From contig NZ_CAKAKL010000001.1 of NCBI RefSeq assembly GCF_916619195.1, positions 744,001 to 808,000 of the forward strand: 64,000 nt of DNA, given 5' to 3'. This document shows positions 1 through 64,000 of the stretch, piece after piece. The DNA is from Inquilinus sp. Marseille-Q2685. Its GTDB lineage: Bacteria > Pseudomonadota > Alphaproteobacteria > DSM-16000 > Inquilinaceae. How positions within the stretch are numbered: the stretch's first letter is position 1; each line of letters begins with the position of its first letter. Both the position numbers and the translations under genes were made by a program. Below the pieces are notes generated by a model. It was given only the letters and a program-made list of their open reading frames with translations, had not been told where the DNA came from and did no database searches.

Positions 1-1305
1 CTCCATGCCGGCCGCGGCCAGGATGGTCGCCAGGCTGGTCGCCATGCCCTTGACCATCGGCTCCTTCTCGATGTCGAGCCATTCGTCGAGCGAATGCGAC
101 CGGCCGTTCTTGTCCGGCCCGTTCTTGCCCAGGGTCACGGCGGGGATGCCGAGGCTCCAGGGGATGTTCGAATCGTTCGAGCCCTCGCGCGGCCCCTTGA
201 ACTCGTAGCCCGCGGCCAGGATCGACGCCTTGGCCAGCTGGAACAGCGGCTCGGTCTCGGCGATGGTGCCCGGCGGCCGGTCGCCGATCACCGTGGCCTC
301 GACCGTGATCTTGCCCTCCTTGGTCGAGCGGGCGAAGTTCTCGGTGTCCGCCGCCTGCTGGATGATGGCCAGCAGGCGCTGCTCCATCTTGGTCAGCTCC
401 GCGGCGTCGCCGGACCGCATGTCGACCTCCATCGACACCTCGAGCGGGATCGAGTTGACCGAGGTGCCGCCCTTCAGCACGCCGACATTGTAGGTCACCT
501 TCGGGTCGGTCGGAACCTCGGTCCGGGCCAGCAGCGAGATCGCCTCCGCCAGCGCATAGCTCGGATTGACCAGGCCGAAGGCGCCGAAGCTGTGGCCGCC
601 CGGCCCCTTGAAGGCGATGCGGTAGCGCTTCGACCCGACGCCCTGGTTGGTGAAGGTGTCGGCCGACCCGCCCTCCATCGAGAAGAAGGCCTTGATCCGG
701 TCCCTGTACTTGCCCTCGGTGAACAGGTGGCGCACGCCGCGCAGGTCGCCCAGCCCCTCCTCGCCCACGGTGCCGACGAACAGGATGGTGTCCTTGTGCT
801 TGATCCCGGCCGCGTCCATGGCGCGGATGTAGGACAGCAGCGCCGCCAGGCTGAAGGTGTCGTCGCTGACGCCCGGGGCGTTCAGCCGGGTGCCGTCGCG
901 CCGCACGGTGACGTCGGTGCCCTCCGGGAACACGGTGTCGAGATGGGCGGAGACGACGACGACGCGGTCGTCGGCGCCGGTGCCCTTCCGCAGGCCCAGG
1001 ACGTTGCCCTCCTCGTCGATCTCGACCTCGGCCAGGCCGGCGCCCTTGAACAGCTCGGCATAGGCCTTGGCCCGCGCCTCCTCCTTGAAGGGCGGGGCCG
1101 GGATCTCGACGAGCTTGATCCCCTCGGCGACATAGGGCTCGTAGTTCCGGTCGATGTGCTCGACCGCGGCCTTGTAGGCGGCGCTTTCCCGCACCGTCTG
1201 GATCTGCGCCGCCGCCTGCGTCGCCGCGTCGTCGGCGAAGGCCGGCAGGGCCAGGCCGGCGGCCATGGCGGCGGCCAGAATCGATCGTCGTGGCAGAAAT
1301 GACAT
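1..1305 (-). CDS. M20-family zinc metallopeptidase, secreted, 3' end cut by window edge
   Basis: Reading the minus strand from an ATG preceded by GGGGAGGGGG gives about 435 residues with no stop before the window edge, so the C-terminus is missing. The N-terminus (MSFLPRRSILAAAMAAGLAL...AFADD) is a signal peptide with a possible twin-arginine motif, implying export to the periplasm. Family M20/M28 zinc-ligand motifs are visible in order: VVVSAHLDTVFPEG (His and Asp ligands), NAPGVSDD, GTVGEEGLGDLRG (catalytic Glu pair) and SMEGGSADTFTNQGVG, followed by the dimerisation segment GPGGHSFGAFG. Known M20 enzymes are aminoacylases, dipeptidases or carboxypeptidases; the substrate cannot be told from this sequence. 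Confidence 0.88.
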   Translation of the reverse strand, partial: MSFLPRRSILAAAMAAGLALPAFADDAATQAAAQIQTVRESAAYKAAVEHIDRNYEPYVAEGIKLVEIPAPPFKEEARAKAYAELFKGAGLAEVEIDEEGNVLGLRKGTGADDRVVVVSAHLDTVFPEGTDVTVRRDGTRLNAPGVSDDTFSLAALLSYIRAMDAAGIKHKDTILFVGTVGEEGLGDLRGVRHLFTEGKYRDRIKAFFSMEGGSADTFTNQGVGSKRYRIAFKGPGGHSFGAFGLVNPSYALAEAISLLARTEVPTDPKVTYNVGVLKGGTSVNSIPLEVSMEVDMRSGDAAELTKMEQRLLAIIQQAADTENFARSTKEGKITVEATVIGDRPPGTIAETEPLFQLAKASILAAGYEFKGPREGSNDSNIPWSLGIPAVTLGKNGPDKNGRSHSLDEWLDIEKEPMVKGMATSLATILAAAGME

Positions 1306-1395
1306 GCGCCCCCTCCCCTGACATGCCGTATACCCGGACGCTACCACTTGTCCGACAAGCGTCAAGCCGCCGTGAGGGGTGCGGCGTCGTCCGCC

Positions 1396-2019
1396 TCACA
1401 CCTGCGTCATCACCGCGAAGCCGAGGGCGACGAGGGCCAGGAATCCCCAGAAGGCCCAGTTCAGGTACTTCTCCAGATAGTAGCGCACCTGGTCGCCGTA
1501 GATCCGCATCAGCACCGCGATCAGGAAGAAGCGCAGGCCGCGCGAGGCCAGCGAGGACAGGATGAAGGGCACGATCGGGAACTGGGCCACGCCGCTGGTG
1601 ATGGTCACCAGCTTGTAGGGGATCGGCGTCACCCCCTTGGCCAGGATAATCCAGCTGCCCCATTCGGCGTATTTCTGCTGGAACTCCTGGAACCCGGCCT
1701 GCAGCCCGTAGAGGTTGATCAGCCACGAGCCGACGGTCTCGAACAGGAAGTAGCCGATGGCGTAGCCGACCAGGCCACCCAGCACCGAGGCGATGGTGCA
1801 CAGCCCCGCCAGCCACCACGCCCGCCGCGGGTTGGCGAGCATCATCGGGATCAGCACCACGTCGGGCGGGATCGGGAAGAAGGAGCTCTCGGCGAAGGAC
1901 ACGCCGGCCAGCGTCCACTGCGCCCGCGGCCCGTGCGCCGCCCGGATCAGCCGGTCGTATTGCCGCCGGATGAAGCCCGGCGGCTCGACCCCGGCCTGAA
2001 CGCCCCCGTCCTGCACCAC
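1396..2019 (-). CDS. YqaA/DedA-like (SNARE-associated/VTT domain) inner-membrane protein
   Basis: A 207-residue hydrophobic protein. After a basic N-terminal stretch (FIRRQYDRLIRAAHGPRAQW) it contains FAESSFFPIPPDVVLIPMML, a long membrane hairpin, then AKGVTPIPYKLVTITSGVAQ, the paired hydrophobic motifs typical of the YqaA branch of the DedA/VTT family. These proteins are linked to lipid scrambling and membrane homeostasis; the exact role here is unknown. The GTG at 2019 is chosen because AGAGGA lies seven bases upstream and because the reading frame continues upstream into CRISPR repeats, which cannot be coding. The gene lies just beyond the leader-distal end of the array, on the same strand. 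Confidence 0.8.
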   Translation of the reverse strand: MVQDGGVQAGVEPPGFIRRQYDRLIRAAHGPRAQWTLAGVSFAESSFFPIPPDVVLIPMMLANPRRAWWLAGLCTIASVLGGLVGYAIGYFLFETVGSWLINLYGLQAGFQEFQQKYAEWGSWIILAKGVTPIPYKLVTITSGVAQFPIVPFILSSLASRGLRFFLIAVLMRIYGDQVRYYLEKYLNWAFWGFLALVALGFAVMTQV

Positions 2020-2145
2020 GCGCTGATCCTCTGCCCGGTCGCTCCTGCGATGGTCATAGACGGCGGCAGGGCCGGTGTCACGGGTGGGAATGGAGGTAGG
2101 CTCCGAAGCCGGCTTCCCCAAACTGCAGCCGCCTTCCCCCAAGAC

Positions 2146-2178
2146 TGTCATGCCCGGGCTTGACCCGGGCATCCAGGG
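2146..2178. repeat. Dispersed palindromic element (TGCCCGGG-CTTGA-CCCGGGCA core)
   Basis: An 8-bp perfect inverted repeat (TGCCCGGG / CCCGGGCA) separated by CTTGA, flanked by GTCA and TCCAGGG. This resembles the short palindromic intergenic elements common in alphaproteobacterial genomes. It stops 3 bases before the last recognisable CRISPR repeat. No T-tract follows on either strand, so a simple terminator is not indicated. No second copy was seen in this window, so calling it a repeat family rests on recall. Confidence 0.5.
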
Positions 2179-2181
2179 AAT

Positions 2182-4942
<2,761 letters not shown>

Positions 4943-5126
4943 CGTGCGCTGATAACACATTGCCGGACCACACGAAATTCCAACGACCGCGCGAACCCGC
5001 TCATCGTCTCACGGCAAGACGAGAGGAGAGCTCCTCCGCAAGGGAGAAAACCGGCACGCCACAAGGGGTTGGAGCCAGCGCGAACCTCCCGGCGATGCCA
5101 TGTCCGCTCAGGGTTCGCGGGGCGGA
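4943..5126 (-). promoter_or_regulatory. CRISPR leader
   Basis: This is the 184-bp non-coding stretch between the first repeat and the end of cas2, where type I-C arrays carry the leader that directs spacer integration and array transcription. It is more AT-rich next to the first repeat (GATAACACATTG, ACGAAATTCCAACG on the plus strand). It contains an inverted repeat, GAGGAG/CTCCTC, at 5023-5036. A confident -35/-10 pair is not visible. The leader call rests on position and on the uniform repeats beside it. Confidence 0.75.
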
Positions 5127-5417
5127 TCAGAACACCAGCGGCCCTTCCAGGTCGAGCGTCGGCTTCGCGCCGACATGCTCCACCCGCCGATGGCCTTCTG
5201 CGCCCAATCGATAGAAGCGGAGGCTGTCCGCCGCCGGGTCGATCTCGCCGATCAGCCTGGCCTTGAGCGCAGTCCACTGCGCCGGGTCCACCTCGCATTC
5301 GAACACCGAGTTCTGGACCCGCTGGCCATAATCGAGGCACGCCCGCGCCACCCGCCGCAGGCGCCTTCGGCCGGCGCTCGTCGCCGTGCTCACGTCATAG
5401 GTGATCAGCATCAGCAC
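5127..5417 (-). CDS. cas2: CRISPR-associated endoribonuclease Cas2
   Basis: 96 residues, normal for Cas2. The N-terminus MLMLITYDVSTATSAGRRRL is the hallmark first beta-strand with the conserved Asp, followed by the RRVARACLDYGQRVQNSVFE helix-strand unit of the ferredoxin-like fold. Cas2 forms the central dimer of the Cas1-Cas2 integrase that inserts new spacers at the leader. It starts 3 bases after the cas1 stop codon and is the last gene of the cas operon, directly facing the leader. Confidence 0.95.
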   Translation of the reverse strand: MLMLITYDVSTATSAGRRRLRRVARACLDYGQRVQNSVFECEVDPAQWTALKARLIGEIDPAADSLRFYRLGAEGHRRVEHVGAKPTLDLEGPLVF

Positions 5418-5420
5418 GGC

Positions 5421-6461
5421 TCATTTCCACACGAAGCCCGGATATCCGTCGAGATCGCCGCGCAGATGGCGCGCCAGAAGCTGGGCCTGGGCATGAGCAA
5501 CGAGGCCGAGCGGCATCGGCTCGTCCAGGAAGGGATGGCGAAGCTCGTCCCGCTTCCGCTCCTGCCAGGCCACGAGCACGCGCTTGCGGGCGTCGTCGGT
5601 CAGCCGCACCCCGCCGGCCTCCTCGACCGTGAAATCCTCCGGCGCCAGCTGCCGCCGGTTGACCAGGCTGAGCACCAGCCGGTCGGCGAGCACGGGCCGC
5701 AGTTCCTCCATCAGGTCGAGCGCCAGGCCCGCCCGGCCCGGCCGGTCGGCGTGCAGGAACCCGACCTGGGGATCGAGCCCGTGCGCCTCGAGCGCGGACC
5801 GGCAGTCATGGCCGAGCATGGCGTAGAGGAACGACAGCAGGGCGTTGATGCGGTCGAGCGGCGGGCGGCGCGACCGGCCGCCGAAGGCGAAGGCGGGATC
5901 GCCCGTCCGCACCATGCGGTTCAGGCAGCCGAAATAGACCAGCGCCGCCTCGCCCTCTAGCCCGCGCAGCGCCTCCACCTCGGCCGCGGCAAGCGTGCGG
6001 CGGGCGATGTCGGTCAGTCTGCGCTCGGCCGCCGCCAGCGCATCCCTGTCCTGGGCCGGCATGGCATCGCCGTGGTCGCGCAAGGCGCGGCGGATGACGG
6101 TGCGCTGGTTCGCCGTCTTGGCGGCGACGATGCCGCGCACGATCGGCACGGCGCGCGCCGGATTGTCGGCGGCGCGGAACTGGGAGCGGCGCAGCAGCAC
6201 GTTGCCGGAACGGGGGCCCTCCACCCGGGCCAGGAACCGGCCGTTGGGATCGAGATGCGAGACGGTGATCCCGGCGGCCGCGCAGGCCGCGAGGAGCGCC
6301 GGCGACGCGCCCGGCCGGCCGAAGCTGACGATGCCGTCCAGCATGTGCAGCGGCGCCCGGCCGCGCTCGGCGCCCTCGACCTCGATCACCAGGTTCTCGC
6401 CGTCCTTGCGCAGCCAGGCGCTCTCGCTGGTCACGTAGACGGTGTTGAGCATGCGCCGCAT
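5421..6461 (-). CDS. cas1: CRISPR-associated integrase Cas1 (type I-C)
   Basis: 346 residues. The N-terminal beta domain (MLNTVYVTSESAWLRKDGEN) and the helical catalytic domain are both present. Metal-binding candidates are the Glu in GLEGEAALVYFG, the His in VGFLHADRPGR and the Asp/Glu in ALDLMEELRP. Cas1 catalyses spacer integration with Cas2, and in I-C systems works with Cas4 for PAM-aware trimming. The ATG at 6461 follows the cas4 stop by 9 bases with GAGGGG just upstream; an in-frame ATG at 6452 is the alternative. Confidence 0.96.
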   Translation of the reverse strand: MRRMLNTVYVTSESAWLRKDGENLVIEVEGAERGRAPLHMLDGIVSFGRPGASPALLAACAAAGITVSHLDPNGRFLARVEGPRSGNVLLRRSQFRAADNPARAVPIVRGIVAAKTANQRTVIRRALRDHGDAMPAQDRDALAAAERRLTDIARRTLAAAEVEALRGLEGEAALVYFGCLNRMVRTGDPAFAFGGRSRRPPLDRINALLSFLYAMLGHDCRSALEAHGLDPQVGFLHADRPGRAGLALDLMEELRPVLADRLVLSLVNRRQLAPEDFTVEEAGGVRLTDDARKRVLVAWQERKRDELRHPFLDEPMPLGLVAHAQAQLLARHLRGDLDGYPGFVWK

Positions 6462-6470
6462 GCGCCCCCC

Positions 6471-7130
6471 TCACCCGCCGATCTGCGCCGCGAGCCAGCG
6501 CCGGACCGAGGGCGCCTTCTCCAGCCGCGCCGGCTGGCACAGCGTCAGCAGCGAACAGCGTTTGCAGGCCGGGGTGCGGACGGGCGGCGGCGTCCTCATC
6601 GCGGCGATCATCGCCCGCGTCTCGGCGGCGACCCGCGCCGTGAGGGCGCGAAGCTCTCCGTCGAAGGCCACGGGGTGCCGCCGGCGCGTCTCGCCGTAGA
6701 ACAGCGCCCCTTCGGGAACGGCGGTGCCGAACATCTCCTCGAGGCAGATCGCCTGGGCGCAGAGCTGCACCTCGTCGGCCCGGTGCGCCTTCGGCCGGCC
6801 GCGCTTGTATTCGACCGGGAACGGCTGGCCGCGCCCGGCCGCGCCGGCGTCGCTGAACTCCACCACATCCGCCCGGCCGGCAACGCCGAGCGCCAGGGAC
6901 CGCACGGCCAGCCCGCGCGCCACCCGCACGCCCGGCCGCGTCTCCGGCCGGGCGGCGTCCGCCTTCGCGTGCAGCAATTGGCCTTCCGCGGTCGCCGCGT
7001 CCTCGGCCCACAGCTGCTCGACATGGATCAGCGCGCATTGCCGCGGGCAGAACAGATGGTGCTGCAGCGCCGACAGCGGGATCAGCGCATCCTCGACCTC
7101 CCGATCCAGGATGGGCGGGGCCGGCGGCAT
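6471..7130 (-). CDS. cas4: Cas4 exonuclease, RecB-like with iron-sulfur cluster
   Basis: 219 residues. One N-terminal cysteine motif (HLFCPRQC, around residues 25-32) and the C-terminal set in ACKRCSLLTLCQP match the four-cysteine Fe-S ligands of Cas4. The RecB nuclease core shows GRADVVEF, VEYKRG and a QLCAQA helix. Cas4 trims prespacers and helps choose PAM-flanked spacers with Cas1-Cas2. It lies between cas7 and cas1, the standard I-C order. Confidence 0.93.
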   Translation of the reverse strand: MPPAPPILDREVEDALIPLSALQHHLFCPRQCALIHVEQLWAEDAATAEGQLLHAKADAARPETRPGVRVARGLAVRSLALGVAGRADVVEFSDAGAAGRGQPFPVEYKRGRPKAHRADEVQLCAQAICLEEMFGTAVPEGALFYGETRRRHPVAFDGELRALTARVAAETRAMIAAMRTPPPVRTPACKRCSLLTLCQPARLEKAPSVRRWLAAQIGG

Positions 7131-7133
7131 GCC

Positions 7134-8078
7134 TCAGTGCTCGATGATCTCGATCCCGTCCGGCAGGCCGTCCCTGTCGATCGTGATCTCGTAATCGTCG
7201 AAACCGCGGGCCGGCGGCGCGTTGTCCAGCCGGTCGTCGCCAGGGCTGTGCCGTTCGCCCTTGAAGCGCCGCCAGGTCTTCACCCGGGCGAACAGGTCCT
7301 GCGCCCGGGCGTTGCCCAGCGCCGAGGCGTGGCGGAACACCACCAGCCGGCGCGTCGCCATCTCGCCGCGCGCGGCCGAACGGTCGTGCTCGAACATGTT
7401 GGTCAGCGCCTCGAACAGCAGGCCGAGATCGGCGTCGGAGAAGCCGGTGCCCTTGACCGGATGCGAGGCCAGCGGCGCCGAAACGAAGCCGTGGGCGCGG
7501 TACAGGCCGTAGGGCACGATATGCTTGCGGCCCATGGTGCGGCCGCCCTTGGCCTCCGCGTCGGCCTCCGTGGTCGCGGCGAGGCGGGTGATCGAAATCT
7601 CGAGTGGCAGGATCGGCTCCACCGAGCGGGCGAAGGCCAGTTGCACCGGCCCGCGCACCTGGCCGGCATTGACGCTGGTGCCCATCACCGCACCGAAGGC
7701 GCGGATGTCCCAGAAATTGGCGCACATCCAGCGGGTCAGCTCGCGCGCCTTGGCCTCGTCCTTCGGCAGCTTCTTGAGCTCATCGGCCTTGGTGACATCG
7801 GGCAGCACCGCGGCCCAGGCGCGCTTGTGCTCGTTGTTCAGCGTCGCCCCGTCGCGCATGTAGATCTCGTGGCCCGGCGCCTCCGGCCGCGCCATGGCGA
7901 CGTAGTTCCGCACCTTGCGCTTCAGCGCCACGTCCGACACCAGGCCCTGATTGGTCTCCGGATCCAGTCGCGGCAGGTTGCCGGCGTCGGGGTCGCCGTT
8001 CGGGTTGCCGTTGGCGACGTCGAAATACAGCACGAATTCGTGCCGCCGCGCCAAGCCCGCCCCATTATTCGTCGTCAC
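7134..8078 (-). CDS. cas7: Cas7 (Csd2), type I-C Cascade backbone
   Basis: 314 residues from GTG. The conserved start HEFVLYFDVANGNPNGDPDAGN is the Cas7c/Csd2 signature, and NFWDIRAFGAVMG and VRGPVQLAFARS follow as expected. Cas7 polymerises along the crRNA and forms the Cascade backbone. I choose GTG at 8078 because GGGGAGGAG lies about seven bases upstream; an ATG at 8096 would add six residues but lies within this Shine-Dalgarno region. The start overlaps the end of cas8c, suggesting translational coupling. Confidence 0.95.
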   Translation of the reverse strand: MTTNNGAGLARRHEFVLYFDVANGNPNGDPDAGNLPRLDPETNQGLVSDVALKRKVRNYVAMARPEAPGHEIYMRDGATLNNEHKRAWAAVLPDVTKADELKKLPKDEAKARELTRWMCANFWDIRAFGAVMGTSVNAGQVRGPVQLAFARSVEPILPLEISITRLAATTEADAEAKGGRTMGRKHIVPYGLYRAHGFVSAPLASHPVKGTGFSDADLGLLFEALTNMFEHDRSAARGEMATRRLVVFRHASALGNARAQDLFARVKTWRRFKGERHSPGDDRLDNAPPARGFDDYEITIDRDGLPDGIEIIEH

Positions 8079-9873
8079 CGCCGGTCTCCTCCCCATCCAT
8101 GCTGTCGATTTCGGCCTGGGCTTCGCGGCTGGCGAACTGGCCCCGGCGCTGGTGGTAATAGCCCAGCACGAAGCGCCCCTGCGCCTCGAGCTTCAGCGAC
8201 CGCGGCAGTGCCGGAGGCAGCTTGGCGTGGATCTCCTCGATCTCGCGCTCCAGCCAGCCGCCCTTGCCGCTCTTGCGCAGCTTGCCCAGGTGGTTCTGGG
8301 CGCCGCGCATCAGCAGCGGGAAGACGCTCCCGGGCGTCGCCGAGGCCGCGCCGAAATAGCGGTCGCGGATGGTCGCGTTCACCCGGCCCAGCGCCATGCG
8401 CTGCGCCGTCTCCACCGCCGCGAACAGGCGGCCGAGCTGATAGGCGGGATGCGGATTATCCCTGTCGAGGCCCACGGGCAGTCCCTCCCTGGAAAGATCG
8501 GCGGGGTCGGAAATGGGGGCGCCGCTCAGGCGGCGGTCGCGCAGCAGCACCGCCCGGATCGCGGCGGCGTGCCAGCCGGCGCCCGGGTCGTCGCCGGCGC
8601 GCAGGCGTATGACCGCGGCCGACAGCAGCGTGCGCGGATAGCGCGTGCCCGCCAGTACGGCGCGCGCCATCTCGCCGGCCAGCAGCGGCGGCACGTTCTC
8701 CGCCTTCTCCTGCGGCGCCGTGCATTTGACCAGCAGCCACGCGATCGAGGGCGGCCGGCGCCAGGGCAGCGGCTCGATGGTCAGGTCGCGATGATGCTCC
8801 GCCAGCCGCCGGGCGAATTCGCCGAGATCGCCGGTCAGCCAGTAGCGGATGGACAGGCGCGCCGCGTTGGGGGCGAGACCGAGGACGTGAAACCTCGTGT
8901 GCTCGTCCAGCCCGGCGTCGAGCGCCGCAAGCGGCCGCCCGGACGCGACCTGGTCGAGCTGGTCGCGCAGCTTCGCCGCCTCGCTCTCGTCGTCCGGCGG
9001 TTCGATGCTGGCGGCAAAGAAGTCCTCGGCAGCCTGCGCCGCAGCCTCGCCGACCCCGGCCGTGTCGGCCCAGAACACCACCGTCGCGTCGCCGATGCCG
9101 CGCTTCAGGCGGTTGCGGCCGGACCGGTCGAGCAGGCCGTTGAGCGCCGCGCCGTACCGGAACGCCGCCGCCTCCGAGGTCGGCGCGTTGTCGCCCTGCT
9201 CCTTCCCGTAGGAGGTGAAGGCGTCGAGGTTGAAGGAGACGAGCGCGGCGCCCGAGGACTGCGCGCCGACGACGCCCTTGACGGTGGGGTGAAGCCTCGC
9301 CACCGGAGCCTCCTGTCCGGTGACCAGACAGAAGGCGCGCTTGCCCTCACCCCCGGCACGGCGGGCCAGCAGGGCACGGGCGGCCTCGCGCTCGTGCAGG
9401 AAACGCTGCTCGCCGTCCAGCCGGAAGACGATGTTGGCGTCCAGCATCTCCGGGTGGAACGGCGGGGCGTCGAAGCGCTCGGGCGTCCAGCCTTCCAGGA
9501 ACCGCTGCAGCGCCACCAGGCCCGGATCGTTGCTGCCCGCCAGCATCTTCAGATGCATCGTCTTGAACGCCGCATGCTCCTGCGCCGTGCGCCCGCCCTC
9601 GCCTGCCGTGCGGCCGAGCAGATAGGCGCTCTTGTCCCAGAAGGCGTTCGGCAGGATCGCGACCGTCCGCTTGACCGCCGCGGGGACGGAGAGCAGTCGC
9701 GGCACCAGCTTCTTGCCGCTCGCGCTCCGCAGGTCGACCACATCGACCGGCTCGCCCTCTTCCGACAGCGTGATGGCGAAGCCGATCTTCTCGCGCGAGA
9801 AGCCGGGCTGCTCGGCCTCTCCCCGCTCGGCCATGCGCTCGTAATAGCGGTCGAGCGCCTGCAGGACGGTCAC
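8065..9873 (-). CDS. cas8c: Cas8c (Csd1), type I-C Cascade large subunit
   Basis: 602 residues, the usual Cas8c length. The sequence starts VTVLQALDRYYERMAERGEA and contains KRAFCLVTGQEAPVARLHP, VSFNLDAFTSYGKEQGDNAP and ATVVFWAD, all Csd1-type landmarks. Cas8c recognises the PAM (TTC in studied I-C systems), and in I-C an internal start supplies the small subunit Cas11c. The GTG start forms a 4-base GTGA overlap with the cas5 stop, so the genes are translationally coupled. The acidic C-terminus (DSMDGEETGGDDE) is unusual but intact. Confidence 0.95.
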   Translation of the reverse strand: MTVLQALDRYYERMAERGEAEQPGFSREKIGFAITLSEEGEPVDVVDLRSASGKKLVPRLLSVPAAVKRTVAILPNAFWDKSAYLLGRTAGEGGRTAQEHAAFKTMHLKMLAGSNDPGLVALQRFLEGWTPERFDAPPFHPEMLDANIVFRLDGEQRFLHEREAARALLARRAGGEGKRAFCLVTGQEAPVARLHPTVKGVVGAQSSGAALVSFNLDAFTSYGKEQGDNAPTSEAAAFRYGAALNGLLDRSGRNRLKRGIGDATVVFWADTAGVGEAAAQAAEDFFAASIEPPDDESEAAKLRDQLDQVASGRPLAALDAGLDEHTRFHVLGLAPNAARLSIRYWLTGDLGEFARRLAEHHRDLTIEPLPWRRPPSIAWLLVKCTAPQEKAENVPPLLAGEMARAVLAGTRYPRTLLSAAVIRLRAGDDPGAGWHAAAIRAVLLRDRRLSGAPISDPADLSREGLPVGLDRDNPHPAYQLGRLFAAVETAQRMALGRVNATIRDRYFGAASATPGSVFPLLMRGAQNHLGKLRKSGKGGWLEREIEEIHAKLPPALPRSLKLEAQGRFVLGYYHQRRGQFASREAQAEIDSMDGEETGGDDE

Positions 9874-10547
9874 GACACCAGGCCCTCGGCCAGGCAGCGC
9901 CGCACGTCGAGCACGCCGTCCGTCAGCCGGGCATGGAAGAAGCGCGAGGCGTGGTCGTTGGCGAAGTCGATGTCGTGCAGCATCCAGCCCAGGTCGCGGT
10001 TCCTTTGCTCCTCGGGCAGGGCGCCGGCGGGCAGCGGCGCGCCCTCCGGGACCAGCTCGAAATCGGCCGCGAACTCCCGCGTGCCGAGGCAGGGCCGGTG
10101 GAAGCACTGGCCGGACGCCGCGCGCCGGTTGAACATGCTGATGTGCTTGGCGTCGGTGTCCTCGGGTCCGGCCTTCGCCGTCTGCTCGAAATGCGCCTCG
10201 ATGACGTAGTCGACATCGACCAGCAGCGTCGTCGCGCGCTGCTGCCGGTGATCCTCGACGACGAGGCCCAGCCCGGCGCCGGTACCCCCGCGCATGGCGC
10301 GCTCGGCGGTCGCGGCGCTGGCCTTGGCGCCGACCTCGTTGCGCCGGAAGGACTGGAAGCGGATCGGCTTCAGCACATGGATCCGGTCGACCACCCAGCG
10401 GATCGCCGGCTTCCAGTGGACCGCCTCCAGGATGCCGCGGGCGGCCGACGGCGTCATCACGTCGTAGGAGACGCGCTCGACCTTCATTTCCGGGCGGGTG
10501 AAGCACGCGCGCTCACCCCAGACGCGCAGCCTGATGCCGTAACTCAT
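9870..10547 (-). CDS. cas5: Cas5c (Cas5d), crRNA-processing endoribonuclease of type I-C
   Basis: 225 residues. MSYGIRLRVWGERACFTRPE and VERVSYDVMTPSAARGILEA are the family signatures. In type I-C there is no Cas6; Cas5c cuts the repeat hairpin and stays on the crRNA 5' handle. The ATG at 10547 is used because AGGGAG sits about 5 bases before it; a TTG at 10559 lies upstream of this site. It is the first gene of the effector part of the operon and is preceded by the unusual 437-bp gap after cas3. Confidence 0.95.
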   Translation of the reverse strand: MSYGIRLRVWGERACFTRPEMKVERVSYDVMTPSAARGILEAVHWKPAIRWVVDRIHVLKPIRFQSFRRNEVGAKASAATAERAMRGGTGAGLGLVVEDHRQQRATTLLVDVDYVIEAHFEQTAKAGPEDTDAKHISMFNRRAASGQCFHRPCLGTREFAADFELVPEGAPLPAGALPEEQRNRDLGWMLHDIDFANDHASRFFHARLTDGVLDVRRCLAEGLVS

Positions 10548-10662
10548 GGGCTCCCTCAATAACGGCCGGGAGGCGGATTGAAATCACTTGGCAGGAATGT
10601 GCAGCTATAATCCGAACCTGAACGGCTCGATATGAGCACATCTTCGTAGCTCGGACAATAGG

Positions 10663-10687
10663 GCCCCCGGCGAGCACCGGGGGCAAG
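10663..10687 (-). repeat. Second pseudo-repeat of a mini-CRISPR (GCCCCCGG hairpin)
   Basis: Read on the minus strand this begins CTTGCCCCC, close to the GTCGCCCCC that opens the array repeat. It forms a perfect 8-bp hairpin, GCCCCCGG / CCGGGGGC, with a 6-base loop (10663-10670 with 10677-10684). It lies 22-25 bases after the first pseudo-repeat, where the next repeat of a CRISPR unit would be. After the stem it does not continue with GTGGATCGAAAC, so only the 5' half is preserved. That half is all a mature crRNA 3' end needs. It might also act as a weak terminator. Confidence 0.6.
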
Positions 10688-10709
10688 TCGCATCCCAACG
10701 CGCTTCAGT
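10685..10709 (-). ncRNA. Pseudo-spacer of the mini-CRISPR, candidate CreA/CreR guide
   Basis: Minus-strand sequence directly after the pseudo-repeat handle starts ACTGAAGCGCGTTGGGATGC. It is shorter than the array's spacers (22-25 versus 32-40). It matches a site upstream in the same gap: positions 1-5, 7-11, 13-14 and 16-17 agree with the minus strand from 10928 downward, and the site has TTC immediately 5'. This partial match, enough for binding but not for cleavage, is what is known for CreA and CreR guides that make Cascade act as a repressor. That it is expressed and processed by Cas5c is inference. Confidence 0.65.
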
Positions 10710-10747
10710 GTTTCGATCCGCACTCGATGTTCTAGTTATCGAGTGAC
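10710..10747 (-). repeat. Pseudo-repeat with intact crRNA handle and a novel 8-bp stem
   Basis: On the plus strand it starts GTTTCGATCC, identical to the array repeat over all ten handle bases, and ends GAC like the repeat. Between them the stem is CACTCGAT / ATCGAGTG (8 bp, perfect) with a 9-base loop, replacing GCCCCC / GGGGGC. Its length is 38 rather than 32. The conserved handle and a swapped but fully paired stem suggest selection for Cas5c processing and Cascade binding without recombination with the array. Confidence 0.75.
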
Positions 10748-10831
10748 TGTCGGATACCGAATCTCTATGCCAATTTTGATTGTAAATCCATGAATACTGA
10801 TACACAGCGTGATGGATTTACGGCTCCCCAT
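10736..10831 (-). CDS. Small 31-codon ORF with strong Shine-Dalgarno, candidate CreT-like toxin
   Basis: Minus-strand ATG at 10831 with GGAGGT eight bases upstream (10845-10840), a better ribosome site than most genes here. The peptide begins MGSRKSITLCISIHGF and continues TIKIGIEIRYPTVTR. Its codons are AT-rich and unlike the neighbourhood (AAA, AGT, TTT, ACA, ATA, ATT). The stop TAA lies inside the pseudo-repeat, so the last four codons are shared with it. No homology is recognised. Position between a guide-matched site and its guide suggests a toxin kept silent by Cascade, either through the peptide or through rare-codon tRNA titration. Neither is shown. Confidence 0.45.
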   Translation of the reverse strand: MGSRKSITLCISIHGFTIKIGIEIRYPTVTR

Positions 10832-10906
10832 GACTTCTTACCTCCAGCCAGGAGAATGCCAAAATTAGAACACGCCCATCAATTACCTCTTTAGCGGTAC
10901 GCTAGT

Positions 10907-10931
10907 CGCGCTCTCATCGCGCGTCAGTGAA
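10907..10931 (-). promoter_or_regulatory. PAM-flanked target site of the mini-CRISPR guide, over a possible promoter
   Basis: The minus strand reads TTC (10931-10929), the I-C PAM, then ACTGACGCGCGATGAGAG. Against the pseudo-spacer the mismatches within the first 17 bases are at 6, 12 and 15; 6 and 12 are bases flipped out in Cascade-DNA hybrids. A possible sigma70 promoter, CTGACG (10927-10922), 17 bp, TAGCGT (10904-10899), lies across the same site, so an R-loop here would block it. The promoter match is modest and is inference. Confidence 0.6.
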
Positions 10932-10984
10932 ACTCAATAACGGTCGACCTGAAGATCATCTTTGTGCGTCAACAACGCCCGGCC

Positions 10985-13288
10985 TCAAAACACATTCCAC
11001 TCGGCGTCGCGATAGGTCGGTTCCTCCAGGTCCACGCCGGTGTCCGGCCGGTAATGGGCCAGATCCACGAATCGCAGCATCGCCCCACCCAGGGCCGGAT
11101 GAACCTGTGTCAGCACGCCTCGCGCCAGCCAGTCCTTCCATTTGTCCCTGGGGATCGGCACGGCGTATTGCTGCAGCCGCCGCAGGTCCCGGCCGGAGGG
11201 CTTCGGCTGCGCGGCGGCGATCCGGGCCAGCAGTTCATCCGCCTCCCGGTCGGCGTCATCCGCGCGCCAGGGCACGATCGCCGGCTCCATCACCTCGTCG
11301 ATCAGGCGGAAGGCCTGCGCGATCGAGGCGAAGGGGAAGGCCCAATCAGCGGCCCGCTCGCGGATCGCCGCGAGGACGCCGGGGATGCCGCCGACCTTCG
11401 CCGCGTCCAGCGCCGCCTCGCTCTTCCGCCAGTAGAGCTCGCCGAAGAAGTCGCGCACGGCGTCGAGCCCCAGCGGGTCGGCATGCTTCGCCAGGGCCGG
11501 CTGCGCCGCCTGCCAGCGGACCTTCAGATCATGCGGCGCCGTCGCCTCGGCCGGCTCGAACACCACGACCCGCCCGAGCCGCGGCCGGCCCTCGCCGTCC
11601 GTCAGCACGCCCTCGCGGTTGCAGCGGCCCGCGGCCTGGGCGATCGAATCGATGCCGGCGGCGGCGCGCCAGACCTCGGGGAAGTCGATATCGACCCCGG
11701 CCTCGATCAGCGAGGTCGCCACCAGCCGCACCGGCTGTCCCTGGCGCAGCCGGTCGCGCAGGCCGGCCAGCACCTGCCGGCGGTGGCGCGGGCACATCAG
11801 GGTGGAGAGATGCACCGCGCCCGGCAGGTCGCGGATGGCCGCGAACAGAAGCTGCGCATGCTGGCGCCGGTTGACGATGCACAGCATCTGCGGCTGCTCG
11901 GCGAAGCGGTCTGCGATCACGGCGTCGGCGACCGGTTCCGATATCCGCTCGACGGCAACGCGCTTCAGCCTGCGGTAGAGATCCTGCGGATCGGGGGCCA
12001 GCTCGCGCGTGTCGTCGATGGCGAAGCCGCCCTTCTCGAATCCGTCCTTCACCCGCAGCGCCGGCTGGGTCGCGGTGCACAGCACGATGCTTGCCCCGTA
12101 GTGCCGCGCCAGCTCGTCGATCGCCGCCATGCAGGGCCGCAGCAGTTGCATCGGCATGGTCTGCGCCTCGTCCAGGACGACGACGCTGCCGGCGATGTTG
12201 TGCAGCTTGCGGCAGCGCGACGGGCGGTCGGCGAACAGGCTCTCGAAGAACTGCACCGCGGTGGTGACGACGATCGGGACGTCCCAGTTTTCCGCCGCCC
12301 ACTGCAGCTTGGAGACGGCGTCCGGCGCCTCGTCGTCGGCGCGGGGCGTCCGCCGCGCCCGCTCCCAGTCGAAGCTGGCATGGTGCTCCAGGATGTCGTC
12401 CTGGCTGCCCAGCGCCCGGCGGAACACCTCCGCCGTCTGCTCGATGATCGAGGTGTAGGGGATGACGTAGACGACGCGGCGCAGCCCGTGGCGGACCGCA
12501 TGCTCCAGCGCGAAGGAGAGCGAAGCCAGCGTCTTGCCGCCCCCGGTCGGGACGGTCAGGGTGAACAGGCCCGGCGTCAGTTCGGCTTTCCTGATCGTAT
12601 GATCGAGGATGGCCGCGCGCAGGACGTTGAGCGGCGTCGGCTCGGCTTCCGCGCGCTTCTCCGCCATATGGGCGCGCAGCCGGTCGCGCAGCACGGCGAG
12701 ACCCGTATGGCCGCCGCGCTCGACCGGTACGCCTTCCGCCTCGGCGTAGAAACGTTCGGTCGCCAGGAAGTCGGCGTCGACCAGGCACGAGAACAGCATC
12801 CGCACCAGGAAGCTGGCGGCAAAGCCCTTCCGCCCCACGCGCAGGTCGAAGGGCCGCGCCGGCCCTAGCGCCGGCTGGGGCGGCAGCGGCCCGACCTGCG
12901 CCCGCCATCCGGCGGGGACCAGGCCTCCGGCCCCTTCCAGCCGGCGGGCCAGGTCGACGCCGTCGGCGAGGCCGGCGTGATGCGCCGCGATGATGGCGGC
13001 GAGCATCGTCCCGAGCGGGGAGTTATAGGCGTCGAGCGCGATCCGCGCCCCGGCCGAGGAATGATCGCCGCCCGACTCCCTTTGCCCGGCGATATAGGCC
13101 TGGAACGCGGCGGAGAGCTTGCCGATGTCGTGCAGGCGGCCGGCGAGGCGGGCAGCCTCCGCCCAGCCGAACACTGCGGCGAACTCGGCCGCCAGGGCCG
13201 CGACCGCCTCCTGGTGATCCGACAGGCTTTCCCAGCGGTCCATCGCTGCGCCGGGAAGGGAATGCGCGTAGATGATGCCGTCCGCCAT
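10985..13288 (-). CDS. cas3: Cas3 helicase-nuclease, type I-C
   Basis: 767 residues. The HD nuclease domain is N-terminal: RLHDIGK (His53-Asp54), GGDHSSAGA, AAHHAG (about 101-106) and CLVDADFLATE. The SF2 helicase follows: VPTGGGKT (about 246-253), VVLDEAQTMP (Asp373-Glu374), LCTATQPAL, then LVATSLIEAGVDIDFPEVWR and QAAGRCNREG. Cas3 is recruited by Cascade and degrades the target strand. MADGIIYAHS at 13288 is taken as the start because alignable sequence begins there. It is the first cas gene and faces away from the following cas5 block across the long gap. Confidence 0.95.
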   Translation of the reverse strand: MADGIIYAHSLPGAAMDRWESLSDHQEAVAALAAEFAAVFGWAEAARLAGRLHDIGKLSAAFQAYIAGQRESGGDHSSAGARIALDAYNSPLGTMLAAIIAAHHAGLADGVDLARRLEGAGGLVPAGWRAQVGPLPPQPALGPARPFDLRVGRKGFAASFLVRMLFSCLVDADFLATERFYAEAEGVPVERGGHTGLAVLRDRLRAHMAEKRAEAEPTPLNVLRAAILDHTIRKAELTPGLFTLTVPTGGGKTLASLSFALEHAVRHGLRRVVYVIPYTSIIEQTAEVFRRALGSQDDILEHHASFDWERARRTPRADDEAPDAVSKLQWAAENWDVPIVVTTAVQFFESLFADRPSRCRKLHNIAGSVVVLDEAQTMPMQLLRPCMAAIDELARHYGASIVLCTATQPALRVKDGFEKGGFAIDDTRELAPDPQDLYRRLKRVAVERISEPVADAVIADRFAEQPQMLCIVNRRQHAQLLFAAIRDLPGAVHLSTLMCPRHRRQVLAGLRDRLRQGQPVRLVATSLIEAGVDIDFPEVWRAAAGIDSIAQAAGRCNREGVLTDGEGRPRLGRVVVFEPAEATAPHDLKVRWQAAQPALAKHADPLGLDAVRDFFGELYWRKSEAALDAAKVGGIPGVLAAIRERAADWAFPFASIAQAFRLIDEVMEPAIVPWRADDADREADELLARIAAAQPKPSGRDLRRLQQYAVPIPRDKWKDWLARGVLTQVHPALGGAMLRFVDLAHYRPDTGVDLEEPTYRDAEWNVF

Positions 13289-13384
13289 CGCCGGAGCCCC
13301 CCTGACCCTTCGGCCTCGCCACATGGAGTGTGCGGCCAGGCGTCCCGCAAGGGAACAGCCGTCAAGGCGGTGGCGGCGTCCCTG

Positions 13385-14017
13385 TCAGCCCTGCAGCGCC
13401 CGCCAAGCCTGGGCGAAGGCGGCGGCGGTGGCGGCGACCTCGGCCGCGGTCATGCCGGGCTTGTAGAGGGCGGAGCCGAGGCCGAAGCCGGTGGTGCCGG
13501 CGTCGCGATAGGCCGCCATCCGGTCCGGCGTGATGCCGCCGACCGCGATCAGCGGCACCGAAGCCGGCACGACGGCGCGCCAGGCCTTGACCACGGCCGG
13601 CGGGATCGCCTCGGCCGGGAAGATCTTGACCGCGTCCGCGCCGGCCTTCAGCGCCGCGAAGGCCTCGGTCGGGGTGGCGGCGCCGGGGGCGCAGACCAGG
13701 TCGAGGCGCTTCGCCTCGGCGATCACCTCGATATCGGCATGCGGCATCACGATCAGATTGCCGCCCGAGGCCTGGACCCGGGCCACGTCCTCGCGCTTCA
13801 GCACCGTGCCGGCGCCGATCAGCGCCTGCCGGCCGAAGCGCTCGGCCAGGCGGCGGATGCTGTCGAAGGGCCGGGGCGAGTTCAGCGGCACCTCGATGCT
13901 GCGGAACCCGGCCTCGACCAGGGCGGCGCCGATGGCCTCGACCTCCTCCGGCGTCACGCCGCGCAGGATGGCGACCAGGGGCAGGCCCGCAAGGGCGTCG
14001 TGCAGGGACACGCTCAT
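13385..14017 (-). CDS. dgoA: KDPG/KDPGal aldolase (2-dehydro-3-deoxy-6-phosphogalactonate aldolase)
   Basis: 210 residues, a class I aldolase of the KDPG family. LPLVAILRGVTPEEVEAIGA carries the catalytic Glu, GAGTVLKREDV and FVMPH-like NLIVMPHADIEV follow, and VKIFPAEAI supplies the Schiff-base lysine. It cleaves 2-dehydro-3-deoxy-6-phosphogalactonate to pyruvate and glyceraldehyde-3-phosphate. The pairing with a DgoK kinase favours the galactonate enzyme over Eda. It starts one base after the dgoK stop, so the two form an operon. MSVSLHDALAGL is taken as the start. Confidence 0.88.
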   Translation of the reverse strand: MSVSLHDALAGLPLVAILRGVTPEEVEAIGAALVEAGFRSIEVPLNSPRPFDSIRRLAERFGRQALIGAGTVLKREDVARVQASGGNLIVMPHADIEVIAEAKRLDLVCAPGAATPTEAFAALKAGADAVKIFPAEAIPPAVVKAWRAVVPASVPLIAVGGITPDRMAAYRDAGTTGFGLGSALYKPGMTAAEVAATAAAFAQAWRALQG

Positions 14018-14018
14018 C

Positions 14019-14918
14019 TCACACCAGCTCCGCATGCTTGGCCAGGCGCCACAGCGCCCTGACCGTGGTGTCGGCCGGGGCGATGCGGCTCTTCAGCCCC
14101 GCGGCCTCGATCGCTTCGGCGTAGCGGGCCGACAGCTCGGCGCCGCCGACGATGGTCACTTCCTCCGGCGCGGCACCGGTGGCGGCCGCCACGGTGGCGC
14201 GGGCGTCGGTCACCTCGGCCCCGATCAGCAGGCCGGAGAGGTAGGATCCCGCCGCCTTCGGCTCCAGCTCGCCGAACAGGCCTAGGGTGCGGGCGCTGAA
14301 CAGCCGGCGCAGCAGGCCGCCGCCGGCCGAGCCGCCGACGGCGAGGCCGCGGCGGAAGGCGGCTTGGTCATAGGCGCGGCCGTCCATCAGCCGGCCGAGG
14401 ATGCTGTGCTCGGCCAGGACGGCGAAGGCCTCGCCGGTCATCGAGGTGGCGAACCAAGCGATCCGGCCGTCCTCGGCCAGGGCCCATTTGCTGTGCGTGC
14501 CGGGCAGGACGTAGAGGCGGCGGCCGGCGGCGGGCGCGTCGCCGAGGATCTGGACCTCCTCGCCGCGCATCACGTCGGGGATGCCGTCGGAATCCACGCG
14601 GCTGACGCCGGGGACGATTCGCAGGCTGATGCCGAGCGAGGTCGGGACCTCGATCAGCCCGGCGACCAGCGCGGCCTCGTCGGCCGGGCAGTCGGCATAG
14701 GGGGCCTCGGCCCAGCCCTGGCGGCTGCCGATCATGCCGGAGGCGATGGCGGCGGTCGGGCTCCACCGCTCCGCGATCTGCCGGAACACGGCGTCGAAGT
14801 CGCCGCCGGGGACCTTGAGGATGCCGAGCGGGGCCGCGGCCTCGTCCCGCACGGCGCCGTCGGCGTCGAGCAGCCAAGCGCGGAGCGAGGAGGTTCCCCA
14901 GTCGAGGGCGACGATCAT
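14019..14918 (-). CDS. dgoK: 2-dehydro-3-deoxygalactonokinase
   Basis: 299 residues of the ASKHA fold. MIVALDWGTSSLRAWLLD is the phosphate-1 loop, GTHSKWA and MTGEAFAVLAEHSILGR are DgoK landmarks, and VGGAELSARYAEA lies near the C-terminus. It phosphorylates 2-dehydro-3-deoxygalactonate with ATP to give the DgoA substrate in the De Ley-Doudoroff route. The start ATG lies 20 bases after the encoded CCA of the tRNA-Pro on the same strand, and no strong Shine-Dalgarno is seen, so transcription may continue from the tRNA promoter. Confidence 0.9.
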   Translation of the reverse strand: MIVALDWGTSSLRAWLLDADGAVRDEAAAPLGILKVPGGDFDAVFRQIAERWSPTAAIASGMIGSRQGWAEAPYADCPADEAALVAGLIEVPTSLGISLRIVPGVSRVDSDGIPDVMRGEEVQILGDAPAAGRRLYVLPGTHSKWALAEDGRIAWFATSMTGEAFAVLAEHSILGRLMDGRAYDQAAFRRGLAVGGSAGGGLLRRLFSARTLGLFGELEPKAAGSYLSGLLIGAEVTDARATVAAATGAAPEEVTIVGGAELSARYAEAIEAAGLKSRIAPADTTVRALWRLAKHAELV

Positions 14919-14938
14919 GACTTGGATCCGGAAGAAAA

Positions 14939-15015
14939 TGGTCGGAGCGGCGAGATTCGAACTCGCGACCCCTTGCACCCCATGCAAGTGCGCTACCAGG
15001 CTGCGCTACGCTCCG
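14939..15015 (-). tRNA. tRNA-Pro (GGG)
   Basis: Minus-strand cloverleaf: acceptor CGGAGCG pairs with CGCTCCG, D-arm TAGCGCAGCCTGGTAGCGCA, anticodon stem CTTGC / GCAAG around loop ATGGGGT (anticodon GGG, reading CCC and CCT), T-arm GTTCGAATC, discriminator A and an encoded CCA. The length is 77 nt. It strongly resembles bacterial tRNA-Pro(GGG). Confidence 0.96.
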
Positions 15016-15108
15016 ACCGGGGCCACCGCCGGGTAGGCCAGGCGGTGAGCGGGCGGGACTATAGCCACCGACCCGCCCCTATGCAACGGCGATGCTGGAG
15101 AAATCCGG

Positions 15109-15864
15109 TCAGCCGGCGCTGGCCTCGGCGATGGCCCAGAAATCGTCGGCCTTCAGGCTGGCGCCGCCGACCAAGGCGCCGTCGACATTGGGCACCGCCA
15201 GCAGCTCGGCCGCATTGCCGGGCTTGACCGAGCCGCCATAGAGGATGCGGATGCCCGCCGCCTCGGCCGGGACATGGGCCCCCAGCGCGGCGCGGATATG
15301 GGCGTGCACCTCGGCCACGTCGGCCGCGGTCGGGGTGCGGCCGGTGCCGATGGCCCAGACCGGCTCATAGGCGATCACCGTGTTCTCCGCCGTCGCCCCG
15401 CGCGGCAGCGACCCGGCGATCTGGCGGCTGCACACCTGCAGCGCCCGCCCCTCGTTACGCTCGGCCTCGGTCTCGCCGATGCAGATGATCGCCACCAGCC
15501 CTTCGGCCTGGGCCGCCGCCGCCTTCTCGGCCACCACCAGATCGATCTCGCCATGGTCCTGGCGCCGCTCGGAATGGCCGACGATGACGTGGCTGCAGCC
15601 GAGATCGGCCAGCATCCGCGCCGCGATGTCGCCGGTGTGGGCGCCGTCCTGCGCGGTGTGGCAATCCTGGCCGCCGACCGCCAACCCGCTGCCCTGCACC
15701 GCATCGGCGATCGGCGCGATGATCGTGGCCGGCGGGCAGATCAGAAGGTCGAAGGCCGGGTCGACGGTGCGGGCCAGCCGCAGGGCGAGATCGCGGGCCA
15801 GCGCCGTGCCCTCGGTCCGCAGCAGGTTCATCTTCCAGTTGCCCGCGATCAGCTTCCGCGCCAT
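15109..15864 (-). CDS. tpiA: Triosephosphate isomerase
   Basis: 251 residues, the standard length. [14 protein letters not shown] gives the catalytic Lys, [14 protein letters not shown] the catalytic His, [15 protein letters not shown] the catalytic Glu and mobile loop, and [11 protein letters not shown] the phosphate-binding loop. It interconverts dihydroxyacetone phosphate and glyceraldehyde-3-phosphate in glycolysis. It stands alone, divergent from ppiD across the inverted-repeat element. Confidence 0.97.
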
Positions 15865-15939
15865 CGGCCTCTCTCCGGCTGGTCCTCAGTGTCGCCCTTC
15901 ATGTACCAACCCCGGCGCCATGACGCTACGGTCACGCCC

Positions 15940-16210
15940 AAGCCTGCCTGCCTCGCACCCCTTGCGCCCTGCGCCGGCTCAAAATGCCGACGGGGCAGGA
16001 GAGCGGCGCAGCGCGATGCGGTGGCATCGGGCAAGCCGCTCGACGCACCCTGTCGGCATTTTCAACCGGCCCGGAGGGTCGCCTTGCGGTGGCCGCCTGC
16101 GGGCGCGGGCCGCTCGACCGTATGTCCCGATACGCTCTTCGCGGCCCGCGACCTCATTCGACTCACCGCAAGGCGACGCAGGGCGCAAGGGGTGCGAGGC
16201 AGGCAGGCTT
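15940..16210. repeat. 271-bp element with 34-bp perfect inverted ends and nested inverted repeats
   Basis: Bases 15940-15973 (starting AAGCCTGCCTGCCTCGCACC) are the exact reverse complement of 16177-16210, 34 of 34. Inside, 15974-15996 pairs with 16047-16069 at 19 of 23 positions (AAAATGCCGAC core), and CGCGGGCCGC at 16104-16113 pairs perfectly with 16141-16150. No reading frame is convincing in it. It occupies most of the 436-bp tpiA-ppiD gap. The structure suggests a non-autonomous MITE-like element or a folded RNA; no target-site duplication is visible. The rest of the gap shows no clear feature beyond the space for the two divergent promoters. Confidence 0.7.
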
Positions 16211-16300
16211 CAGCATTGCTGCCCGGCAAGGCCGCACCTATGATGCGCCGCCCAACCGCCCGGGAGACCGGCGCGGCCTTGCCCTTTGTTTACGGTCGTC

Positions 16301-18172
16301 ATGCTGCAGATCCTCCGCCACAAGGCCGGCTCCATCATCGTCAAGGTGCTGTTCGTCCTCCTGATCCTGAGCTTCGCGGTCTGGGGCATCGGCGACATCT
16401 TCCGCAACCGGGGCCAGTCCGACACGGTGGCGACGGTCGGTGACCACACGATCAGCCTGGGGCAGCTCGACAGCCAGTTCCGCTCCGTGGCGCAGAACCA
16501 GCGGATCCCGCTCTCCGTCGCCCAGCAGCTCGGCCTCCCGCGCCAGGTGCTGGACGGCATGATCTCCGGCTTCCTGTACGACCAACTGGCCGCCGATCTC
16601 GGCTACGACCTCTCGACCGACGCGGTCGCCGACGCGGTGCGCAACAACCCGATGTTCCGCGATCCGACCACCAACCAGTTCAGCCGCGACCGCTTCCTGC
16701 AGTTGCTGCAGGCCGGCGGCACCACCGAAGCCGCCTTCATCGCCGGCCAGCGCGGTCAGCTGCAGCAGCAGGGCGTGATGCGGGCGCTGTTCAGCGGCGC
16801 CGAGCCGCCGCAGGCGCTGGTCGACCCGATCTATCGCTACCGCCGCGAGGCGCGGGTGGCCGACACGATCACGCTGCGCAACGCCGACCAGACCGGCGTG
16901 CCGCAGCCGACCCAGGCCGATCTCGAGTCCTATCACAAGGAACATGGCGACAAGTTCCAGTCGCCCGAGTACCGGACGCTGAGCGTCGTGCTGCTGAACA
17001 CCGACGAATTCGCCAAGACCGTGACGGTGTCGGAGGATGAGGCCCGCACCGCCTACGACAAGAGCCCGGCGAATTATCAGAAGCCGGAGATGCGCCGCTT
17101 CGACCAGGTGATCGCCCCGACCAAGGAGTTGGCCGACCAGATCGCCGCGGCGGTGCGCGGCGGCAAGGCGGTGCAGCAGGCGGTGGACGAGTCCGGCAAC
17201 GCCGCCGTGAAGCTGATCCCGGTCGACTTCACCGCCAAATCGGCGATGCCGATCCCGGCCCTGGCCGACCCCGCCTTCACCCTGGCCGAGGGCCAGGCGA
17301 CCGACCCGGTGCAGTCGCCCTTCGGCTGGCACGTTCTGGTGCTGACCGGCATCCAGCCGGCCCGCACCGTGCCGTTCGAGGAGGCGCGGGCCGAGATCGA
17401 GGCCCAGCTGAAGCAGAGCAAGGCGGCCGACGCGCTGTACGACGCCGCCAACAAATTCGAGGACGCGCTGGCCGACAACGTGCCGATCGACAAGGCGGCG
17501 CAGGAGTTCGGCTTCACCGTCACCGCGGTTCCGGCCGTGGCCCAGGACGGCACCACCCAGAGCGGCCAGCCGCTGCCGCCGCTGCCCGGCCAGGCGCAGA
17601 TCCTGCAGGCCGCGTTCCAGGCGCAGCAGGGCGACGTCAGCCCGATGGGCACGGTCGACGACAAGACCTCCTTCATCGTGCGGGTCGACAGCATCGTGCC
17701 GCCGGCGACCGAGCCGCTGGCCAAGGTGCGGGACGAGGTCGCCGCCGCCTGGACCGAGCAGAAGCAGGCCGATGCGGCTGCGACCCTGGCGACCGATATC
17801 GCCAAGCGCCTGTCGGCCGGCGAGGCCGCGGCCGATATCGCCAAGGCGGTCGGCGGGCAGTATGCCGAGACCCCGGCGCTGCTGCGCGACGGCAGCAATG
17901 CCGGCGCCGTTCCCACGGCGCTGGTGCGCGACCTGTTCGCCGCCCAGGTCGGCGGCACGGCGACGGCGGAGACCCCGGGCGGCCGCGTCGTGGCCCGCCT
18001 GACCAAGGTCGAGCCGGCCAAGCCCGACACCGCGGCCGAAGCCGCGGTCAAGCAGGACCTGCGGCGGGGCCTCGCGGTCGATATCGGCGACGGCCTGGAC
18101 CAGGCGTTGCGTGCCCGCTATGGAGTCACCATTGACCAGGCGGTCCTCGCCCGGCTGAACTACCAGGAATGA
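16301..18172 (+). CDS. ppiD: PpiD-like periplasmic folding chaperone (SurA N-terminal and PPIC domains)
   Basis: 623 residues. One membrane helix near the N-terminus (VKVLFVLLILSFAVWGIGDI) anchors a periplasmic protein. The SurA-N region runs from about 40 to 190 (VGDHTISLGQLDSQF, RDRFLQLLQAGG), and parvulin-like PPIC segments follow (MRRFDQVIAPTKELADQIAA, SPFGWHVLVLTGIQPARTVP). It assists folding of exported proteins near the Sec translocon. ATG at 16301 is chosen over a TTG at 16286. In E. coli PpiD isomerase activity is weak; that residue-level question is open here. Confidence 0.9.
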   Translation: MLQILRHKAGSIIVKVLFVLLILSFAVWGIGDIFRNRGQSDTVATVGDHTISLGQLDSQFRSVAQNQRIPLSVAQQLGLPRQVLDGMISGFLYDQLAADLGYDLSTDAVADAVRNNPMFRDPTTNQFSRDRFLQLLQAGGTTEAAFIAGQRGQLQQQGVMRALFSGAEPPQALVDPIYRYRREARVADTITLRNADQTGVPQPTQADLESYHKEHGDKFQSPEYRTLSVVLLNTDEFAKTVTVSEDEARTAYDKSPANYQKPEMRRFDQVIAPTKELADQIAAAVRGGKAVQQAVDESGNAAVKLIPVDFTAKSAMPIPALADPAFTLAEGQATDPVQSPFGWHVLVLTGIQPARTVPFEEARAEIEAQLKQSKAADALYDAANKFEDALADNVPIDKAAQEFGFTVTAVPAVAQDGTTQSGQPLPPLPGQAQILQAAFQAQQGDVSPMGTVDDKTSFIVRVDSIVPPATEPLAKVRDEVAAAWTEQKQADAAATLATDIAKRLSAGEAAADIAKAVGGQYAETPALLRDGSNAGAVPTALVRDLFAAQVGGTATAETPGGRVVARLTKVEPAKPDTAAEAAVKQDLRRGLAVDIGDGLDQALRARYGVTIDQAVLARLNYQE

Positions 18173-18209
18173 TGTCGATGATTTCCCTCGCGGCGTCGCT
18201 GCGCCCCTG

Positions 18210-18253
18210 CGCCGGACCTGGTCCGGCGGCCCCCTCCTCTCCGTGCGGAGAGG
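18210..18253 (+). promoter_or_regulatory. Two consecutive hairpins in the trpE leader region
   Basis: CGCCGGACC / GGTCCGGCG (18210-18218 with 18220-18228) is followed at once by CCTCTCC / GGAGAGG (18236-18242 with 18247-18253). They lie 130-180 bases upstream of the trpE start in a 213-bp gap. The placement would suit an attenuator, but there is no tandem-Trp leader peptide or T-tract, so function is uncertain. Confidence 0.3.
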
Positions 18254-18385
18254 CGATGGGCTGGCGCTGGCCGGCGGGCGCGAGGGCTGCGGCCGGCTGG
18301 CGCCGGGCGGGCGGCGGGGAGCGATGGCGTGGCGGCGACCGTCCCGCCCTCGCCCATCCCGCTCCCCTGATCGCAGGTCACAATC

Positions 18386-19924
18386 ATGCCGGATTCCACG
18401 GCTTTTGACGCCTTCGCCGACACCTATCGCGCCGGCAAGCCCCAGGTCGTCTGGACCCGTCTCGTCTCCGATCTAGACACCCCGGTCTCGGCCATGCTCA
18501 AGCTGGCCGGGGACGAGCCGTACTCCTTCCTGCTCGAATCGGTCGAAGGCGGAGCCATCCGCGGCCGCTACAGCGCCATCGGCCTCAAGCCGGATCTGAT
18601 CTGGCGCTGCCGCGGCGAGACGGTCGAGATCAACCGCAAGGCGCTCGCCGATCTCGACACCTTCACGCCGGTCGACCGCAGGCCGCTCGACAGCCTGCGC
18701 GACCTGATCGCGGAATCGCGCATCGACCTGCCGCGCGGCTTCCCGCCGCTGGCCGCCGGGCTGTTCGGCTATCTGGGCTACGACATGGTCCGCCAGATGG
18801 AGGCGCTGCCGGACACAAATCCGGACACGCTGGGCGTGCCGGATTCGATCATGATGCGGCCGACCATCGTCTGCGTGTTCGACACGATCGCCGACGTGGT
18901 CACCATCGTCACGCCGGTGTTCCCGGACCCGGTGCTGTCGGCGGAGCAGGCGCATGAGGCGGCCTGCGAACGGCTGTCGGACGTGGTCGCCCGGTTCGAA
19001 TCCAGCCTGCCGCACCGCGAGGCGGCGGCCGAAGGCACCCTTCCCGCCCTGCCCGAGCCGAGCTCGAACATGACGCGGGAGGAATATCACGCGGTGGTCG
19101 AGCGGGCGAAGGAGTACATCCGCGCCGGCGACATCTTCCAGGTGGTGCTGTCGCAGCGCTTCTCCCTGCCCTTCACCCTGCCGCCCTTCGCCCTGTACCG
19201 GGCGCTGCGGCGGCTGAACCCGTCGCCCTTCCTTGTGTTCCAGAACTTCCGCGACTTCGCCATCGTCGGCTCGAGCCCGGAGATCCTGGTGCGGCTGCGC
19301 GACGGCGAGGTCACCATCCGGCCGATCGCCGGCACCCGCCCGCGCGGCGCCACGCCGGAGGAGGACGTGGCGCTGGAGCAGGACCTTCTGGCCGACCCGA
19401 AGGAGCGGGCCGAGCACCTGATGCTGCTCGACCTCGGCCGCAACGATGTCGGCCGGGTGTCGCAGATCGGCACCGTCAAGGTGACCGACCGCTTCATCGT
19501 CGAGCGCTACTCCCACGTCATGCACATCGTCTCCAACGTCGTCGGCCGGATCGCGCCGGACAAGGATGTGGTGGCGGCGCTGGCCGCGGGCTTCCCGGCC
19601 GGCACGGTCAGCGGTGCGCCGAAGGTGCGGGCGATGGAGATCATCGACGAGCTGGAGGTGGCGCGGCGCGGCATCTATGCCGGGGCGATGGGCTATTTCG
19701 GCGCCAATGGCGACATGGACACCTGCATCGCCCTCCGCACCGCGGTGGTGAAGGACGACACGCTCTATATCCAGGCCGGCGGCGGCGTCGTCGCCGACAG
19801 CAGCCCGGAGGGCGAGTATCAGGAGACCCGCAACAAGGCGCGGGCGCTGGTGCGTGCCGCCGAAGATGCGGTACGCTTCGCCAACCGGCCGCGCAACGGC
19901 AACCGGCCCATGGGTCATGTCTAG
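18386..19924 (+). CDS. trpE: Anthranilate synthase component I
   Basis: 512 residues, not fused to TrpG as it is in rhizobia. The N-terminal feedback region contains the LLES motif (PYSFLLESVEGG) for Trp binding. The chorismate-binding domain shows GDIFQVVLSQRF, IVGSSPEILVR, IAGTRPRGATPEED, LLDLGRNDVGRV and GTVSGAPKVRAMEIIDEL. It converts chorismate with TrpG-supplied ammonia to anthranilate. AGGT lies 7 bases before the ATG. First gene of the trpEGDC-moaC-moeA run. Confidence 0.97.
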   Translation: MPDSTAFDAFADTYRAGKPQVVWTRLVSDLDTPVSAMLKLAGDEPYSFLLESVEGGAIRGRYSAIGLKPDLIWRCRGETVEINRKALADLDTFTPVDRRPLDSLRDLIAESRIDLPRGFPPLAAGLFGYLGYDMVRQMEALPDTNPDTLGVPDSIMMRPTIVCVFDTIADVVTIVTPVFPDPVLSAEQAHEAACERLSDVVARFESSLPHREAAAEGTLPALPEPSSNMTREEYHAVVERAKEYIRAGDIFQVVLSQRFSLPFTLPPFALYRALRRLNPSPFLVFQNFRDFAIVGSSPEILVRLRDGEVTIRPIAGTRPRGATPEEDVALEQDLLADPKERAEHLMLLDLGRNDVGRVSQIGTVKVTDRFIVERYSHVMHIVSNVVGRIAPDKDVVAALAAGFPAGTVSGAPKVRAMEIIDELEVARRGIYAGAMGYFGANGDMDTCIALRTAVVKDDTLYIQAGGGVVADSSPEGEYQETRNKARALVRAAEDAVRFANRPRNGNRPMGHV

Positions 19925-20015
19925 AATCCGTATCCCTTCGCAGCAGCATCGATGGTGAGGCCGGCCGGATTCCCGCCGTTCCTCCCCATTCCCATGCCTC
20001 GAAAGGGCAATCTCC

Positions 20016-20600
20016 ATGCTTCTGCTGATCGATAACTACGACAGCTTCCCCTACACCCTGGTGCATTCCCTCGGCGAGCTCGGGGCGGACCCCGAGGTCC
20101 GCCGCAACGACGCGCTGACGGTCGACGAGGCGCTGGCGTTGCGGCCCGACGGCATCGTCATCTCCCCCGGCCCCTGCGACCCGGACAAGGCCGGCATCTG
20201 CATGGACCTGATCCAGGCCGCGGCCGGCCGGGTGCCGGTGTTCGGTGTCTGCCTGGGCCACCAGGCGATCGGCCAGGTCTTCGGCGGCCGAATCGTCCGC
20301 GCGCCGGTGCCGATGCACGGCAAGATCAGCCCGGTGCACCACCATGGCGGCGGCGTGCTGGCCGGGCTGCCCGACAATTTCGAGGCCACCCGCTACCACT
20401 CGCTGACCATCGAGCCCGACAGCATGCCGGACAGCCTGGAGGCCACGGCCTGGACCGAGGACGGGGTGATCATGGCGCTGCGGCACAAGACGCTGCCGAT
20501 TCACGGCGTGCAGTTCCATCCGGAGAGCATCGCCTCGCAATACGGCCACAAGATCCTGCAGAACTTCCTGGCCATCGCGGAGCGGCGGAACGCGGCATGA
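20016..20600 (+). CDS. trpG: Anthranilate synthase glutamine amidotransferase component II
   Basis: 194 residues. [21 protein letters not shown] is the class I amidotransferase start, [12 protein letters not shown] holds the nucleophilic cysteine, and [14 protein letters not shown] holds the catalytic His-Glu. It feeds ammonia from glutamine to TrpE. It overlaps trpD by 4 bases, so they are coupled. The 91-bp gap to trpE shows nothing else recognised. Confidence 0.97.
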
Positions 20601-21637
20601 CGACCGAGATGCGACCCTTCATCGCCAAGGCCGCGCTCGGTCGCCCGCTGGACGCCGCCGACGCCCGCGCCGCCTTCGAGATCATCATGTCGGGCGAGGC
20701 GACGCCGGCGCAGATCGGCGGTTTCCTGATGGCCCTCAGGGTCCGCGGCGAGACGCCGGAGGAGATCGCCGCCGCCGCCCGGGTGATGCGGGACAAGGCG
20801 GTGACGATCGACGCGCCGGACGGCGCCATCGACTGCTGCGGCACCGGCGGCGACAATTCCGGCTCCTTCAACGTCTCGACCGCCGTGTCCTTCGTCCTGG
20901 CCGGCGCCGGCGTGCCGGTGGCCAAGCACGGCAACCGCGCCGCGTCCAGCCTGACCGGGGCGGCCAACGTCCTGGCCGAGCTGGGCGTCAATGTCGAGGC
21001 GCCGCCCGAGGTGATGCGCGAGGCGCTGTGGGAGGCCCAGATCGGCTTCCTGTTCGCGCCGCTGTACCACAGCGCCATGCGCCATGTCGGCCCGGCCCGG
21101 CAGGAGCTGGGCACCCGCACCATCTTCAACCTGCTCGGCCCGCTGGCCAACCCGGCCGGGGTGAAGCGCCAACTGCTGGGCGTCTTCGCCGAGGCCTGGG
21201 TCGAGCCGGTGGCCCAGGCGCTGAACCAGCTTGGCAGCGAGACCGCCTGGGTGGTCCATGGCAGCGACGGCCTCGACGAGATGACCACCACCGGCCCGAC
21301 CGCGGTGGCGGAGCTGCGCGGCGGCCAGGTCCGGCGCCTGACCGTCACGCCCGAGGATGCCGGGCTGCGCCGTGCGGTGCCCGAAGACCTGAAGGGCGGC
21401 GATCCCGCCACCAACGCCGCTGCCCTGCGCGCCGTGCTGGGCGGAGCGCACGGCGCCTATCGCGACATCGTGCTGCTGAATGCCGCAGCCTGCTTCATCG
21501 TCGCCGACCGGGTCTCTACACTGACCGACGGCGCCGCCCTCGCGGCCCGCACCATCGACGACGGGTCGGCCGCCCATGTCCTCGAGCGGCTGGCCCGGAT
21601 CACGAGCGCCCGAAACGCCACCGGGGGAACGGCATGA
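20597..21637 (+). CDS. trpD: Anthranilate phosphoribosyltransferase
   Basis: 346 residues. The glycine-rich [16 protein letters not shown] loop binds PRPP and magnesium, [10 protein letters not shown] binds anthranilate, and [14 protein letters not shown] follows. It transfers the phosphoribosyl group to anthranilate, step 2 of tryptophan synthesis. ATGA overlaps join it to trpG before it and trpC after it. Confidence 0.97.
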
Positions 21638-22455
21638 GCGACACCCTCACCCGCATCGTCGCGGACAAGCGCCGGCACGTCGAGGCCCGCAAGGCAGCGG
21701 TGCCCCTCGCCGAGATCGGCCGGTTGGCGGATCTGGCCGACCGGGCCGCGCCGCCGCGCGGCTTCGTCGCGGCGCTGCGCCGGGCGCAGGCCGAAGGCCG
21801 CTACGGCCTGATCGCCGAGATCAAGAAGGCCTCGCCGTCGAAGGGGCTGATCCGCCCGGATTTCGACCCTCCTTCCCTCGCCCGCGCCTATCGCGACGGC
21901 GGCGCCACATGCCTGTCGGTGCTGACCGACGTGCCCTATTTCCAGGGTGCCGACGAGTACCTGACCGCCGCCCGCAACGCCGTCGAGCTGCCGGTGCTGC
22001 GCAAGGACTTCATGATCGACCCCTATCAGGTGATCGAGGCCCGGGCGCTGGGCGCCGACTGCATCCTGCTGATCATGGCGGCGCTGGACGACGCCACCGC
22101 CCGCGATCTGGAGCAGGCAGCGATCGACCAGGGCATGGATGTGCTGGTCGAGGTGCATGACGCGGCCGAGCTGGACCGGGCGCTGCGGCTGCGCTCGCCG
22201 CTGCTCGGCATCAACAACCGCAACCTCAAGACCCTGCAGGTCGACCTCGCCACCACCGAGGCTCTGGCGGCGCAGGTGCCCGGCGACCGGCTGCTGGTGG
22301 CGGAGAGCGGCCTGTTCACCCCGGCCGACCTGGCCCGGATGGCCCGCGTCGGCGCCACCACCTTCCTGATCGGCGAAAGCCTGATGCGCCACGACGACGT
22401 CGCCGCCGCCACCCGCGCTCTGCTCACGCCGGACGTGAAGTCGTCGGCGGCATGA
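21634..22455 (+). CDS. trpC: Indole-3-glycerol phosphate synthase
   Basis: 273 residues, monofunctional. [36 protein letters not shown] (catalytic lysine), [41 protein letters not shown] and [12 protein letters not shown] are the consecutive barrel motifs. It closes the indole ring from CdRP. It overlaps trpD and moaC by 4 bases each, and trpB-trpA and trpF are not in this window. Confidence 0.97.
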
Positions 22456-22934
22456 CTGGCGAGCTGACCCATTTCGACGCGGCCGGCCAGGCGCGCATGG
22501 TCGACGTCTCCGACAAGGAGGCGACGGTGCGGGTGGCGCGGGCCGGCTGCCGGGTGGAGATGAAACCCGAGACGCTGGCGCTGATCGCTTCCGGCGGCCA
22601 CGCCAAGGGCGACGTGCTGGGCATCGCCCGCATCGCCGGCATCATGGCGGCCAAGCGCACCGCCGATCTGATCCCGCTGTGCCATCCGCTGCCGCTGTCC
22701 AGCGTCGAGCTGGCGTTGCGTTGCGACGCGGAGCACAGCCGGGTCGAGATCGAGGCCACGGTCAAGGTCACCCACCGCACCGGGGTGGAGATGGAGGCGC
22801 TGACCGCCGCTTCGGTCGCCGCCCTGACCGTCTACGACATGTGCAAGGCGGTCGACCGCGGCATGGTGGTGACCGATCTGCGGCTGCTGCACAAATCGGG
22901 TGGCCGCTCCGGCTCCTACGAGGCCCAGCCATGA
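22452..22934 (+). CDS. moaC: Cyclic pyranopterin monophosphate synthase, molybdenum cofactor
   Basis: 160 residues. [50 protein letters not shown] and [20 protein letters not shown] are conserved MoaC blocks; [12 protein letters not shown] closes the active site. It works with MoaA to make cPMP from GTP. It is translationally coupled to trpC and moeA, a tryptophan/molybdopterin arrangement frequent in alphaproteobacteria. Confidence 0.97.
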
Positions 22935-24130
22935 TCCCGGTTGCCGAGGCCCGCAGCCGCATCCTCGCCGCCTTCTCCGCCCTGCCGGCCGAGACCGTGC
23001 CCCGGCCCGCCGGGCTGGGGCGGGTCCTGGCCGAGCCGGTGGTGGCACGGCTGACCCAGCCGCCGCTCGACGTCTCGGCCATGGACGGCTGGGCGGTGCG
23101 GGCCGCAGATGTCGCCGCGGTGCCGGCGTCGCTGCGGCGGATCGGCGAGGTTCCGGCCGGCGGTCGCTTCGACGGCACCGTCGGGCCCGGGCAATGCGTC
23201 CGCATCTTCACCGGCGCGCCGCTGCCGGACGGCGCCGACGCCGTGGTGCTGCAGGAGGAGGCCGAGTCCGAGGGCGACCGGGTCACGGGGCGCGAGGGCG
23301 TCGCCGCAGGCCGCCACGTGCGCAAGGCCGGGCTGGACTTCCGCGCCGGCGAGCTGCTGCTGCAGCCCGGCCGGCGCCTGACCGCGCGCGACATCGGCAT
23401 CGCCGCCTCGGCCAACCATCCCTGGCTGCGGGTGCGCCGCCGGCCGCGGGTGGCGGTGCTGGCGACCGGCGACGAGATCGTGCTGCCGGGCGAGGCGCTG
23501 GGGCCGAGCCAGATCGTCAGCTCCAACACCCATGCCCTGGCCGCGCTGATCCGCAGCTGCGGCGGCGAGCCGGTCGATCTCGGCATCGCCCGCGACAACG
23601 CCGAATCGCTGGCGACGCTGGCGGCCGGCGCCCACGGCGCCGACCTGATCGTCACCACCGGCGGCGCCTCGGTCGGCGAGCACGACCTGATCCGGTCGGT
23701 GCTGGGCGAACGCGGCCTGGCGCTCGATTTCTGGAAGATCGCGATGCGGCCGGGCAAGCCGCTGATCTTCGGCCGGCTCGGCGACACGCCGCTGCTCGGC
23801 CTGCCCGGCAACCCGGTCTCGACCGTGGTCTGCGGCTGGCTGTTCCTGCGCCCGGCGGTCTGGGCCCTGCAGGGGGCCGAGGCGCCGGAGAACCGAATCG
23901 CCGCGACGCTGGGCCGCGACCTGCCGGCCAATGACCGGCGCGAGGATTATCTGCGGGCGCGGATCGAACGGTCGGAGTCCGGTTATGTCGCCACTCCGTA
24001 CCCGACCCAGGACAGCTCGATGCTGTCGCTGCTGGCCGCGGCCGACGGGCTGGTGGTCCGGCCGCCCCACGCGCCGGCTGCGATGCGTGGCGATACGGTC
24101 GATGCGGTGCTGTTCGGCGACGGGATCTGA
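22931..24130 (+). CDS. moeA: Molybdopterin molybdenumtransferase
   Basis: 399 residues. [77 protein letters not shown] and [14 protein letters not shown] are the MoeA landmarks in order, with a C-terminal domain IV. It inserts molybdate into adenylylated molybdopterin. The ATG overlaps the moaC stop by 4 bases. Confidence 0.96.
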
Positions 24131-24187
24131 CCCCGCCGATCGTTACAAGGAAGTAAAGAACCGGGCGCGACACAGTTAGCCGCTTGT

Positions 24188-24213
24188 GTTTTTGTTTTGT
24201 TCCTCCTATCTTC
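24188..24213 (+). promoter_or_regulatory. Putative LexA (SOS) box upstream of lexA
   Basis: GTTT-N7-GTTC at 24188-24202 matches the alphaproteobacterial SOS consensus GTTC-N7-GTTC at 7 of 8 positions. An overlapping GTTC-N7-CTTC (24199-24213) also matches at 7 of 8. It lies about 50-75 bases before the lexA start, as expected for autoregulation. The T-rich context lowers the specificity somewhat. Confidence 0.55.
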
Positions 24214-24261
24214 TCCGTCAGGGATTCGGCCGCGCCGCGGCCTCTGCGAACGGAGGATGCC

Positions 24262-24990
24262 TTGCTGACGCGAAAGCAACAGGAGTTGTTGTTGTTCGTT
24301 CACCGCCGCCTGGAGGCGGACGGCGTCAGTCCATCCTTCGATGAGATGAAGGACGCCCTGAGCCTGAAGTCCAAATCGGGCATCCATCGACTGATCACCG
24401 GGCTCGAGGAGCGCGGTTTTATTCGGCGGCTGCCGCATCGGGCCCGGGCGCTGGAGGTGCTTCGACTGCCCGATTGCCTGAAGTCGGACGCGCCGGCGAC
24501 GGCAGCGGCCGAGGATGACAATGTCGTTCCCTTCCGGCCCGTGCGGTCCGATGCCGCCCTGCCCGGCCGCAAGCTGGAACGCGCCGATCTCAGCAATCCC
24601 GAGCACGGCGTCCGCCTGCCGCTCTACGGCCGGATCGCCGCCGGCATGCCGATCGAGGCGCTGCGCGACCATTCCAACTATGCCGAAGTGCCGGCCTCGC
24701 TGCTCGGCCCGGGCGAGCACTACGCCCTGGAGGTCGCCGGCGACAGCATGGTCGAGGCCGGGATCCTGGACGGCGACACCGTCATCATCAAGCGCTGCGA
24801 CGCGGCCGATGCCGGCACCATCGTCGTCGCCCTGGTCGACGACAACGAGGTGACGCTGAAGCGGCTGCGCAAGAAGGGCGCCTCGATCGGGCTGGAGGCC
24901 GCCAACCCGGCCTATGAGACCCGCTACCTGCCCACTGACCGCGTCCGCATCCAGGGGCGACTGATCGGGCTGCTGCGGACCTACTCGTAA
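24262..24990 (+). CDS. lexA: LexA repressor, SOS regulator
   Basis: 242 residues from TTG, with GGAGG five bases upstream; an ATG within that stretch is out of frame. The winged helix starts [20 protein letters not shown] with recognition region [18 protein letters not shown]. The self-cleavage bond is Ala-Gly in [10 protein letters not shown], the serine is in [15 protein letters not shown] and the lysine in [12 protein letters not shown]. An insert between the domains (about residues 80-125) is usual for alphaproteobacterial LexA. It represses DNA-damage genes until RecA-stimulated cleavage. Confidence 0.95.
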
Positions 24991-25111
24991 GATCCGACGG
25001 CGACCGTTCCGACGGGCCTCAGCAGGCTGCCTGCAGGCGCAGTCCGGGCTTGCCGGTTGGCGCTTTGTCCGGTCCTCTTGCAGCGTCCCGCAACGCACCG
25101 GACGTCCGTGC

Positions 25112-26353
25112 ATGCTTCTGTGTCGATCGCTGCTTCGCCTGCTGGCCCTCGCCTTGCTTTGTCTCGGCATCTGCGCCGGCGTTCCGGCGCAGGCCGCCGG
25201 CGGCTACCGCACCTCCGGCGACTGCGACGGCTTTCCGAAGGTCTCGCTTCGCACTCCGGACGGGCTCTGCGTCGGCCTCGTCGCCGCCGGGCTCCGCTTC
25301 GCGCGCGGCGTGGCCGTGATCGGTGACGATATCTACGTCGCCGACATGGGCAGCTGGGAGAAAGGGCGCGGCCGGCTGCTGCGCCTTCCCGAGGGCGGTC
25401 GCGGGGCGCCGCAGGTGCTGCTGACCAAGCTGGACCGGCCGAACGGCCTGGTGCCGACGCCGGACGGCAAGCTGCTGCTGGGCCTGGCCGGACGGATCGT
25501 GTCGGTCGATCCGAAGGCGGATCCGCCGGCCGCCGCGCTGCGCGACGTGGTGACCGGCCTGCCGAACGATGGCCGCCATCCCCTCGCCGCCCTGGCCCTG
25601 GCGCCGGACGGCGCCCTCTTCGTCAATGTCGGCTCCGCGACCGATCACTGCGAACGCGCCGACGATTCGGCCCCGGATCCCGCCAAGCCCTGCCCGGAGA
25701 CCGAAGGCACGCCGCCACGCGGCAGCGTCCTGCGCGTGGCGGCCGACGCCCTTCCTGTGGATGCCCGCACGCTCGCCCCCTTCGCCCGCGGGCTGCGCAA
25801 CAGCATGGCGCTCGCGGCGCTGCCGAACGGCACGCCGCTGGCGCTGGTGAATGCGCGGGACGCCATCGACCAGGCCGATCCCAGCCTGTCCGACGAGGCG
25901 TTGCCGCACGATGTCTACACCGTGCTTCGCGAAAACGCCGATTACGGCTGGCCCTATTGCTACGACGACCGCAAGTCCAGCCCCGAATACCCGCATTTCG
26001 ACTGCGGCCGGGTCGAAGTGCCGATCCTGCTGCTGCCGCCGCATGCCGCGCCCCTCGGCATGCTCGTCTATCGCGGATCGGCGCTGCCGGGACTCGAAGG
26101 CCGGGTGCTGATGACCTATCACGGCTATCGCGACACCGGGCACCGGGTCATGGCGCTGGCGATCGACGATCGGGGCCTTCCACAGGGCCAGCCGCAGCCG
26201 CTCGTTTCCGGCTGGGACGCCGCCAAAGGCATAAGGCCGCAGGGCGCACCGGTCGGGCTGGCCGAGATGGCGGATGGCAGCGTCCTGATCAGCGAGGACC
26301 ACAACGGGACGCTGCTGCGCCTCGCCCGCGTCCGGCCGGCCGCGTCGCCTTGA
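25112..26353 (+). CDS. PQQ-dependent sugar (aldose) dehydrogenase family protein, periplasmic
   Basis: 413 residues with a signal peptide (LLRLLALALLCLGICAGVPAQA). It is a six-bladed propeller of the glucose/sorbosone dehydrogenase family: FARGVAVIGDDIYVADMG, LDRPNGLVPTPDGKLLLG, HPLAALALAPDGALFVNVGS, FARGLRNSMALA, YGWPYCYDDRK and GLAEMADGSVLISEDHNG. Family members oxidise aldoses using PQQ; the substrate is not known. Paired cysteines (SGDCDG..GLC, HCERAD..PCPE, YCYDD..FDCG) suggest disulfides. It is followed 28 bases later by a LacI-type regulator on the same strand. Confidence 0.82.
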   Translation: MLLCRSLLRLLALALLCLGICAGVPAQAAGGYRTSGDCDGFPKVSLRTPDGLCVGLVAAGLRFARGVAVIGDDIYVADMGSWEKGRGRLLRLPEGGRGAPQVLLTKLDRPNGLVPTPDGKLLLGLAGRIVSVDPKADPPAAALRDVVTGLPNDGRHPLAALALAPDGALFVNVGSATDHCERADDSAPDPAKPCPETEGTPPRGSVLRVAADALPVDARTLAPFARGLRNSMALAALPNGTPLALVNARDAIDQADPSLSDEALPHDVYTVLRENADYGWPYCYDDRKSSPEYPHFDCGRVEVPILLLPPHAAPLGMLVYRGSALPGLEGRVLMTYHGYRDTGHRVMALAIDDRGLPQGQPQPLVSGWDAAKGIRPQGAPVGLAEMADGSVLISEDHNGTLLRLARVRPAASP

Positions 26354-26381
26354 TCGGGCGTAACCTTCCGGGCGGCGGGCC

Positions 26382-27401
26382 GTGAGCGGCCGGACCAGGC
26401 ATCGAGCCGGCGGCGCCGACCGGGTCACGGCGCAGCAGGTCGCCGCGGCGGCCGGCGTGTCGATCTCGGCCGTCTCCCGCACCTTCACCAAGGACGCCAG
26501 CGTCTCGCCCCGGATGCGGGCCCGCGTCCTGGCGGCGGCCGAGGCGCTGGGCTATCGCCCCAACCAGCTGGCGCGCAGCCTGATGACCGGCCGGACGGAG
26601 TTGGTCGGGCTGGTGTCGAGCCATTTCGCCAATCCCGCCTTCATGGACGTGTTCGACCTGTTCACGCGGGAGCTGCAGCGCCGCGGGCTGCGGCCGCTGA
26701 TCGCCAATCTGTCGGAGGATGGCGGTGCCGGCTCCGCCTTCGACATGATGCTGCAGTACAGCGTCGACGCGGTGCTGATCGCCACCTCCGCGCCCCCCGA
26801 GGGCTTCGCCGAATCCTGCGCCCGCGCCGGGCTGCCGGTGGTGCATGTGTTCGGCCGGGCCGGGCCGGAGACCGTGCCGGCGGTGACGGTCGACAATGTC
26901 GCGGGCGGACGCCTGGTCGCCGAAGCGATGCTGGCGCGCGGCCTGCGGCAGTTGGCCTTCCTGGGCGGGGCCGCGACCGATTCGTCATCGATCGACCGCG
27001 CCGCGGGCTTCACCCAGAGGCTGACGGCGGCAGGCCTGCAGCCCCTGGCCGTGGAGTATGCCGGCGACTATTCGCATGAGCATGGCCGCCGCGGCATGCA
27101 TGCGCTGCTCGACCGTCACCGGCCGCAGGCGGTGTTCTGCGGCGACGATATCCTGGCGCTCGGCGCCGTCGACGCCTGCCGCGAGCGCGGTCTCGCCGTG
27201 CCGAAGGAGATCGGCATCGTCGGCTTCGACGACATGCCCCTGGCCGCCTGGCCCGGCTATCGCCTGACCACGGTCCGCCAGCCCATGGCCGAGATGGTGC
27301 GCCACGCCATCGGCCAGATCGCCGCCCGGCTAGCCGACCCGGATCACCCGATCCAAGGCCGGCTGTTCGAGATCAAGCTGGTCGAGCGCGACAGCCTCTA
27401 G
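26382..27401 (+). CDS. LacI-family transcriptional regulator
   Basis: 339 residues from GTG. The N-terminal helix-turn-helix is VTAQQVAAAAGVSISAVSRT with hinge helix YRPNQLARSLMTGRT, and the periplasmic-binding-like core includes VGLVSSHFANPAFM, VVHVFGRAG, AVFCGDDILALGAVDACRER and GIVGFDDMPLAAWPGYRLTT. It should bind a sugar-derived ligand and a palindromic operator with a central CG. A perfect 30-bp palindrome of that type lies 2.6 kb downstream between the oxidoreductase and dioxygenase genes. Its stop codon shares CTAG with the convergent TetR gene. Confidence 0.92.
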   Translation: MSGRTRHRAGGADRVTAQQVAAAAGVSISAVSRTFTKDASVSPRMRARVLAAAEALGYRPNQLARSLMTGRTELVGLVSSHFANPAFMDVFDLFTRELQRRGLRPLIANLSEDGGAGSAFDMMLQYSVDAVLIATSAPPEGFAESCARAGLPVVHVFGRAGPETVPAVTVDNVAGGRLVAEAMLARGLRQLAFLGGAATDSSSIDRAAGFTQRLTAAGLQPLAVEYAGDYSHEHGRRGMHALLDRHRPQAVFCGDDILALGAVDACRERGLAVPKEIGIVGFDDMPLAAWPGYRLTTVRQPMAEMVRHAIGQIAARLADPDHPIQGRLFEIKLVERDSL

Positions 27402-28024
27402 GCGCCGGTCCGCAGCCCTTCCAGGCACCGGATCAACTGCCGGGCGCAGGCCTCCAGCGGGGCGGCGTCCTGCTGCGCCTTGGCCTGGGCCATCGCTCCC
27501 GAATAGGCGGCGACGATGAAGGCCGCGAGGTCGTCGGCATCCGCCGCGGCCAGCCGGCCGGCCGCCTGGTCGGCGCGCAGCCGCGCCGCGATCGCCGCCC
27601 GCCAGGCCGCGAACACCGCATCCATCGCCGCGCGGAACTCCGGATCGGCCAGCGACAGCTCCAGCGCCAGATTGTTCAGCGGGCAGCCGGAGACGGCGCC
27701 GCGCCGTCGCAGCCCGGCGGCGATCCGGTCGAACACCTCGACGATGCCGTCGACCGCATCCGGCGCCCTGCGGACGGGCTCGATCCAGGTCTCCTCCACC
27801 TCGGCCGCCACCCGGTCGCGGATCACGGCGAGGCCAAGCGCCTTCTTGGTCGGGAAATGGTGGTACAGCGCACCGCCTGTCACCCCGGCCTCGCGCATCA
27901 GCTCATGCATGCCGGTGGCTTGAAAGCCGCGCGACTGGAACGCCTCCGCCGCCACATCCAGCAGGCGCCGGCGCGTGCCCTCGGGGTCGTAGCTGCGCTT
28001 CCGCCTGCTGTCGGTCTCGGCCAT
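27398..28024 (-). CDS. TetR-family transcriptional regulator
   Basis: 208 residues. The helix-turn-helix is LLDVAAEAFQSRGFQATGMH followed by ELMREAGVTGGALYHHFPTKKALGLAV; the C-terminal domain (CPLNNLALELSLADPEFRAA) resembles the C-terminal region of TetR members that control small oxidoreductases. It is divergent from the NIPSNAP gene across a 79-bp gap containing two 22-bp repeats, the likely operators. ATG at 28024 is preferred over a TTG at 28030. It ends tail-to-tail with the LacI gene, with overlapping stop codons. Confidence 0.9.
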   Translation of the reverse strand: MAETDSRRKRSYDPEGTRRRLLDVAAEAFQSRGFQATGMHELMREAGVTGGALYHHFPTKKALGLAVIRDRVAAEVEETWIEPVRRAPDAVDGIVEVFDRIAAGLRRRGAVSGCPLNNLALELSLADPEFRAAMDAVFAAWRAAIAARLRADQAAGRLAAADADDLAAFIVAAYSGAMAQAKAQQDAAPLEACARQLIRCLEGLRTGA

Positions 28025-28047
28025 GCCCAACCATAGCAGATTGACTT

Positions 28048-28093
28048 AACCGGACAATCAGTCTGTTTTAAAACCGGACAACCGGTCTGTTTT
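28048..28093. promoter_or_regulatory. Two tandem 22-bp operator-like repeats between tetR and NIPSNAP gene
   Basis: AACCGGACAATCAGTCTGTT at 28048 and AACCGGACAACCGGTCTGTT at 28072, each followed by TT, agree at 20 of 22 positions and start 24 bp apart. Each has an imperfect dyad around the centre (ACAACCGGTCTGT in the second). The second ends just before the GGAGG of the NIPSNAP gene, so a bound repressor would block both directions. Assignment to the adjacent TetR protein is inference. Confidence 0.65.
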
Positions 28094-28103
28094 GGAGGCA
28101 ATC

Positions 28104-28808
28104 ATGGACACCGGGAACCGGACCTTCAGCCCGATCGTGGAGCTGCGGCGCTACACGCTGCATCCGGGACAGCGCGAGACGCTCATCACGCTGTTCGACC
28201 GGGAGTTCATCGAGACGCAGGAGGCGGTCGGGATCGACGTTATCGGCCAGTTCCGCGACCTGGAGGCGCCCGACCAGTTTGTCTGGTTGCGCGGCTTTCC
28301 CGACCTGGAGGCGCGGACGGATTCGCTGCGCGCCTTCTACGGCGGGCCGGTGTGGCAGGCGCATCGCGGCGCCGCCAACGCCACCATGATCGATTCGGAC
28401 GACGTGCTGCTGCTGCGGCCGGCGCATCCGGGGTCGGGATTCCGGCTCAGCCGCGACCGCCCTGCCCCGGGCGGCGAAGCGGGCGGGATCATCGTGGCCA
28501 CCACTTGGCATCTGCGGCCGGAAGCCGAGGGCGGGTTTCCGGAGGTGTTCAAGACCGTCCTGGCGCCGATGCTGAGGGATGCCGGCGTGCCGGTCCTGGC
28601 GAGCTTCGTGAGCGAGCACGGCGAGAACGGCTTCCCGGCGCTGCCGGTGCGCGAAGATGCTCACGTCTTCGTCTGGTTTTCCCGTTTCCCGGACCGGAGG
28701 GCCTTCGAGCGCCACGCCGCCGTCCCCGAAGCGCTGCAACCGCGTCTGGCCCGGCCGCCGGAAGTCGCGCTGCTGTCGCCGACCGCCCGGTCGCGGCTGC
28801 GCGGCTGA
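28104..28808 (+). CDS. NIPSNAP-family protein
   Basis: 234 residues with GGAGG six bases before the ATG. Two ferredoxin-like halves are seen: IVELRRYTLHPGQRETLITL..GQFRDLEAPDQFVWLRGFPD and WHLRPEAEGGFPEVFKTVLA..FVWFSRFPDRRAFERHAAVP. The IVELRRYTLHPGQRE opening and the F-V-W-L-R-G-F motif define the NIPSNAP group. Biochemical function is not established for this group. It is probably repressed by the divergent TetR regulator. Confidence 0.85.
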   Translation: MDTGNRTFSPIVELRRYTLHPGQRETLITLFDREFIETQEAVGIDVIGQFRDLEAPDQFVWLRGFPDLEARTDSLRAFYGGPVWQAHRGAANATMIDSDDVLLLRPAHPGSGFRLSRDRPAPGGEAGGIIVATTWHLRPEAEGGFPEVFKTVLAPMLRDAGVPVLASFVSEHGENGFPALPVREDAHVFVWFSRFPDRRAFERHAAVPEALQPRLARPPEVALLSPTARSRLRG

Positions 28809-28811
28809 AGC

Positions 28812-29939
28812 TCACACATCGGCGATCCGCACCCACGCCCGCTCGCGGGCCGAGCGCAGGGCCGCGGCGGTGACGCGGTCGACCTCCCAGCCACCGCGGA
28901 AGGTCGGCCAGACTGGCCGGCCGGTCGCCACCGCCTCGAGGAAATCGCGCGCCTCGATCGCGATCTGCTCGTTGTAGCCGGTGCCGTGACCGACGCCCTG
29001 GTTGAAGGCCAGGTAGTCGGGATGCGCCGGCCCGGTCAGCAGGCGCTGAAAGCCCTGGCGCGCGGCCGGCCGCGCGGCGTCGTACAGCCACAGCTCGTTC
29101 TGGTTCTCCTGGTCGAAGGCCAGGGCGCCCTTGGTGCCGGTGATGCGGTAGGTGTAGCCCATCTTCCGCCCGGCGGCGACGCGGCTGAAGCTGAGCGAGC
29201 CGGTGGCGCCGTTGGCGAAGCGCAGCAGCATCTGGCCCTGGTCGTCGTTCTCCACCCGCTCCTCGCCCTCGGGCCCAGGCCGCGTGACTTGGACGATATT
29301 GAGGTCGGCGACCAGCGACTCGATCGGCCCGACCAGCCGCAGGCAGGCATTGACGATGTGCGGGGCGACGTCACCCAGCGCCCCGGCCTCGGTGCCGGTG
29401 GCGATCCGGGTACGCCACGAGGCCGGCGCCCGCGGGTCGTGCAGATAGTCCTCGACATGCTCGGCGGTGACCTGGATCACCTCGCCGATCTCGCCGGCAT
29501 CGATGATCTGCTTCGCCAGCTGGCTCGCCGGGGTGCGGATGTAGTTGAAGCCGACCATGGTGGCGAGGCCCGCGGCTTCGGCTGCGTCGACCATGGCCCT
29601 GGATTCGGCCGGGTCGCAGCCCAGCGGCTTCTCGCAGAACACCGGCTTGCCCAGGCGCAGCGCCTCGGTCGCCATGGCCAGATGGGTGCGCGGCGGGGTG
29701 GCGATGATCACCGCGTCGACCGCCGGGTCGGCGACCAGCGCCCGCCAGTCCGCGGTCGACCGGTTCCAGCCCCAGGCCCGGGCATGGGCGGCCGCCCCCT
29801 CCTCCGTGGTGCTGCAGATCATCTCGCAGACCGGGATCAGCGGCGGCTGGAACGCCGTGCGCACCAGCTGCAGGCCGATACTGTGCGCCTTGCCCATGTA
29901 GCCGGCGCCGACCAGCCCGATCCGAAGCGTCCCCGTCAT
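28812..29939 (-). CDS. Gfo/Idh/MocA-family NAD(P)-dependent oxidoreductase
   Basis: 375 residues. RIGLVGAGYMGKAHSIGL is the Rossmann nucleotide loop, AVIIATPPRTHLAMATEAL and PVFCEKPLGCDPAESRAM contain the family EKP motif, and the C-terminal sheet begins around TMVGFNYIRTPA. GALGDVAPHIVNACLRLVG carries the D-x-x-x-H catalytic pair. Such enzymes oxidise sugars, inositols or derivatives; the substrate is unknown. ATG at 29939 has GGGAGG six bases upstream. It is divergent from the PhyH gene across a LacI-type operator. Confidence 0.9.
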   Translation of the reverse strand: MTGTLRIGLVGAGYMGKAHSIGLQLVRTAFQPPLIPVCEMICSTTEEGAAAHARAWGWNRSTADWRALVADPAVDAVIIATPPRTHLAMATEALRLGKPVFCEKPLGCDPAESRAMVDAAEAAGLATMVGFNYIRTPASQLAKQIIDAGEIGEVIQVTAEHVEDYLHDPRAPASWRTRIATGTEAGALGDVAPHIVNACLRLVGPIESLVADLNIVQVTRPGPEGEERVENDDQGQMLLRFANGATGSLSFSRVAAGRKMGYTYRITGTKGALAFDQENQNELWLYDAARPAARQGFQRLLTGPAHPDYLAFNQGVGHGTGYNEQIAIEARDFLEAVATGRPVWPTFRGGWEVDRVTAAALRSARERAWVRIADV

Positions 29940-29993
29940 CTGCATCCTCCCTGGTCCGCGTGATCCTACCCCACGGGAACTCTACGAGCCCCG

Positions 29994-30023
29994 ATCCGAT
30001 TTGCAAGCGCTTGCAAATCGGAT
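29994..30023. promoter_or_regulatory. Perfect 30-bp palindrome, LacI-family operator
   Basis: The half-site ATCCGATTTGCAAGC is followed by its exact reverse complement, with the central GC step and TTGCAAGCGCTTGCAA core typical of LacI/GalR operators. It lies between the divergent oxidoreductase (ATG at 29939) and dioxygenase (ATG at 30055), so one protein could control both. The nearest candidate is the LacI-type regulator at 26382. Confidence 0.8.
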
Positions 30024-30054
30024 TACGCTGCGGCGTCCGACAGGGAGGAACGGC

Positions 30055-30909
30055 ATGAAGACCTACACACCGGACACGATCGACCCGGGCGCGATCGTGG
30101 CGGAGCTGCTGGACGGCCCGGGCGCGGTGCTGCTGCGCGGCCTGTTCACGCCAGCCGAGATCGCCGACGCGCGCGCCGTGGTGATGCGCGAATCCGAGGG
30201 CAGCGCCCCGAAGGTCACGCATTTCCAGGGCGCGGCCGAGCAGGAGGGCCGCATCGACCTGCAGCGCCGGGTGTGGAACCTGCTGGCCAAGGGCGAGGTG
30301 TTCTCGCGCATGGCGGCGCATCCGGCGCTGATGGCGGTGATGCGCGCCTTCCTGGGCAGCGAGTTCATCATGGGATCGATCGCGGCCAACCGCATCCTGC
30401 CGGGCGGCCCGGGCCAGGAACCGCATATCGACTACCCCTACTGGGACATGCACAAGCCGGAGTCGCATCCGGTGCGGATCAACGGCTCCTTCCCGCTGAA
30501 CGCCCAGGCGACGATCCTGCTGGACCCCTTCACCGAGGAGACCGGCGCCACCGCCTATGTGCCGGGGACGCAGAAGGCGCTGCGCTACCCGGCCGAGGGC
30601 GACCGCTTCCACGAGCGCTGCAGCCGCATGCTGGGCGAGCCGGGCGACACCGTGGTGTTCTTCGGCGCGGTCTGGCACTGCGCCATGCCGAACCGGTCGC
30701 GGCAGGACCGGTCGGCGATCCTGATCCAGTACCTGCCGAAATTCGTGAAGCCGATGGAGGACATGCCGGCCGCCCTGCCCCGCGCCTTCGTCGAGCAGGC
30801 CAGCCCCGACCTGCGCCAGCTGCTGGGGCTGAACTACCCCTATCCGGAGGTGCTGGACGCGGCCAAGGCCGGCAATGCCGAAGGCCGGACGATGGCAACG
30901 GTGCGCTGA
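30055..30909 (+). CDS. Phytanoyl-CoA dioxygenase (PhyH) family Fe(II)/2-oxoglutarate oxygenase
   Basis: 284 residues with GGGAGGA before the ATG. The iron-binding triad is visible as EPHIDYPYWD (His124, Asp126) and FGAVWHCAMPNRS (His208), with Arg218 placed to bind 2-oxoglutarate. ETGATAYVPGTQKA is a PhyH landmark. The substrate is unknown; the shared operator with a sugar-type oxidoreductase suggests a catabolic or modification pathway for a sugar-like compound. Confidence 0.87.
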   Translation: MKTYTPDTIDPGAIVAELLDGPGAVLLRGLFTPAEIADARAVVMRESEGSAPKVTHFQGAAEQEGRIDLQRRVWNLLAKGEVFSRMAAHPALMAVMRAFLGSEFIMGSIAANRILPGGPGQEPHIDYPYWDMHKPESHPVRINGSFPLNAQATILLDPFTEETGATAYVPGTQKALRYPAEGDRFHERCSRMLGEPGDTVVFFGAVWHCAMPNRSRQDRSAILIQYLPKFVKPMEDMPAALPRAFVEQASPDLRQLLGLNYPYPEVLDAAKAGNAEGRTMATVR

Positions 30910-30913
30910 CCGG

Positions 30914-33082
30914 TCACTCGCGCGCCGCCGCCCGGAACGGGGCCGGCGCCCAGGGACGGTCGCCCACCGCCTCGGTCACCGTGGCGATCTCCGGCTCGGG
31001 GCCGGAGAGGTCGACCGCGAGGCCGCCGGCGCGGCGCAGGGCGAAGCGGTCCCAGGCGCCGAAGCGCGGGCGGCACCAGCGTGGCGCCACCAGATCGGTG
31101 ACCACGAGGTCGGTGCCGGCGCAGTCGTCGTCGAAGGCCTCGCCGCTGCGGACGAAAGCCACCGTCCGGCCGCCGAAGCGGTAGAGGCAGCCGCGCGGGT
31201 CGCAGGCCAGCCGGTCGCCGGCGGCCGTCCCTTGCTGCGGCCAGGGCGCATCCTCCGCCGCGGCCTCCGCCCGCAGCCAGATCTCGCGGATGAAGCGCTC
31301 GCTGCGGCGGGTGGAGAAGGAAAGCCCGCCCTCCGGCGCCCGCGCCGCCGCCAGCCGGCCGGTGCCGTCGACCAGGATCTGCGGCGACGGCGCGGTCAGC
31401 GCAGCCACCAGCACCAGCGGGAGGGCCAGCAGCCCCAGCAGGCGCATCCGTCCCCCGGCCAGGCACAGCCACAGCCCGCCGACGGCGCCGGCGACCAGCC
31501 CCCAGGCCGGAATCGCCGGCACCGAGAAGGCGGCCAGCGGCCAGGCGGCAACGGTGTTCGCCACCCACAGCATCGCCTCGATGCCCCAGCCCAGCAGCGG
31601 CAGCACCCAGCCGTCGAGGCCGAACAGCATGGCCGGATAGGCCAGCAGCACGCAGGGCATGATCCACAGCGAGGTCAGCGGGATCGCCATCAGATTGGCG
31701 GCCACGGCCAGCGGGGCGAAGCGCTGGAAATGAAAGATGGCGAAAGGCGTGGTCGCGACCGTGGCGACCAGCGTCGTCAGCACGATGCTGCCGAGATAGA
31801 ACAGCACCCGGCGCGCCGGCCCGGCGTCGGCCCGCCACCCGGCGAGATAGGGCCGCAGCGCCTCATAGGCCGCGATCAGCGCGATCACCGCGGCGAAGGA
31901 CATCTGGAAGCTCGGCCCCGGCAGCGCCTCCGGCACCACCAGAAGCACCACCGTGGCGGCCAGGGCGACCAGCCGCATCGAGATCGCCACGCGGTCGGCC
32001 ATCACCGCCAACAGGACCACGCCGGTCATGACGCAGGACCGCACCGTCGGCACCGACGCGCCGACCAGGATCGTGTAGCCGACGATGCCGAGCAGCGCGA
32101 TGCCGGCCGCCCATTTCTTGATCGGCCAGCGCAGCGCCACCGGCTCGATCAGCGCCAGGGCCAGCCGGATCCCGCCGAGCAGCAGGATCGCCACCAGGCT
32201 GATATGGATGCCGGAGATCGACAGCAGATGGGCCAGGCCGGAATCGCGCATCGCCTCATTGGCCTGGTCGCTGATGCCGGCGCGCTCGCCGGTCAGGAAG
32301 GCGACGGCGATGGCGCCGGCGTCGCCTTCCACCTGTGCCCGCACCCGGGTGGCGATCCCGTCCTGCAGCCGGGCCAGGCGGGACGGCGTCGGGTCGGCCT
32401 CGTTCAGCCGCTCCACCCGGCCCATGGCGAAGCCGGTGCCGCCGATGCCCTGGAAGAACAGCTGCCGTCGGAAATCGAAGCCGCCGGGATAGGCCGGCCC
32501 GTCCACCGGCGCCAGCGTCGCCCGCACCCGGATCCGGTCGCCGGCCGCGGGCACCGCCTCGGCCCCGAGCAGCCGCAGCCGCACCGCCGCCGGCGTCGCT
32601 TCCGGCGCCAGCCCCTCGAGGGTCAGGTCGGCGAGCACGATGCGCACGCCATGCGGCAGCAGGTCGACCGTCTTCACCGTGCCGGTCACCAGGCCCCGGA
32701 GCTCGCGGTCGAGCAGCGGCGCCGCCACCGCCCGGGTGCGCAGCTCCGCCGCCAGGAAACCGACGGCGACCGCCAGCAGCAGCGCGGCGAAGCACAGCGC
32801 CCGCGGACGCCGAAGCAGCAGCAGCACCAGCAGGGCGGACAGGACCAGCGCGCCCAGCCCCGCGGCCAGCGGCGGCTCCGACGGCAGGGCGAAGTAGACG
32901 CCGATGCCGGCGCCCAGGCCGCAGGGCACCAGCAGCACCAGCCGGCGCCGCACGCCGCCGGCCAGTGCATCCGCCAGCCCCGCCCAATCCGGCCGGGTGA
33001 TCCCCCATCCGCCGGGGCCAAGCCGCCGCAGCGACGCCCGCACGGATCTCGGACCTCCGACCGATGCCCCCGCATTAGCCAT
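30914..33082 (-). CDS. comEC: ComEC/Rec2-family DNA uptake channel protein
   Basis: 722 residues. An N-terminal membrane and DUF4131 region (LLVPCGLGAGIGVYFALPSE, PAYPGGFDFRRQLFFQGIGG) leads to the competence domain with the signature LAHLLSISGIHISLVAILLL and about ten membrane segments (RSCVMTGVVLLAVMADR, GPSFQMSFAAVIALIAAYEA). The C-terminal 150 residues correspond to the metallo-beta-lactamase-like domain but lack a recognisable HxHxDH motif. It transports single-stranded DNA across the inner membrane in competent bacteria. MANAGASVGG is a plausible start; the Shine-Dalgarno is weak. Confidence 0.88.
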   Translation of the reverse strand: MANAGASVGGPRSVRASLRRLGPGGWGITRPDWAGLADALAGGVRRRLVLLVPCGLGAGIGVYFALPSEPPLAAGLGALVLSALLVLLLLRRPRALCFAALLLAVAVGFLAAELRTRAVAAPLLDRELRGLVTGTVKTVDLLPHGVRIVLADLTLEGLAPEATPAAVRLRLLGAEAVPAAGDRIRVRATLAPVDGPAYPGGFDFRRQLFFQGIGGTGFAMGRVERLNEADPTPSRLARLQDGIATRVRAQVEGDAGAIAVAFLTGERAGISDQANEAMRDSGLAHLLSISGIHISLVAILLLGGIRLALALIEPVALRWPIKKWAAGIALLGIVGYTILVGASVPTVRSCVMTGVVLLAVMADRVAISMRLVALAATVVLLVVPEALPGPSFQMSFAAVIALIAAYEALRPYLAGWRADAGPARRVLFYLGSIVLTTLVATVATTPFAIFHFQRFAPLAVAANLMAIPLTSLWIMPCVLLAYPAMLFGLDGWVLPLLGWGIEAMLWVANTVAAWPLAAFSVPAIPAWGLVAGAVGGLWLCLAGGRMRLLGLLALPLVLVAALTAPSPQILVDGTGRLAAARAPEGGLSFSTRRSERFIREIWLRAEAAAEDAPWPQQGTAAGDRLACDPRGCLYRFGGRTVAFVRSGEAFDDDCAGTDLVVTDLVAPRWCRPRFGAWDRFALRRAGGLAVDLSGPEPEIATVTEAVGDRPWAPAPFRAAARE

Positions 33083-33145
33083 CGCCCGAAGGCCTATGCT
33101 ATGGACCTCTCGCACTGATCCTAGCAGCCCTGTGGAATTTGACCC

Positions 33146-34555
33146 ATGACGGTCGTGACCCGCTTCGCCCCATCCCCGACCGGCTACCTGCATATCGGCG
33201 GGGCCCGGACGGCCCTGTACAACTGGCTCTATGCCCGCCATCACGGCGGCGTGTTCCGCCTGCGCATCGAGGACACCGACCGCGCCCGCTCCAGCGAGGA
33301 TGCGGTGCGCAAGATCATCGACGGGCTGGCCTGGTTCGGGCTGGACTGGGACGAGGAGATCGTGTCGCAGTTCGAGCGGCGGGAGCGGCATGCCGAGGTC
33401 GCGCGCAAGCTGCTGGCCGAGGGCAAGGCCTATCACTGCTGGCTGCAGCCGGCCGAGCTGGAGGCGCTGCGCGAGAAGGCCAAGGCCGAGGGCAAGCCCT
33501 GGGCGTACTACACCAGCTATTGGCGCGACCGCGATCCGGCCGAGGCGCCGAAGGGCGTCGAGCCGGTGATCCGGCTGCGGGCGCCGCGAGACGGCGAGAC
33601 CACGGTCCAGGACAAGGTCCAGGGCACGGTCACGGTGCAGAACGACCAGCTCGACGACATGGTGCTGCTGCGGGCCGACGGCACGCCGGTCTACATGCTG
33701 TCGGTGGTGGTCGACGACATCGATATGGGCATCACCCAGATCATCCGCGGCGACGACCACCTGACCAACACCTTCCGCCAGGTGCAGCTGTACAACGCCA
33801 TCGGCGCCACCCCGCCGGACTTCGCCCATATCCCGCTGATCCACGGGCCGGACGGGGCCAAGCTGTCGAAGCGGCACGGCGCGCTCGGCATCGAGGCCTA
33901 TCGCGACATGGGCTACCTGCCGGCGGCGTTGCGCAACTATCTGCTGCGGCTCGGCTGGGGCCATGGCGACGAGGAGGTGATCCCGACCGAGAAGGCGATC
34001 GAGTGGTTCGACCTCGACGGCGTCGGCCGCTCGCCTTCGCGCCTGGACTTCGCCAAGCTTGAGAACCTGAACGGCATCTACATGCGCGAGACGCCGGACG
34101 CCGAGCTCCTGGAGCGGATCACAGCGAATCTGGAGACGGCGCTGGGCCGCTCGCTCGACGACGCCGACCGGGCCATCCTGCTGCTGGCCATGACCGGGCT
34201 GAAGCAGCGGGCCAAGACGCTGGTCGAGCTGGCCGACAGCGCACTGTTCTATCTCCGCTCCGGCCCGCTGCCGATCAACGAGGCGGCGCAGAAGATCCTG
34301 ACCGACGACGCCCGCGCCCTGCTGGGCCGGCTGCTGGCGGCGCTGTCCAGCCTGAACGACTGGACCGAGGCGGCGCTGGAGGCCGAGGTCAACCGCTTCG
34401 CCGAGGCCGAGGGGCTGAAGCTGGGCAAGGTGGCCCAGCCGCTGCGTGCGGCATTGACCGGATCGAACGTGTCACCAGGTATCTTCGAGGTGGCCGCGAT
34501 CCTCGGCCGGGACGAGACGCTGCGGCGGATCCGGGATGTTGCAAGCGCCTCTTAA
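33146..34555 (+). CDS. gltX: Glutamyl-tRNA synthetase
   Basis: 469 residues, class [21 protein letters not shown] contains the HIGH motif as HIGG, and [12 protein letters not shown] the KMSKS motif. [13 protein letters not shown] is the GluRS landmark. It charges tRNA-Glu, and in many alphaproteobacteria also tRNA-Gln for later amidation. Divergent from comEC across a 63-bp gap. Confidence 0.97.
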
Positions 34556-34740
34556 AGGGCATCTGCAACAACTTGATCCGGTTCGATAATTCAGAGAACG
34601 CCTAAAAAACAGGCGATCGGAATCCGTCGTCGGGAGGACCCAAGTCGCGTTGATCTTGCTCCGCCGGCCGACTATCCTCGCGACCGACGGAGCGGACGAT
34701 CTGCGTTTCCAGTACGAAGCCCCCGCTCAAGGACATCGTC

Positions 34741-36049
<1,309 letters not shown>

Positions 36050-36057
<8 letters not shown>

Positions 36058-36256
36058 GCGAGGCACCCAGATCGACCGCACCGGCCCGCGCGCCACGGGG
36101 CGCCCGGGCCGGCCGGTCGGCATTTCGACCATACCGCGGCCGGTGCCCCGGGCCGCGAACACGAACCGGGCGCCGCTGCGCGCCAAGCTGCGCACAGCCG
36201 CCGCCATCCTCGCGGTCCTGGGCGGGGCGGCGCTGCTGACCTGGCTGTTTTCCTGA
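36050..36256 (+). CDS. Possible small membrane protein overlapping the gltA stop
   Basis: 68 residues from a GTG that overlaps the end of gltA. The first 45 residues are basic and proline-rich ([20 protein letters not shown]), followed by one hydrophobic helix ([20 protein letters not shown]). No family is recognised. The overlap would allow coupling to gltA, but the reading frame could be chance in a high-GC sequence. Confidence 0.35.
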
Positions 36257-36268
36257 TTTCGCATTGAT

Positions 36269-36314
36269 GTAGGTTGGATTCGCGACGCGAACTCAACCTA
36301 CGCTTTGATTTTTT
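36269..36314 (+). terminator. Long hairpin and T-run, terminator of gltA; also repeat-like
   Basis: GTAGGTTG and CAACCTAC (36269-36276 with 36294-36301) enclose an inner stem TTCGC / GCGAA, giving a long nearly continuous hairpin. Six T residues follow at 36309-36314 on the plus strand. The TAGGTTG...CAACCTA form resembles intergenic palindromes found widely in proteobacteria. The putative frame-corrected lpxB stop codon lies inside its right arm. Confidence 0.6.
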
Positions 36315-37475
36315 CGCGCCGCCGCCCCTGCCGGATCACGTCCAGCACCACCTGCGCCGCCCGGTCGCCCGGCACGGCGCCGTCCGGCAGCAGCATCATC
36401 CGCGCCACCTCGTCATAGGCCTCGCGTTGGGCGGCAGGGCCGCGGGATCGGTCAGCAGACTGTCGATCGCGGCCGTGAGCTTTTCCGCCGTGCAGTTCTC
36501 CTGCAGCAACTCCGGCACTGCCGGGCGGTCCAGCATGATGTTGACCAGATTGGCATATCTGGTCGTGAGCATCCGCCGCACGACGAAGGCCGAGAGCGGG
36601 TTGACGCGATAGGCGATCACGCTCGGCACCCGGGCTAGGCCCAGCTCCAGCGCCACCGTGCCGGAGGCGGCGAGCGCCGCGTCGCTGGCGGCGAAGGCGT
36701 CGTATTTCTCGGCATCGCCCTCGATCACGATCGGCTCACCGGGCCAGGACCGCACCGCCTCGCGCACCGGCGCCGCCACCGTCTCGACCGTCGGCACGGC
36801 CAGGCGCAGCCCGGGGTGGCGCGACGCCAGCGCCCGCACCGTCTCACTGAACACCGGCAGCAGCCGCTGGATCTCGCCGCGCCGGCTGCCGGGCAGCACG
36901 GTCAGCAGCTTCACGTCCGGAGCGATGCCGTGCGCCTGCCGGAACCGGGCGCCATCCCCCTGCCCCGCCGCGGTCTCGATGATCGGATGGCCGACATAGG
37001 TGGTGGGCAGGCCGTGGCGCTCGAACCAGGGCGGCTCGAAGGGCAGCTGCACCATCAGATGGTCGACGAGCTCCGCCAGCTTGCGCGCCCGGCCCGGCCG
37101 CCAGGCCCAGACCTTGGGGGCGACGAAATGCACGATCGGGAAGCTGCGCCCGGCCAGCCGCGCCGCGACCCGGGCGTTGAAGGCCAGCCCGTCGATCGAC
37201 ACCATCGCGTCCGGCTTCGCCGCCAGCGCCGCCTCGGCGGTGCGGCGGATCCGGTCGAACAGCCGCGGCAGCTGCGGCACCAGCTCGACCGCGCCCATCA
37301 CCGCGATGTCGGCCAGCGGGAACAGGCTCTCCAGCCCCTCCGCCGCCATCCGGGCGCCGCCGACGCCGCTGAAGCGCACGCCGTCGCCGCAACGCCGCTT
37401 CAGCGCCGCCATCAGGCTGGCGCCCATCAGGTCGCCCGACGGCTCGGTCGCCACCAGGAAGACGTGGGGCGCCAT
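36298..37475 (-). pseudogene. lpxB: Lipid-A-disaccharide synthase, with an apparent frameshift near the 3' end
   Basis: The frame from ATG at 37475 gives VFLVATEPSGDLMGASLMAA, FNARVAARLAGRSFP, VLPGSRRGEIQRLLPVFSET and SGTVALELGLARVPSVIAYR, a clear GT19 LpxB, then ends early at 36396 after LLTDPAALPPNARPMTRWRG (359 residues). Around 36435 adding one G to CTGCCGCCC restores the expected end: AQREAYDEVARMM, then GAVPGDRAAQVVLDVI, to a stop at 36298. LpxB joins UDP-diacylglucosamine and lipid X. The start overlaps the lpxI stop (TGATG). The gene is normally essential, so a sequencing error or a tolerated altered tail are both possible. Confidence 0.8.
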
Positions 37476-38302
37476 CACTCGCCCTCCGCCAGGCACAGCA
37501 CGAACAGGCCGTGCCGGTCGGCCGCCTGCCGCACCGTCTCGGCGTCGATGATCATGGCGCCGCCGGCCTCGACCACGATGCCGCGCAGCCCGGCGGCGGC
37601 GGCGAGCTCGACTGTGGTGACGCCGATCGTCGGCGGGTCCAATCGCACGTCCTGCTGCGGCTTCTTGGCCTTGACCAGCACGCCGCCCGGGCCGGGCCGG
37701 GCCAGCGGGCCGCATCGTCGCAGCATCGCATCGGTGCCCTCCGCCGCCTCGACCGCCAGGACGTAGCCGTGCTGCACCACCGCGCCCTGGCCGATGTCCA
37801 GTCGCCCGATCTCGCGGGCGATCTCGCGCGCCTTGGCGATGTCGGCCCGGGCCAACTCGTCCGGCGCGGTCCTGGTCAGCAGTCCGGGCCGGGCCAGGAA
37901 GTCGTCGATCACCTCATGCAATGCGACGAGGTGGAACCCCTCCTCCTGCAGCACCCGGCGCAGCGCCGTCAGCAGCGCGTCGTCGCCGAGCGAGGAGAAG
38001 CCGATGCGGGTCAGGATCCGCACCGCCTTGAAGTCGGGCATCAGCTCGAACAGGCTCGGCCGGCGGATGTTGCCGACCGGGCAGAGCGTGTGGGCGCCCT
38101 GGCGCTTCAGCTCGTCGATCCAGCGGCCTGCGGCGCCCAGCCGGGTCCAGAAATGCGGCACCGCGTCGCCTTCGACCAGGGCCGGGTCGGTCATGCCGCG
38201 ATAGGCAACGACGACGAAGTCCCGCCCGGCCTGGCGGCATGCCTCGACCAGCCGACCGGGCAGCGGGCCCGCCGCGGCCAGGATGCCGAGCTTATCCGGC
38301 AT
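37475..38302 (-). CDS. lpxI: UDP-2,3-diacylglucosamine pyrophosphatase LpxI
   Basis: 275 residues of the LpxI (DUF1009) family: [80 protein letters not shown] and VLVKAKKPQQDVRLDPPTIG. It hydrolyses UDP-2,3-diacylglucosamine to lipid X, replacing LpxH in alphaproteobacteria. It overlaps lpxA by 11 bases and lpxB by one, so it is embedded in the lipid A operon. Confidence 0.95.
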   Translation of the reverse strand: MPDKLGILAAAGPLPGRLVEACRQAGRDFVVVAYRGMTDPALVEGDAVPHFWTRLGAAGRWIDELKRQGAHTLCPVGNIRRPSLFELMPDFKAVRILTRIGFSSLGDDALLTALRRVLQEEGFHLVALHEVIDDFLARPGLLTRTAPDELARADIAKAREIAREIGRLDIGQGAVVQHGYVLAVEAAEGTDAMLRRCGPLARPGPGGVLVKAKKPQQDVRLDPPTIGVTTVELAAAAGLRGIVVEAGGAMIIDAETVRQAADRHGLFVLCLAEGE

Positions 38303-39101
38303 GCCGTCGGCGGGCCGGCTGCATCACGTTGCGGCCGGAATCGGCGTCGATGAAGGCGAGGATGCGCTGCACCACCTCGTTGTCGCCGAACTTCTGCCGA
38401 GTGGCCTCGATGCGCTCGGCGAACTGGGCCTCTCCCTCGAACAGGGTGCGGTAGGCGGCCAGCAGCGACTGGATCTGCGGCTTGGTGAATCCGCGGCGCT
38501 TCAGCCCGACCAGGTTCAGCCCGTTCAGCGTCGCGGTCTCGCCGATCGCCAGGCCGAAGGGGATGATGTCGTTGCGCACCGGCGTCATGCCGCCGACGAA
38601 GCTGTGGGCGCCCAGCCGGAGATGCTGATGGATGGCGCTGTTGCCGCCGATGATGACGTGGTCCTCGATCGTCACATGGCCGGCCAGGACGGCGTTGTTG
38701 GCCATGATGATGTTGCTGCCGAGGATGCAGTCATGGGCCACATGCGTGTTCACCATGAACATGCAGTTGTCGCCGACCACGGTCTTCATCTTGTCGCCGC
38801 GCGTGCCCGGATTCATGGTCACGTGCTCGCGGATCACGTTGTTGGCGCCGATGATCAGCTGCGACTTCTCGCCGGAGAACTTCAGGTCCTGCGGCGGCAG
38901 GCCGAGCGAGACGAAGGGAAAGACACGGGTCTTCGGGCCGATGCTGGTGCGCCCCGCGACCACGACATGCGAGATCAGTTCGACCTCGTCGCCGAGCTCG
39001 ACCTCCGGGCCGACGGTGCAGAACGGACCGATCCTGACGCCGGCCCCGAGCTTCGCCGCGGGGTCGACCAGGGCCATCGGATGAATGGTGGCAGAACTCA
39101 T
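38292..39101 (-). CDS. lpxA: UDP-N-acetylglucosamine O-acyltransferase
   Basis: 269 residues. Left-handed beta-helix hexapeptide repeats start at [40 protein letters not shown] contains the catalytic His, and [20 protein letters not shown] follows. It acylates UDP-GlcNAc in the first step of lipid A synthesis. A 4-base overlap joins it to fabZ. Confidence 0.97.
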
Positions 39102-39571
39102 AGATCGTCCATGATCATGGCGGCGAACTCGGCCTCCGCCACCAACGTGCCGTCGACCTTCACCTCGCCGGAGAACTTCCAGACGTTGCGGCGCTGCTGC
39201 AGCTTGCGGACATGGACCCGAAGGCTGTCGCCCGGCGTCACCGGCCGGCGGAATCGGGCGCTGTCGACGGTCATGAAGTAGACCAGCTTGCCCTTGGCGT
39301 CCTCGCCCAGCGTGGCGACGACCAGCACGGCGGCGGTCTGCGCCATGGACTCGACGATCATCACGCCCGGCATGACCGGGTAGCGCGGGAAGTGCCCCTG
39401 GAAGAAGCCCTCGTTGATGGTGACGTTCTTGATCCCGGTGCAGCTTTCGTCCGGCACCACATCGATCACGCGATCCACCAGGATCATCGGATAGCGATGC
39501 GGGATCATCTCCATGATCTTGAGGATGTCCAGCTGCGACACGTTCTTCTTGTCGCTGGCGGCTCCGTCCAT
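39098..39571 (-). CDS. fabZ: 3-hydroxyacyl-ACP dehydratase FabZ
   Basis: 157 residues, hot-dog fold. [20 protein letters not shown] and [20 protein letters not shown] carry the catalytic His and Glu region, and [17 protein letters not shown] the C-terminal half. It dehydrates 3-hydroxyacyl-ACP in fatty acid synthesis and competes with LpxA for 3-hydroxyacyl chains, explaining its place in the lpx operon. It is directly preceded by lpxD. Confidence 0.96.
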
Positions 39572-39572
39572 C

Positions 39573-40595
39573 TCAGTCGCCCTTCCCTTCGGCTAGACGC
39601 GCTAGCATGACCTGCTGCCGGAAAAACTGCCGCTTCGGGATCGCGGGGGCGCCCACCACCTCCGCGCCGGGCTCGACATCGCGCATCACCCCCGCATTCG
39701 CGGCGATCTTCGCCCCTGCACCTATGGTGAGATGGCCCGCGACACCAGCCTTGGCAGCCAGAACGGCGAAATCGCCCAACTTGGTGCTCCCCGCCACGCC
39801 TGCCTGCGCGACGATGACGGCGCCTCGTCCGACCTGCACGTTGTGCCCGATCTGCACCAGATTATCAATCATCGCTCCCCGGCCGATCACCGTGTCCGGG
39901 CCGGCCCCGCGGTCGATCGTGGAGTTCGCCCCGACCTCGACATCGTCCTCGATGATGACGCGGCCCAGCTGCGGCAGGCGGACATGCCCCTCGGCGTCCA
40001 TGGCGAAGCCGAAGCCGTCCTGGCCGATGCGGGCGCCGGGATAGATCGTGACCCGCGCTCCGACGAGGCAATGGCTGAGCGATGCCCCCGCCCCGATCAC
40101 GCTGCGCTCGCCCAGCACCACGCCGGCGCCGACCACGGCGTTCGGCCCGATCCGGCAGAAGGATCCGATCTCGGCCCCGGCCTCGATCACGGCCCCCGGC
40201 CCGATCTCCACCCCCTCGCCGATCCGGGCCGCCGGGTCGACCGTCGCGGAGGCCGCGATGCCGGGGCGCGCCAGCGGTAACGGGAAGAAGGCCTGGGCGA
40301 TCAGCGCATAGCCCTTGTAGGGCTTCGGCGTCAGCAACAGCGCCATGCCGGCCGGCGCCCGGTCGGCCAGGGCCGGCGCGACGACGCAGGCGCCGGCCCT
40401 GCTGGCGGCGAAGGCGTCGACATATTTGCGGTTGTCGAGGAAGCTGATGTCGTCCGGGCCTGCGGCGTCGAGGGGCGCGACGCTGGCGATCGGCCGGTCC
40501 GGGTCAGCCCCCTGCGCCAGGGTCGCGCCGGCGATCTCGGCGAGGCGGCCGAGCGGGAACGGACCGGCGCTGCGAAAGAATCGCGGATCGGGCAT
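39573..40595 (-). CDS. lpxD: UDP-3-O-(3-hydroxyacyl)glucosamine N-acyltransferase
   Basis: 340 residues. The N-terminal uridine-binding domain ([20 protein letters not shown]) precedes hexapeptide repeats ([20 protein letters not shown]), [20 protein letters not shown], and [20 protein letters not shown] with the catalytic His. It adds the second acyl chain in lipid A synthesis. One base separates it from fabZ. There is no skp/ompH gene between it and bamA. Confidence 0.96.
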
Positions 40596-40650
40596 GGGCG
40601 CTCTCTCTGTTCACGGCCGGCGGGCAGCGGCCATCCCGCGCCGTTCAACG

Positions 40651-40679
40651 AAAGCGGCGCCGGCCTTCGCCGGCGCCGC
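40651..40679 (-). terminator. Strong hairpin between bamA and lpxD
   Basis: An 11-bp perfect stem, GCGGCGCCGGC / GCCGGCGCCGC, with a CTTC loop (plus strand 40654-40679) is followed on the minus strand by TTTCGTT. The T-tract is short, so this may attenuate rather than end transcription between bamA and the lpx genes, or protect a transcript end. Confidence 0.55.
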
Positions 40680-40721
40680 GGGTAGCCGCGCGACCGCAGG
40701 AACGGGCCGCCGCCGCATCGA

Positions 40722-43046
40722 TCAGAATCTGGTGCCGAAGCTGATGTGCAACTGCTCCTGCTTGTCGTAGTCGCGCTTGGCGAAGGGATAGGCGTAATCA
40801 AGGCGGATCGGGCCGAAGGGCGAGGCCCAGGACACGCCGAGGCCGGCCGAGGCGCGCAGCGCCGCGTCGTCGACGATGCCGGCGCCGTGGTCGTCCGAAC
40901 CCCACAGCGTGCCGACATCGGTGAAGGCATGCCCCTGCAGGGCGAACTCGCTGGGCAGGCCGAGCGGGAAGCTGAGCTCGATCGAGCCGAGGGCGAAGTT
41001 GTTGCCGCCCAGCGCGTCCTTGTCGTCGGAGCTCAAGTCGCGCGGGCCGAGGCCGCCGGTCTGGAAGCCTCGGAACGAGTTGCCGCCCAGGAAGAACCGG
41101 TCGTTGATCCGGACGTCCTCGCCAAGGCCGAAGATGTTGCCGACCTGGCCGCCGATGTTCAGCACCATGGACTCGGTGACCGGGTAGTACCAGTCGGCGC
41201 TGAGCTGGGTCTTGAAGTAGTGCACGTCGCCGCCAAGGCCCGCCACCTCGTTCGAGAGCGTGATCCGGTAACCGTCGGTCGGGTTGATGCGGCTGTCCAG
41301 CCGGTCATAGGTCAGGGTCTGCTGCACCGCGGAGGACAGCGTGTTGCCCTCCTGCTCCTTGATGAAGCGCGAGGCGTCGTCGCTGACGTCCGAGACCTGG
41401 CGGTAGTTCAGGCGGTAGCGCAGGGTCTGCCGCAGGTTCTCGCTCAGCGGATAACCCATGCGCAGCGCGAAACCGGTGTTGGTCTCGTCGTAGGAGCTGA
41501 AGCTCTGGTTGTCGCGGGTGGTCCGGAACAGGTCGAAGCCCGCCGCGAGGTTGCGGCCGAGGAAATACGGTTCGGTGAAGCTCAGGTCGATCTGCGAGGA
41601 CACGCCGCTGAGCGAGGTCGACAGCCGCAGGTCCTGGCCACGGCCGAGCAGGTTGCGCTCGCGGATGGTGACGTCGCCGAGCGGACCGTCGCTGGTCGAG
41701 TAGCCGACGCCGAGCTGCAATTCGCCGGTCGACTGCTCAGCCACGGCGGCCTGGATCACCGTCTGGTCCGGAGCCGTGCCTGGGGTCGGCTTGATGTCGA
41801 CCTTGCTGAAGAAGCCTAGGTTGCGGATGTTGGTCTCGGACCGCTTCAGCCGCGAGGCGTTGAACGGATCGCCTTCGGCCAGTTCGAACTCGCGGCGGAT
41901 CACCTCGTCCGCGGTGCGGACGTTGCCGCTGATGTCGATGCGCTCGACGAAGACGCGCGGCCCCTCGGAGATCTCGTAGGTGATCGCGATCAGCTTCTCT
42001 TCGCGATTGCGCTGCACCGAGGGCTGGATGTCGACGAAGGCATATTGCCGGTCGCCGAGATAGGTCGTCAGGGCCTGGATCGAATCCTCGACCGACTTGC
42101 TGGAGTACCAGTCGCCTTCCTGGCTGACGATGACGGTCTGCAGCTCCTCCGGCGTCACGCCCGGCAGGGCGCTGTTGACGTCGATCTTGCCGAACTTGTA
42201 GCGCTCGCCCTCGTCGACCGTGAAGGTGATGAAGAAGCCTTCGCCGTCCGGCGCCAGCTCCGACACCGCCGAGACCACACGGAAATCGGCATAGCCGCGG
42301 TTCAGGTAGAAGCGGCGCAGCATCTCCTGGTCGACCGCGAGGCGGTCCGGGTCATAGGTGTCGTTGGAGGCGAGGATGTTCCACCACTCGGTCTCCTTGG
42401 TCAGGATCTCGTCGCGCAGCTCGCTGTTGGAGAAGGCACGGTTGCCGACGAAGTTGATCCGCTCGATCTTGGCGAGGTCGCCCTCGCGGATCTCGAACAC
42501 CAGGTTCACGCGGTTCTGGTCGAGCTTGATGATCTTCGGCTCGACCGCGACGGCGAAGCGGCCGCTGCGGCGATAGAGCTGCTGGATGCGGTCGGCGTCG
42601 CTTTGCGCCTTGGTCCGGGTATAGACCTGCCGCGGGCGCTCCTCGATCTCCGCCGTCAACTTGGTGTCGTCGAAGCGGTCGTTCCCCTCGAACGCGATCT
42701 CGTTGATGATCGGGTTCTCTTCGACAGTCACCACGAGGCTGGAGCCCTCGCGCCGGATCTGGACGTTGGAGAACAGGCCGGTCGCGAACAGGCTCTTGAC
42801 GGATTCGTCGACGCCGCGGTCGCTGTAGTCGTCACCCGGCTTGATCGCCATGTAGGAGATCACGGTGGCGGGCTCGATCCGCTGCGATCCCTCGACCTTG
42901 ACGTCGGCGATGGTCCCTCCGCCGCGGGTCTGCGCCGGCGCCGCCATGGGCGCGGTACCAAGAGCGACAGCCGCCACGGCCGCGAGCCAGAGTCGGGAGG
43001 TCACGGTCGACATCGGTTTCTGCTTTCCCCTCAAACTCACACCCAT
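40722..43046 (-). CDS. bamA: Outer-membrane protein assembly factor BamA
   Basis: 774 residues from the upstream ATG, with an in-frame ATG at 43013 (MSTVTSRLWLAAVAAVALG) that may be the real start, since the signal peptide begins there. Five POTRA repeats follow (IADVKVEGSQRIEPATVISY, IERINFVGNRAFSNSELRDE, FVERIDISGNVRTADEVIRR), then a 16-strand barrel ending LHISFGTRF with the terminal aromatic residue. GLGPRDLSSDDKDALGGN holds the loop-6 region, though its VRGF motif reads FRGF here. It inserts barrel proteins into the outer membrane. It follows rseP after 118 bases. Confidence 0.95.
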   Translation of the reverse strand: MGVSLRGKQKPMSTVTSRLWLAAVAAVALGTAPMAAPAQTRGGGTIADVKVEGSQRIEPATVISYMAIKPGDDYSDRGVDESVKSLFATGLFSNVQIRREGSSLVVTVEENPIINEIAFEGNDRFDDTKLTAEIEERPRQVYTRTKAQSDADRIQQLYRRSGRFAVAVEPKIIKLDQNRVNLVFEIREGDLAKIERINFVGNRAFSNSELRDEILTKETEWWNILASNDTYDPDRLAVDQEMLRRFYLNRGYADFRVVSAVSELAPDGEGFFITFTVDEGERYKFGKIDVNSALPGVTPEELQTVIVSQEGDWYSSKSVEDSIQALTTYLGDRQYAFVDIQPSVQRNREEKLIAITYEISEGPRVFVERIDISGNVRTADEVIRREFELAEGDPFNASRLKRSETNIRNLGFFSKVDIKPTPGTAPDQTVIQAAVAEQSTGELQLGVGYSTSDGPLGDVTIRERNLLGRGQDLRLSTSLSGVSSQIDLSFTEPYFLGRNLAAGFDLFRTTRDNQSFSSYDETNTGFALRMGYPLSENLRQTLRYRLNYRQVSDVSDDASRFIKEQEGNTLSSAVQQTLTYDRLDSRINPTDGYRITLSNEVAGLGGDVHYFKTQLSADWYYPVTESMVLNIGGQVGNIFGLGEDVRINDRFFLGGNSFRGFQTGGLGPRDLSSDDKDALGGNNFALGSIELSFPLGLPSEFALQGHAFTDVGTLWGSDDHGAGIVDDAALRASAGLGVSWASPFGPIRLDYAYPFAKRDYDKQEQLHISFGTRF

Positions 43047-43164
43047 GCCTCTCGCCCCCGACCGGTCGGACGCGAAAGGTTTGACGAACGACCGCCGCCC
43101 CCCAGCATCAGCGGCTGCGGACCCGGCGAGTCACCCCCGCCGTGATCCGGTAACACGTCCCGGC

Positions 43165-44280
43165 TCAGGACACCAAGCCTTTGAAAAAGGCCACAACCTT
43201 GAGTTGGACCAGGTCGTTCCAGGTCGCGAAGAGCATCAGGGTTAATACCAAAGCAAGCCCAAGGCGGAAACCGTATTCTTGGGCGCGCGCGCCGAGCGGA
43301 CGGCCGCGGATCGCCTCGATGGCGCAGAACAGCAGATGGCCGCCGTCGAGCATCGGGATCGGCACCAGGTTGATCAGGCCGAGATTGATCGACAGGATCG
43401 CCATGAACCAGAGCAGCGCCACGATGCCGACCTGGTAAACCTCGCCCGACATCTGGGCGATGCGGATCGGGCCGCCGAGATCCTCGGTGCCGCGCTGGCC
43501 GGAGACCATCTGGCCGAGCGCCGAGGCGGTCATCGACACGATCTCCCAGCTCTCGGTGACCGCCATCCGCGCCGCTTCGGCGACGCCGTAGGGCCCGGTG
43601 TCGGCGGCGATGCCGAGGCGCCAGATGGTGGCCGAACCGCCATCGGTCGTCGGCACCGTCTCCTGCCGCGGAGTCAGGGCGAAGCTCAGCGCCTCGCCGT
43701 CGCGGTCGACGCCGATCGTCACGGCCTTGCCGTTGCCGTTGCGGATGGCGATGCCGAGCTCGGCGAAGCGGTCGACCGCGGTGCCGTCGATGCTGGTGAT
43801 CCGGTCCCCCGACCGGACCCCCGCCTCGGCCGCGGCGCCGCCCGGCGACACCTCGCCCACCACCGCCGGCGGGAAGGGATGGCCGCCGATCAGGAACAGG
43901 AAGAACAGGGCGACGATCGAGAACAGGAAATTCGCGATCGGCCCGGCGGCGGCGATGGCGGCGCGCTGGCCCACCGGCTTGTGGTGGAACGACACCGCCC
44001 GCTGGTCTTCGCTCATGCCGTCCAGCGCCGCGCTCGCCGGGCTGGAGGCCGCGTCGGCGTCGCCGAACATCTTCACATAGCCGCCGAGCGGCACGACGCT
44101 GAACTTCCAGCGGGTGCCGTGCCGGTCGTTGAAGCCGAACAGCTCCGGCCCGAAGCCGATCGAGAAGATCTCGACCCGGACCCCGTTGCGGCGGGCGACC
44201 CAGTAGTGGCCGAACTCGTGCACGAAGACCAGGACGGTCAGCACGACCAAGAACGGGATCAGATAGGTGAACAGCGTCAT
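43165..44280 (-). CDS. rseP: Site-2 zinc metalloprotease RseP
   Basis: 371 residues. The zinc site HEFGH (about 21-25) lies in the first membrane helix (LVVLTVLVFVHEFGHYWVAR), one PDZ domain occupies roughly 125-200 (VGEVSPGGAAAEAGVRSGDR), and the second motif LVPIPMLDGGHLLFCAIEAI gives the Asp ligand in the third helix. It cleaves membrane-embedded anti-sigma factors and signal peptides. Its place between dxr and bamA is the conserved proteobacterial order. Confidence 0.95.
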   Translation of the reverse strand: MTLFTYLIPFLVVLTVLVFVHEFGHYWVARRNGVRVEIFSIGFGPELFGFNDRHGTRWKFSVVPLGGYVKMFGDADAASSPASAALDGMSEDQRAVSFHHKPVGQRAAIAAAGPIANFLFSIVALFFLFLIGGHPFPPAVVGEVSPGGAAAEAGVRSGDRITSIDGTAVDRFAELGIAIRNGNGKAVTIGVDRDGEALSFALTPRQETVPTTDGGSATIWRLGIAADTGPYGVAEAARMAVTESWEIVSMTASALGQMVSGQRGTEDLGGPIRIAQMSGEVYQVGIVALLWFMAILSINLGLINLVPIPMLDGGHLLFCAIEAIRGRPLGARAQEYGFRLGLALVLTLMLFATWNDLVQLKVVAFFKGLVS

Positions 44281-44328
44281 ACGGTCCTCTCGGCCAGAGA
44301 GCCTATGTAGGCCCGCTCGCCCGCGAAT

Positions 44329-45489
44329 TCAAAGCGCAGCGGCGTGCCGTCGCGCCTCTGCGTCGATGGCGAACACCTCGTCCAGAGTCGCCACAGCTTG
44401 TGCCGGAATCATGGCAAGGGTGCTCTCGACGATGCGCTCGATGTCGAGGAAGCCGATCCGCCCCTCCAGGAACGCCGCCACCGCCACCTCGTTGGCGGCG
44501 TTCAGCACGGTCGCGGCCGAACCGCCCTGCCGCAGGCACTCCCGGGTCAGCCGCAGCGCCGGGAACCGCTCCGGGTCCGGCTGCTGGAAGTCCAGCCGGG
44601 CGATCCGGGCCAGGTCCAGCGCGGCGCAGGGCGTCTCCATCCGCTCCGGCCAGGCCAGGGTGTAGGCGATCGGCACCCGCATGTCGGGCACCCCCAGCTG
44701 GGCCAGCACCGAGCCGTCGGCGTAGTCGACCAGGCTGTGGATCACCGACTGGGGATGGACCACGATCTCGATCCGGTCCTCCGGCATCGCGAAGAGGTGC
44801 GAGGCCTCGATCAGCTCGAGCCCCTTGTTCATCATGGTGGCGCTGTCGACCGAGATCTTGGCGCCCATGCTCCAGTTCGGATGCGCCACCGCCTGGGCCG
44901 GCGTGGCCGCCGCCATGCGCTTGCGGCTCCATTCCCGGAACGGCCCGCCGGAGGCGGTCAGGATCAGCCGCCGCACCTTCTCGCCGGGCTGGAACACCTG
45001 GAAGATGGCGTTGTGCTCGCTGTCCACCGGCAGCAGCGTGGCGCCGTGCTTCCGCACCTCGGCCATCATCAGCCCGCCGGCGCAGACTAGGCACTCCTTG
45101 TTGGCGAAGGCGACCATGGCGCCGCGCCGGATCGCGGTCAGGATCGGCTGCAAGCCGGCGGCGCCGACGATCGCGCCCATCACCCATTCCGCCGGCCGGG
45201 CCGCAGCCGCCACCACCGCCTCCGCCCCGCCCGCGGCCTCGATGCCGCTGCCGGACAGGGCGGCCTTCAGCGCCGGATAGGCTGCCTCGTCGGCCACCGC
45301 GGCGTAACGGGCGCCGAGCTGCCGGGCGATCGCCGCCAGCCGCTCCGCATCCTTGTTGGCCGTCACCGCCTCGACCGTGAAGCGTTCCGGCGACCGGCCG
45401 ATCAGGTCGACGGTGCTGGCGCCGACCGAGCCGGTGGCGCCGAGGATGGTGACGGAGCGCGGAGCGTCCGGGGATGGGGCGGAGATCAT
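44329..45489 (-). CDS. dxr: 1-deoxy-D-xylulose-5-phosphate reductoisomerase
   Basis: 386 residues. SVTILGATGSVGASTVDLIG binds NADPH, VDSEHNAIFQVFQ carries metal ligands, LTASGGPFREW is the substrate flap region, and MNKGLELIEASHLF completes the site. It makes methylerythritol phosphate, the committed step of the MEP isoprenoid route that also supplies UppS. ATG overlaps the cdsA stop (ATGA). Confidence 0.96.
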   Translation of the reverse strand: MISAPSPDAPRSVTILGATGSVGASTVDLIGRSPERFTVEAVTANKDAERLAAIARQLGARYAAVADEAAYPALKAALSGSGIEAAGGAEAVVAAAARPAEWVMGAIVGAAGLQPILTAIRRGAMVAFANKECLVCAGGLMMAEVRKHGATLLPVDSEHNAIFQVFQPGEKVRRLILTASGGPFREWSRKRMAAATPAQAVAHPNWSMGAKISVDSATMMNKGLELIEASHLFAMPEDRIEIVVHPQSVIHSLVDYADGSVLAQLGVPDMRVPIAYTLAWPERMETPCAALDLARIARLDFQQPDPERFPALRLTRECLRQGGSAATVLNAANEVAVAAFLEGRIGFLDIERIVESTLAMIPAQAVATLDEVFAIDAEARRHAAAL

Positions 45490-46313
45490 CTGAAGGACAT
45501 ATCCAGAAGGGCTGTGAACAAGGCGAAGAGCGGCGCCGCAGCCAGCAGGCCGTCGATCCGGTCGAGCACGCCGCCATGGCCGGGGATCAGGTCGCCGCTG
45601 TCCTTGACGCCGTAGCGGCGCTTGATCGCGGATTCGGCGAGGTCTCCGGCCTGCGCCACCAGGGCGAGCAGCGCGGCACCGGGGACGGCGAGGATCGTCG
45701 CGCCGGCGCGGTGCAGCACGGCGATCGCGGCGGCTCCGGCCACGGCCGCCAGGCCGGCGCCGCCGATCAGCCCGGCCCAGGTCTTCTTCGGGCTCAGCCG
45801 GGGCGCCAACCTGGGGCCGCCGATCCAGCGGCCGAAGATGTAGCCGCCGATATCCGTGGCCCAGACCACCAGCAGCAGCCAGATCACCGGCTGCCAGCCG
45901 TCCTGGCGCAGATGCAGCAGTGCGACCACGGTCAGGCCGAGATAGGGCAGCCCCAGCGCCGGCATCCGGCCGGGCGTGCCGAGGCGCAGGTTGACGGCGA
46001 TATCGAAGGCCGCCGTCGCCGCGGCCAGCACGATCAGGCCGGCGACGGCGCCGGCACAGCCCGTGGCGATGGTGACCGCGACGATGCCCACGCCAGCGCA
46101 CAGCCGGGCCCAGCCGGGGGGCGGCCGCCGCAGCACCAGCCGCAGCCATTCGTCGACGCCGAGCACGCCGAGCAGCGCGACGATGACCGCGAACTCCCAT
46201 TGGCCAACATAGACGGCGGCGAGGATCAGCGGTCCGAGAACGAGGCTGGAGAGGATCCGCAGCGAGAGGTTGCTGCGCTTGGCCTGCGGGCTATTGGCCA
46301 CCGACGGCGCCAT
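45486..46313 (-). CDS. cdsA: Phosphatidate cytidylyltransferase
   Basis: 275 residues with about eight membrane segments. The signature SPKKTWAGLIGGAGLAAVAG and the catalytic end QAGDLAESAIKRRYGVKDSG with PGHGGVLDRIDGLL are intact. It makes CDP-diacylglycerol for phospholipid synthesis. The start MAPSVANSPQAKRSN overlaps the end of uppS by 23 bases in another frame. Confidence 0.95.
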   Translation of the reverse strand: MAPSVANSPQAKRSNLSLRILSSLVLGPLILAAVYVGQWEFAVIVALLGVLGVDEWLRLVLRRPPPGWARLCAGVGIVAVTIATGCAGAVAGLIVLAAATAAFDIAVNLRLGTPGRMPALGLPYLGLTVVALLHLRQDGWQPVIWLLLVVWATDIGGYIFGRWIGGPRLAPRLSPKKTWAGLIGGAGLAAVAGAAAIAVLHRAGATILAVPGAALLALVAQAGDLAESAIKRRYGVKDSGDLIPGHGGVLDRIDGLLAAAPLFALFTALLDMSFR

Positions 46314-47025
46314 AGCGACGTTCCCGCCGCCGGAACTCGGCGAGGGCGGCCTCCAGGTCGGCATGGCCGAAATCCGGCCACAGCGTGTCGACGAAGATCA
46401 GCTCGGCATAGGCCGCCTGCCACAGCAGAAAGTTGCTGATCCGCTGCTCGCCGCTGGTGCGGATGATCAGGTCGGGATCAGGCAGGTCGGCGGTGAACAG
46501 CCGGTCGGCGAACAGCTGCTCGTCGATGGCGTCCGGCGACAGGGCGCCCGACGCGACCTCGCGCGCCACCCGGCGCGCCGCCTCGCTGATCTCCTGCCGG
46601 GCGCCGTAGCTGAGCGCGACGGTGAGGTTGAGGCGGGTGTTGTCCTGGGTCAGCGCTTCGCTCTCGGCCAGGAGATCGACGATGTCCGGGGCCAGCCGGC
46701 CGCGGTCGCCGATGAAGCGCAGCCGCACGCCCTTCTTGTGCAGGGCCTTGAGCTCGCCGCGCAGGAAGAAGCGCAGCAGCTTCATCAGCTCGCCGACCTC
46801 GAGGATCGGCCGGCGCCAGTTCTCGGTCGAGAAGCCGAACAGCGTCAGATAGCCGACATCGAGCGCGATCGCGGCGTCGATCGTCCGCTGGACGGCATGG
46901 ACACCCTGGCGATGGCCGATCGCGCGCGGCAGGCCCTGGGCGGTCGCCCAGCGGCCGTTGCCGTCCATGATGATCGCGACATGGAGCGCGGGCTGGTCCT
47001 CGGTCTTGGGGGCGAAACGGTGCAT
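46291..47025 (-). CDS. uppS: Isoprenyl (undecaprenyl) diphosphate synthase
   Basis: 244 residues. HVAIIMDGNGRWATAQGLPR holds the catalytic Asp, GHRQGVHAVQRTIDAAIALD and YLTLFGFSTENWRRP follow, and DLIIRTSGEQRISNFLLWQA closes the active site. It makes the C55 carrier lipid for peptidoglycan and polysaccharide. It starts 8 bases after the frr stop. Confidence 0.97.
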   Translation of the reverse strand: MHRFAPKTEDQPALHVAIIMDGNGRWATAQGLPRAIGHRQGVHAVQRTIDAAIALDVGYLTLFGFSTENWRRPILEVGELMKLLRFFLRGELKALHKKGVRLRFIGDRGRLAPDIVDLLAESEALTQDNTRLNLTVALSYGARQEISEAARRVAREVASGALSPDAIDEQLFADRLFTADLPDPDLIIRTSGEQRISNFLLWQAAYAELIFVDTLWPDFGHADLEAALAEFRRRERRYGAVGGQ

Positions 47026-47033
47026 CCCGCTGC

Positions 47034-47591
47034 TCAGACCTGGAGGATTTCTCTTTCCTTCTGCGCCGCCGCTTCGTCAATCTCGCGGATCCGGGCGTCG
47101 GTCAAGGCCTGGATCTTGTCGGCCAGGCGCTTGTGCTCGTCCTCGGAGATCTCGTGGTCCTTCTCCGCCCGCTTCAGCGCGTCCATGCCGTCGCGGCGGA
47201 CGTTGCGCACAGCGACGCGAGCGGCCTCGGCATATTTGCCGGCGACCTTGGTCAGCTCGCGCCGGCGCTCCTCGCTCAGCTCCGGCAGCGGGACGCGGAC
47301 GGTCTGGCCCTCGGTCTGCGGGTTCAGGCCCAGGCCGGAATCACGGATCGCCTTTTCCACCGACTTGACCGCGCTGCGGTCCCAGACGGTCACCGTCAGC
47401 ATCCGCGGCTCCGGCACGCCGATGGTGCCGACCTGGTTCAGCGGCATCTGGGCGCCGTAGACGTCGACCGTGATCGGCTCGAGCAGGCTGATGCTGGCGC
47501 GGCCGGTGCGCAGTCCGGCAAGATCCTTGCGCAGGGACTCCAGAGCACCCGCCATGCGGCGGGAGATGTCGTCGAGATCGGCTTTGGCCAC
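47034..47591 (-). CDS. frr: Ribosome recycling factor
   Basis: 185 residues, the exact family length. [40 protein letters not shown] and [20 protein letters not shown] are the conserved blocks of the two-domain L-shape. It splits post-termination ribosomes with EF-G. It starts 2 bases after the pyrH stop. Confidence 0.97.
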
Positions 47592-47593
47592 GC

Positions 47594-48319
47594 TCAGCCC
47601 TCCTCGGTCACGATGGTGTAGCGTCCCTGCCCTGCGACCACCTCCGCGAACGCGCCATGCTCGTTGATGGAGAAGACCAGGATCGGGATCTTGTTCTCAC
47701 GGGCCAGCGAGATCGCCGCATGATCCATGACGCGGAGATCTTTCGCCAGCACGTCCATATAGGTCAAGCGATCGAAGCGCTTGGCCCCGGCGACCCTGAG
47801 CGGGTCGGCGTCGTAGACACCGTCGACCTGCTTGCCCATGAGCATGGCGTCGCAGCCCATCTCGGAGGCCCGCAGCGCGGCGCCGGTGTCGGTGGTGAAG
47901 AACGGGTTGCCGGTGCCGGCGACGAAGATGACGACGCGGCCCTTCTCCATGTGCCGGATCGCCCGGCGCCGGATGTAGGGCTCGCACACCGTCTGCATCG
48001 GGATGGCCGACACCACGCGGGTGTGCAGGCCCTTGTGCTCGCAGGCGCTCTGCAGCGCCAGGCCGTTCATCACCGTGGCCAGCATGCCCATGTAGTCGGC
48101 GGTGGCGCGCTCGATGCCCGAGGCGGCGCCGCTGATGCCGCGGAAGATGTTGCCGCCGCCGACCACCATGCAGACCTCGACGCCGAGGGCGTGGACCTGC
48201 GCGACGTCATCGGCGATGCGATCCACGATCTTCGGGTCGATGCCGTAGTCCTGGTCGCCCATCAGGGCTTCCCCGGAAATCTTCAACAGCACCCGTCGAT
48301 ACTGGGCCGCCTTCGCCAT
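47594..48319 (-). CDS. pyrH: UMP kinase
   Basis: 241 residues. [40 protein letters not shown] and [20 protein letters not shown] are amino-acid-kinase motifs specific to bacterial UMP kinase. It makes UDP and is usually GTP-activated, UTP-inhibited. In the conserved rpsB-tsf-pyrH-frr string. Confidence 0.97.
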
Positions 48320-48359
48320 GTCGCTCCACTCCCCTCAGCGCCGCCGATCTGGTTCCGGT

Positions 48360-49286
48360 TCAGCGGCCCAGCGTGGCCGCCACTTCCGCCGCGAAGTCGC
48401 CCTGCTCCTTCTCGATGCCCTCGCCGAGCACGAAGCGGACGAAGCCGGTCACGCTGACCGGGGCGCCGACATCCTTGGCGGCATCCTCGATCGCCTTCCG
48501 GACCTTGGTCTCACCGTCCAGGACCCAGACCTGCTCGTGCAGCACCACTTCCTCGTAGTACTTGCGCAGCCGGCCCTCGACCATCTTCTCGATGATCGCC
48601 TCGGGCTTGCCGCTGGCGCGGGCCTGCTCGACCAGCACGGCGCGCTCACGCTCGAGGTTGCTGGCGTCGACATCGGCGATGTGCAGCGCCTCCGGCCGGG
48701 CCGCCGCGACATGCATCGCGATCTGCTTGCCGAAGGCTTCGAGCTTGGCCTTGTCGCCGGTCGATTCCAGCGCCACCAGCACGCCGATCTTGCCCAGGCC
48801 CGGCGCGACCGGGCTGTGGATATAGGCGGCGACGACGCCATTCGAGACGTTCAGGGCCTGGCTGCGGCGCAGGCTGATGTTCTCGCCGATGGTGGCGACC
48901 AGATGGGTCACCTCCTCGGCGGCGGTACGGCCGGTGCCGGGATACGGGCTGGCGGCCAGTGCCTCGACGTCGCCATTCGCCTTGAGGGCGAGGTCGGCCA
49001 GGGTCGAGACCAGACCCTGGAACTTGTCGTTGCGCGACACGAAGTCGGTCTCGGAATTGACCTCGACCAGCACGCCGCGGGTGCCCTCGACGGCGGCGCC
49101 GACCAGGCCCTCGGCGGCAACGCGGCCGGCCTTCTTGGCGGCAGCGGCCAAGCCCTTCTTGCGCAGCCAGTCGACCGCGGCCTCGAGATCGCCGCCGCTC
49201 TCGCCCAGCGCCTTCTTGCAATCCATCATGCCGGCGCCGGTCTTCTCACGAAGCTCCTTCACCAGCGCTGCGGTAATCTCCGCCAT
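48360..49286 (-). CDS. tsf: Elongation factor Ts
   Basis: 308 residues. [20 protein letters not shown] with [20 protein letters not shown] is the UBA-like N-terminus, and [17 protein letters not shown] contains the TDFV motif that displaces magnesium in EF-Tu. It is the nucleotide exchange factor for EF-Tu. Start chosen at the standard MAEIT. Confidence 0.97.
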
Positions 49287-49352
49287 ATCGTCCTCGCATC
49301 CGTTCGTTCGGCACCGCGCCCATGCGGTCGCAGGCGCCCTCATCGACAGAAA

Positions 49353-49375
49353 GGGGCGGCTTTCTGGGCCGCCCC
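49353..49375 (-). terminator. rpsB-tsf intergenic hairpin
   Basis: GGGGCGGC / GCCGCCCC, 8 bp with a 7-base loop, is followed on the minus strand by CCTTTCTGTC. Attenuation between rpsB and tsf is common in bacteria and sets their unequal expression. The short T-tract suggests partial termination. Confidence 0.5.
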
Positions 49376-49390
49376 TGCTTCGCTCTCGGC

Positions 49391-50182
49391 TCAGGCGGCC
49401 GGCTGTTCCGCCTCGCCGGTCTCGGCCGGCGGCGGCAGCGCCTCCTCGGCCGGGGCCTCCTCCAGCGCGCCGACATCCGCGCCGCTCGCGCTCATCTCGG
49501 CCTGAATGCCGGCGATGACGGAGCCGGAGAACAGCTCGCAATAGAGCTCGATCGCGCGCAGCGCGTCGTCATTGCCCGGCACCGGGAAGGTGATGCCGTC
49601 GGGGCTGGAATTGCTGTCCAGCACGGCCACGACCGGGATGCCGAGCTTAGCGGCTTCCTGGACCGCAATCGCTTCCTTGTTGGTGTCGATGATCACCAGG
49701 ATGTCGGGCAGGCCGCCCATGTCCCGGATGCCGCCCAGCGCCTTCTCGAGCTTGTCGCGCTCGCGGGTCAGGGTCAGCTGCTCCTTCTTGGTCAGGCCGA
49801 CCGCGCCCTGGGCGAGCTGCTCGTCCATCTCCTTCAGGCGGCGGATCGACTGCGACACCGTCTTCCAGTTGGTCAGCATGCCGCCGAGCCAGCGGTGGTT
49901 GACGTAGTACTGACCGCAGCGCTTGGCCGCGTCGGCGATCTTGTCCTGCGCCTGGCGCTTGGTGCCGACGAACAGGACGCGGCCGCCATTGGCGACGACG
50001 TCGCGGACCGCGTCGAGCGCCCGGTGCAGCATCGGCACAGTCTGCTCGAGGTCGATGATGTGCACGCCGTTGCGCACGCCGAAGATGAACGGGGCCATCT
50101 TCGGGTTCCAGCGGCGGGTGTGGTGGCCGAAATGCGCGCCGGCTTCGAGGAGCTGGCGCATGGTGAAGGTCGGCGTAGCCAT
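49391..50182 (-). CDS. rpsB: 30S ribosomal protein S2
   Basis: 263 residues. The core begins [20 protein letters not shown] with [55 protein letters not shown] and AIVVxDT-like [20 protein letters not shown]. The acidic C-terminal tail is typical of alphaproteobacteria. AAAGGACC precedes the ATG. It opens the long minus-strand cluster; the 247 bp upstream probably hold its promoter. Confidence 0.97.
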
Positions 50183-50429
50183 GGTCGGAAGGTCCTTTTT
50201 CCGGTTGTTCCGCCGCGGGCCTTGCCTCCCGCCGCACCGCGGATTGCGGATATGGCGAAAGGCACCGGAGCGCCCGAGCCACTGCCGTGGCAGGCCGCGA
50301 TGCCCGCGTGTGGGATTGACGACGGCGCGGTTGATACGCCCTGCGCCCGGGAAATGCAAGTCGGGCGGTTGGGGGACTTTCGCGTGCGGGAGTCACCCAA
50401 ACGCCCGGATCGGCGTCGGCGACCGCAAC

Positions 50430-50762
50430 TCAGGCGCTGCGGCGGTCCGGCCAGACGAAACGCGAGCGGTAGCGCTGCGCCCGTCGGGCGCGGTGCCCGG
50501 CCAGGTCGTCGACCGGCGCGGCGGGCTGAACGGAGGCCGGCGCCGCAGCAGCCGGCTCGTCCCAGCGGGCGGCCAGCTTGCCGGTCTCGGGGTCACGGAT
50601 CCAGCGCAACAGCACCTTCTCCTCGTCCCGGATCGGGTCGTGGCGCAGGTCGCGGTTGCGGAAACACGGCAGGGCGACAAGCGCCTCGGCACGCGGGGAG
50701 ATCACGGCGCCCAGCGCCAGGCGCAGGCGGCGATCGAAGCAGGAGAGAAAAGCGAGGTTCAT
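50430..50762 (-). CDS. Hypothetical protein
   Basis: 110 residues with GGAG six bases before the ATG. MNLAFLSCFDRRLRLALGAV is followed by a charged middle (RDLRHDPIRDEEKVLLRWIR) and an Ala/Pro-rich then arginine-rich tail. No signal peptide or domain is recognised. The good ribosome site and codon use like its neighbours support a real gene. Confidence 0.55.
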   Translation of the reverse strand: MNLAFLSCFDRRLRLALGAVISPRAEALVALPCFRNRDLRHDPIRDEEKVLLRWIRDPETGKLAARWDEPAAAAPASVQPAAPVDDLAGHRARRAQRYRSRFVWPDRRSA

Positions 50763-51287
50763 CGTTCGCTCCGTTCCCGCACGCGGCGGAAGCGGGGCGA
50801 ACGGCGCTCCGACCCTAGGTCCGGCTCACGCCATCCACCCGGCCGAGGCCGAGTGCGATCCAGTGATGTTCGGGCGACGTCACCGCGGCCGGATCGGCCT
50901 TGGCGACGCCACGACTAGGGTGGTCGTCCATCTGTCTCTCGTTGTGAGATTGGCGCCGGGCGGGCCTGGGCTCGTCCGGCGTCACCGGCCATGTATGCCC
51001 GCGTCCCCGGAGAGTCAAGTTCAAAGCGAACGCCGCGGAATGCCTGGGTTGGGCGGCCTTCGGAGCCGGCGGGAACCGTGCTGCCGGAGGTCCGGCCGCA
51101 ACCGGAGTCGCCGTCAACCGGCACGGCACCGAATCCATCCGATGGTCCAATGGCCCATGGTCGAATGGAACGAGGATGCGGGTAAGTTCCATTGTTCTTC
51201 TGCACGGTCCGCTGCAGACGGACGCAATGGGCCAGCCGACCGGGTGCCGAGCCCGGTCGCCCGCAACCCTGGCCAGGAGGTCGCGCG
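50763..51287. other. 525-bp gap with one weak small-ORF candidate
   Basis: No convincing gene fills this gap between divergent genes. On the minus strand, 50931-50815 could encode 38 residues (MDDHPSRGVAKADPAAVTSP, then EHHWIALGLGRVDGVSRT) with GAGAGA before the ATG; no family is certain. Otherwise I see only low-complexity GC-rich sequence and space for two promoters. Confidence 0.3.
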
Positions 51288-51605
51288 ATGCGCATCCTCT
51301 TCCCGTTCGCGGCCGCGCTCGCCATCGCCGGCGGCAGCGCGGCCGCCCATGGACCGGCGGCGTGGATCCAGAACGGTCACTACCGGAACCTGACCGGCAC
51401 GCATGAGCATTGCTGCGGCCCGAACGACTGTGCCGCCTTCTCCTCCCGCGATGTCCAGGTTCGTCCCGACGGCTATATGGTCCGGCCGCTCGGCCTGCTG
51501 GTGCCGACCGACCAGGCCCAGTTCAGCGAAGACGAGAAATACTGGCTCTGCCGCAAGCCCGACGGGTCGATGCGCTGCTTCTTCATCCCGAATGTCGGCG
51601 CCTGA
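51288..51605 (+). CDS. Secreted cysteine/histidine-rich small protein, unknown function
   Basis: 105 residues with AGGAGG before the ATG. A signal peptide (MRILFPFAAALAIAGGSAAA) leads to AAWIQNGHYRNLTG, then THEHCCGPNDCAAF and YWLCRKPDGSMRCFF. Four or five cysteines and clustered histidines suggest disulfides or metal binding in the periplasm. No family name is certain. It lies 26 bases before another exported protein, probably co-transcribed. Confidence 0.7.
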   Translation: MRILFPFAAALAIAGGSAAAHGPAAWIQNGHYRNLTGTHEHCCGPNDCAAFSSRDVQVRPDGYMVRPLGLLVPTDQAQFSEDEKYWLCRKPDGSMRCFFIPNVGA

Positions 51606-51631
51606 CTCGGGGGCGCGGCGAGGAGCATGAC

Positions 51632-51973
51632 ATGACCCGATCATCTCTCGGCCCCCGTCACCGCATCACGGCGGCCTGCGCTGCGGCGCTCCTGCTGCTC
51701 GGCGCAGCCGCCGAAGCCCGCGCGGCGCTGCCGCCCTACTGGCAGCGCCTGCGGGAGATCCAGGCCATCCTGGACAGCAACGAGCTGGCCCAGAGGCTGC
51801 GCGATACGCCGATCGACCGGATCGAGCGGCCGGGCGAGGATCTGTACCGGATCCAGGCGGGGCCCTGCTCGCTCGACATCCGCATCGTCGACGATCCCCC
51901 CGATAGCGGCCAGCCGGCGGTGCCGGGCCCGCGCCGCTTCCATATCGAGACCAGCGAGGCCGCCTGCCGCTGA
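51632..51973 (+). CDS. Exported small hypothetical protein
   Basis: 113 residues, AGGAG six bases before the ATG. A long signal peptide (RITAACAAALLLLGAAAEAR) precedes PPYWQRLREIQAILDSNELA and IERPGEDLYRIQAGPCSLDI, ending with a final cysteine (ETSEAACR) that may pair with the one in AGPCS. The family is not recognised. Likely in one operon with the Cys/His-rich protein upstream. Confidence 0.65.
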   Translation: MTRSSLGPRHRITAACAAALLLLGAAAEARAALPPYWQRLREIQAILDSNELAQRLRDTPIDRIERPGEDLYRIQAGPCSLDIRIVDDPPDSGQPAVPGPRRFHIETSEAACR

Positions 51974-52032
51974 TTCGCGGAACCGGTGCCGCCGCGGCGG
52001 CGTTGGCCGGGTGTGAAGGAGGCACCCCGCCG

Positions 52033-52368
52033 ATGCACGCCTATTCCGTCCGGATCAACCCTGCCCGGCGCCGGGACCCGCTGTGGCGCGCCGTCGATCC
52101 CGAGAACGGCGCCGATTTCGTGAAGGACATGATGGTGTTCGCGGAGAGTCCCGAGGATGCCCGCCGCTATCTCGACGCGACCTTCCTGGCCACCGGCTTC
52201 TCGCCCGACAAGCCGCCCCTCCGGGAGACCGGATCGCCGTGGCACGAACCCGACCTCGTCCGCATCGAGCCCGCGCCGGACCACGACGCGATCGCGCAGG
52301 CTGCCGGCCGCAACCATGTGTCGCAACGCGAGGGCCTGCTCAGCAATCCGAAGCGCGACCCGCTGTAG
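52033..52368 (+). CDS. Hypothetical cytoplasmic protein
   Basis: 111 residues with GGAGG 11 bases before the ATG; a TTG at 52003 is the alternative. MHAYSVRINPARRRDPLWRA, VFAESPEDARRYLDATFLAT and DHDAIAQAAGRNHVSQREGL show no signal peptide or membrane segment. No function recognised. It ends 2 bases from the convergent matB gene. Confidence 0.55.
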   Translation: MHAYSVRINPARRRDPLWRAVDPENGADFVKDMMVFAESPEDARRYLDATFLATGFSPDKPPLRETGSPWHEPDLVRIEPAPDHDAIAQAAGRNHVSQREGLLSNPKRDPL

Positions 52369-52370
52369 GC

Positions 52371-53891
52371 CTACGCCGGGGTGAACGTCGCCTTGTACTG
52401 CTCGCGCAAGGCCGCCTTCTGCACCTTGCCCATGGCGTTGCGCGGAATCTCCGCGACCACGAACACCGCCTTGGGCTGCTTGAACCGCGCCAGCTGGTCC
52501 TGCAGCGCCGCCTGGATCGCCGCGGGGTCGAGCGGCGCAGCACCCGCCCGCATCTTCACCACCGCCGCCACCGCCTCGCCGAAATCCGGATGCGGCAGGC
52601 CGATCACCGCCGATTCCTCGACGCCCGGGATGGCGTCGATCAGGCTCTCGACCTCCTTCGGATAGACGTTGAAGCCGCCGGAGATGATCAGGTCCTTGGC
52701 CCGACCGACGATCGAGACATAGCCGCGGTCGTCCACCACCCCGACATCGCCGGTGATGAAGAAGCCGTCGGCCCGGAACTCGGCCGCGGTCTTCTCCGGC
52801 ATCCGCCAATAGCCCTTGAACACGTTCGGGCCCTTGACCTCGATCACGCCGATCTGGCCCGGCGGCAGCGGCTTCGAATCCTCGCCCACGACCCGCAGCG
52901 ACACGCCGGGCAGCGGGAAGCCGACCGTCCCCGCCCGCCGCTCGCCCTCGAGCGGGTTCGAGGTGTTCATGTTGGTCTCGGTCATGCCGTAGCGTTCGAG
53001 GATGGTGTGGCCGGTGCGCTGCCGGAACTGCTCGAAGGTGTCAGGCAGGAGCGGCGCCGAGCCGGAGATGAACAGCCGCATGTGCCGGCACAGCTCGGCG
53101 GTGAGGCCGGGCTGCTCCAGCAACCGGGTGTAGAAGGTCGGCACCCCCATCATCACGCTGGCCCCGGGCAGCAGGCGCAGCACCTCGGCGGCATCGAACT
53201 TCGGCAGGAACAGCATGGTCGCGCCGGCCAGGAGCGCGCAGTTGGTGGCGACGAACAGGCCGTGGGTGTGGAAGATCGGCAGGGCGTGCAGCAGCACGTC
53301 GCCCGGCTGGAAGCCCCAGTAATCGTGCAGGGTCAGGGCGTTCGACAGCAGGTTGTCGTGGCTGAGCATCGCCCCCTTGGACCGGCCGGTGGTGCCGGAG
53401 GTGTAGAGGATCGCGGCCAGGTCGTCCGGCTTGCGCGCCAATGTCTCGAACCCGTCCGGCTCCTGCGCCGCGGCCTCGGCCAGGGTCCCCTCCCCGGCCG
53501 CCCCCAGCGTCAGCACCGCCTTGGCGCCGGTCGGCCGGGCCACCGCCTCGATCTCCGCCAGCCGCGCCGGCTGGCACACCACCAGCGCCGGCTCGGCATC
53601 GCCGGCGAAATAGGCGACCTCGCCCTTGGTGTAGGCAGTGTTGAGCGGCAGGTAGATCGCCCCGGCGCGCAGGCAGCCGAGATAGAGCGCCACCACCTCC
53701 GGCGACTTGTCCACCTGCACCATCACCCGGTCGCCCGGTGCCACGCCCAGGCGCCGCAGCAGGTTGGCGTAGCGGGCGCTGGCCGCCTCGAGCCCGGCAT
53801 AGGAGATGCGGCGGCCGTCGGCGAGCTCGAGCGCCGGCTTGCTCCGGTCGATGGGGAAGCGGGCGGACAGGGCGTGGTAGAGATTGGTCAT
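52371..53891 (-). CDS. matB: Malonyl-CoA synthetase
   Basis: 506 residues of the ANL adenylate-forming family. ILYTSGTTGRSKGAMLSH is the phosphate loop, ERYGMTETNMNTSNPLEG the A5 motif with MatB-type TNMNTSNP, GYWRMPEKTAAEF and FFITGDVGVVDDRGYVS follow, and GRAKDLIISGGFNVYPKEVE with PRNAMGKVQK gives the mobile lysine domain. The YGMTET(N)M signature and the neighbouring decarboxylase support malonate as substrate. It starts 13 bases after the decarboxylase stop. Confidence 0.92.
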   Translation of the reverse strand: MTNLYHALSARFPIDRSKPALELADGRRISYAGLEAASARYANLLRRLGVAPGDRVMVQVDKSPEVVALYLGCLRAGAIYLPLNTAYTKGEVAYFAGDAEPALVVCQPARLAEIEAVARPTGAKAVLTLGAAGEGTLAEAAAQEPDGFETLARKPDDLAAILYTSGTTGRSKGAMLSHDNLLSNALTLHDYWGFQPGDVLLHALPIFHTHGLFVATNCALLAGATMLFLPKFDAAEVLRLLPGASVMMGVPTFYTRLLEQPGLTAELCRHMRLFISGSAPLLPDTFEQFRQRTGHTILERYGMTETNMNTSNPLEGERRAGTVGFPLPGVSLRVVGEDSKPLPPGQIGVIEVKGPNVFKGYWRMPEKTAAEFRADGFFITGDVGVVDDRGYVSIVGRAKDLIISGGFNVYPKEVESLIDAIPGVEESAVIGLPHPDFGEAVAAVVKMRAGAAPLDPAAIQAALQDQLARFKQPKAVFVVAEIPRNAMGKVQKAALREQYKATFTPA

Positions 53892-53904
53892 TCGGCTCGG
53901 CGGG

Positions 53905-55218
53905 TCAGAGATAGGGCTTCAGCTGGCGCGCCACCGCGCGGCTCGTCGCCACTTTCCCGGCGTTGACGAAGGCCTCGTGGTTCCGCTCCAGCTCGACCGG
54001 ATCATAGAGGTAATTGACCAGAAGTCCCCAGCTCTGCTCCAGCCCCTTCGGCGCGGCGTCGCCGGCCCAGTTCAGCCGCTCCAGCCGGGCACCGTTGCCG
54101 AGATGGAACCGCGCCACCGGATCGACGGGCCGCCCGTTGGGCCGCAGCTCGGCGGCGAGATAGCGGGCGCAGAGGCCGATCAACGCCGCCTTCAGGGCCT
54201 TGTCCGCGCCGACGGCGTCGATCCCGCCCTCCGCCAACACCGGCAGCAGGGCCTCGGCCGAGGCCTGCACCGCAGGATGCTCATGCTCCGGCGCCGCCGT
54301 CTCCAGCCAGTGCCGGAACCCCGGAATGGGCGACAGGGTCGAGAAGGTCGTGAGGTTGGGCAGGGTCTGCTGCAGGTCCGCCACCACCTGCTTCAGCAGG
54401 AAGCTGCCGAAGGAGATGCCGCGCAGCCCCTTCTGGGTGTTGGTGATCGAGTAGAAGATCGCCGTGTCGGCGGCGGCAGGATCGCCGACCGGGGCCTCCG
54501 GGTCCAGCAGCGGCGCCACCTCGCCCGCCAGGCCGCGCACCAGCGCCACCTGGACGAAGATCACCGGCTCGTTCGGCAGGGCCGGGTGGAAGAAGGCGTA
54601 GCAGCGGCGGTCCTCGGCCAGGCGCCGGCGCAGGAACTCCCAGCCCGGGATGGCGTGCACCGCCTCGTACTGGATCAGCTTCTCCAGGATGATCGCCGGC
54701 GTCTCCCAGGTGATCCGGCGCAGCTCCAGGAAGCCGCCGGAGAACCAGGAGGTCAGGACATGCTTGAGATCGGCATCCACGATCCGCAGCTCCGGCTTGC
54801 CGTCGGCGAGGTCGAGCGCGTCGGCGCGCAGCCCGATCACGAACTCCGTGCCCTCGGGCAACATGTTGATGCGGCGCAGCAGTTCCTGCCGCGGCGGTTC
54901 CGCCGCCTCGGCCAGGGCCAGGGCGCCGGCGGCGCTGGGCTCCGCAACGAAAGCTCGGGCGGCGGCGGCGATGGCCGCGTGGTCGGGCCCGAACTCGCGC
55001 CCCAGCATGGTGAAGAACGCCTCCCGCCCGGCCGCATCCAGGCCGCGATAGAAGGCCACCAGCTCGCGCGCCAGGGCGATTCCGGAGGCCTCGCCGCGTT
55101 CGGACAGCAGCGCGCGACAGAGGCCGCCAGGATCCCGCGGCAGGGGCCGGCCGCGGCCGAAGGCGAAGAGCTCGAGGCCGCGATCGGCGATCGAGTTGAT
55201 CAGGTCGGTGATCTGCAT
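53905..55218 (-). CDS. Malonyl-CoA decarboxylase
   Basis: 437 residues of the MLYCD/MatA family: INMLPEGTEFVIGLRADALD, LTSWFSGGFLELRRITWETP, IFVQVALVRGLAGEVAPLLD, TAIFYSITNTQKGLRGISFG (catalytic Ser and loop) and RFHLGNGARLERLNWAGDAA with the catalytic His and GLEQSWGLLVNYLYDP. It turns malonyl-CoA into acetyl-CoA. With MatB it forms a two-gene malonate-use operon; no transporter or MatR regulator is adjacent. Confidence 0.93.
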   Translation of the reverse strand: MQITDLINSIADRGLELFAFGRGRPLPRDPGGLCRALLSERGEASGIALARELVAFYRGLDAAGREAFFTMLGREFGPDHAAIAAAARAFVAEPSAAGALALAEAAEPPRQELLRRINMLPEGTEFVIGLRADALDLADGKPELRIVDADLKHVLTSWFSGGFLELRRITWETPAIILEKLIQYEAVHAIPGWEFLRRRLAEDRRCYAFFHPALPNEPVIFVQVALVRGLAGEVAPLLDPEAPVGDPAAADTAIFYSITNTQKGLRGISFGSFLLKQVVADLQQTLPNLTTFSTLSPIPGFRHWLETAAPEHEHPAVQASAEALLPVLAEGGIDAVGADKALKAALIGLCARYLAAELRPNGRPVDPVARFHLGNGARLERLNWAGDAAPKGLEQSWGLLVNYLYDPVELERNHEAFVNAGKVATSRAVARQLKPYL

Positions 55219-55316
55219 GAGGTGCCCGTTCCGCTTCCACCAGACCCGGTCAGGCTAGTGCGCTTCCCGCCCATGGGACAATGTCGCCCGGCGTATGCCA
55301 GCGATCCCGCCAATAC

Positions 55317-55343
55317 AAAAAAGGCGGCGCTGGTGGCGCCGCC
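55317..55343 (-). terminator. Rho-independent terminator of the SLBB protein gene
   Basis: GGCGGCGC / GCGCCGCC with a TGGTG loop (plus strand 55323-55343) is followed on the minus strand by TTTTTT. It lies 25 bases after the stop of the polysaccharide export gene and before the malonyl-CoA decarboxylase gene. Confidence 0.85.
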
Positions 55344-55367
55344 CTTTCCCACGTGCTTTTCCCTGGA

Positions 55368-58160
55368 TCAGTTGTTGTTCCGGCTGATGACCACCAGCGA
55401 GGCGGCTGAGATCGCCAGGCTCTGCACGATCGAGCCGACGTCCCGAATCAGCCGGGAGATGTCGAACGGGGTCAGGTCGCGCGGCACGATGATGACCGAC
55501 CCCGGCGGCACCTTGACCGAGCTGTAGCTCCAGGACGACAGGTCGAGCGGCTGCGCCTGGCCGTTCGGCATGATGACGAAGGCACGGCCGGTATCCGCCG
55601 CCTTGGTCGTGCCGCCGGCGAAGTCGACATAGTCGTCGGCGGTCAGCTTGCCGTCGTACTGGACCGTGCCCGGGTTGAGCACCTCGCCCGAAACGGTGAC
55701 GAAAAGCGGCCGCTTCGGCACGAACAGCTGGTCGCCCGCGTCCAGGGTGAAGTCGAGCTCGGGCCTGGCCGCCAGTACCGTCGGATCGGCCTCGATCACC
55801 ACCCGGCCGGCGGCCGGGATGCTCTTCAGCTCGGAGATCAGGCTCTGGATCGCCGGCAGGGCCGCGGCGGTGTTGCTGCTGCTGCTGCCGCTGCTCTGGG
55901 CTTCCTGGATCAGCTGCGGCAGCCCGGCCTGAATTTCGCGGGCGGTGCGCTCATAGCCCTGCTGCTGCTGCCGCTGCACGGCCACGCGGGTGAACACCGC
56001 GCCATAGGGGAAGGCCTGGTTGGTGTAGCCGCCGGACCGCTGGATCAGCTGCAGCAGGGTCTCGCCGCGGCGGATCACGTAACGGCCGGGGTGGGTGAAC
56101 TCGCCGGCCAGGGTGACCGTCCCCTCCTCGCGCAGCTGCGGATTCTGCGGGATGCGGATGCTGTCGCCGGGATTCAGCTTGATCGACGCGGTGGTGGCGC
56201 CGAGGCTCTGTACCGAGCGCCAGGAGCCGCTGAGATTGGACGGCGACAGGGTGGAGAAGTAGCCGACTTCGATGGCGCGGCGGTCGGCCTCGACCGTCGT
56301 ACCGCCGGCGACGTCGAGCACGGTGGCCAGCGAAGTGCCCGGGATGATCGGGTAGCTGCCCGGCACCCGCACCTGGCCTTCGAGCGAGACGACGTGCTCG
56401 ATCACGAAGGGCAGCAGGTCCGGAAAGTCGTCGAAGATCTGCGGGCAGGCGCGGTTGACCGGCAGGGAGCTGCCCGTCTCTGTGTTCTGGAACGTCTGCC
56501 GTGCGTTGCGGAAGCGTCCGGTCGAGTCGTTGCGGACCGCCTCCGCCAGGGACCGCAGGCCGAGGCAGGAGCTGCTGACCGCAACGCCCGTCGGCAAACC
56601 GGCCGTCAGGGTCTGGTTCTGGTCCTGGACGTTCTGGGACTGGTCCGGCGCCGCCGAGCGGGCCTGCGCCGGCTGAATGCCCGACAGCATGTTCTGGACG
56701 TCGTCCGAGCCGAGATAGCGGATGTCCTCGCGCGACAGGACGATCAGCTTGTCGCGATCGCGCAGGCGGAAGTTGCCGCCGCCCCGCAGCGCCACGGCCA
56801 GGTTGACCGGCACGAACTTGCGGATCCGCGAGTTCGCGTCGGTGGTCTGGATCACGCCGAAGGGTAGATAGGCGTCATCCGCCAGGATCGGCGGATCGGA
56901 CAACAGCGCCCGCAGGGTCGGCGCGCTGCTCAGCGGCCGGACGCCGGTGACGGTGACGTTGCCGGTGACCGAGACGCTGCCCACGCGCAGATCCTGGGCC
57001 AGCGATACCTGGATGATGTCGCCGGTCTGCACCGGCACCGAGGTCTGGCCCGACAGGTTCTGCACCTGGTCCTGGCCGTTGCGGTCGAGCCGCAGCAGGT
57101 TGAACCGGTTGCCGGACGGACGGATCGGCCCGCCGGCATAGTCCAGCATCTCGGCGACGCTGAGCGGGCCGGCGGCGTCGGGCGGCATCTCGAAGATGCC
57201 GGGCCGGACCACATCGCCGGCGACCGCGACGGTGCGCCCGACCGTCGGCACGGAAATCCGATCGCCGTCCTGCAGCAGCAGGTCGGCCTCGTTGCTGTAG
57301 CCCATCAGGAAGCCGTACAGGTCGACCACCTTGGTCTGGCCCTGCCGGATCAGCGCGACGGTGCGCAGCGATCCCGTCTTCCGGATGCCGCCGCCGGCGG
57401 TCAACGCATCGACCAGGGTCGAGAAGCTGGTCAGCGTCTGGGTGCCGGGCTTGGCCACCTCGCCGGTCAGCGTCACCGAGATCGCGCGGACGTCGCCGAG
57501 TGACACGAAGGCCTCGGTCGAGACGTAGTTCTCCTTGACCCGGGTCTCGATCTCGCGGCGCAGGTCGCCGAAGGAGCGGCCGGCCGCCGGGATCGGCGGC
57601 AGGTCCTGCAGGATCAGCCGCCCCTCGCGGTCGACCGTCGCGCTGATGCCCTGATTCACCTGGCCGCGCAGCGTGACCACGATCTGGTCGCCGATGCCGA
57701 TGATGTAGTTCTCGCTGACCGCGCCGCTGACCACCTGGCTCGCCACCGCCCCGCCGGTGAAGACGTCATAGCCGAACTGGTTGATGTCGCCGCTCAGGCG
57801 CCGCTGGTAGTCGGCCTCGATGCGCGAGACGGGCGCGGCAGTGACGGTCGAGCCCGGCAGGACCGGCGAGAGGACCGAGGATTCCGTGACCTGTGCGGGC
57901 GTCGTCGTCGGGACGCGCGGCCCGCTCGGGATCGTCGTGCCGTCGGGTTGGATGCCCTGCTGCTGCAGTTGCGACGGGCTGATGCCGAGCTGCTGCAGCT
58001 GGTCGACCAAGGCGTTCAGCTGGGCATGGCCGGCGACCGGAGTCAGCACCAGAACGCCGCAGGCCAGAAGAGCCGGACCGATGCCATAACGAAGGGTCCA
58101 TCGCAGTCGGCGCCCCTCGCCCCGCTCGTCGCGGCGACGTTCACTCTGCACAGGCTTCAT
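55368..58160 (-). CDS. Polysaccharide biosynthesis/export protein with multiple SLBB domains
   Basis: 930 residues with a signal peptide (GPALLACGVLVLTPVAGHAQ). A polysaccharide-export (Wza N-terminal) domain begins around NYIIGIGDQIVVTLRGQVNQ, followed by several SLBB units: VTLTGEVAKPGTQTLTSFST, VAVAGDVVRPGIFEMPPDAA, VSLEGQVRVPGSYPIIPGTS, VTLAGEFTHPGRYVIRRGET and VTVSGEVLNPGTVQYDGKLT. Much larger than Wza, it resembles giant OPX proteins whose many SLBB repeats replace part of the periplasmic channel. No other export or glycosyltransferase genes are adjacent. ATG at 58160 is preferred to the GTG at 58175. Confidence 0.88.
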   Translation of the reverse strand: MKPVQSERRRDERGEGRRLRWTLRYGIGPALLACGVLVLTPVAGHAQLNALVDQLQQLGISPSQLQQQGIQPDGTTIPSGPRVPTTTPAQVTESSVLSPVLPGSTVTAAPVSRIEADYQRRLSGDINQFGYDVFTGGAVASQVVSGAVSENYIIGIGDQIVVTLRGQVNQGISATVDREGRLILQDLPPIPAAGRSFGDLRREIETRVKENYVSTEAFVSLGDVRAISVTLTGEVAKPGTQTLTSFSTLVDALTAGGGIRKTGSLRTVALIRQGQTKVVDLYGFLMGYSNEADLLLQDGDRISVPTVGRTVAVAGDVVRPGIFEMPPDAAGPLSVAEMLDYAGGPIRPSGNRFNLLRLDRNGQDQVQNLSGQTSVPVQTGDIIQVSLAQDLRVGSVSVTGNVTVTGVRPLSSAPTLRALLSDPPILADDAYLPFGVIQTTDANSRIRKFVPVNLAVALRGGGNFRLRDRDKLIVLSREDIRYLGSDDVQNMLSGIQPAQARSAAPDQSQNVQDQNQTLTAGLPTGVAVSSSCLGLRSLAEAVRNDSTGRFRNARQTFQNTETGSSLPVNRACPQIFDDFPDLLPFVIEHVVSLEGQVRVPGSYPIIPGTSLATVLDVAGGTTVEADRRAIEVGYFSTLSPSNLSGSWRSVQSLGATTASIKLNPGDSIRIPQNPQLREEGTVTLAGEFTHPGRYVIRRGETLLQLIQRSGGYTNQAFPYGAVFTRVAVQRQQQQGYERTAREIQAGLPQLIQEAQSSGSSSSNTAAALPAIQSLISELKSIPAAGRVVIEADPTVLAARPELDFTLDAGDQLFVPKRPLFVTVSGEVLNPGTVQYDGKLTADDYVDFAGGTTKAADTGRAFVIMPNGQAQPLDLSSWSYSSVKVPPGSVIIVPRDLTPFDISRLIRDVGSIVQSLAISAASLVVISRNNN

Positions 58161-58277
58161 AGTCCCCCGCTTCACTCAAATGCCCGATCGCGGCGCTGAT
58201 CGAGCCAACGCCCCCCAATATCCCCTCTTCTGGACGATCTGGCGGACAAAGAAAACCGGAATTCACCCCTGGACCTC

Positions 58278-58829
58278 TCAACCGGATACACAGACTTCGA
58301 TCGGCCTTTCCCCCTGGCCGCGGATCTTCTTCAGCCGTTCCAGGACCCGGCAGGCATAGGCGAACTGCCGATCCGGGTTGCTCGAATGATAATGCGCGAT
58401 CGCTTCCAGCCAGTTTCCATACTGGTTGAACAAACGCCGCAGGAAATACGCGCCGTAGATCACATTGTATTGTGGCTGAAAGATGAGCGTGTAGTCCGGC
58501 AGCGTCTGCTTGTGATAGCGTAGCGAAATCTGCATGCAGCCGACGTCGATATTTGGGCTTTCGCCGCCGCCATTCTCCTCGATCGCGGCCTTCATGGCGG
58601 CCAGGCTGCTCGGGAACATCGGCGTGCCGCCGACATTGAGGGCCCAGGGATAGGGATCGCCCTTGCCGCCCGATTCGGTCTGCGCGATCGCCAGCAGCAT
58701 GCCGCGCGGAATGCCGAAGGCGCCCTCCATCGCCAGGATATAGGGCGTGCAGCTCTCCTCTGCCCGCGCCGCCGCGGCCAAGCCGAGCAGGAGCACCGCG
58801 AGCCCCGCGATCCGACCGAATCCCCTCAC
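58278..58829 (-). CDS. Lytic transglycosylase-like (SLT domain) exported protein
   Basis: 183 residues from GTG (a TTG at 58832 is adjacent). Signal peptide (IAGLAVLLLGLAAAARAEES), then MLLAIAQTESGGKGDPYPWA with the catalytic Glu52, NIDVGCMQISLRYH and NVIYGAYFLRRLFNQYGNWL, all SLT-fold motifs. It should cut peptidoglycan. Adjacency to the SLBB export protein suggests local wall opening for a secretion or export machine. Confidence 0.85.
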   Translation of the reverse strand: MRGFGRIAGLAVLLLGLAAAARAEESCTPYILAMEGAFGIPRGMLLAIAQTESGGKGDPYPWALNVGGTPMFPSSLAAMKAAIEENGGGESPNIDVGCMQISLRYHKQTLPDYTLIFQPQYNVIYGAYFLRRLFNQYGNWLEAIAHYHSSNPDRQFAYACRVLERLKKIRGQGERPIEVCVSG

Positions 58830-58924
58830 CAACGCAACCGGCTTCCCCCGCCAATCGATGCAAGGCTTCTAGCACAGAGCATCGAGTCGGCAGAATACCG
58901 GCGTATCGGAGGACTGCCGCCGCA

Positions 58925-60136
58925 TCAGACCGGCCGGCCGGCGCGGATGATCGCGCGGCACGGGTTGTAGGCGATGCGGTAGGACAGCTCGGCCGGATCG
59001 GCCACGTCCCAGAACACCAGGTCGGCCGCAAGCCCCGGCGCCAGCCGGCCGCATTCCCCGGCCAGGCCCAGCGCCCGCGCGGCGTTGCGGGTGACGCCCG
59101 CCAGCGCCTCCTCCGGCGTCAGGCGGAACAGGGTGCAGCCCATGTTCAGCATCAGCAGCAGCGAGGTCGCGGGCGAGGTGCCGGGATTGTTGTCGGTGGC
59201 CAGCGCCATCGGCACGCCATGCCGCCGGAACGCCGCCACCGGCGGCAGCTGCGCTTCGCGCAGGAAATAGAAGGCGCCGGGCAGCAGCACCGCGACGGTG
59301 CCGGCCCGCCCCATCTCCTTCGCCCCCGATTCGCTGGTATATTCGAGATGGTCCGCCGACAGCGCGCCGAACCGGGCCGCCAGCGCGGCACCGTCCTGAT
59401 CCGAGAGCTGGTCGGCATGCAGCTTCACCGGCAGATCGAGCGCCCGGGCGGCGCGGAACACGCGCTCCACCTGCGCCGGCGAGAAGGCGATCCTCTCGCC
59501 GAAGGCATCGACCGCATCGGCGAGGCCGTCCCGTGCGATCGCCGGCAGCATCTCCTCGACCACGCGGTCGAGATAGCGGTCGGGCCGGTCGCGGTCCTCC
59601 GGCGGCACGGCGTGGGCGCCGAGGAAGCTTCGCCGGACCCGGATCCCGGCCTCCTGCCCCAGCCGGCCGGCGACGCGCAGCATCTTCGCCTCGGTCGCGA
59701 GGTCCAGCCCGTAGCCGGACTTGATCTCGACGGTGGTGACGCCCTCGGCCGCCAGGGCGTCGAGCCGCCTGCGTGCCGACGCCAGCAGCTCGTCCTCGCT
59801 GGCGGCGCGGGTGGCCGCGACGGTCGAGACGATGCCGCCGCCGGCGCGCGCGATCTCCTCATAGCTGGCGCCGTGCAGCCGCATCGCGAATTCGCGGGCC
59901 CGGTCGCCGCCATGGACCAGATGGGTGTGGCAGTCGATCAGCCCGGGCGTGACCCACGAGCCGCCGGCGTCCTCCACGGCCGCGGCCAGCCGATCCGGCG
60001 CGCCGGGCAGGTCCTCCTGCCGTCCGACCCAGGCGATCCGGTCGCCCTCGATCGCGATCGCGCCCTCGGGAATGGTGCCATAGCCCTCCCCGTCCATGGT
60101 CGCCAGCCGCGCATTGATCCACAGGCGGTCCCACAT
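58925..60136 (-). CDS. hutI: Imidazolonepropionase
   Basis: 403 residues, amidohydrolase fold. [20 protein letters not shown] gives zinc ligands, [40 protein letters not shown] and [20 protein letters not shown] follow as in HutI. It opens imidazolonepropionate to formiminoglutamate in histidine degradation. Divergent from hutF, with hutH, hutU and hutG not in this window. Confidence 0.96.
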
Positions 60137-60204
60137 CCCTCTTTCCCTTCGGCAATCCGGGTCTATTCTGCCGCACCGCGTTTCATCTCACGGGATGCCG
60201 CCTC

Positions 60205-61581
60205 TTGACCACGCGCTATTTCGCCGAGACCGCCCTGCTGGCCGACGGCTGGGCCGATGACGTCCTGATCGAGGTCGACGCCGGGGGCGACATCGTTCGC
60301 GTCTCGGCCGGGGCGGCGCGAGGGGATGCGGAGCCGGTCGCGGGCGTCGTCCTGCCGGGCATGGCCAACTTGCACAGCCACGCCTTCCAGCGCGCCATGG
60401 CCGGCCTGGCCGAGACCGCGTCGGGTCCCGGCGACGATTTCTGGAGCTGGCGCGAGCAGATGTACCGCTTCGTCCGCGTGCTCGACCCCGCCCAGGTCGA
60501 GGCGGTGGCCGCCCAGCTGTATGTCGAGATGCTGAAGGCCGGCTACACCTGCGTGGCCGAATTCCACTACCTGCACCACCAGCCGGACGGCACCCCCTAT
60601 GCCGACCGGGCGGAGCTGTCGCGCCGGGTGATCGCGGCGGCGAAGGCGACCGGCATCGGCATCGCCCACCTGCCGGTGCTCTACGCCACCGGCGGCTTCG
60701 GCGGGCAGAAGGCCGGCGAGGGGCAGCGCCGCTTCCTGAACGACGTCGACGGCATCCTCGACATCATCGGCCGGCTGCGCGCCGACCATGCCGGCGACCC
60801 GGATGTCCGCATCGGCGTCGCCCCGCATTCGCTGCGCGCGGTGCCGCCCGAGATGCTGGCGGCGGCGGTGTCGGGGATGACCTCGGCCGATCCGGCGGCG
60901 CCGATCCACATCCACATTGCCGAGCAGGTCAAGGAAGTCGAGCAATGCCTGGCCTGGAGCGGGGCCCGACCGGTCGAATGGCTGCTCGGCCACGCCGCGG
61001 TCGACAACCGCTGGTGCCTGGTCCATGCCACCCACCTGACCGAAGCCGAGACCGCGGATCTCGCGGCCAGCGGCGCGGTCGCCGGGTTGTGCCCGACCAC
61101 CGAGGCCAATCTCGGCGACGGGCTGTTCCCCCTCGCCCCGTATCTCGCCGCCGGCGGCGCGCTCGGCATCGGTTCGGACAGCCACATCTCGGTCGGGGTG
61201 ATCGAGGAGCTGCGCTGGCTGGAATACGGCCAGCGCTTGGCCCACCGGAGGCGCGCTGTCGCCGCCGGGCCGGACCGGCCTTCGGTCGGCGCCACGCTGT
61301 TCCAGGCCGCGATCGACGGCGGCGCCCGCTCGGTCGGCCGCGCCACCGGCCGGATCGAGGCCGGCGCACGAGCCGATCTCGTCGTGCTCGACCGCGACCA
61401 TCCGGCGCTGATCGGTCGCCGCGGCGATGCCTTGCTCGACAGCTTCGTCTTCGCCGGCAACGACCCGCCGATCCGCCACGTCATGGCCGGCGGCCGCTGG
61501 CGTGTCCGCGACGGCCGCCATGCCGACGAAGCCGCGGTGGCGGCGCGCTACCGGACGGTGATGGCGGCGCTGCTGGCGTGA
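60205..61581 (+). CDS. hutF: Formiminoglutamate deiminase
   Basis: 458 residues from TTG. LPGMANLHSHAFQRAMAGLA and HIHIAEQVKEVEQCLAW hold zinc ligands, with CLVHATHLTEAET and LGIGSDSHISVGVIEELRWL closing the site. It converts formiminoglutamate to formylglutamate and ammonia, the five-step histidine route. An upstream ATG at 60195 is out of frame, so TTG is taken. It shares a 68-bp divergent promoter region with hutI. Confidence 0.95.
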   Translation: MTTRYFAETALLADGWADDVLIEVDAGGDIVRVSAGAARGDAEPVAGVVLPGMANLHSHAFQRAMAGLAETASGPGDDFWSWREQMYRFVRVLDPAQVEAVAAQLYVEMLKAGYTCVAEFHYLHHQPDGTPYADRAELSRRVIAAAKATGIGIAHLPVLYATGGFGGQKAGEGQRRFLNDVDGILDIIGRLRADHAGDPDVRIGVAPHSLRAVPPEMLAAAVSGMTSADPAAPIHIHIAEQVKEVEQCLAWSGARPVEWLLGHAAVDNRWCLVHATHLTEAETADLAASGAVAGLCPTTEANLGDGLFPLAPYLAAGGALGIGSDSHISVGVIEELRWLEYGQRLAHRRRAVAAGPDRPSVGATLFQAAIDGGARSVGRATGRIEAGARADLVVLDRDHPALIGRRGDALLDSFVFAGNDPPIRHVMAGGRWRVRDGRHADEAAVAARYRTVMAALLA

Positions 61582-61585
61582 CGGC

Positions 61586-61613
61586 AAAAAAGAGGCCCCG
61601 GAAGACCGGGGCC
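61586..61613 (-). terminator. Rho-independent terminator of the LysM gene, between convergent genes
   Basis: GGCCCCGG / CCGGGGCC with an AAGA loop (plus strand 61594-61613); on the minus strand the stem is followed by TCTTTTTT. It lies 4 bases after hutF and 115 bases after the LysM protein stop, so it ends the minus-strand transcript and its stem may also stop hutF read-through. Confidence 0.85.
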
Positions 61614-61728
61614 CGCGAGGCGAACAGGGAGGCTTGCTCGAGCGGGAGACGCTATCGAGCTGCCCCCACCCTACTCTGCTCCGCAGCCGTCCGCTGTGAC
61701 GGACGTCACGCGACACGGCGTTCCACCG

Positions 61729-63072
61729 TCAGCCGGGAGCCGCCGAGGCCGGAGCCGCCGGCGTCGTGAAGACCTGCCCGGGATAGATCAGGTCGGGATC
61801 ACGGATCTGCTCCTGGTTGGCCTGGTAGATCACGGTGTAGCGCAGCCCTTCGCCATAGACCCGGCGGGCGATCCGCCACAGGCTGTTGCCGGGCTGGACC
61901 ACGACCCGCCCCTCGGCCACCGCGATCTCGGCCGGCGCCGCCCGCTGGAACGGGGTCTCGGCCCGCGCCGTCACCTTGCCCGCGGCGTCGAGCAGGTCGG
62001 CCCGCAGGCGGTAGATGCCCGGCGCGATCCTTCCCTCGGCTTGTATCCGGAACAGGCCCTTGCCGTCGGTCCGGCCCTCGCCGATCGGCCGATTGTCGAG
62101 ATAGAGCCGGACGGTGGCATCGGCCTTGCCGCGACCGCTGACGATGACGGTGCCGCCCTCGCCATAGTCGATGACGTCGATCGACAGCGCGCCGCCGGCC
62201 CCGCCCGGCGCCGCAGCAGCGGGCCTCGGCGTCGACAGCGGGGCCTGCAGCACGGTCGAGGCGCCCTGCCCCTGCTGCGGCGTCAACAGCACCAGAGGGC
62301 TGCTGCCGCTGCCGGCGGCCGGCCGGCCGGCGATGTCGCGACCGCGTTCCGGCACCACCACCGTGGCGACCTCGCCCGAGGCGGTGCTGCCGTCGGCCAG
62401 ACGCAGCGACAGCTGATGGTCGCCGGCCGCGATCGGCGCGTCCGAGACGAAGACCCAGTTGCCGGAGCTATCGGCCTGGGCCGACCCGATCTGCCGGTCG
62501 CCGTCCATCAGCAGGATGCGGGCCCCGGCCGGGCCGCGCCCGGCGATGGTGACGCCGCCGTCCGAATTCACCCGGATCGCGTCGAAGCCCAGAGCCGCCG
62601 ACGGCTCTGGCGTGGCCGGCCCGGCGGCAGCGGGCTGGGCCGGAACCTGCGACTGGATCGAGGCCTGCGGCTCGGCCGGGGCTTGCGGCGGCTGGGTCGA
62701 AGCCTGCGGTTGGGTTGGAGGCTGAGGCGGCTGGGCCGGGGCCTGGGATGTGTCCTCCTGGCGCGTATCCGGTGCCAAGGCGACCGCGGCCGGCGCACCG
62801 GCGATCTTGGCTGGTTCCTCAAACCCGCTGCCCAGGACCCGCGGCGACGGCGGCGCGACGGGAGCCGCAGGCTCCGGGACGGCAGGCTTCGGCACTGCCG
62901 CGGGCGCCGACGGCTTCGGCTCGGCGGCCACGGGCGGAGTGGCCGGAGCAGCGGCCGTCGCCACGCTCGGCGGGGCCGCATCCCGGCGGGGCTGCCCGGT
63001 GTATTCGACCACGGCGAGGATAGCCGCAAGCACAGCGACCGCAATGCCGCCGATCAACAGGAGTTTTTTCAA
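61729..63072 (-). CDS. Membrane-anchored LysM-domain protein with Pro/Ala/Gln-rich linker
   Basis: 447 residues. MKKLLLIGGIAVAVLAAILA is a membrane anchor. About 125 residues of Pro/Ala/Gln-rich linker follow (PPQPPTQPQASTQPPQAPAE), then two Ig-like repeats (VTIAGRGPAGARILLMDGDR, VIVSGRGKADATVRLYLDNR). The C-terminal LysM is VVVQPGNSLWRIARRVYGEG with IRDPDLIYPGQVFTTP. It probably binds peptidoglycan in the periplasm. The pattern matches LysM proteins common in alphaproteobacteria without known enzymatic role. Confidence 0.87.
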   Translation of the reverse strand: MKKLLLIGGIAVAVLAAILAVVEYTGQPRRDAAPPSVATAAAPATPPVAAEPKPSAPAAVPKPAVPEPAAPVAPPSPRVLGSGFEEPAKIAGAPAAVALAPDTRQEDTSQAPAQPPQPPTQPQASTQPPQAPAEPQASIQSQVPAQPAAAGPATPEPSAALGFDAIRVNSDGGVTIAGRGPAGARILLMDGDRQIGSAQADSSGNWVFVSDAPIAAGDHQLSLRLADGSTASGEVATVVVPERGRDIAGRPAAGSGSSPLVLLTPQQGQGASTVLQAPLSTPRPAAAAPGGAGGALSIDVIDYGEGGTVIVSGRGKADATVRLYLDNRPIGEGRTDGKGLFRIQAEGRIAPGIYRLRADLLDAAGKVTARAETPFQRAAPAEIAVAEGRVVVQPGNSLWRIARRVYGEGLRYTVIYQANQEQIRDPDLIYPGQVFTTPAAPASAAPG

Positions 63073-63233
63073 CGTCAGAACCGCCCCGAAATTATTCGCG
63101 CCACGTTATCCGCGCAGTCATCGACTCGCAACAAACCGCTGCTGCGGCCGCATCGAAACTTGCCCCGAAGTCGATCCCTTCCTAATGTCGCGCGCCGGCC
63201 GTGCCGGCCCCGTATCCACCTCCGTGCGATCTC

Positions 63234-63818
63234 ATGGCCGACATCCGTTCCCTCTGCGTCTATTGCGGCTCCTCCTCCCGCGTCGACGAGCGTTACAAAT
63301 CCGCCGCCGCCAACCTCGGCGCCCTGATCGCCGCCCGCGGCCTGCAGCTGGTCTATGGCGGCGGCCGGGTCGGGCTGATGGGCATCGTCGCCGACGCCGC
63401 GCTCGGCGCCGGGGGCAAGGTCGTCGGCATCATCCCCGAGCACATCCAGGCGCTGGAGGTCGAGCACACCGGCCTGACCGAGTTGCACGTCGTCGACAGC
63501 ATGCACACCCGCAAGCGGATGATGTTCGACCGCTCCGATGCCTTCGTCGTGTTGCCGGGCGGCCTGGGCACGCTGGACGAGACCTTCGAGATGCTGACCT
63601 GGCGGCAGCTCAAGCTGCACGACAAGCCGGTCGTCTTCGTCGACATCGACGGCTACTGGCGCCCGTTCCTGCGCCTGGTCGACCACATGGTCGCCCAGGG
63701 CTTCTGCCGGAAGGAGCATCGCGACCTGTTCCAGGTGGTCGAGACGGTCGAGGAGGTGTTCGGCGCCATCGCCGCGCCGCAGCCGGTCGCCGGCCGCGCC
63801 AGCGACAAATGGGTGTAG
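63234..63818 (+). CDS. LOG-family protein (TIGR00730), cytokinin riboside 5'-monophosphate phosphoribohydrolase-like
   Basis: 194 residues. MADIRSLCVYCGSSSRVDER, LVYGGGRVGLMGIVADAALG, TRKRMMFDRSDAFVVLPGGL and GTLDETFEMLTWRQ contain the PGGxGTxxE and R-K-x-M signature of LOG proteins. These cleave nucleoside 5'-monophosphates at the glycosidic bond; the in vivo substrate in bacteria is often unclear. ATG at 63234 is chosen, as homology begins there. Confidence 0.92.
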   Translation: MADIRSLCVYCGSSSRVDERYKSAAANLGALIAARGLQLVYGGGRVGLMGIVADAALGAGGKVVGIIPEHIQALEVEHTGLTELHVVDSMHTRKRMMFDRSDAFVVLPGGLGTLDETFEMLTWRQLKLHDKPVVFVDIDGYWRPFLRLVDHMVAQGFCRKEHRDLFQVVETVEEVFGAIAAPQPVAGRASDKWV

Positions 63819-63893
63819 CCCCCGCGCCTTTCGTCCCCTGCGGCCGGGTGCTATAAGCCCGACCATTCCTGTCCGAAGCGGAAAGATCCCGAC

Positions 63894-64000
63894 ATGGCCA
63901 AGATCAAGGTCAAGACCCCGGTCGTCGAGCTCGACGGCGACGAGATGACGCGCATCATCTGGCAGTTCATCAAGGACAAGCTGATCCTGCCGTATCTCGA
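63894..64000 (+). CDS. icd: NADP-dependent isocitrate dehydrogenase, 5' fragment
   Basis: Only the first 35 residues are in the window: [20 protein letters not shown], then [15 protein letters not shown]. This is the conserved start of the homodimeric eukaryote-like NADP isocitrate dehydrogenase of alphaproteobacteria. The gene runs off the right edge. Confidence 0.92.

What the first reader, a model, noticed from the sequence alone, without database searches (positions are those of the whole stretch)
10907..10931. TTC-flanked partial protospacer with mismatches at positions 6 and 12
The site matches the pseudo-spacer at 1-5, 7-11, 13-14 and 16-17. Mismatches are at 6, 12, 15 and 18 onward. 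Cascade flips out every sixth base, so 6 and 12 are neutral, and the 5' base triplet is the I-C PAM. The fixed part (TTC plus ten seed bases) is very unlikely by chance in a 437-bp gap. The unmatched distal half should prevent Cas3 cleavage but allow binding. The site overlaps a possible promoter (CTGACG, 17 bp, TAGCGT).
Basis: partly seen in the sequence, partly recalled or inferred. Interest (0 to 1): 0.9.

Follow-up and report, generated by a model that had tools for sequence, protein, structure and literature searches.

The report
CRISPR-guarded toxin switch, type I-C
Hidden between two CRISPR genes is what looks like a self-guarding switch: a stray CRISPR-style guide RNA steers the bacterium's own CRISPR complex to silence a tiny toxin gene, so a cell that loses CRISPR would be poisoned.

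Summary
On the minus strand, TTC (10931-10929) is followed by a site matching the pseudo-spacer at 1-5, 7-11, 13-14 and 16-17. The PAM plus seed occurs once in the 7.29-Mb genome and in 1 of 20,000 shuffled gaps.

The site is one part of a module in the cas3-cas5c gap: target; a 31-codon ORF with a GGAGG ribosome site; a degenerate repeat with a rewritten but intact stem; a pseudo-spacer; a GC hairpin. About 20 other type I-C loci carry the same layout with unrelated guides, each matching a TTC-flanked site just after cas3. Own-gap matches of 11/14 or more occur for 21 of 31 guides, against 8 of 930 swapped gaps. Mismatches fall at 6, 12 and 18, and pairing ends near 17. This is Cascade-type recognition for binding without cutting.

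Best reading: a type I-C CreTA module. CreA, presumably cut by Cas5c, directs Cascade to repress creT, which probably encodes a peptide toxin (a beta-hairpin here, membrane peptides in most relatives). CreTA is known in I-B, and a peptide-type CreT in I-E (Citrobacter rodentium). No held paper describes I-C CreTA. Toxicity and repression are inferred, not shown. The main rival is cas autoregulation (CreR), which Tistrella's ORF-less version resembles.

The parts
10907..10931 (-). target (operator): TTC PAM 10931-10929 plus protospacer read 10928 to 10907
   Evidence: sequence; unique in the genome; 1 of 20,000 shuffles; equivalent site in about 20 relatives
10899..10927 (-). possible creT promoter, CTGACG (10927-10922) 17 bp TAGCGT (10904-10899)
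   Evidence: weak consensus match; not found by the promoter scan; among the two top candidates. In most relatives the target abuts or overlaps a better -35
10840..10845 (-). Shine-Dalgarno GGAGGT of the small ORF
   Evidence: sequence
10736..10831 (-). creT candidate: 31-aa ORF MGSRKSITLCISIHGFTIKIGIEIRYPTVTR, stop codon inside the degenerate repeat
   Evidence: counterparts in Inquilinus limosus (L002) and Xanthobacter (L003), 39% and 32% identity; beta-hairpin model, mean pLDDT 83
10710..10747 (-). degenerate (ectopic) I-C repeat psiR1: 8-bp stem with rewritten sequence, then 11 nt to the spacer
   Evidence: stem CACTCGAT/ATCGAGTG against CGCCCCC/GGGGGCG in the array repeat; end GCGGATCGAAAC against GTGGATCGAAAC
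10685..10709 (-). creA guide (pseudo-spacer), about 25 nt up to the next hairpin
10663..10684 (-). 9-bp GC hairpin: second degenerate repeat or terminator (no T run)
   Evidence: conserved in L002
10985..13324 (-). cas3
   Evidence: TIGR01596 (HD) above its cut-off; TIGR01587 core just below
9870..10547 (-). cas5c, probable processing nuclease of array and creA repeats
   Evidence: TIGR01876 168.8 bits against cut-off 85; intact frame, ATG at 10547
8065..9864 (-). cas8c (start approximate)
   Evidence: TIGR01863 E 7e-163
7134..8096 (-). cas7c
   Evidence: TIGR02589 E 7e-103
6471..7130 (-). cas4
   Evidence: TIGR00372
5421..6461 (-). cas1c
   Evidence: TIGR03640 E 3e-146
5127..5411 (-). cas2
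   Evidence: open frame MLITYDVST... next to cas1; assigned by position and motif, no profile run
2188..4942 (-). CRISPR array, repeat GTCGCCCCCCATGCGGGGGCGTGGATCGAAAC, spacers mostly 33-37 nt; repeats decay towards 2188

Best explanation
The site is the operator of a type I-C CreTA module, a CRISPR-regulated toxin-antitoxin pair, set between cas3 and cas5c. The degenerate repeat plus pseudo-spacer is transcribed as a crRNA-like antitoxin RNA (CreA), which Cas5c would trim, because I-C has no Cas6. Loaded into the Cas5c-Cas8c-Cas7 complex, CreA pairs with the TTC-flanked site through guide positions 1-17, skipping 6 and 12. That is enough to bind but too short to license Cas3 cutting, so the bound complex blocks transcription of the small ORF at 10831-10736 (creT). 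If Cascade is lost, blocked or titrated, creT is expressed and its 31-residue beta-hairpin peptide arrests growth. Shown: the match, its uniqueness, the intact cas operon, the repeat anatomy, and the conserved guide-target coupling with 6-nt mismatch spacing in about 20 loci. Inferred: transcription, Cas5c processing, repression, toxicity, and that the peptide rather than the RNA is toxic.
For: PAM + seed match unique in the genome. Guide-target coupling kept while sequences differ completely: 21 of 31 guides score at least 11/14 against their own gap, 8 of 930 against swapped gaps, some of these between same-species pairs. Matches over 20 pairs: positions 1-5 and 7-11 17-20 of 20; positions 6, 12 and 18 only 7, 5 and 5; background after 18. 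The pattern also holds when sites are chosen on TTC + 1-5 alone: 17 own sites against 14 in 812 swapped comparisons. The cas3-cas5c gap is bimodal, small in most loci and 180-490 bp in module-bearing ones. An SD-led ORF of 26 or more codons ending before or inside the repeat is found by the automatic rule in 11 of 15 roomy loci, about 1.7 expected from shuffles; many encode single-TM peptides. Same layout as published CreTA: TTC PAM and pairing at 1-5 and 7-11 in H. hubeiense (PMC8501985), and a 96-bp translated toxin ORF in the cas3-casA gap of C. rodentium I-E (PMC12055562).
Against: No expression, processing, binding or toxicity data. For this window alone the ORF is modest evidence: 10% of shuffles give one as good. 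Its promoter is weak and unresolved. In the nearest relative (L002) the PAM is TTT, not TTC, and its ORF has no stop where the window's has one. Tistrella loci keep guide and target but have no ORF, so coupling alone does not prove a toxin. The peptide matches no known family.
Confidence: 0.74

Rival explanations
1. CreR-type autoregulation: the guide directs Cascade to the promoter that feeds creA and the downstream cas5c-cas8c-cas7 operon. The site tunes Cascade dosage and the small ORF is incidental or a leader peptide.
For: cas5c lies directly downstream with no convincing promoter of its own. Tistrella loci (L083, L088, L089, L150) have target, a -35 TTGACG and guide but no room for an ORF. 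CreR is reported for type I and V-A systems (review PMC12737573).
Against: A GC hairpin lies between the guide and cas5c. The window and most relatives keep 140-230 bp between target and repeat, with an SD-led ORF well above chance, which autoregulation does not need. Related membrane peptides recur in distant hosts.
Confidence: 0.16
2. RNA toxin as in haloarchaea: creT acts by sequestering rare tRNAs through a strong ribosome site and rare codons, and the peptide sequence is irrelevant.
For: The window ORF is rich in codons rare in this GC-rich genome (AGT, ATT, ACA, AAA, ATA, ACT at 0.5-1.7 per 1000) and has a strong GGAGG. Haloarchaeal CreTs work this way (PMC8501985).
Against: No run of identical rare codons at the start. 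The codons change in L002 and L003 while the alternating hydrophobic pattern stays. Most relatives encode transmembrane-type peptides. C. rodentium CreT loses activity on frameshift but not on in-frame insertion; that shows translation is needed, and only suggests the peptide acts.
Confidence: 0.06
3. The match is a decayed natural protospacer or a chance or duplicated sequence without function.
For: Guide and target in the window lie in the same orientation in one gap, so a short duplication could make them alike.
Against: Shuffle and swap controls, presence in about 20 loci in three proteobacterial classes and a Desulfobulbaceae member, most in inverted orientation, and the 6-12-18 mismatch pattern, which duplication and decay would not give.
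Confidence: 0.03

Closest known systems
CreTA of haloarchaeal type I-B systems (Haloarcula hispanica, Halobacterium hubeiense; PMC8501985, PMC9458426)
   Same: Located in the cas locus; one or two degenerate repeats; a pseudo-spacer pairing at 1-5 and 7-11 to a TTC-flanked site upstream of creT; promoter-creT-creA order
   Different: Subtype I-C with no Cas6, so Cas5c must process; the predicted toxin is a 28-54 aa peptide, not a four- to six-codon tRNA-sequestering RNA; the creT stop lies in or near the repeat
CreTA of Citrobacter rodentium type I-E (PMC12055562)
   Same: Intergenic region after cas3 and before the Cascade operon; a 96-bp ORF, the same length as here, must be translated for toxicity; PAM-flanked target near the promoter
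   Different: Type I-E (PAM ATG, Cas6e); creA is on the opposite strand upstream of creT there, here it is downstream on the same strand; no sequence likeness claimed
CreR cas-regulating RNAs (types I and V-A; review PMC12737573)
   Same: Ectopic-repeat guide directing the effector to a promoter inside the cas locus
   Different: CreR is generally not coupled to a toxin; here a peptide ORF sits between target and guide. The Tistrella relatives look more like CreR
CrePA (KilA-N protein toxin; review PMC12737573)
   Same: Protein toxin repressed by a CreA-guided effector
   Different: CreP is described as typically carrying a KilA-N domain; here the product is a 31-residue peptide without family matches

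Membership tests
CreTA | Ectopic, degenerate CRISPR repeat outside the array, inside the cas locus | tested here: met
   psiR1 10747-10710: 11 of 12 end bases as in the array repeat, stem rewritten but kept
CreTA | Pseudo-spacer partially complementary (seed, 6th base free) to a PAM-flanked site upstream of creT | tested here: met
   coupling conserved in relatives
CreTA | Target lies in the creT promoter | tested here: inconclusive
   Weak promoter in the window; clear -35 next to the target in relatives such as L026, L047, L083, L088
CreTA | Small toxin gene between target and guide with strong ribosome site | tested here: met
   31-codon ORF, GGAGG; enriched over shuffles in the family. The gene is present; its toxicity is a separate row
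CreTA | creT is toxic when derepressed | not testable with these tools
   needs expression experiment
CreTA | Repression needs Cascade but not Cas3 | not testable with these tools
   cas genes intact; effect not measurable here
CreTA | CreA processed by the system's crRNA nuclease | not testable with these tools
   The stem end 11 nt before the spacer equals the array repeat's geometry; RNA data needed
CreR | Target in the promoter of the effector operon itself | tested here: inconclusive
   Target is about 360 bp upstream of cas5c with an ORF and a hairpin between; read-through not measurable
CreR | No toxin gene coupled to the guide | tested here: not met
   Conserved SD-led ORF in the window group and most relatives; met only by Tistrella loci

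The most novel reading that the evidence does not exclude
Type I-C systems across Proteobacteria carry a family of CRISPR-guarded peptide toxins with two-level control: Cascade blocks the creT promoter, and Cas5c, by cutting the repeat that overlaps the end of creT, also trims the toxin message (in L047 and L066 the predicted cut would remove the stop codon). The same promoter may read on into cas5c-8c-7, so that one guide both tunes Cascade supply and addicts the cell to it.
Probability: 0.25. Interest if true: 0.8.

Novelty: new variant of a known kind. Interest (0 to 1): 0.62.

Why it matters
It would extend CRISPR addiction modules to a common subtype that lacks Cas6. It supplies about 20 guide-target pairs, which form a natural record of how much pairing Cascade needs to bind without cutting (17 nt, every sixth free). 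It also points to a set of unannotated peptide toxins hidden in cas3-cas5c gaps. It makes a testable prediction for Azotobacter vinelandii and other cultivable hosts: cas8c or cas7 cannot be lost unless creT goes too. Any use of anti-CRISPR proteins or of Cascade deletion in I-C hosts would have to reckon with it.

Tried and rejected
I first looked for the pseudo-spacer on the plus-strand side of the repeat; no match there, because the array and repeat read on the minus strand. Rfam found nothing in 10400-11100. Pfam and NCBIfam gave no family for the peptide. A profile of the three beta-type peptides found no further credible relative in 385 class genomes, best non-self E 0.009. A four-codon ORF (MGVF, SD GAGGT, just downstream of the target) was considered as a haloarchaea-style mini-CreT and rejected because L002 and L003 lack it. 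Of seven plasmid-borne I-C loci fetched, five gaps were scanned for the module and only Tistrella pTM3 has guide and target, the ORF-less form; the other two are annotated with gaps of 13 and 70 bp. L087 and L055 have a repeat but no convincing target and were not counted.

Full report
The observation. The window carries a complete-looking type I-C locus on the minus strand: cas3 13324-10985, cas5c 10547-9870, cas8c, cas7, cas4, cas1, cas2 5411-5127, and an array at 4942-2188 with repeat GTCGCCCCCCATGCGGGGGCGTGGATCGAAAC and spacers mostly 33-37 nt. Most relatives leave little room between cas3 and cas5c; here the gap is 437 bp. On the minus strand it reads, in order: TTC and the reported site (10931-10907); an ORF of 31 codons with GGAGG (10831-10736); a degenerate repeat (10747-10710); the pseudo-spacer (10709-10685); a GC hairpin (10684-10663); and cas5c. 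TTC plus the ten seed bases appeared in 1 of 20,000 dinucleotide shuffles of the gap and occurs once in the whole 7.29-Mb genome.

The repeat. Its last 12 bases differ from the array repeat by one base. Upstream of them the stem is kept but its sequence is rewritten (CACTCGAT/ATCGAGTG instead of CGCCCCC/GGGGGCG), and the stem ends 11 nt before the spacer, as in the array repeat. That is what one expects of an RNA still meant for the I-C processing nuclease. In I-C this is Cas5c; that and the TTC PAM are general knowledge of subtype I-C, not tested here.

Relatives. I collected Cas5c relatives from 80 contigs and from two wider genome samples. In 122 loci with cas3 upstream, the gap is bimodal: mostly under 150 bp, with a second group around 180-490 bp. 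Many of the long gaps contain a repeat ending in a GTGGATTGAAAC-like handle. The guide after it is different in almost every locus, yet a TTC-flanked match sits just downstream of cas3. Of 31 guides, 21 score 11 or more of 14 against their own gap; 8 of 930 guide-gap swaps do, some of these between same-species pairs. Summed over 20 pairs, positions 1-5 and 7-11 match in 17-20 cases, positions 6, 12 and 18 in 7, 5 and 5, and matching falls to background after 18. Sites were picked by a score that ignores 6, 12 and 18. I therefore repeated the count choosing sites only by TTC and positions 1-5: 17 own sites against 14 in 812 swapped comparisons, again with dips at 6, 12 and 18. I take recognition by Cascade as established at the level of sequence evidence.

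What is controlled. In most relatives the target abuts or overlaps the -35 of a sigma-70-like promoter (L026: TTGACA-16-TATACT, two bases after the PAM), followed by an SD-led ORF. An automatic rule finds such an ORF in 11 of 15 roomy loci against about 1.7 expected. Several encode 27-54 aa peptides with a transmembrane segment; five are alignable across Gammaproteobacteria, Betaproteobacteria and a Desulfobulbaceae MAG. The window's group (Inquilinus, Xanthobacter) instead has an alternating hydrophobic pattern, predicted as a beta-hairpin (strands 4-13 and 16-25, mean pLDDT 83, three sequences). By itself the window ORF would be unremarkable (10% of shuffles). Its weight comes from the family and from L002 and L003. 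L002 lacks the stop and has TTT as PAM, so the nearest relative is not a clean replicate.

Mechanism. This order of operator, toxin gene, guide and hairpin is that of CreTA. In H. hubeiense I-B the guide pairs at 1-5 and 7-11 beside TTC. In C. rodentium I-E a 96-bp ORF between cas3 and casA is toxic only if translated, and Cascade but not Cas3 is needed in the mouse. I therefore read the locus as a I-C CreTA with a peptide toxin. Steps not shown are transcription, Cas5c processing, repression and toxicity. The main rival is CreR-type control of the cas operon. The Tistrella loci, with guide and target but no ORF, suggest that such a form exists in the same subtype, and both functions could share one promoter.

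Novelty. Searches of the open literature found no description of CreTA in type I-C (no mention). The original Science 2021 report and the 2023 CreR and 2024 CrePA papers were not found in the library, and their supplementary lists may include I-C candidates; so I call this a new variant of a known kind, not a new kind.

Noticed in passing
L083, L088, L089, L150 (L089 and L150 are Tistrella mobilis pTM3 or its equal): Same guide-target layout and promoter in a 199-201 bp gap but no ORF: looks like CreR-type cas autoregulation in type I-C.
   Followed up: partly
L031, L043, L117 and, broken, L148 (Rhizobium sp. Q54 plasmid): The cas3-cas5c gap holds a conserved ORF of about 95-115 aa (VYKIVYPNGKIYVG...) with a GIY-YIG look by eye but no Pfam match, and no ectopic repeat.
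   Followed up: partly
L019, 851-bp gap: A guide and TTC target are followed by a HicA toxin gene (Pfam HicA_toxin E 1e-14), which may be a CRISPR-linked classical toxin.
   Followed up: partly
L047 (Azotobacter vinelandii CA) and L066 (Delftia tsuruhatensis): The stop codon of the predicted peptide lies in the repeat's last bases, downstream of the expected Cas5c cut, so processing would leave a toxin message without a stop.
   Followed up: no
window 2188-3000: Repeats at the far end of the array are strongly degenerate, with irregular spacing.
   Followed up: no
window 10908-10927 and the same place in L002, L003: Inverted repeat within the target (L002 CGCGTTGGAAACGCG, L003 GCGTTGTAAACGC), possibly a site for a DNA-binding protein.
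   Followed up: no

Follow-up and report, generated by a model that had tools for sequence, protein, structure and literature searches.

The 271-bp block at positions 15940–16210 of the window (the whole stretch of 64,000 nucleotides of Inquilinus sp. Marseille-Q2685 DNA that was analysed) is very probably a non-autonomous MITE of the IS1380 type, with a Y-shaped palindromic body; at gene starts, copies of its family have a layout suited to termination–reinitiation. Held with less assurance, though still favoured, is the wider reading that the family represents a class of transposable elements with an evolved stop–restart cassette: insertion near a start would give a leader followed by a restarted gene, and such elements would live in important genes, swap their N-termini and leave a start codon behind as a domesticated footprint.

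In the proposed course of events a copy would land only a few codons into a gene, and ribosomes would start at the native site, translate a leader and melt the very stable hairpins on the way. Leader translation would terminate at the far end of the element, with re-initiation at the element's own ATG, in frame with the gene. The gene product would still be made, with Met-Arg/Gln/Gly-Ala or a similar sequence in place of the first few residues. The element would thereby settle in gene starts as a tolerated insertion and the gene may be spared, while mobility would come from an IS1380 transposase working in trans. The window copy sits in the gap between the divergent genes tpiA and ppiD and not in a gene start, beside promoter-like sequence of the right-hand gene. 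Its features are the following.

15940–16210, plus strand: whole element copy (271 bp), family member L001, without a counterpart in the orthologous gap of L009–L013
15940–15973, plus strand: left terminal inverted repeat, an IS1380-type end; the family pattern is AGCCYGCATTTCTCAC, from which the window copy has diverged
15973–16070, plus strand: inner palindrome A, whose part 15986–16057 is the stretch matching the elements of other genera
16078–16177, plus strand: inner palindrome B, inverted pairs inside the window copy
16177–16210, plus strand: right terminal inverted repeat, carrying outward a purine-rich SD-like run, plus ATG in most family copies
16201–16203, plus strand: restart-codon position; AGG in the window copy, and AGG in the left arm too
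16216–16244, plus strand: candidate sigma-70-like promoter, recognised by eye only (TTGCTG, 17 bp, TATGAT), directly right of the element
15109–15864, minus strand: left neighbour, which we take to be a triosephosphate isomerase-like gene (tpiA); start codon 75 bp from the element
16301–18172, plus strand: right neighbour, presumably a PpiD/SurA-like peptidylprolyl isomerase gene (ppiD); ATG 90 bp from the element, the listed ORF running from a TTG at 16286

The 34/34 inverted ends given in the preliminary description were recovered (15940–15973 with 16177–16210) and extend to 40 nt at 95% (15940–15979 with 16171–16210). The inner imperfect pair that it had reported also exists (15973–15995 with 16048–16070), at a measured 87% of 23 nt and not at 19 of 23. 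The third pair is present as well and is longer than the 10 bp first assigned to it (14/14, 16078–16091 with 16164–16177), and a further 16-nt pair at 88% lies within it (16098–16113 with 16141–16156). The impression of an unusually structured gap was borne out by the RNA fold of 15930–16220, at −220.1 kcal/mol (z = −15.1); 200 dinucleotide shuffles gave a mean of −140.8 kcal/mol (sd 5.3), and none of the 200 folded as well. The boundaries at 15940 and 16210 fit the family, in the alignment of whose 73 copies conservation drops sharply there. The Rfam search gave no credible match at the element, either at the gathering threshold or at E up to 5. Elsewhere in the window, an Rfam match to rpsB (RF01815) was observed at 50188–50312 on the minus strand (46.2 bits, cut-off 40).

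With AGG replacing ATG in both arms the window copy is, as its codons predict, unable to restart a gene, and because of this lost start codon the stop–restart layout was invisible in the preliminary description. Nearly the same sequence as the promoter-like stretch is found in the empty sister sites. The window copy is predicted to affect tpiA and ppiD little.

The checks proposed in the preliminary description included a search of the genome and its relatives and a comparison of the tpiA–ppiD gap in sister species. The search found a multicopy element and no single-copy sequence: in G000, the 7.29-Mb genome to which the window belongs, BLAST gave at least 26 long places of 78–100% identity, a lower bound with 40 of 123 candidates scored, and at least 15 of the 61 genomes searched had matches. 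Among the matches listed, full-length copies were present in all five sister genomes (G001–G005), nearly full copies in G017, which belongs to a different family, and shorter core matches in others. In the gap comparison, the closest orthologs of the right gene (L009–L013) were found in four records of Inquilinus and a fifth under the label Mycobacterium sp., and all five had empty sites; at this site the comparison is not independent of the flank comparison with G001–G005. In the latter the left flanks of 25 of the 26 G000 places (L129 missing) were searched, and 80 regions were fetched among the matches listed. Nineteen of the 25 sites were comparable on both flanks, the other six not, and every one of the 19 had at least one empty ortholog; at four of them (L002, L122, L132 and L003) a filled ortholog was found besides the empty one.

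The family is thus short and multicopy, bears terminal inverted repeats, has no transposase gene and has empty sites in relatives, the marks by which a MITE is known. A MITE was the first of the three suggestions in the preliminary description and is upheld by the copy number, the empty orthologous sites and the IS1380-type ends; the copy number rules out a lone palindromic integration relic.

A total of 83 places were extracted, eight weaker ones not being used, and 73 core copies were kept. L095, L096, L108, L109, L145 and the second hit in L144 were left out of the core set by name, and L129, L161, the second hit in L089 and the first hit in L103 as too short. Removal of orthologous-site duplicates, judged from the flanks (L158, L159, L169, L146, L156, L144 and L138), gave 66 non-redundant copies. 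In the tree of the 73 copies six ortholog pairs were sisters, and the placement of L003 and L138 was not resolved.

Several copies departed from the common pattern. L003 and L138/L180 share an insertion point in two genomes with the element in opposite orientation (the G001 copy being inverted), by either independent insertion or inversion through the arms. The left flank of L107 (G005:C112) matches the scpB site of L123, and the gene to the right of L107 is that of a cytochrome c oxidase assembly protein; the two loci may have been joined in assembly or by recombination of one copy with another. In G003, inverted pairs of family ends lie only 150–190 bases apart (C4:173813-173963, C27:68701-68885 and C42:28653-28839), perhaps as shorter relatives or deletion forms. 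Elements of similar size with related cores and quite different terminal repeats (AGAGCATGTTT..., AGAGCGTTTTC..., ATACCAA...GATAATGA) were found in G017, G008, G010 and G014 (L256–L275), as if one structured core rode on several end types.

A clade of 13 copies on short branches (L124, L141, L157, L126, L121, L006, L119, L005, L120, L173, L171, L106 and L146; support 99/96) mostly has ATC as its end codon, and both arms are without a start codon in 10 of its 12 non-redundant members. Gaps between convergent genes house 7 of these 12 members versus 3 of the 54 other copies (P = 1e-4, hand-counted).

The family terminus, AGCCYGCATTTCTCAC, links the element to IS1380. A plasmid search with a 30-base consensus end gave 12 records, all with weak E-values (0.4 to 5), and six of these were opened. 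Four of the six contained the 16-mer AGCCCGCATTTCTCAC inverted at both ends, about 1.64 kb apart, with CT before each end; seven of these eight ends were exact and one had one mismatch. An annotated IS1380 transposase lay between the ends in three of the four stretches (the same protein in two of the three), and for the fourth no gene between the ends was among those listed. In a Calothrix record the paired ends lay closer together, separated by about 160 bases, and one of them had two mismatches; a haloarchaeal record contained no paired 16-mer ends. The termini of the family therefore equal IS1380 ends, as represented by the three of four paired-end stretches with an annotated transposase. 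These IS1380 ends hold GTGAGAAATGCGGGCT (reverse complement of the plasmid matches); thus the ATG did not originate in the MITE, and the layout is partly inherited.

No host transposase able to act in trans was found in G000–G005, the IS1380 transposase domain PF13701 occurring in none of these and in 5 of the 23 genomes searched. The whole element had zero matches in plasmids. An autonomous partner in G000 was sought through the family ends and rejected: the 34 hits (up to two mismatches) all fell in known copies bar three singles, one of which (L280) is a 21-bp remnant, while L281 and L282 are without an element.

A target duplication of 4 bp is characteristic of IS1380. For IS1247 a DR of 5 is listed in a table (PMC3281130). 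The preliminary description had seen no target duplication, and a scan of the 66 copies at several boundary offsets gave no clear one. Junction 4-mers were identical in 8 of 66 copies and reverse-complementary in 7 of 66, and the common junctions were palindromic (CTAG, TTAA), so that duplication and plain insertion look alike.

A mover other than the IS1380 transposase, namely a REP-associated tyrosine transposase (RAYT) acting on the hairpins, would suit the hairpin-rich body, the lack of a clear target duplication and the presence of a Y1_Tnp gene in G000, G001 and G002. It is nevertheless highly improbable: Y1_Tnp was not found in the element-carrying G003, G004 and G005, and the termini match IS1380 ends. 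A RAYT as mover, and with it REP–RAYT membership, was rejected, as the cognate Y1 transposase does not track the element. The Y1/REP-associated tyrosine transposase-like gene observed at L283:1959-2636 (G000:C12) has a distribution unlike that of the element.

Pairing within the element is strongly conserved. Over 99 pairs in the 66 non-redundant copies, 98.5% of cells were paired, and both-side changes (covariation) occurred at 60 of the 99 pairs, in 605 cells. All 500 shuffles fell short on each of the five measures, and in slid versions only 37–46% of cells were paired. Among the variant cells of the outermost 20 pairs, 209 were double Watson–Crick changes, 16 G-U and 29 unpaired, which suggests that the outermost pairing is kept at the DNA level, through arm copying or transposase needs. 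The variant cells of the next 11 pairs inward comprised 62 double changes, 67 G-U and 19 unpaired, and this G-U-rich stretch fits RNA equally well. When arm changes were counted, six ortholog pairs gave 7 one-sided and 2 two-sided changes and 13 hand-picked paralog pairs gave 29 and 34, respectively, a contrast only suggestive as to whether the arms are corrected at transposition or in place.

These data bear on a structured regulatory RNA, which would be retained at gene starts because it works in transcripts as a switch or processing site, its mobility being secondary. The very stable fold, the paired cells and 605 two-sided changes that no shuffle equalled, the many G-U pairs in the inward stretch of the outer stem and a core common to other genera whose ends differ would all agree with such an RNA. 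It is very unlikely, however, in view of the empty sister sites at 19 of 19 comparable places, the absence of an Rfam match at threshold, the 209 to 16 ratio of double Watson–Crick to G-U cells in the outermost 20 pairs, and the presence of copies beside many unrelated genes.

The MITE reading with a stop–restart layout draws on the position of the start codon relative to the adjoining genes. ATG occupies the restart-codon position in 85 of the 132 family ends, behind the purine-rich SD-like run. On every side of the 66 copies where the flank was 300 bases or longer, the three outward frames were scored by a codon model for which the window had served as training sequence. An outward gene passed the threshold on 47 sides, and 32 of the 47 shared the frame of the codon situated ten bases from the element end, versus one third expected (binomial P = 1.2e-6). 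ATG or GTG stood at the restart position on 30 of the 32 in-phase sides (L139 and L148 have ATA), as against a start codon (ATG or TTG) on 10 of the 15 out-of-phase sides (P = 0.03). The frame was open from ATG/GTG into the gene on 29 of the 32 in-phase sides, L002 meeting a stop; L127 (tilS), just below the gene threshold, was added as the thirtieth restart copy. The next in-frame ATG or GTG into the flank was at a median of 56 bases in the 29 restart genes versus 10 bases in the 15 out-of-phase ones (P = 0.0008), the latter being expected for genes that kept their own start. In L104, L147 and L162 an in-frame GTG within 20 bases of the junction is a possible alternative start.

The predicted leader was traced from the other side. 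A native start candidate lay at most 33 bases upstream in 29 of the 30 restart copies, L140 having none, and in 27 of the 29 the native-start frame crossed the whole element and stopped at +8 or −6 of the restart codon, a copy with several candidates being counted if one fitted. Stops were at +8 in 22 copies, at −6 in five and elsewhere in two (L127 and L163). The +8 stop, ATGCRGGC|TRR, is built from the last bases of the element and the flank, and the −6 stop is TGAGAAATG; every one of the five −6 copies measures 269 nt, a length that brings TGAGAAATG into frame. In a frame-fixed test with no choice of start, 27 of 30 used ends versus 21 of 102 others had the leader layout (P = 5e-12), a test partly non-independent because the used ends had been picked by phase and start codon; the failures among used ends were L089, L127 and L163. 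The junction stop also occurred at 48 of the 102 unused ends, as a CTAG/TTAA-like target would give.

The preliminary description had noted no coding sequence. This stands for the window copy, which has no gene, but not for the family, as the leader frame is open through 52 of the 66 copies, the other forward frames through 36 and 38 and the reverse frames through 5, 34 and 13, against 26% of shuffles per frame. SD-like pairing was equally strong at used and unused ends (−9.88 versus −9.89 kcal/mol) and only slightly stronger than in shuffled sequence (−9.14), a result that does not support selection on the SD; before the native starts it was weak on average (−5.66 versus −4.71 shuffled, 27 starts).

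Five further, distant copies were inspected. The +8 layout was found beside a coding frame in L096 (G014) and in L108 and L094 (G017), L094 being counted also among the 30 restart copies; L095 and L109 had no coding flank and no +8 layout. The 21-bp solo element end at L280:3001-3021 (G000:C2:1066663) is homologous on both flanks (83–94%) to the sites filled in G002 (L165) and G001 (L144). A frame of 141 residues that matches the L165 protein begins at its ATG, and the leader from the native GTG stops at +8; L280 is probably a decayed copy of the element.

An ordinary MITE with survivor bias would account for part of these findings: gene-body insertions would have been lost and gene-start insertions would have survived by a chance ATG, the leader being open by chance in GC-rich sequence, with no coupling. 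The ATG already present in the IS1380 ends (GTGAGAAATGCGGGCT), the equal SD strength at used and unused ends and the two other forward frames, open in 36 and 38 of 66 copies and hence above the 26% of shuffles, agree with this explanation. We consider it unlikely, if far from negligible, since 52 of 66 copies have an open leader frame, against the same 26%, the leader stops fall at +8/−6 in 27 of 29 copies with the 269-nt copies switching to the other stop, and the 21-bp remnant L280 retains both start and overlap.

The stop–restart layout also agrees with comparison of the restarted genes with empty orthologs. At 10 of 10 G000 restart sites (L127 included) the native protein body matches and the N-terminus is replaced; in each case the closest native start is found upstream of the element, separated from it by 3–14 bases, and past the first few residues each protein agrees with its ortholog. 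The remaining twenty restart sites, outside G000, were judged from sequence alone. From the empty ortholog to the restarted gene, the N-terminus changes from MGRLKVGVLISG to MRVKVGILISG in PurN and from MIARRALFLV to MQARRALFLV in a lipid kinase.

Two 45-residue N-termini gave nothing against NCBIfam, and longer stretches were therefore used. Fifteen of the 30 restart proteins reached the curated cut-off, among them PurN, PurM, D-Ala-D-Ala ligase (ddl), ornithine carbamoyltransferase (argF), TilS, RapZ, chorismate mutase, ribokinase and YbgC. Among the matches listed, 11 of the 30 were below cut-off only (including ScpB, HdaA, HisZ and CCA nucleotidyltransferase), some of these proteins ending at the locus edge and hence being partial, and four of the 30 (L091, L133, L136 and L165) had no match. 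The copies thus adjoin many unrelated genes, and several of the restarted ones are essential in other bacteria.

If the stop–restart reading is correct, a mobile element can enter the starts of important genes without destroying them, rewriting N-termini and start sites and creating operon-like leaders. The family would then supply about thirty natural tests of how translation is coupled across very stable hairpins, and would call for caution in annotating gene starts.

In kind the element appears ordinary, an IS1380-type MITE; the new part would be the translational stop–restart layout, of which no description for inverted-repeat elements was found in searches of one open-access library. Correia/NEMIS and ERIC are likewise small palindromic repeats near genes with terminal inverted repeats (PMC2229807), and no overlap of start codon and leader stop is described for them in the portion of that source available. 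Rickettsia palindromic elements are palindromic and mobile and add an open frame to genes (PMC10969869, PMC2229807); as described there they are in-frame insertions translated within the protein, whereas here the gene would restart, with the leader in another frame. With IS1380 and IS-derived MITEs the element shares the same 16-base ends and CTAG-like junctions, again without a transposase gene of its own; it differs from the IS1380 sequences in its body, a double palindrome of about 270 bp and no transposase.

The nearest precedent for the layout is that of the mycobacterial MIRUs, which are shorter and are not known to have terminal inverted repeats. The element, by contrast, has a Y-shaped palindromic body between 34-bp inverted ends of the IS1380 type, carries its restart codon within the inverted repeat itself and has an alphaproteobacterial host. 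The likeness, drawn by layout from sequence alone, lies in the insertion at start codons, where MIRUs are described as inserting with an ORF coupled to the gene (PMC12548453). If true, the stop–restart reading would carry the MIRU idea beyond the mycobacteria, into an unrelated lineage and to transposons with inverted repeats.
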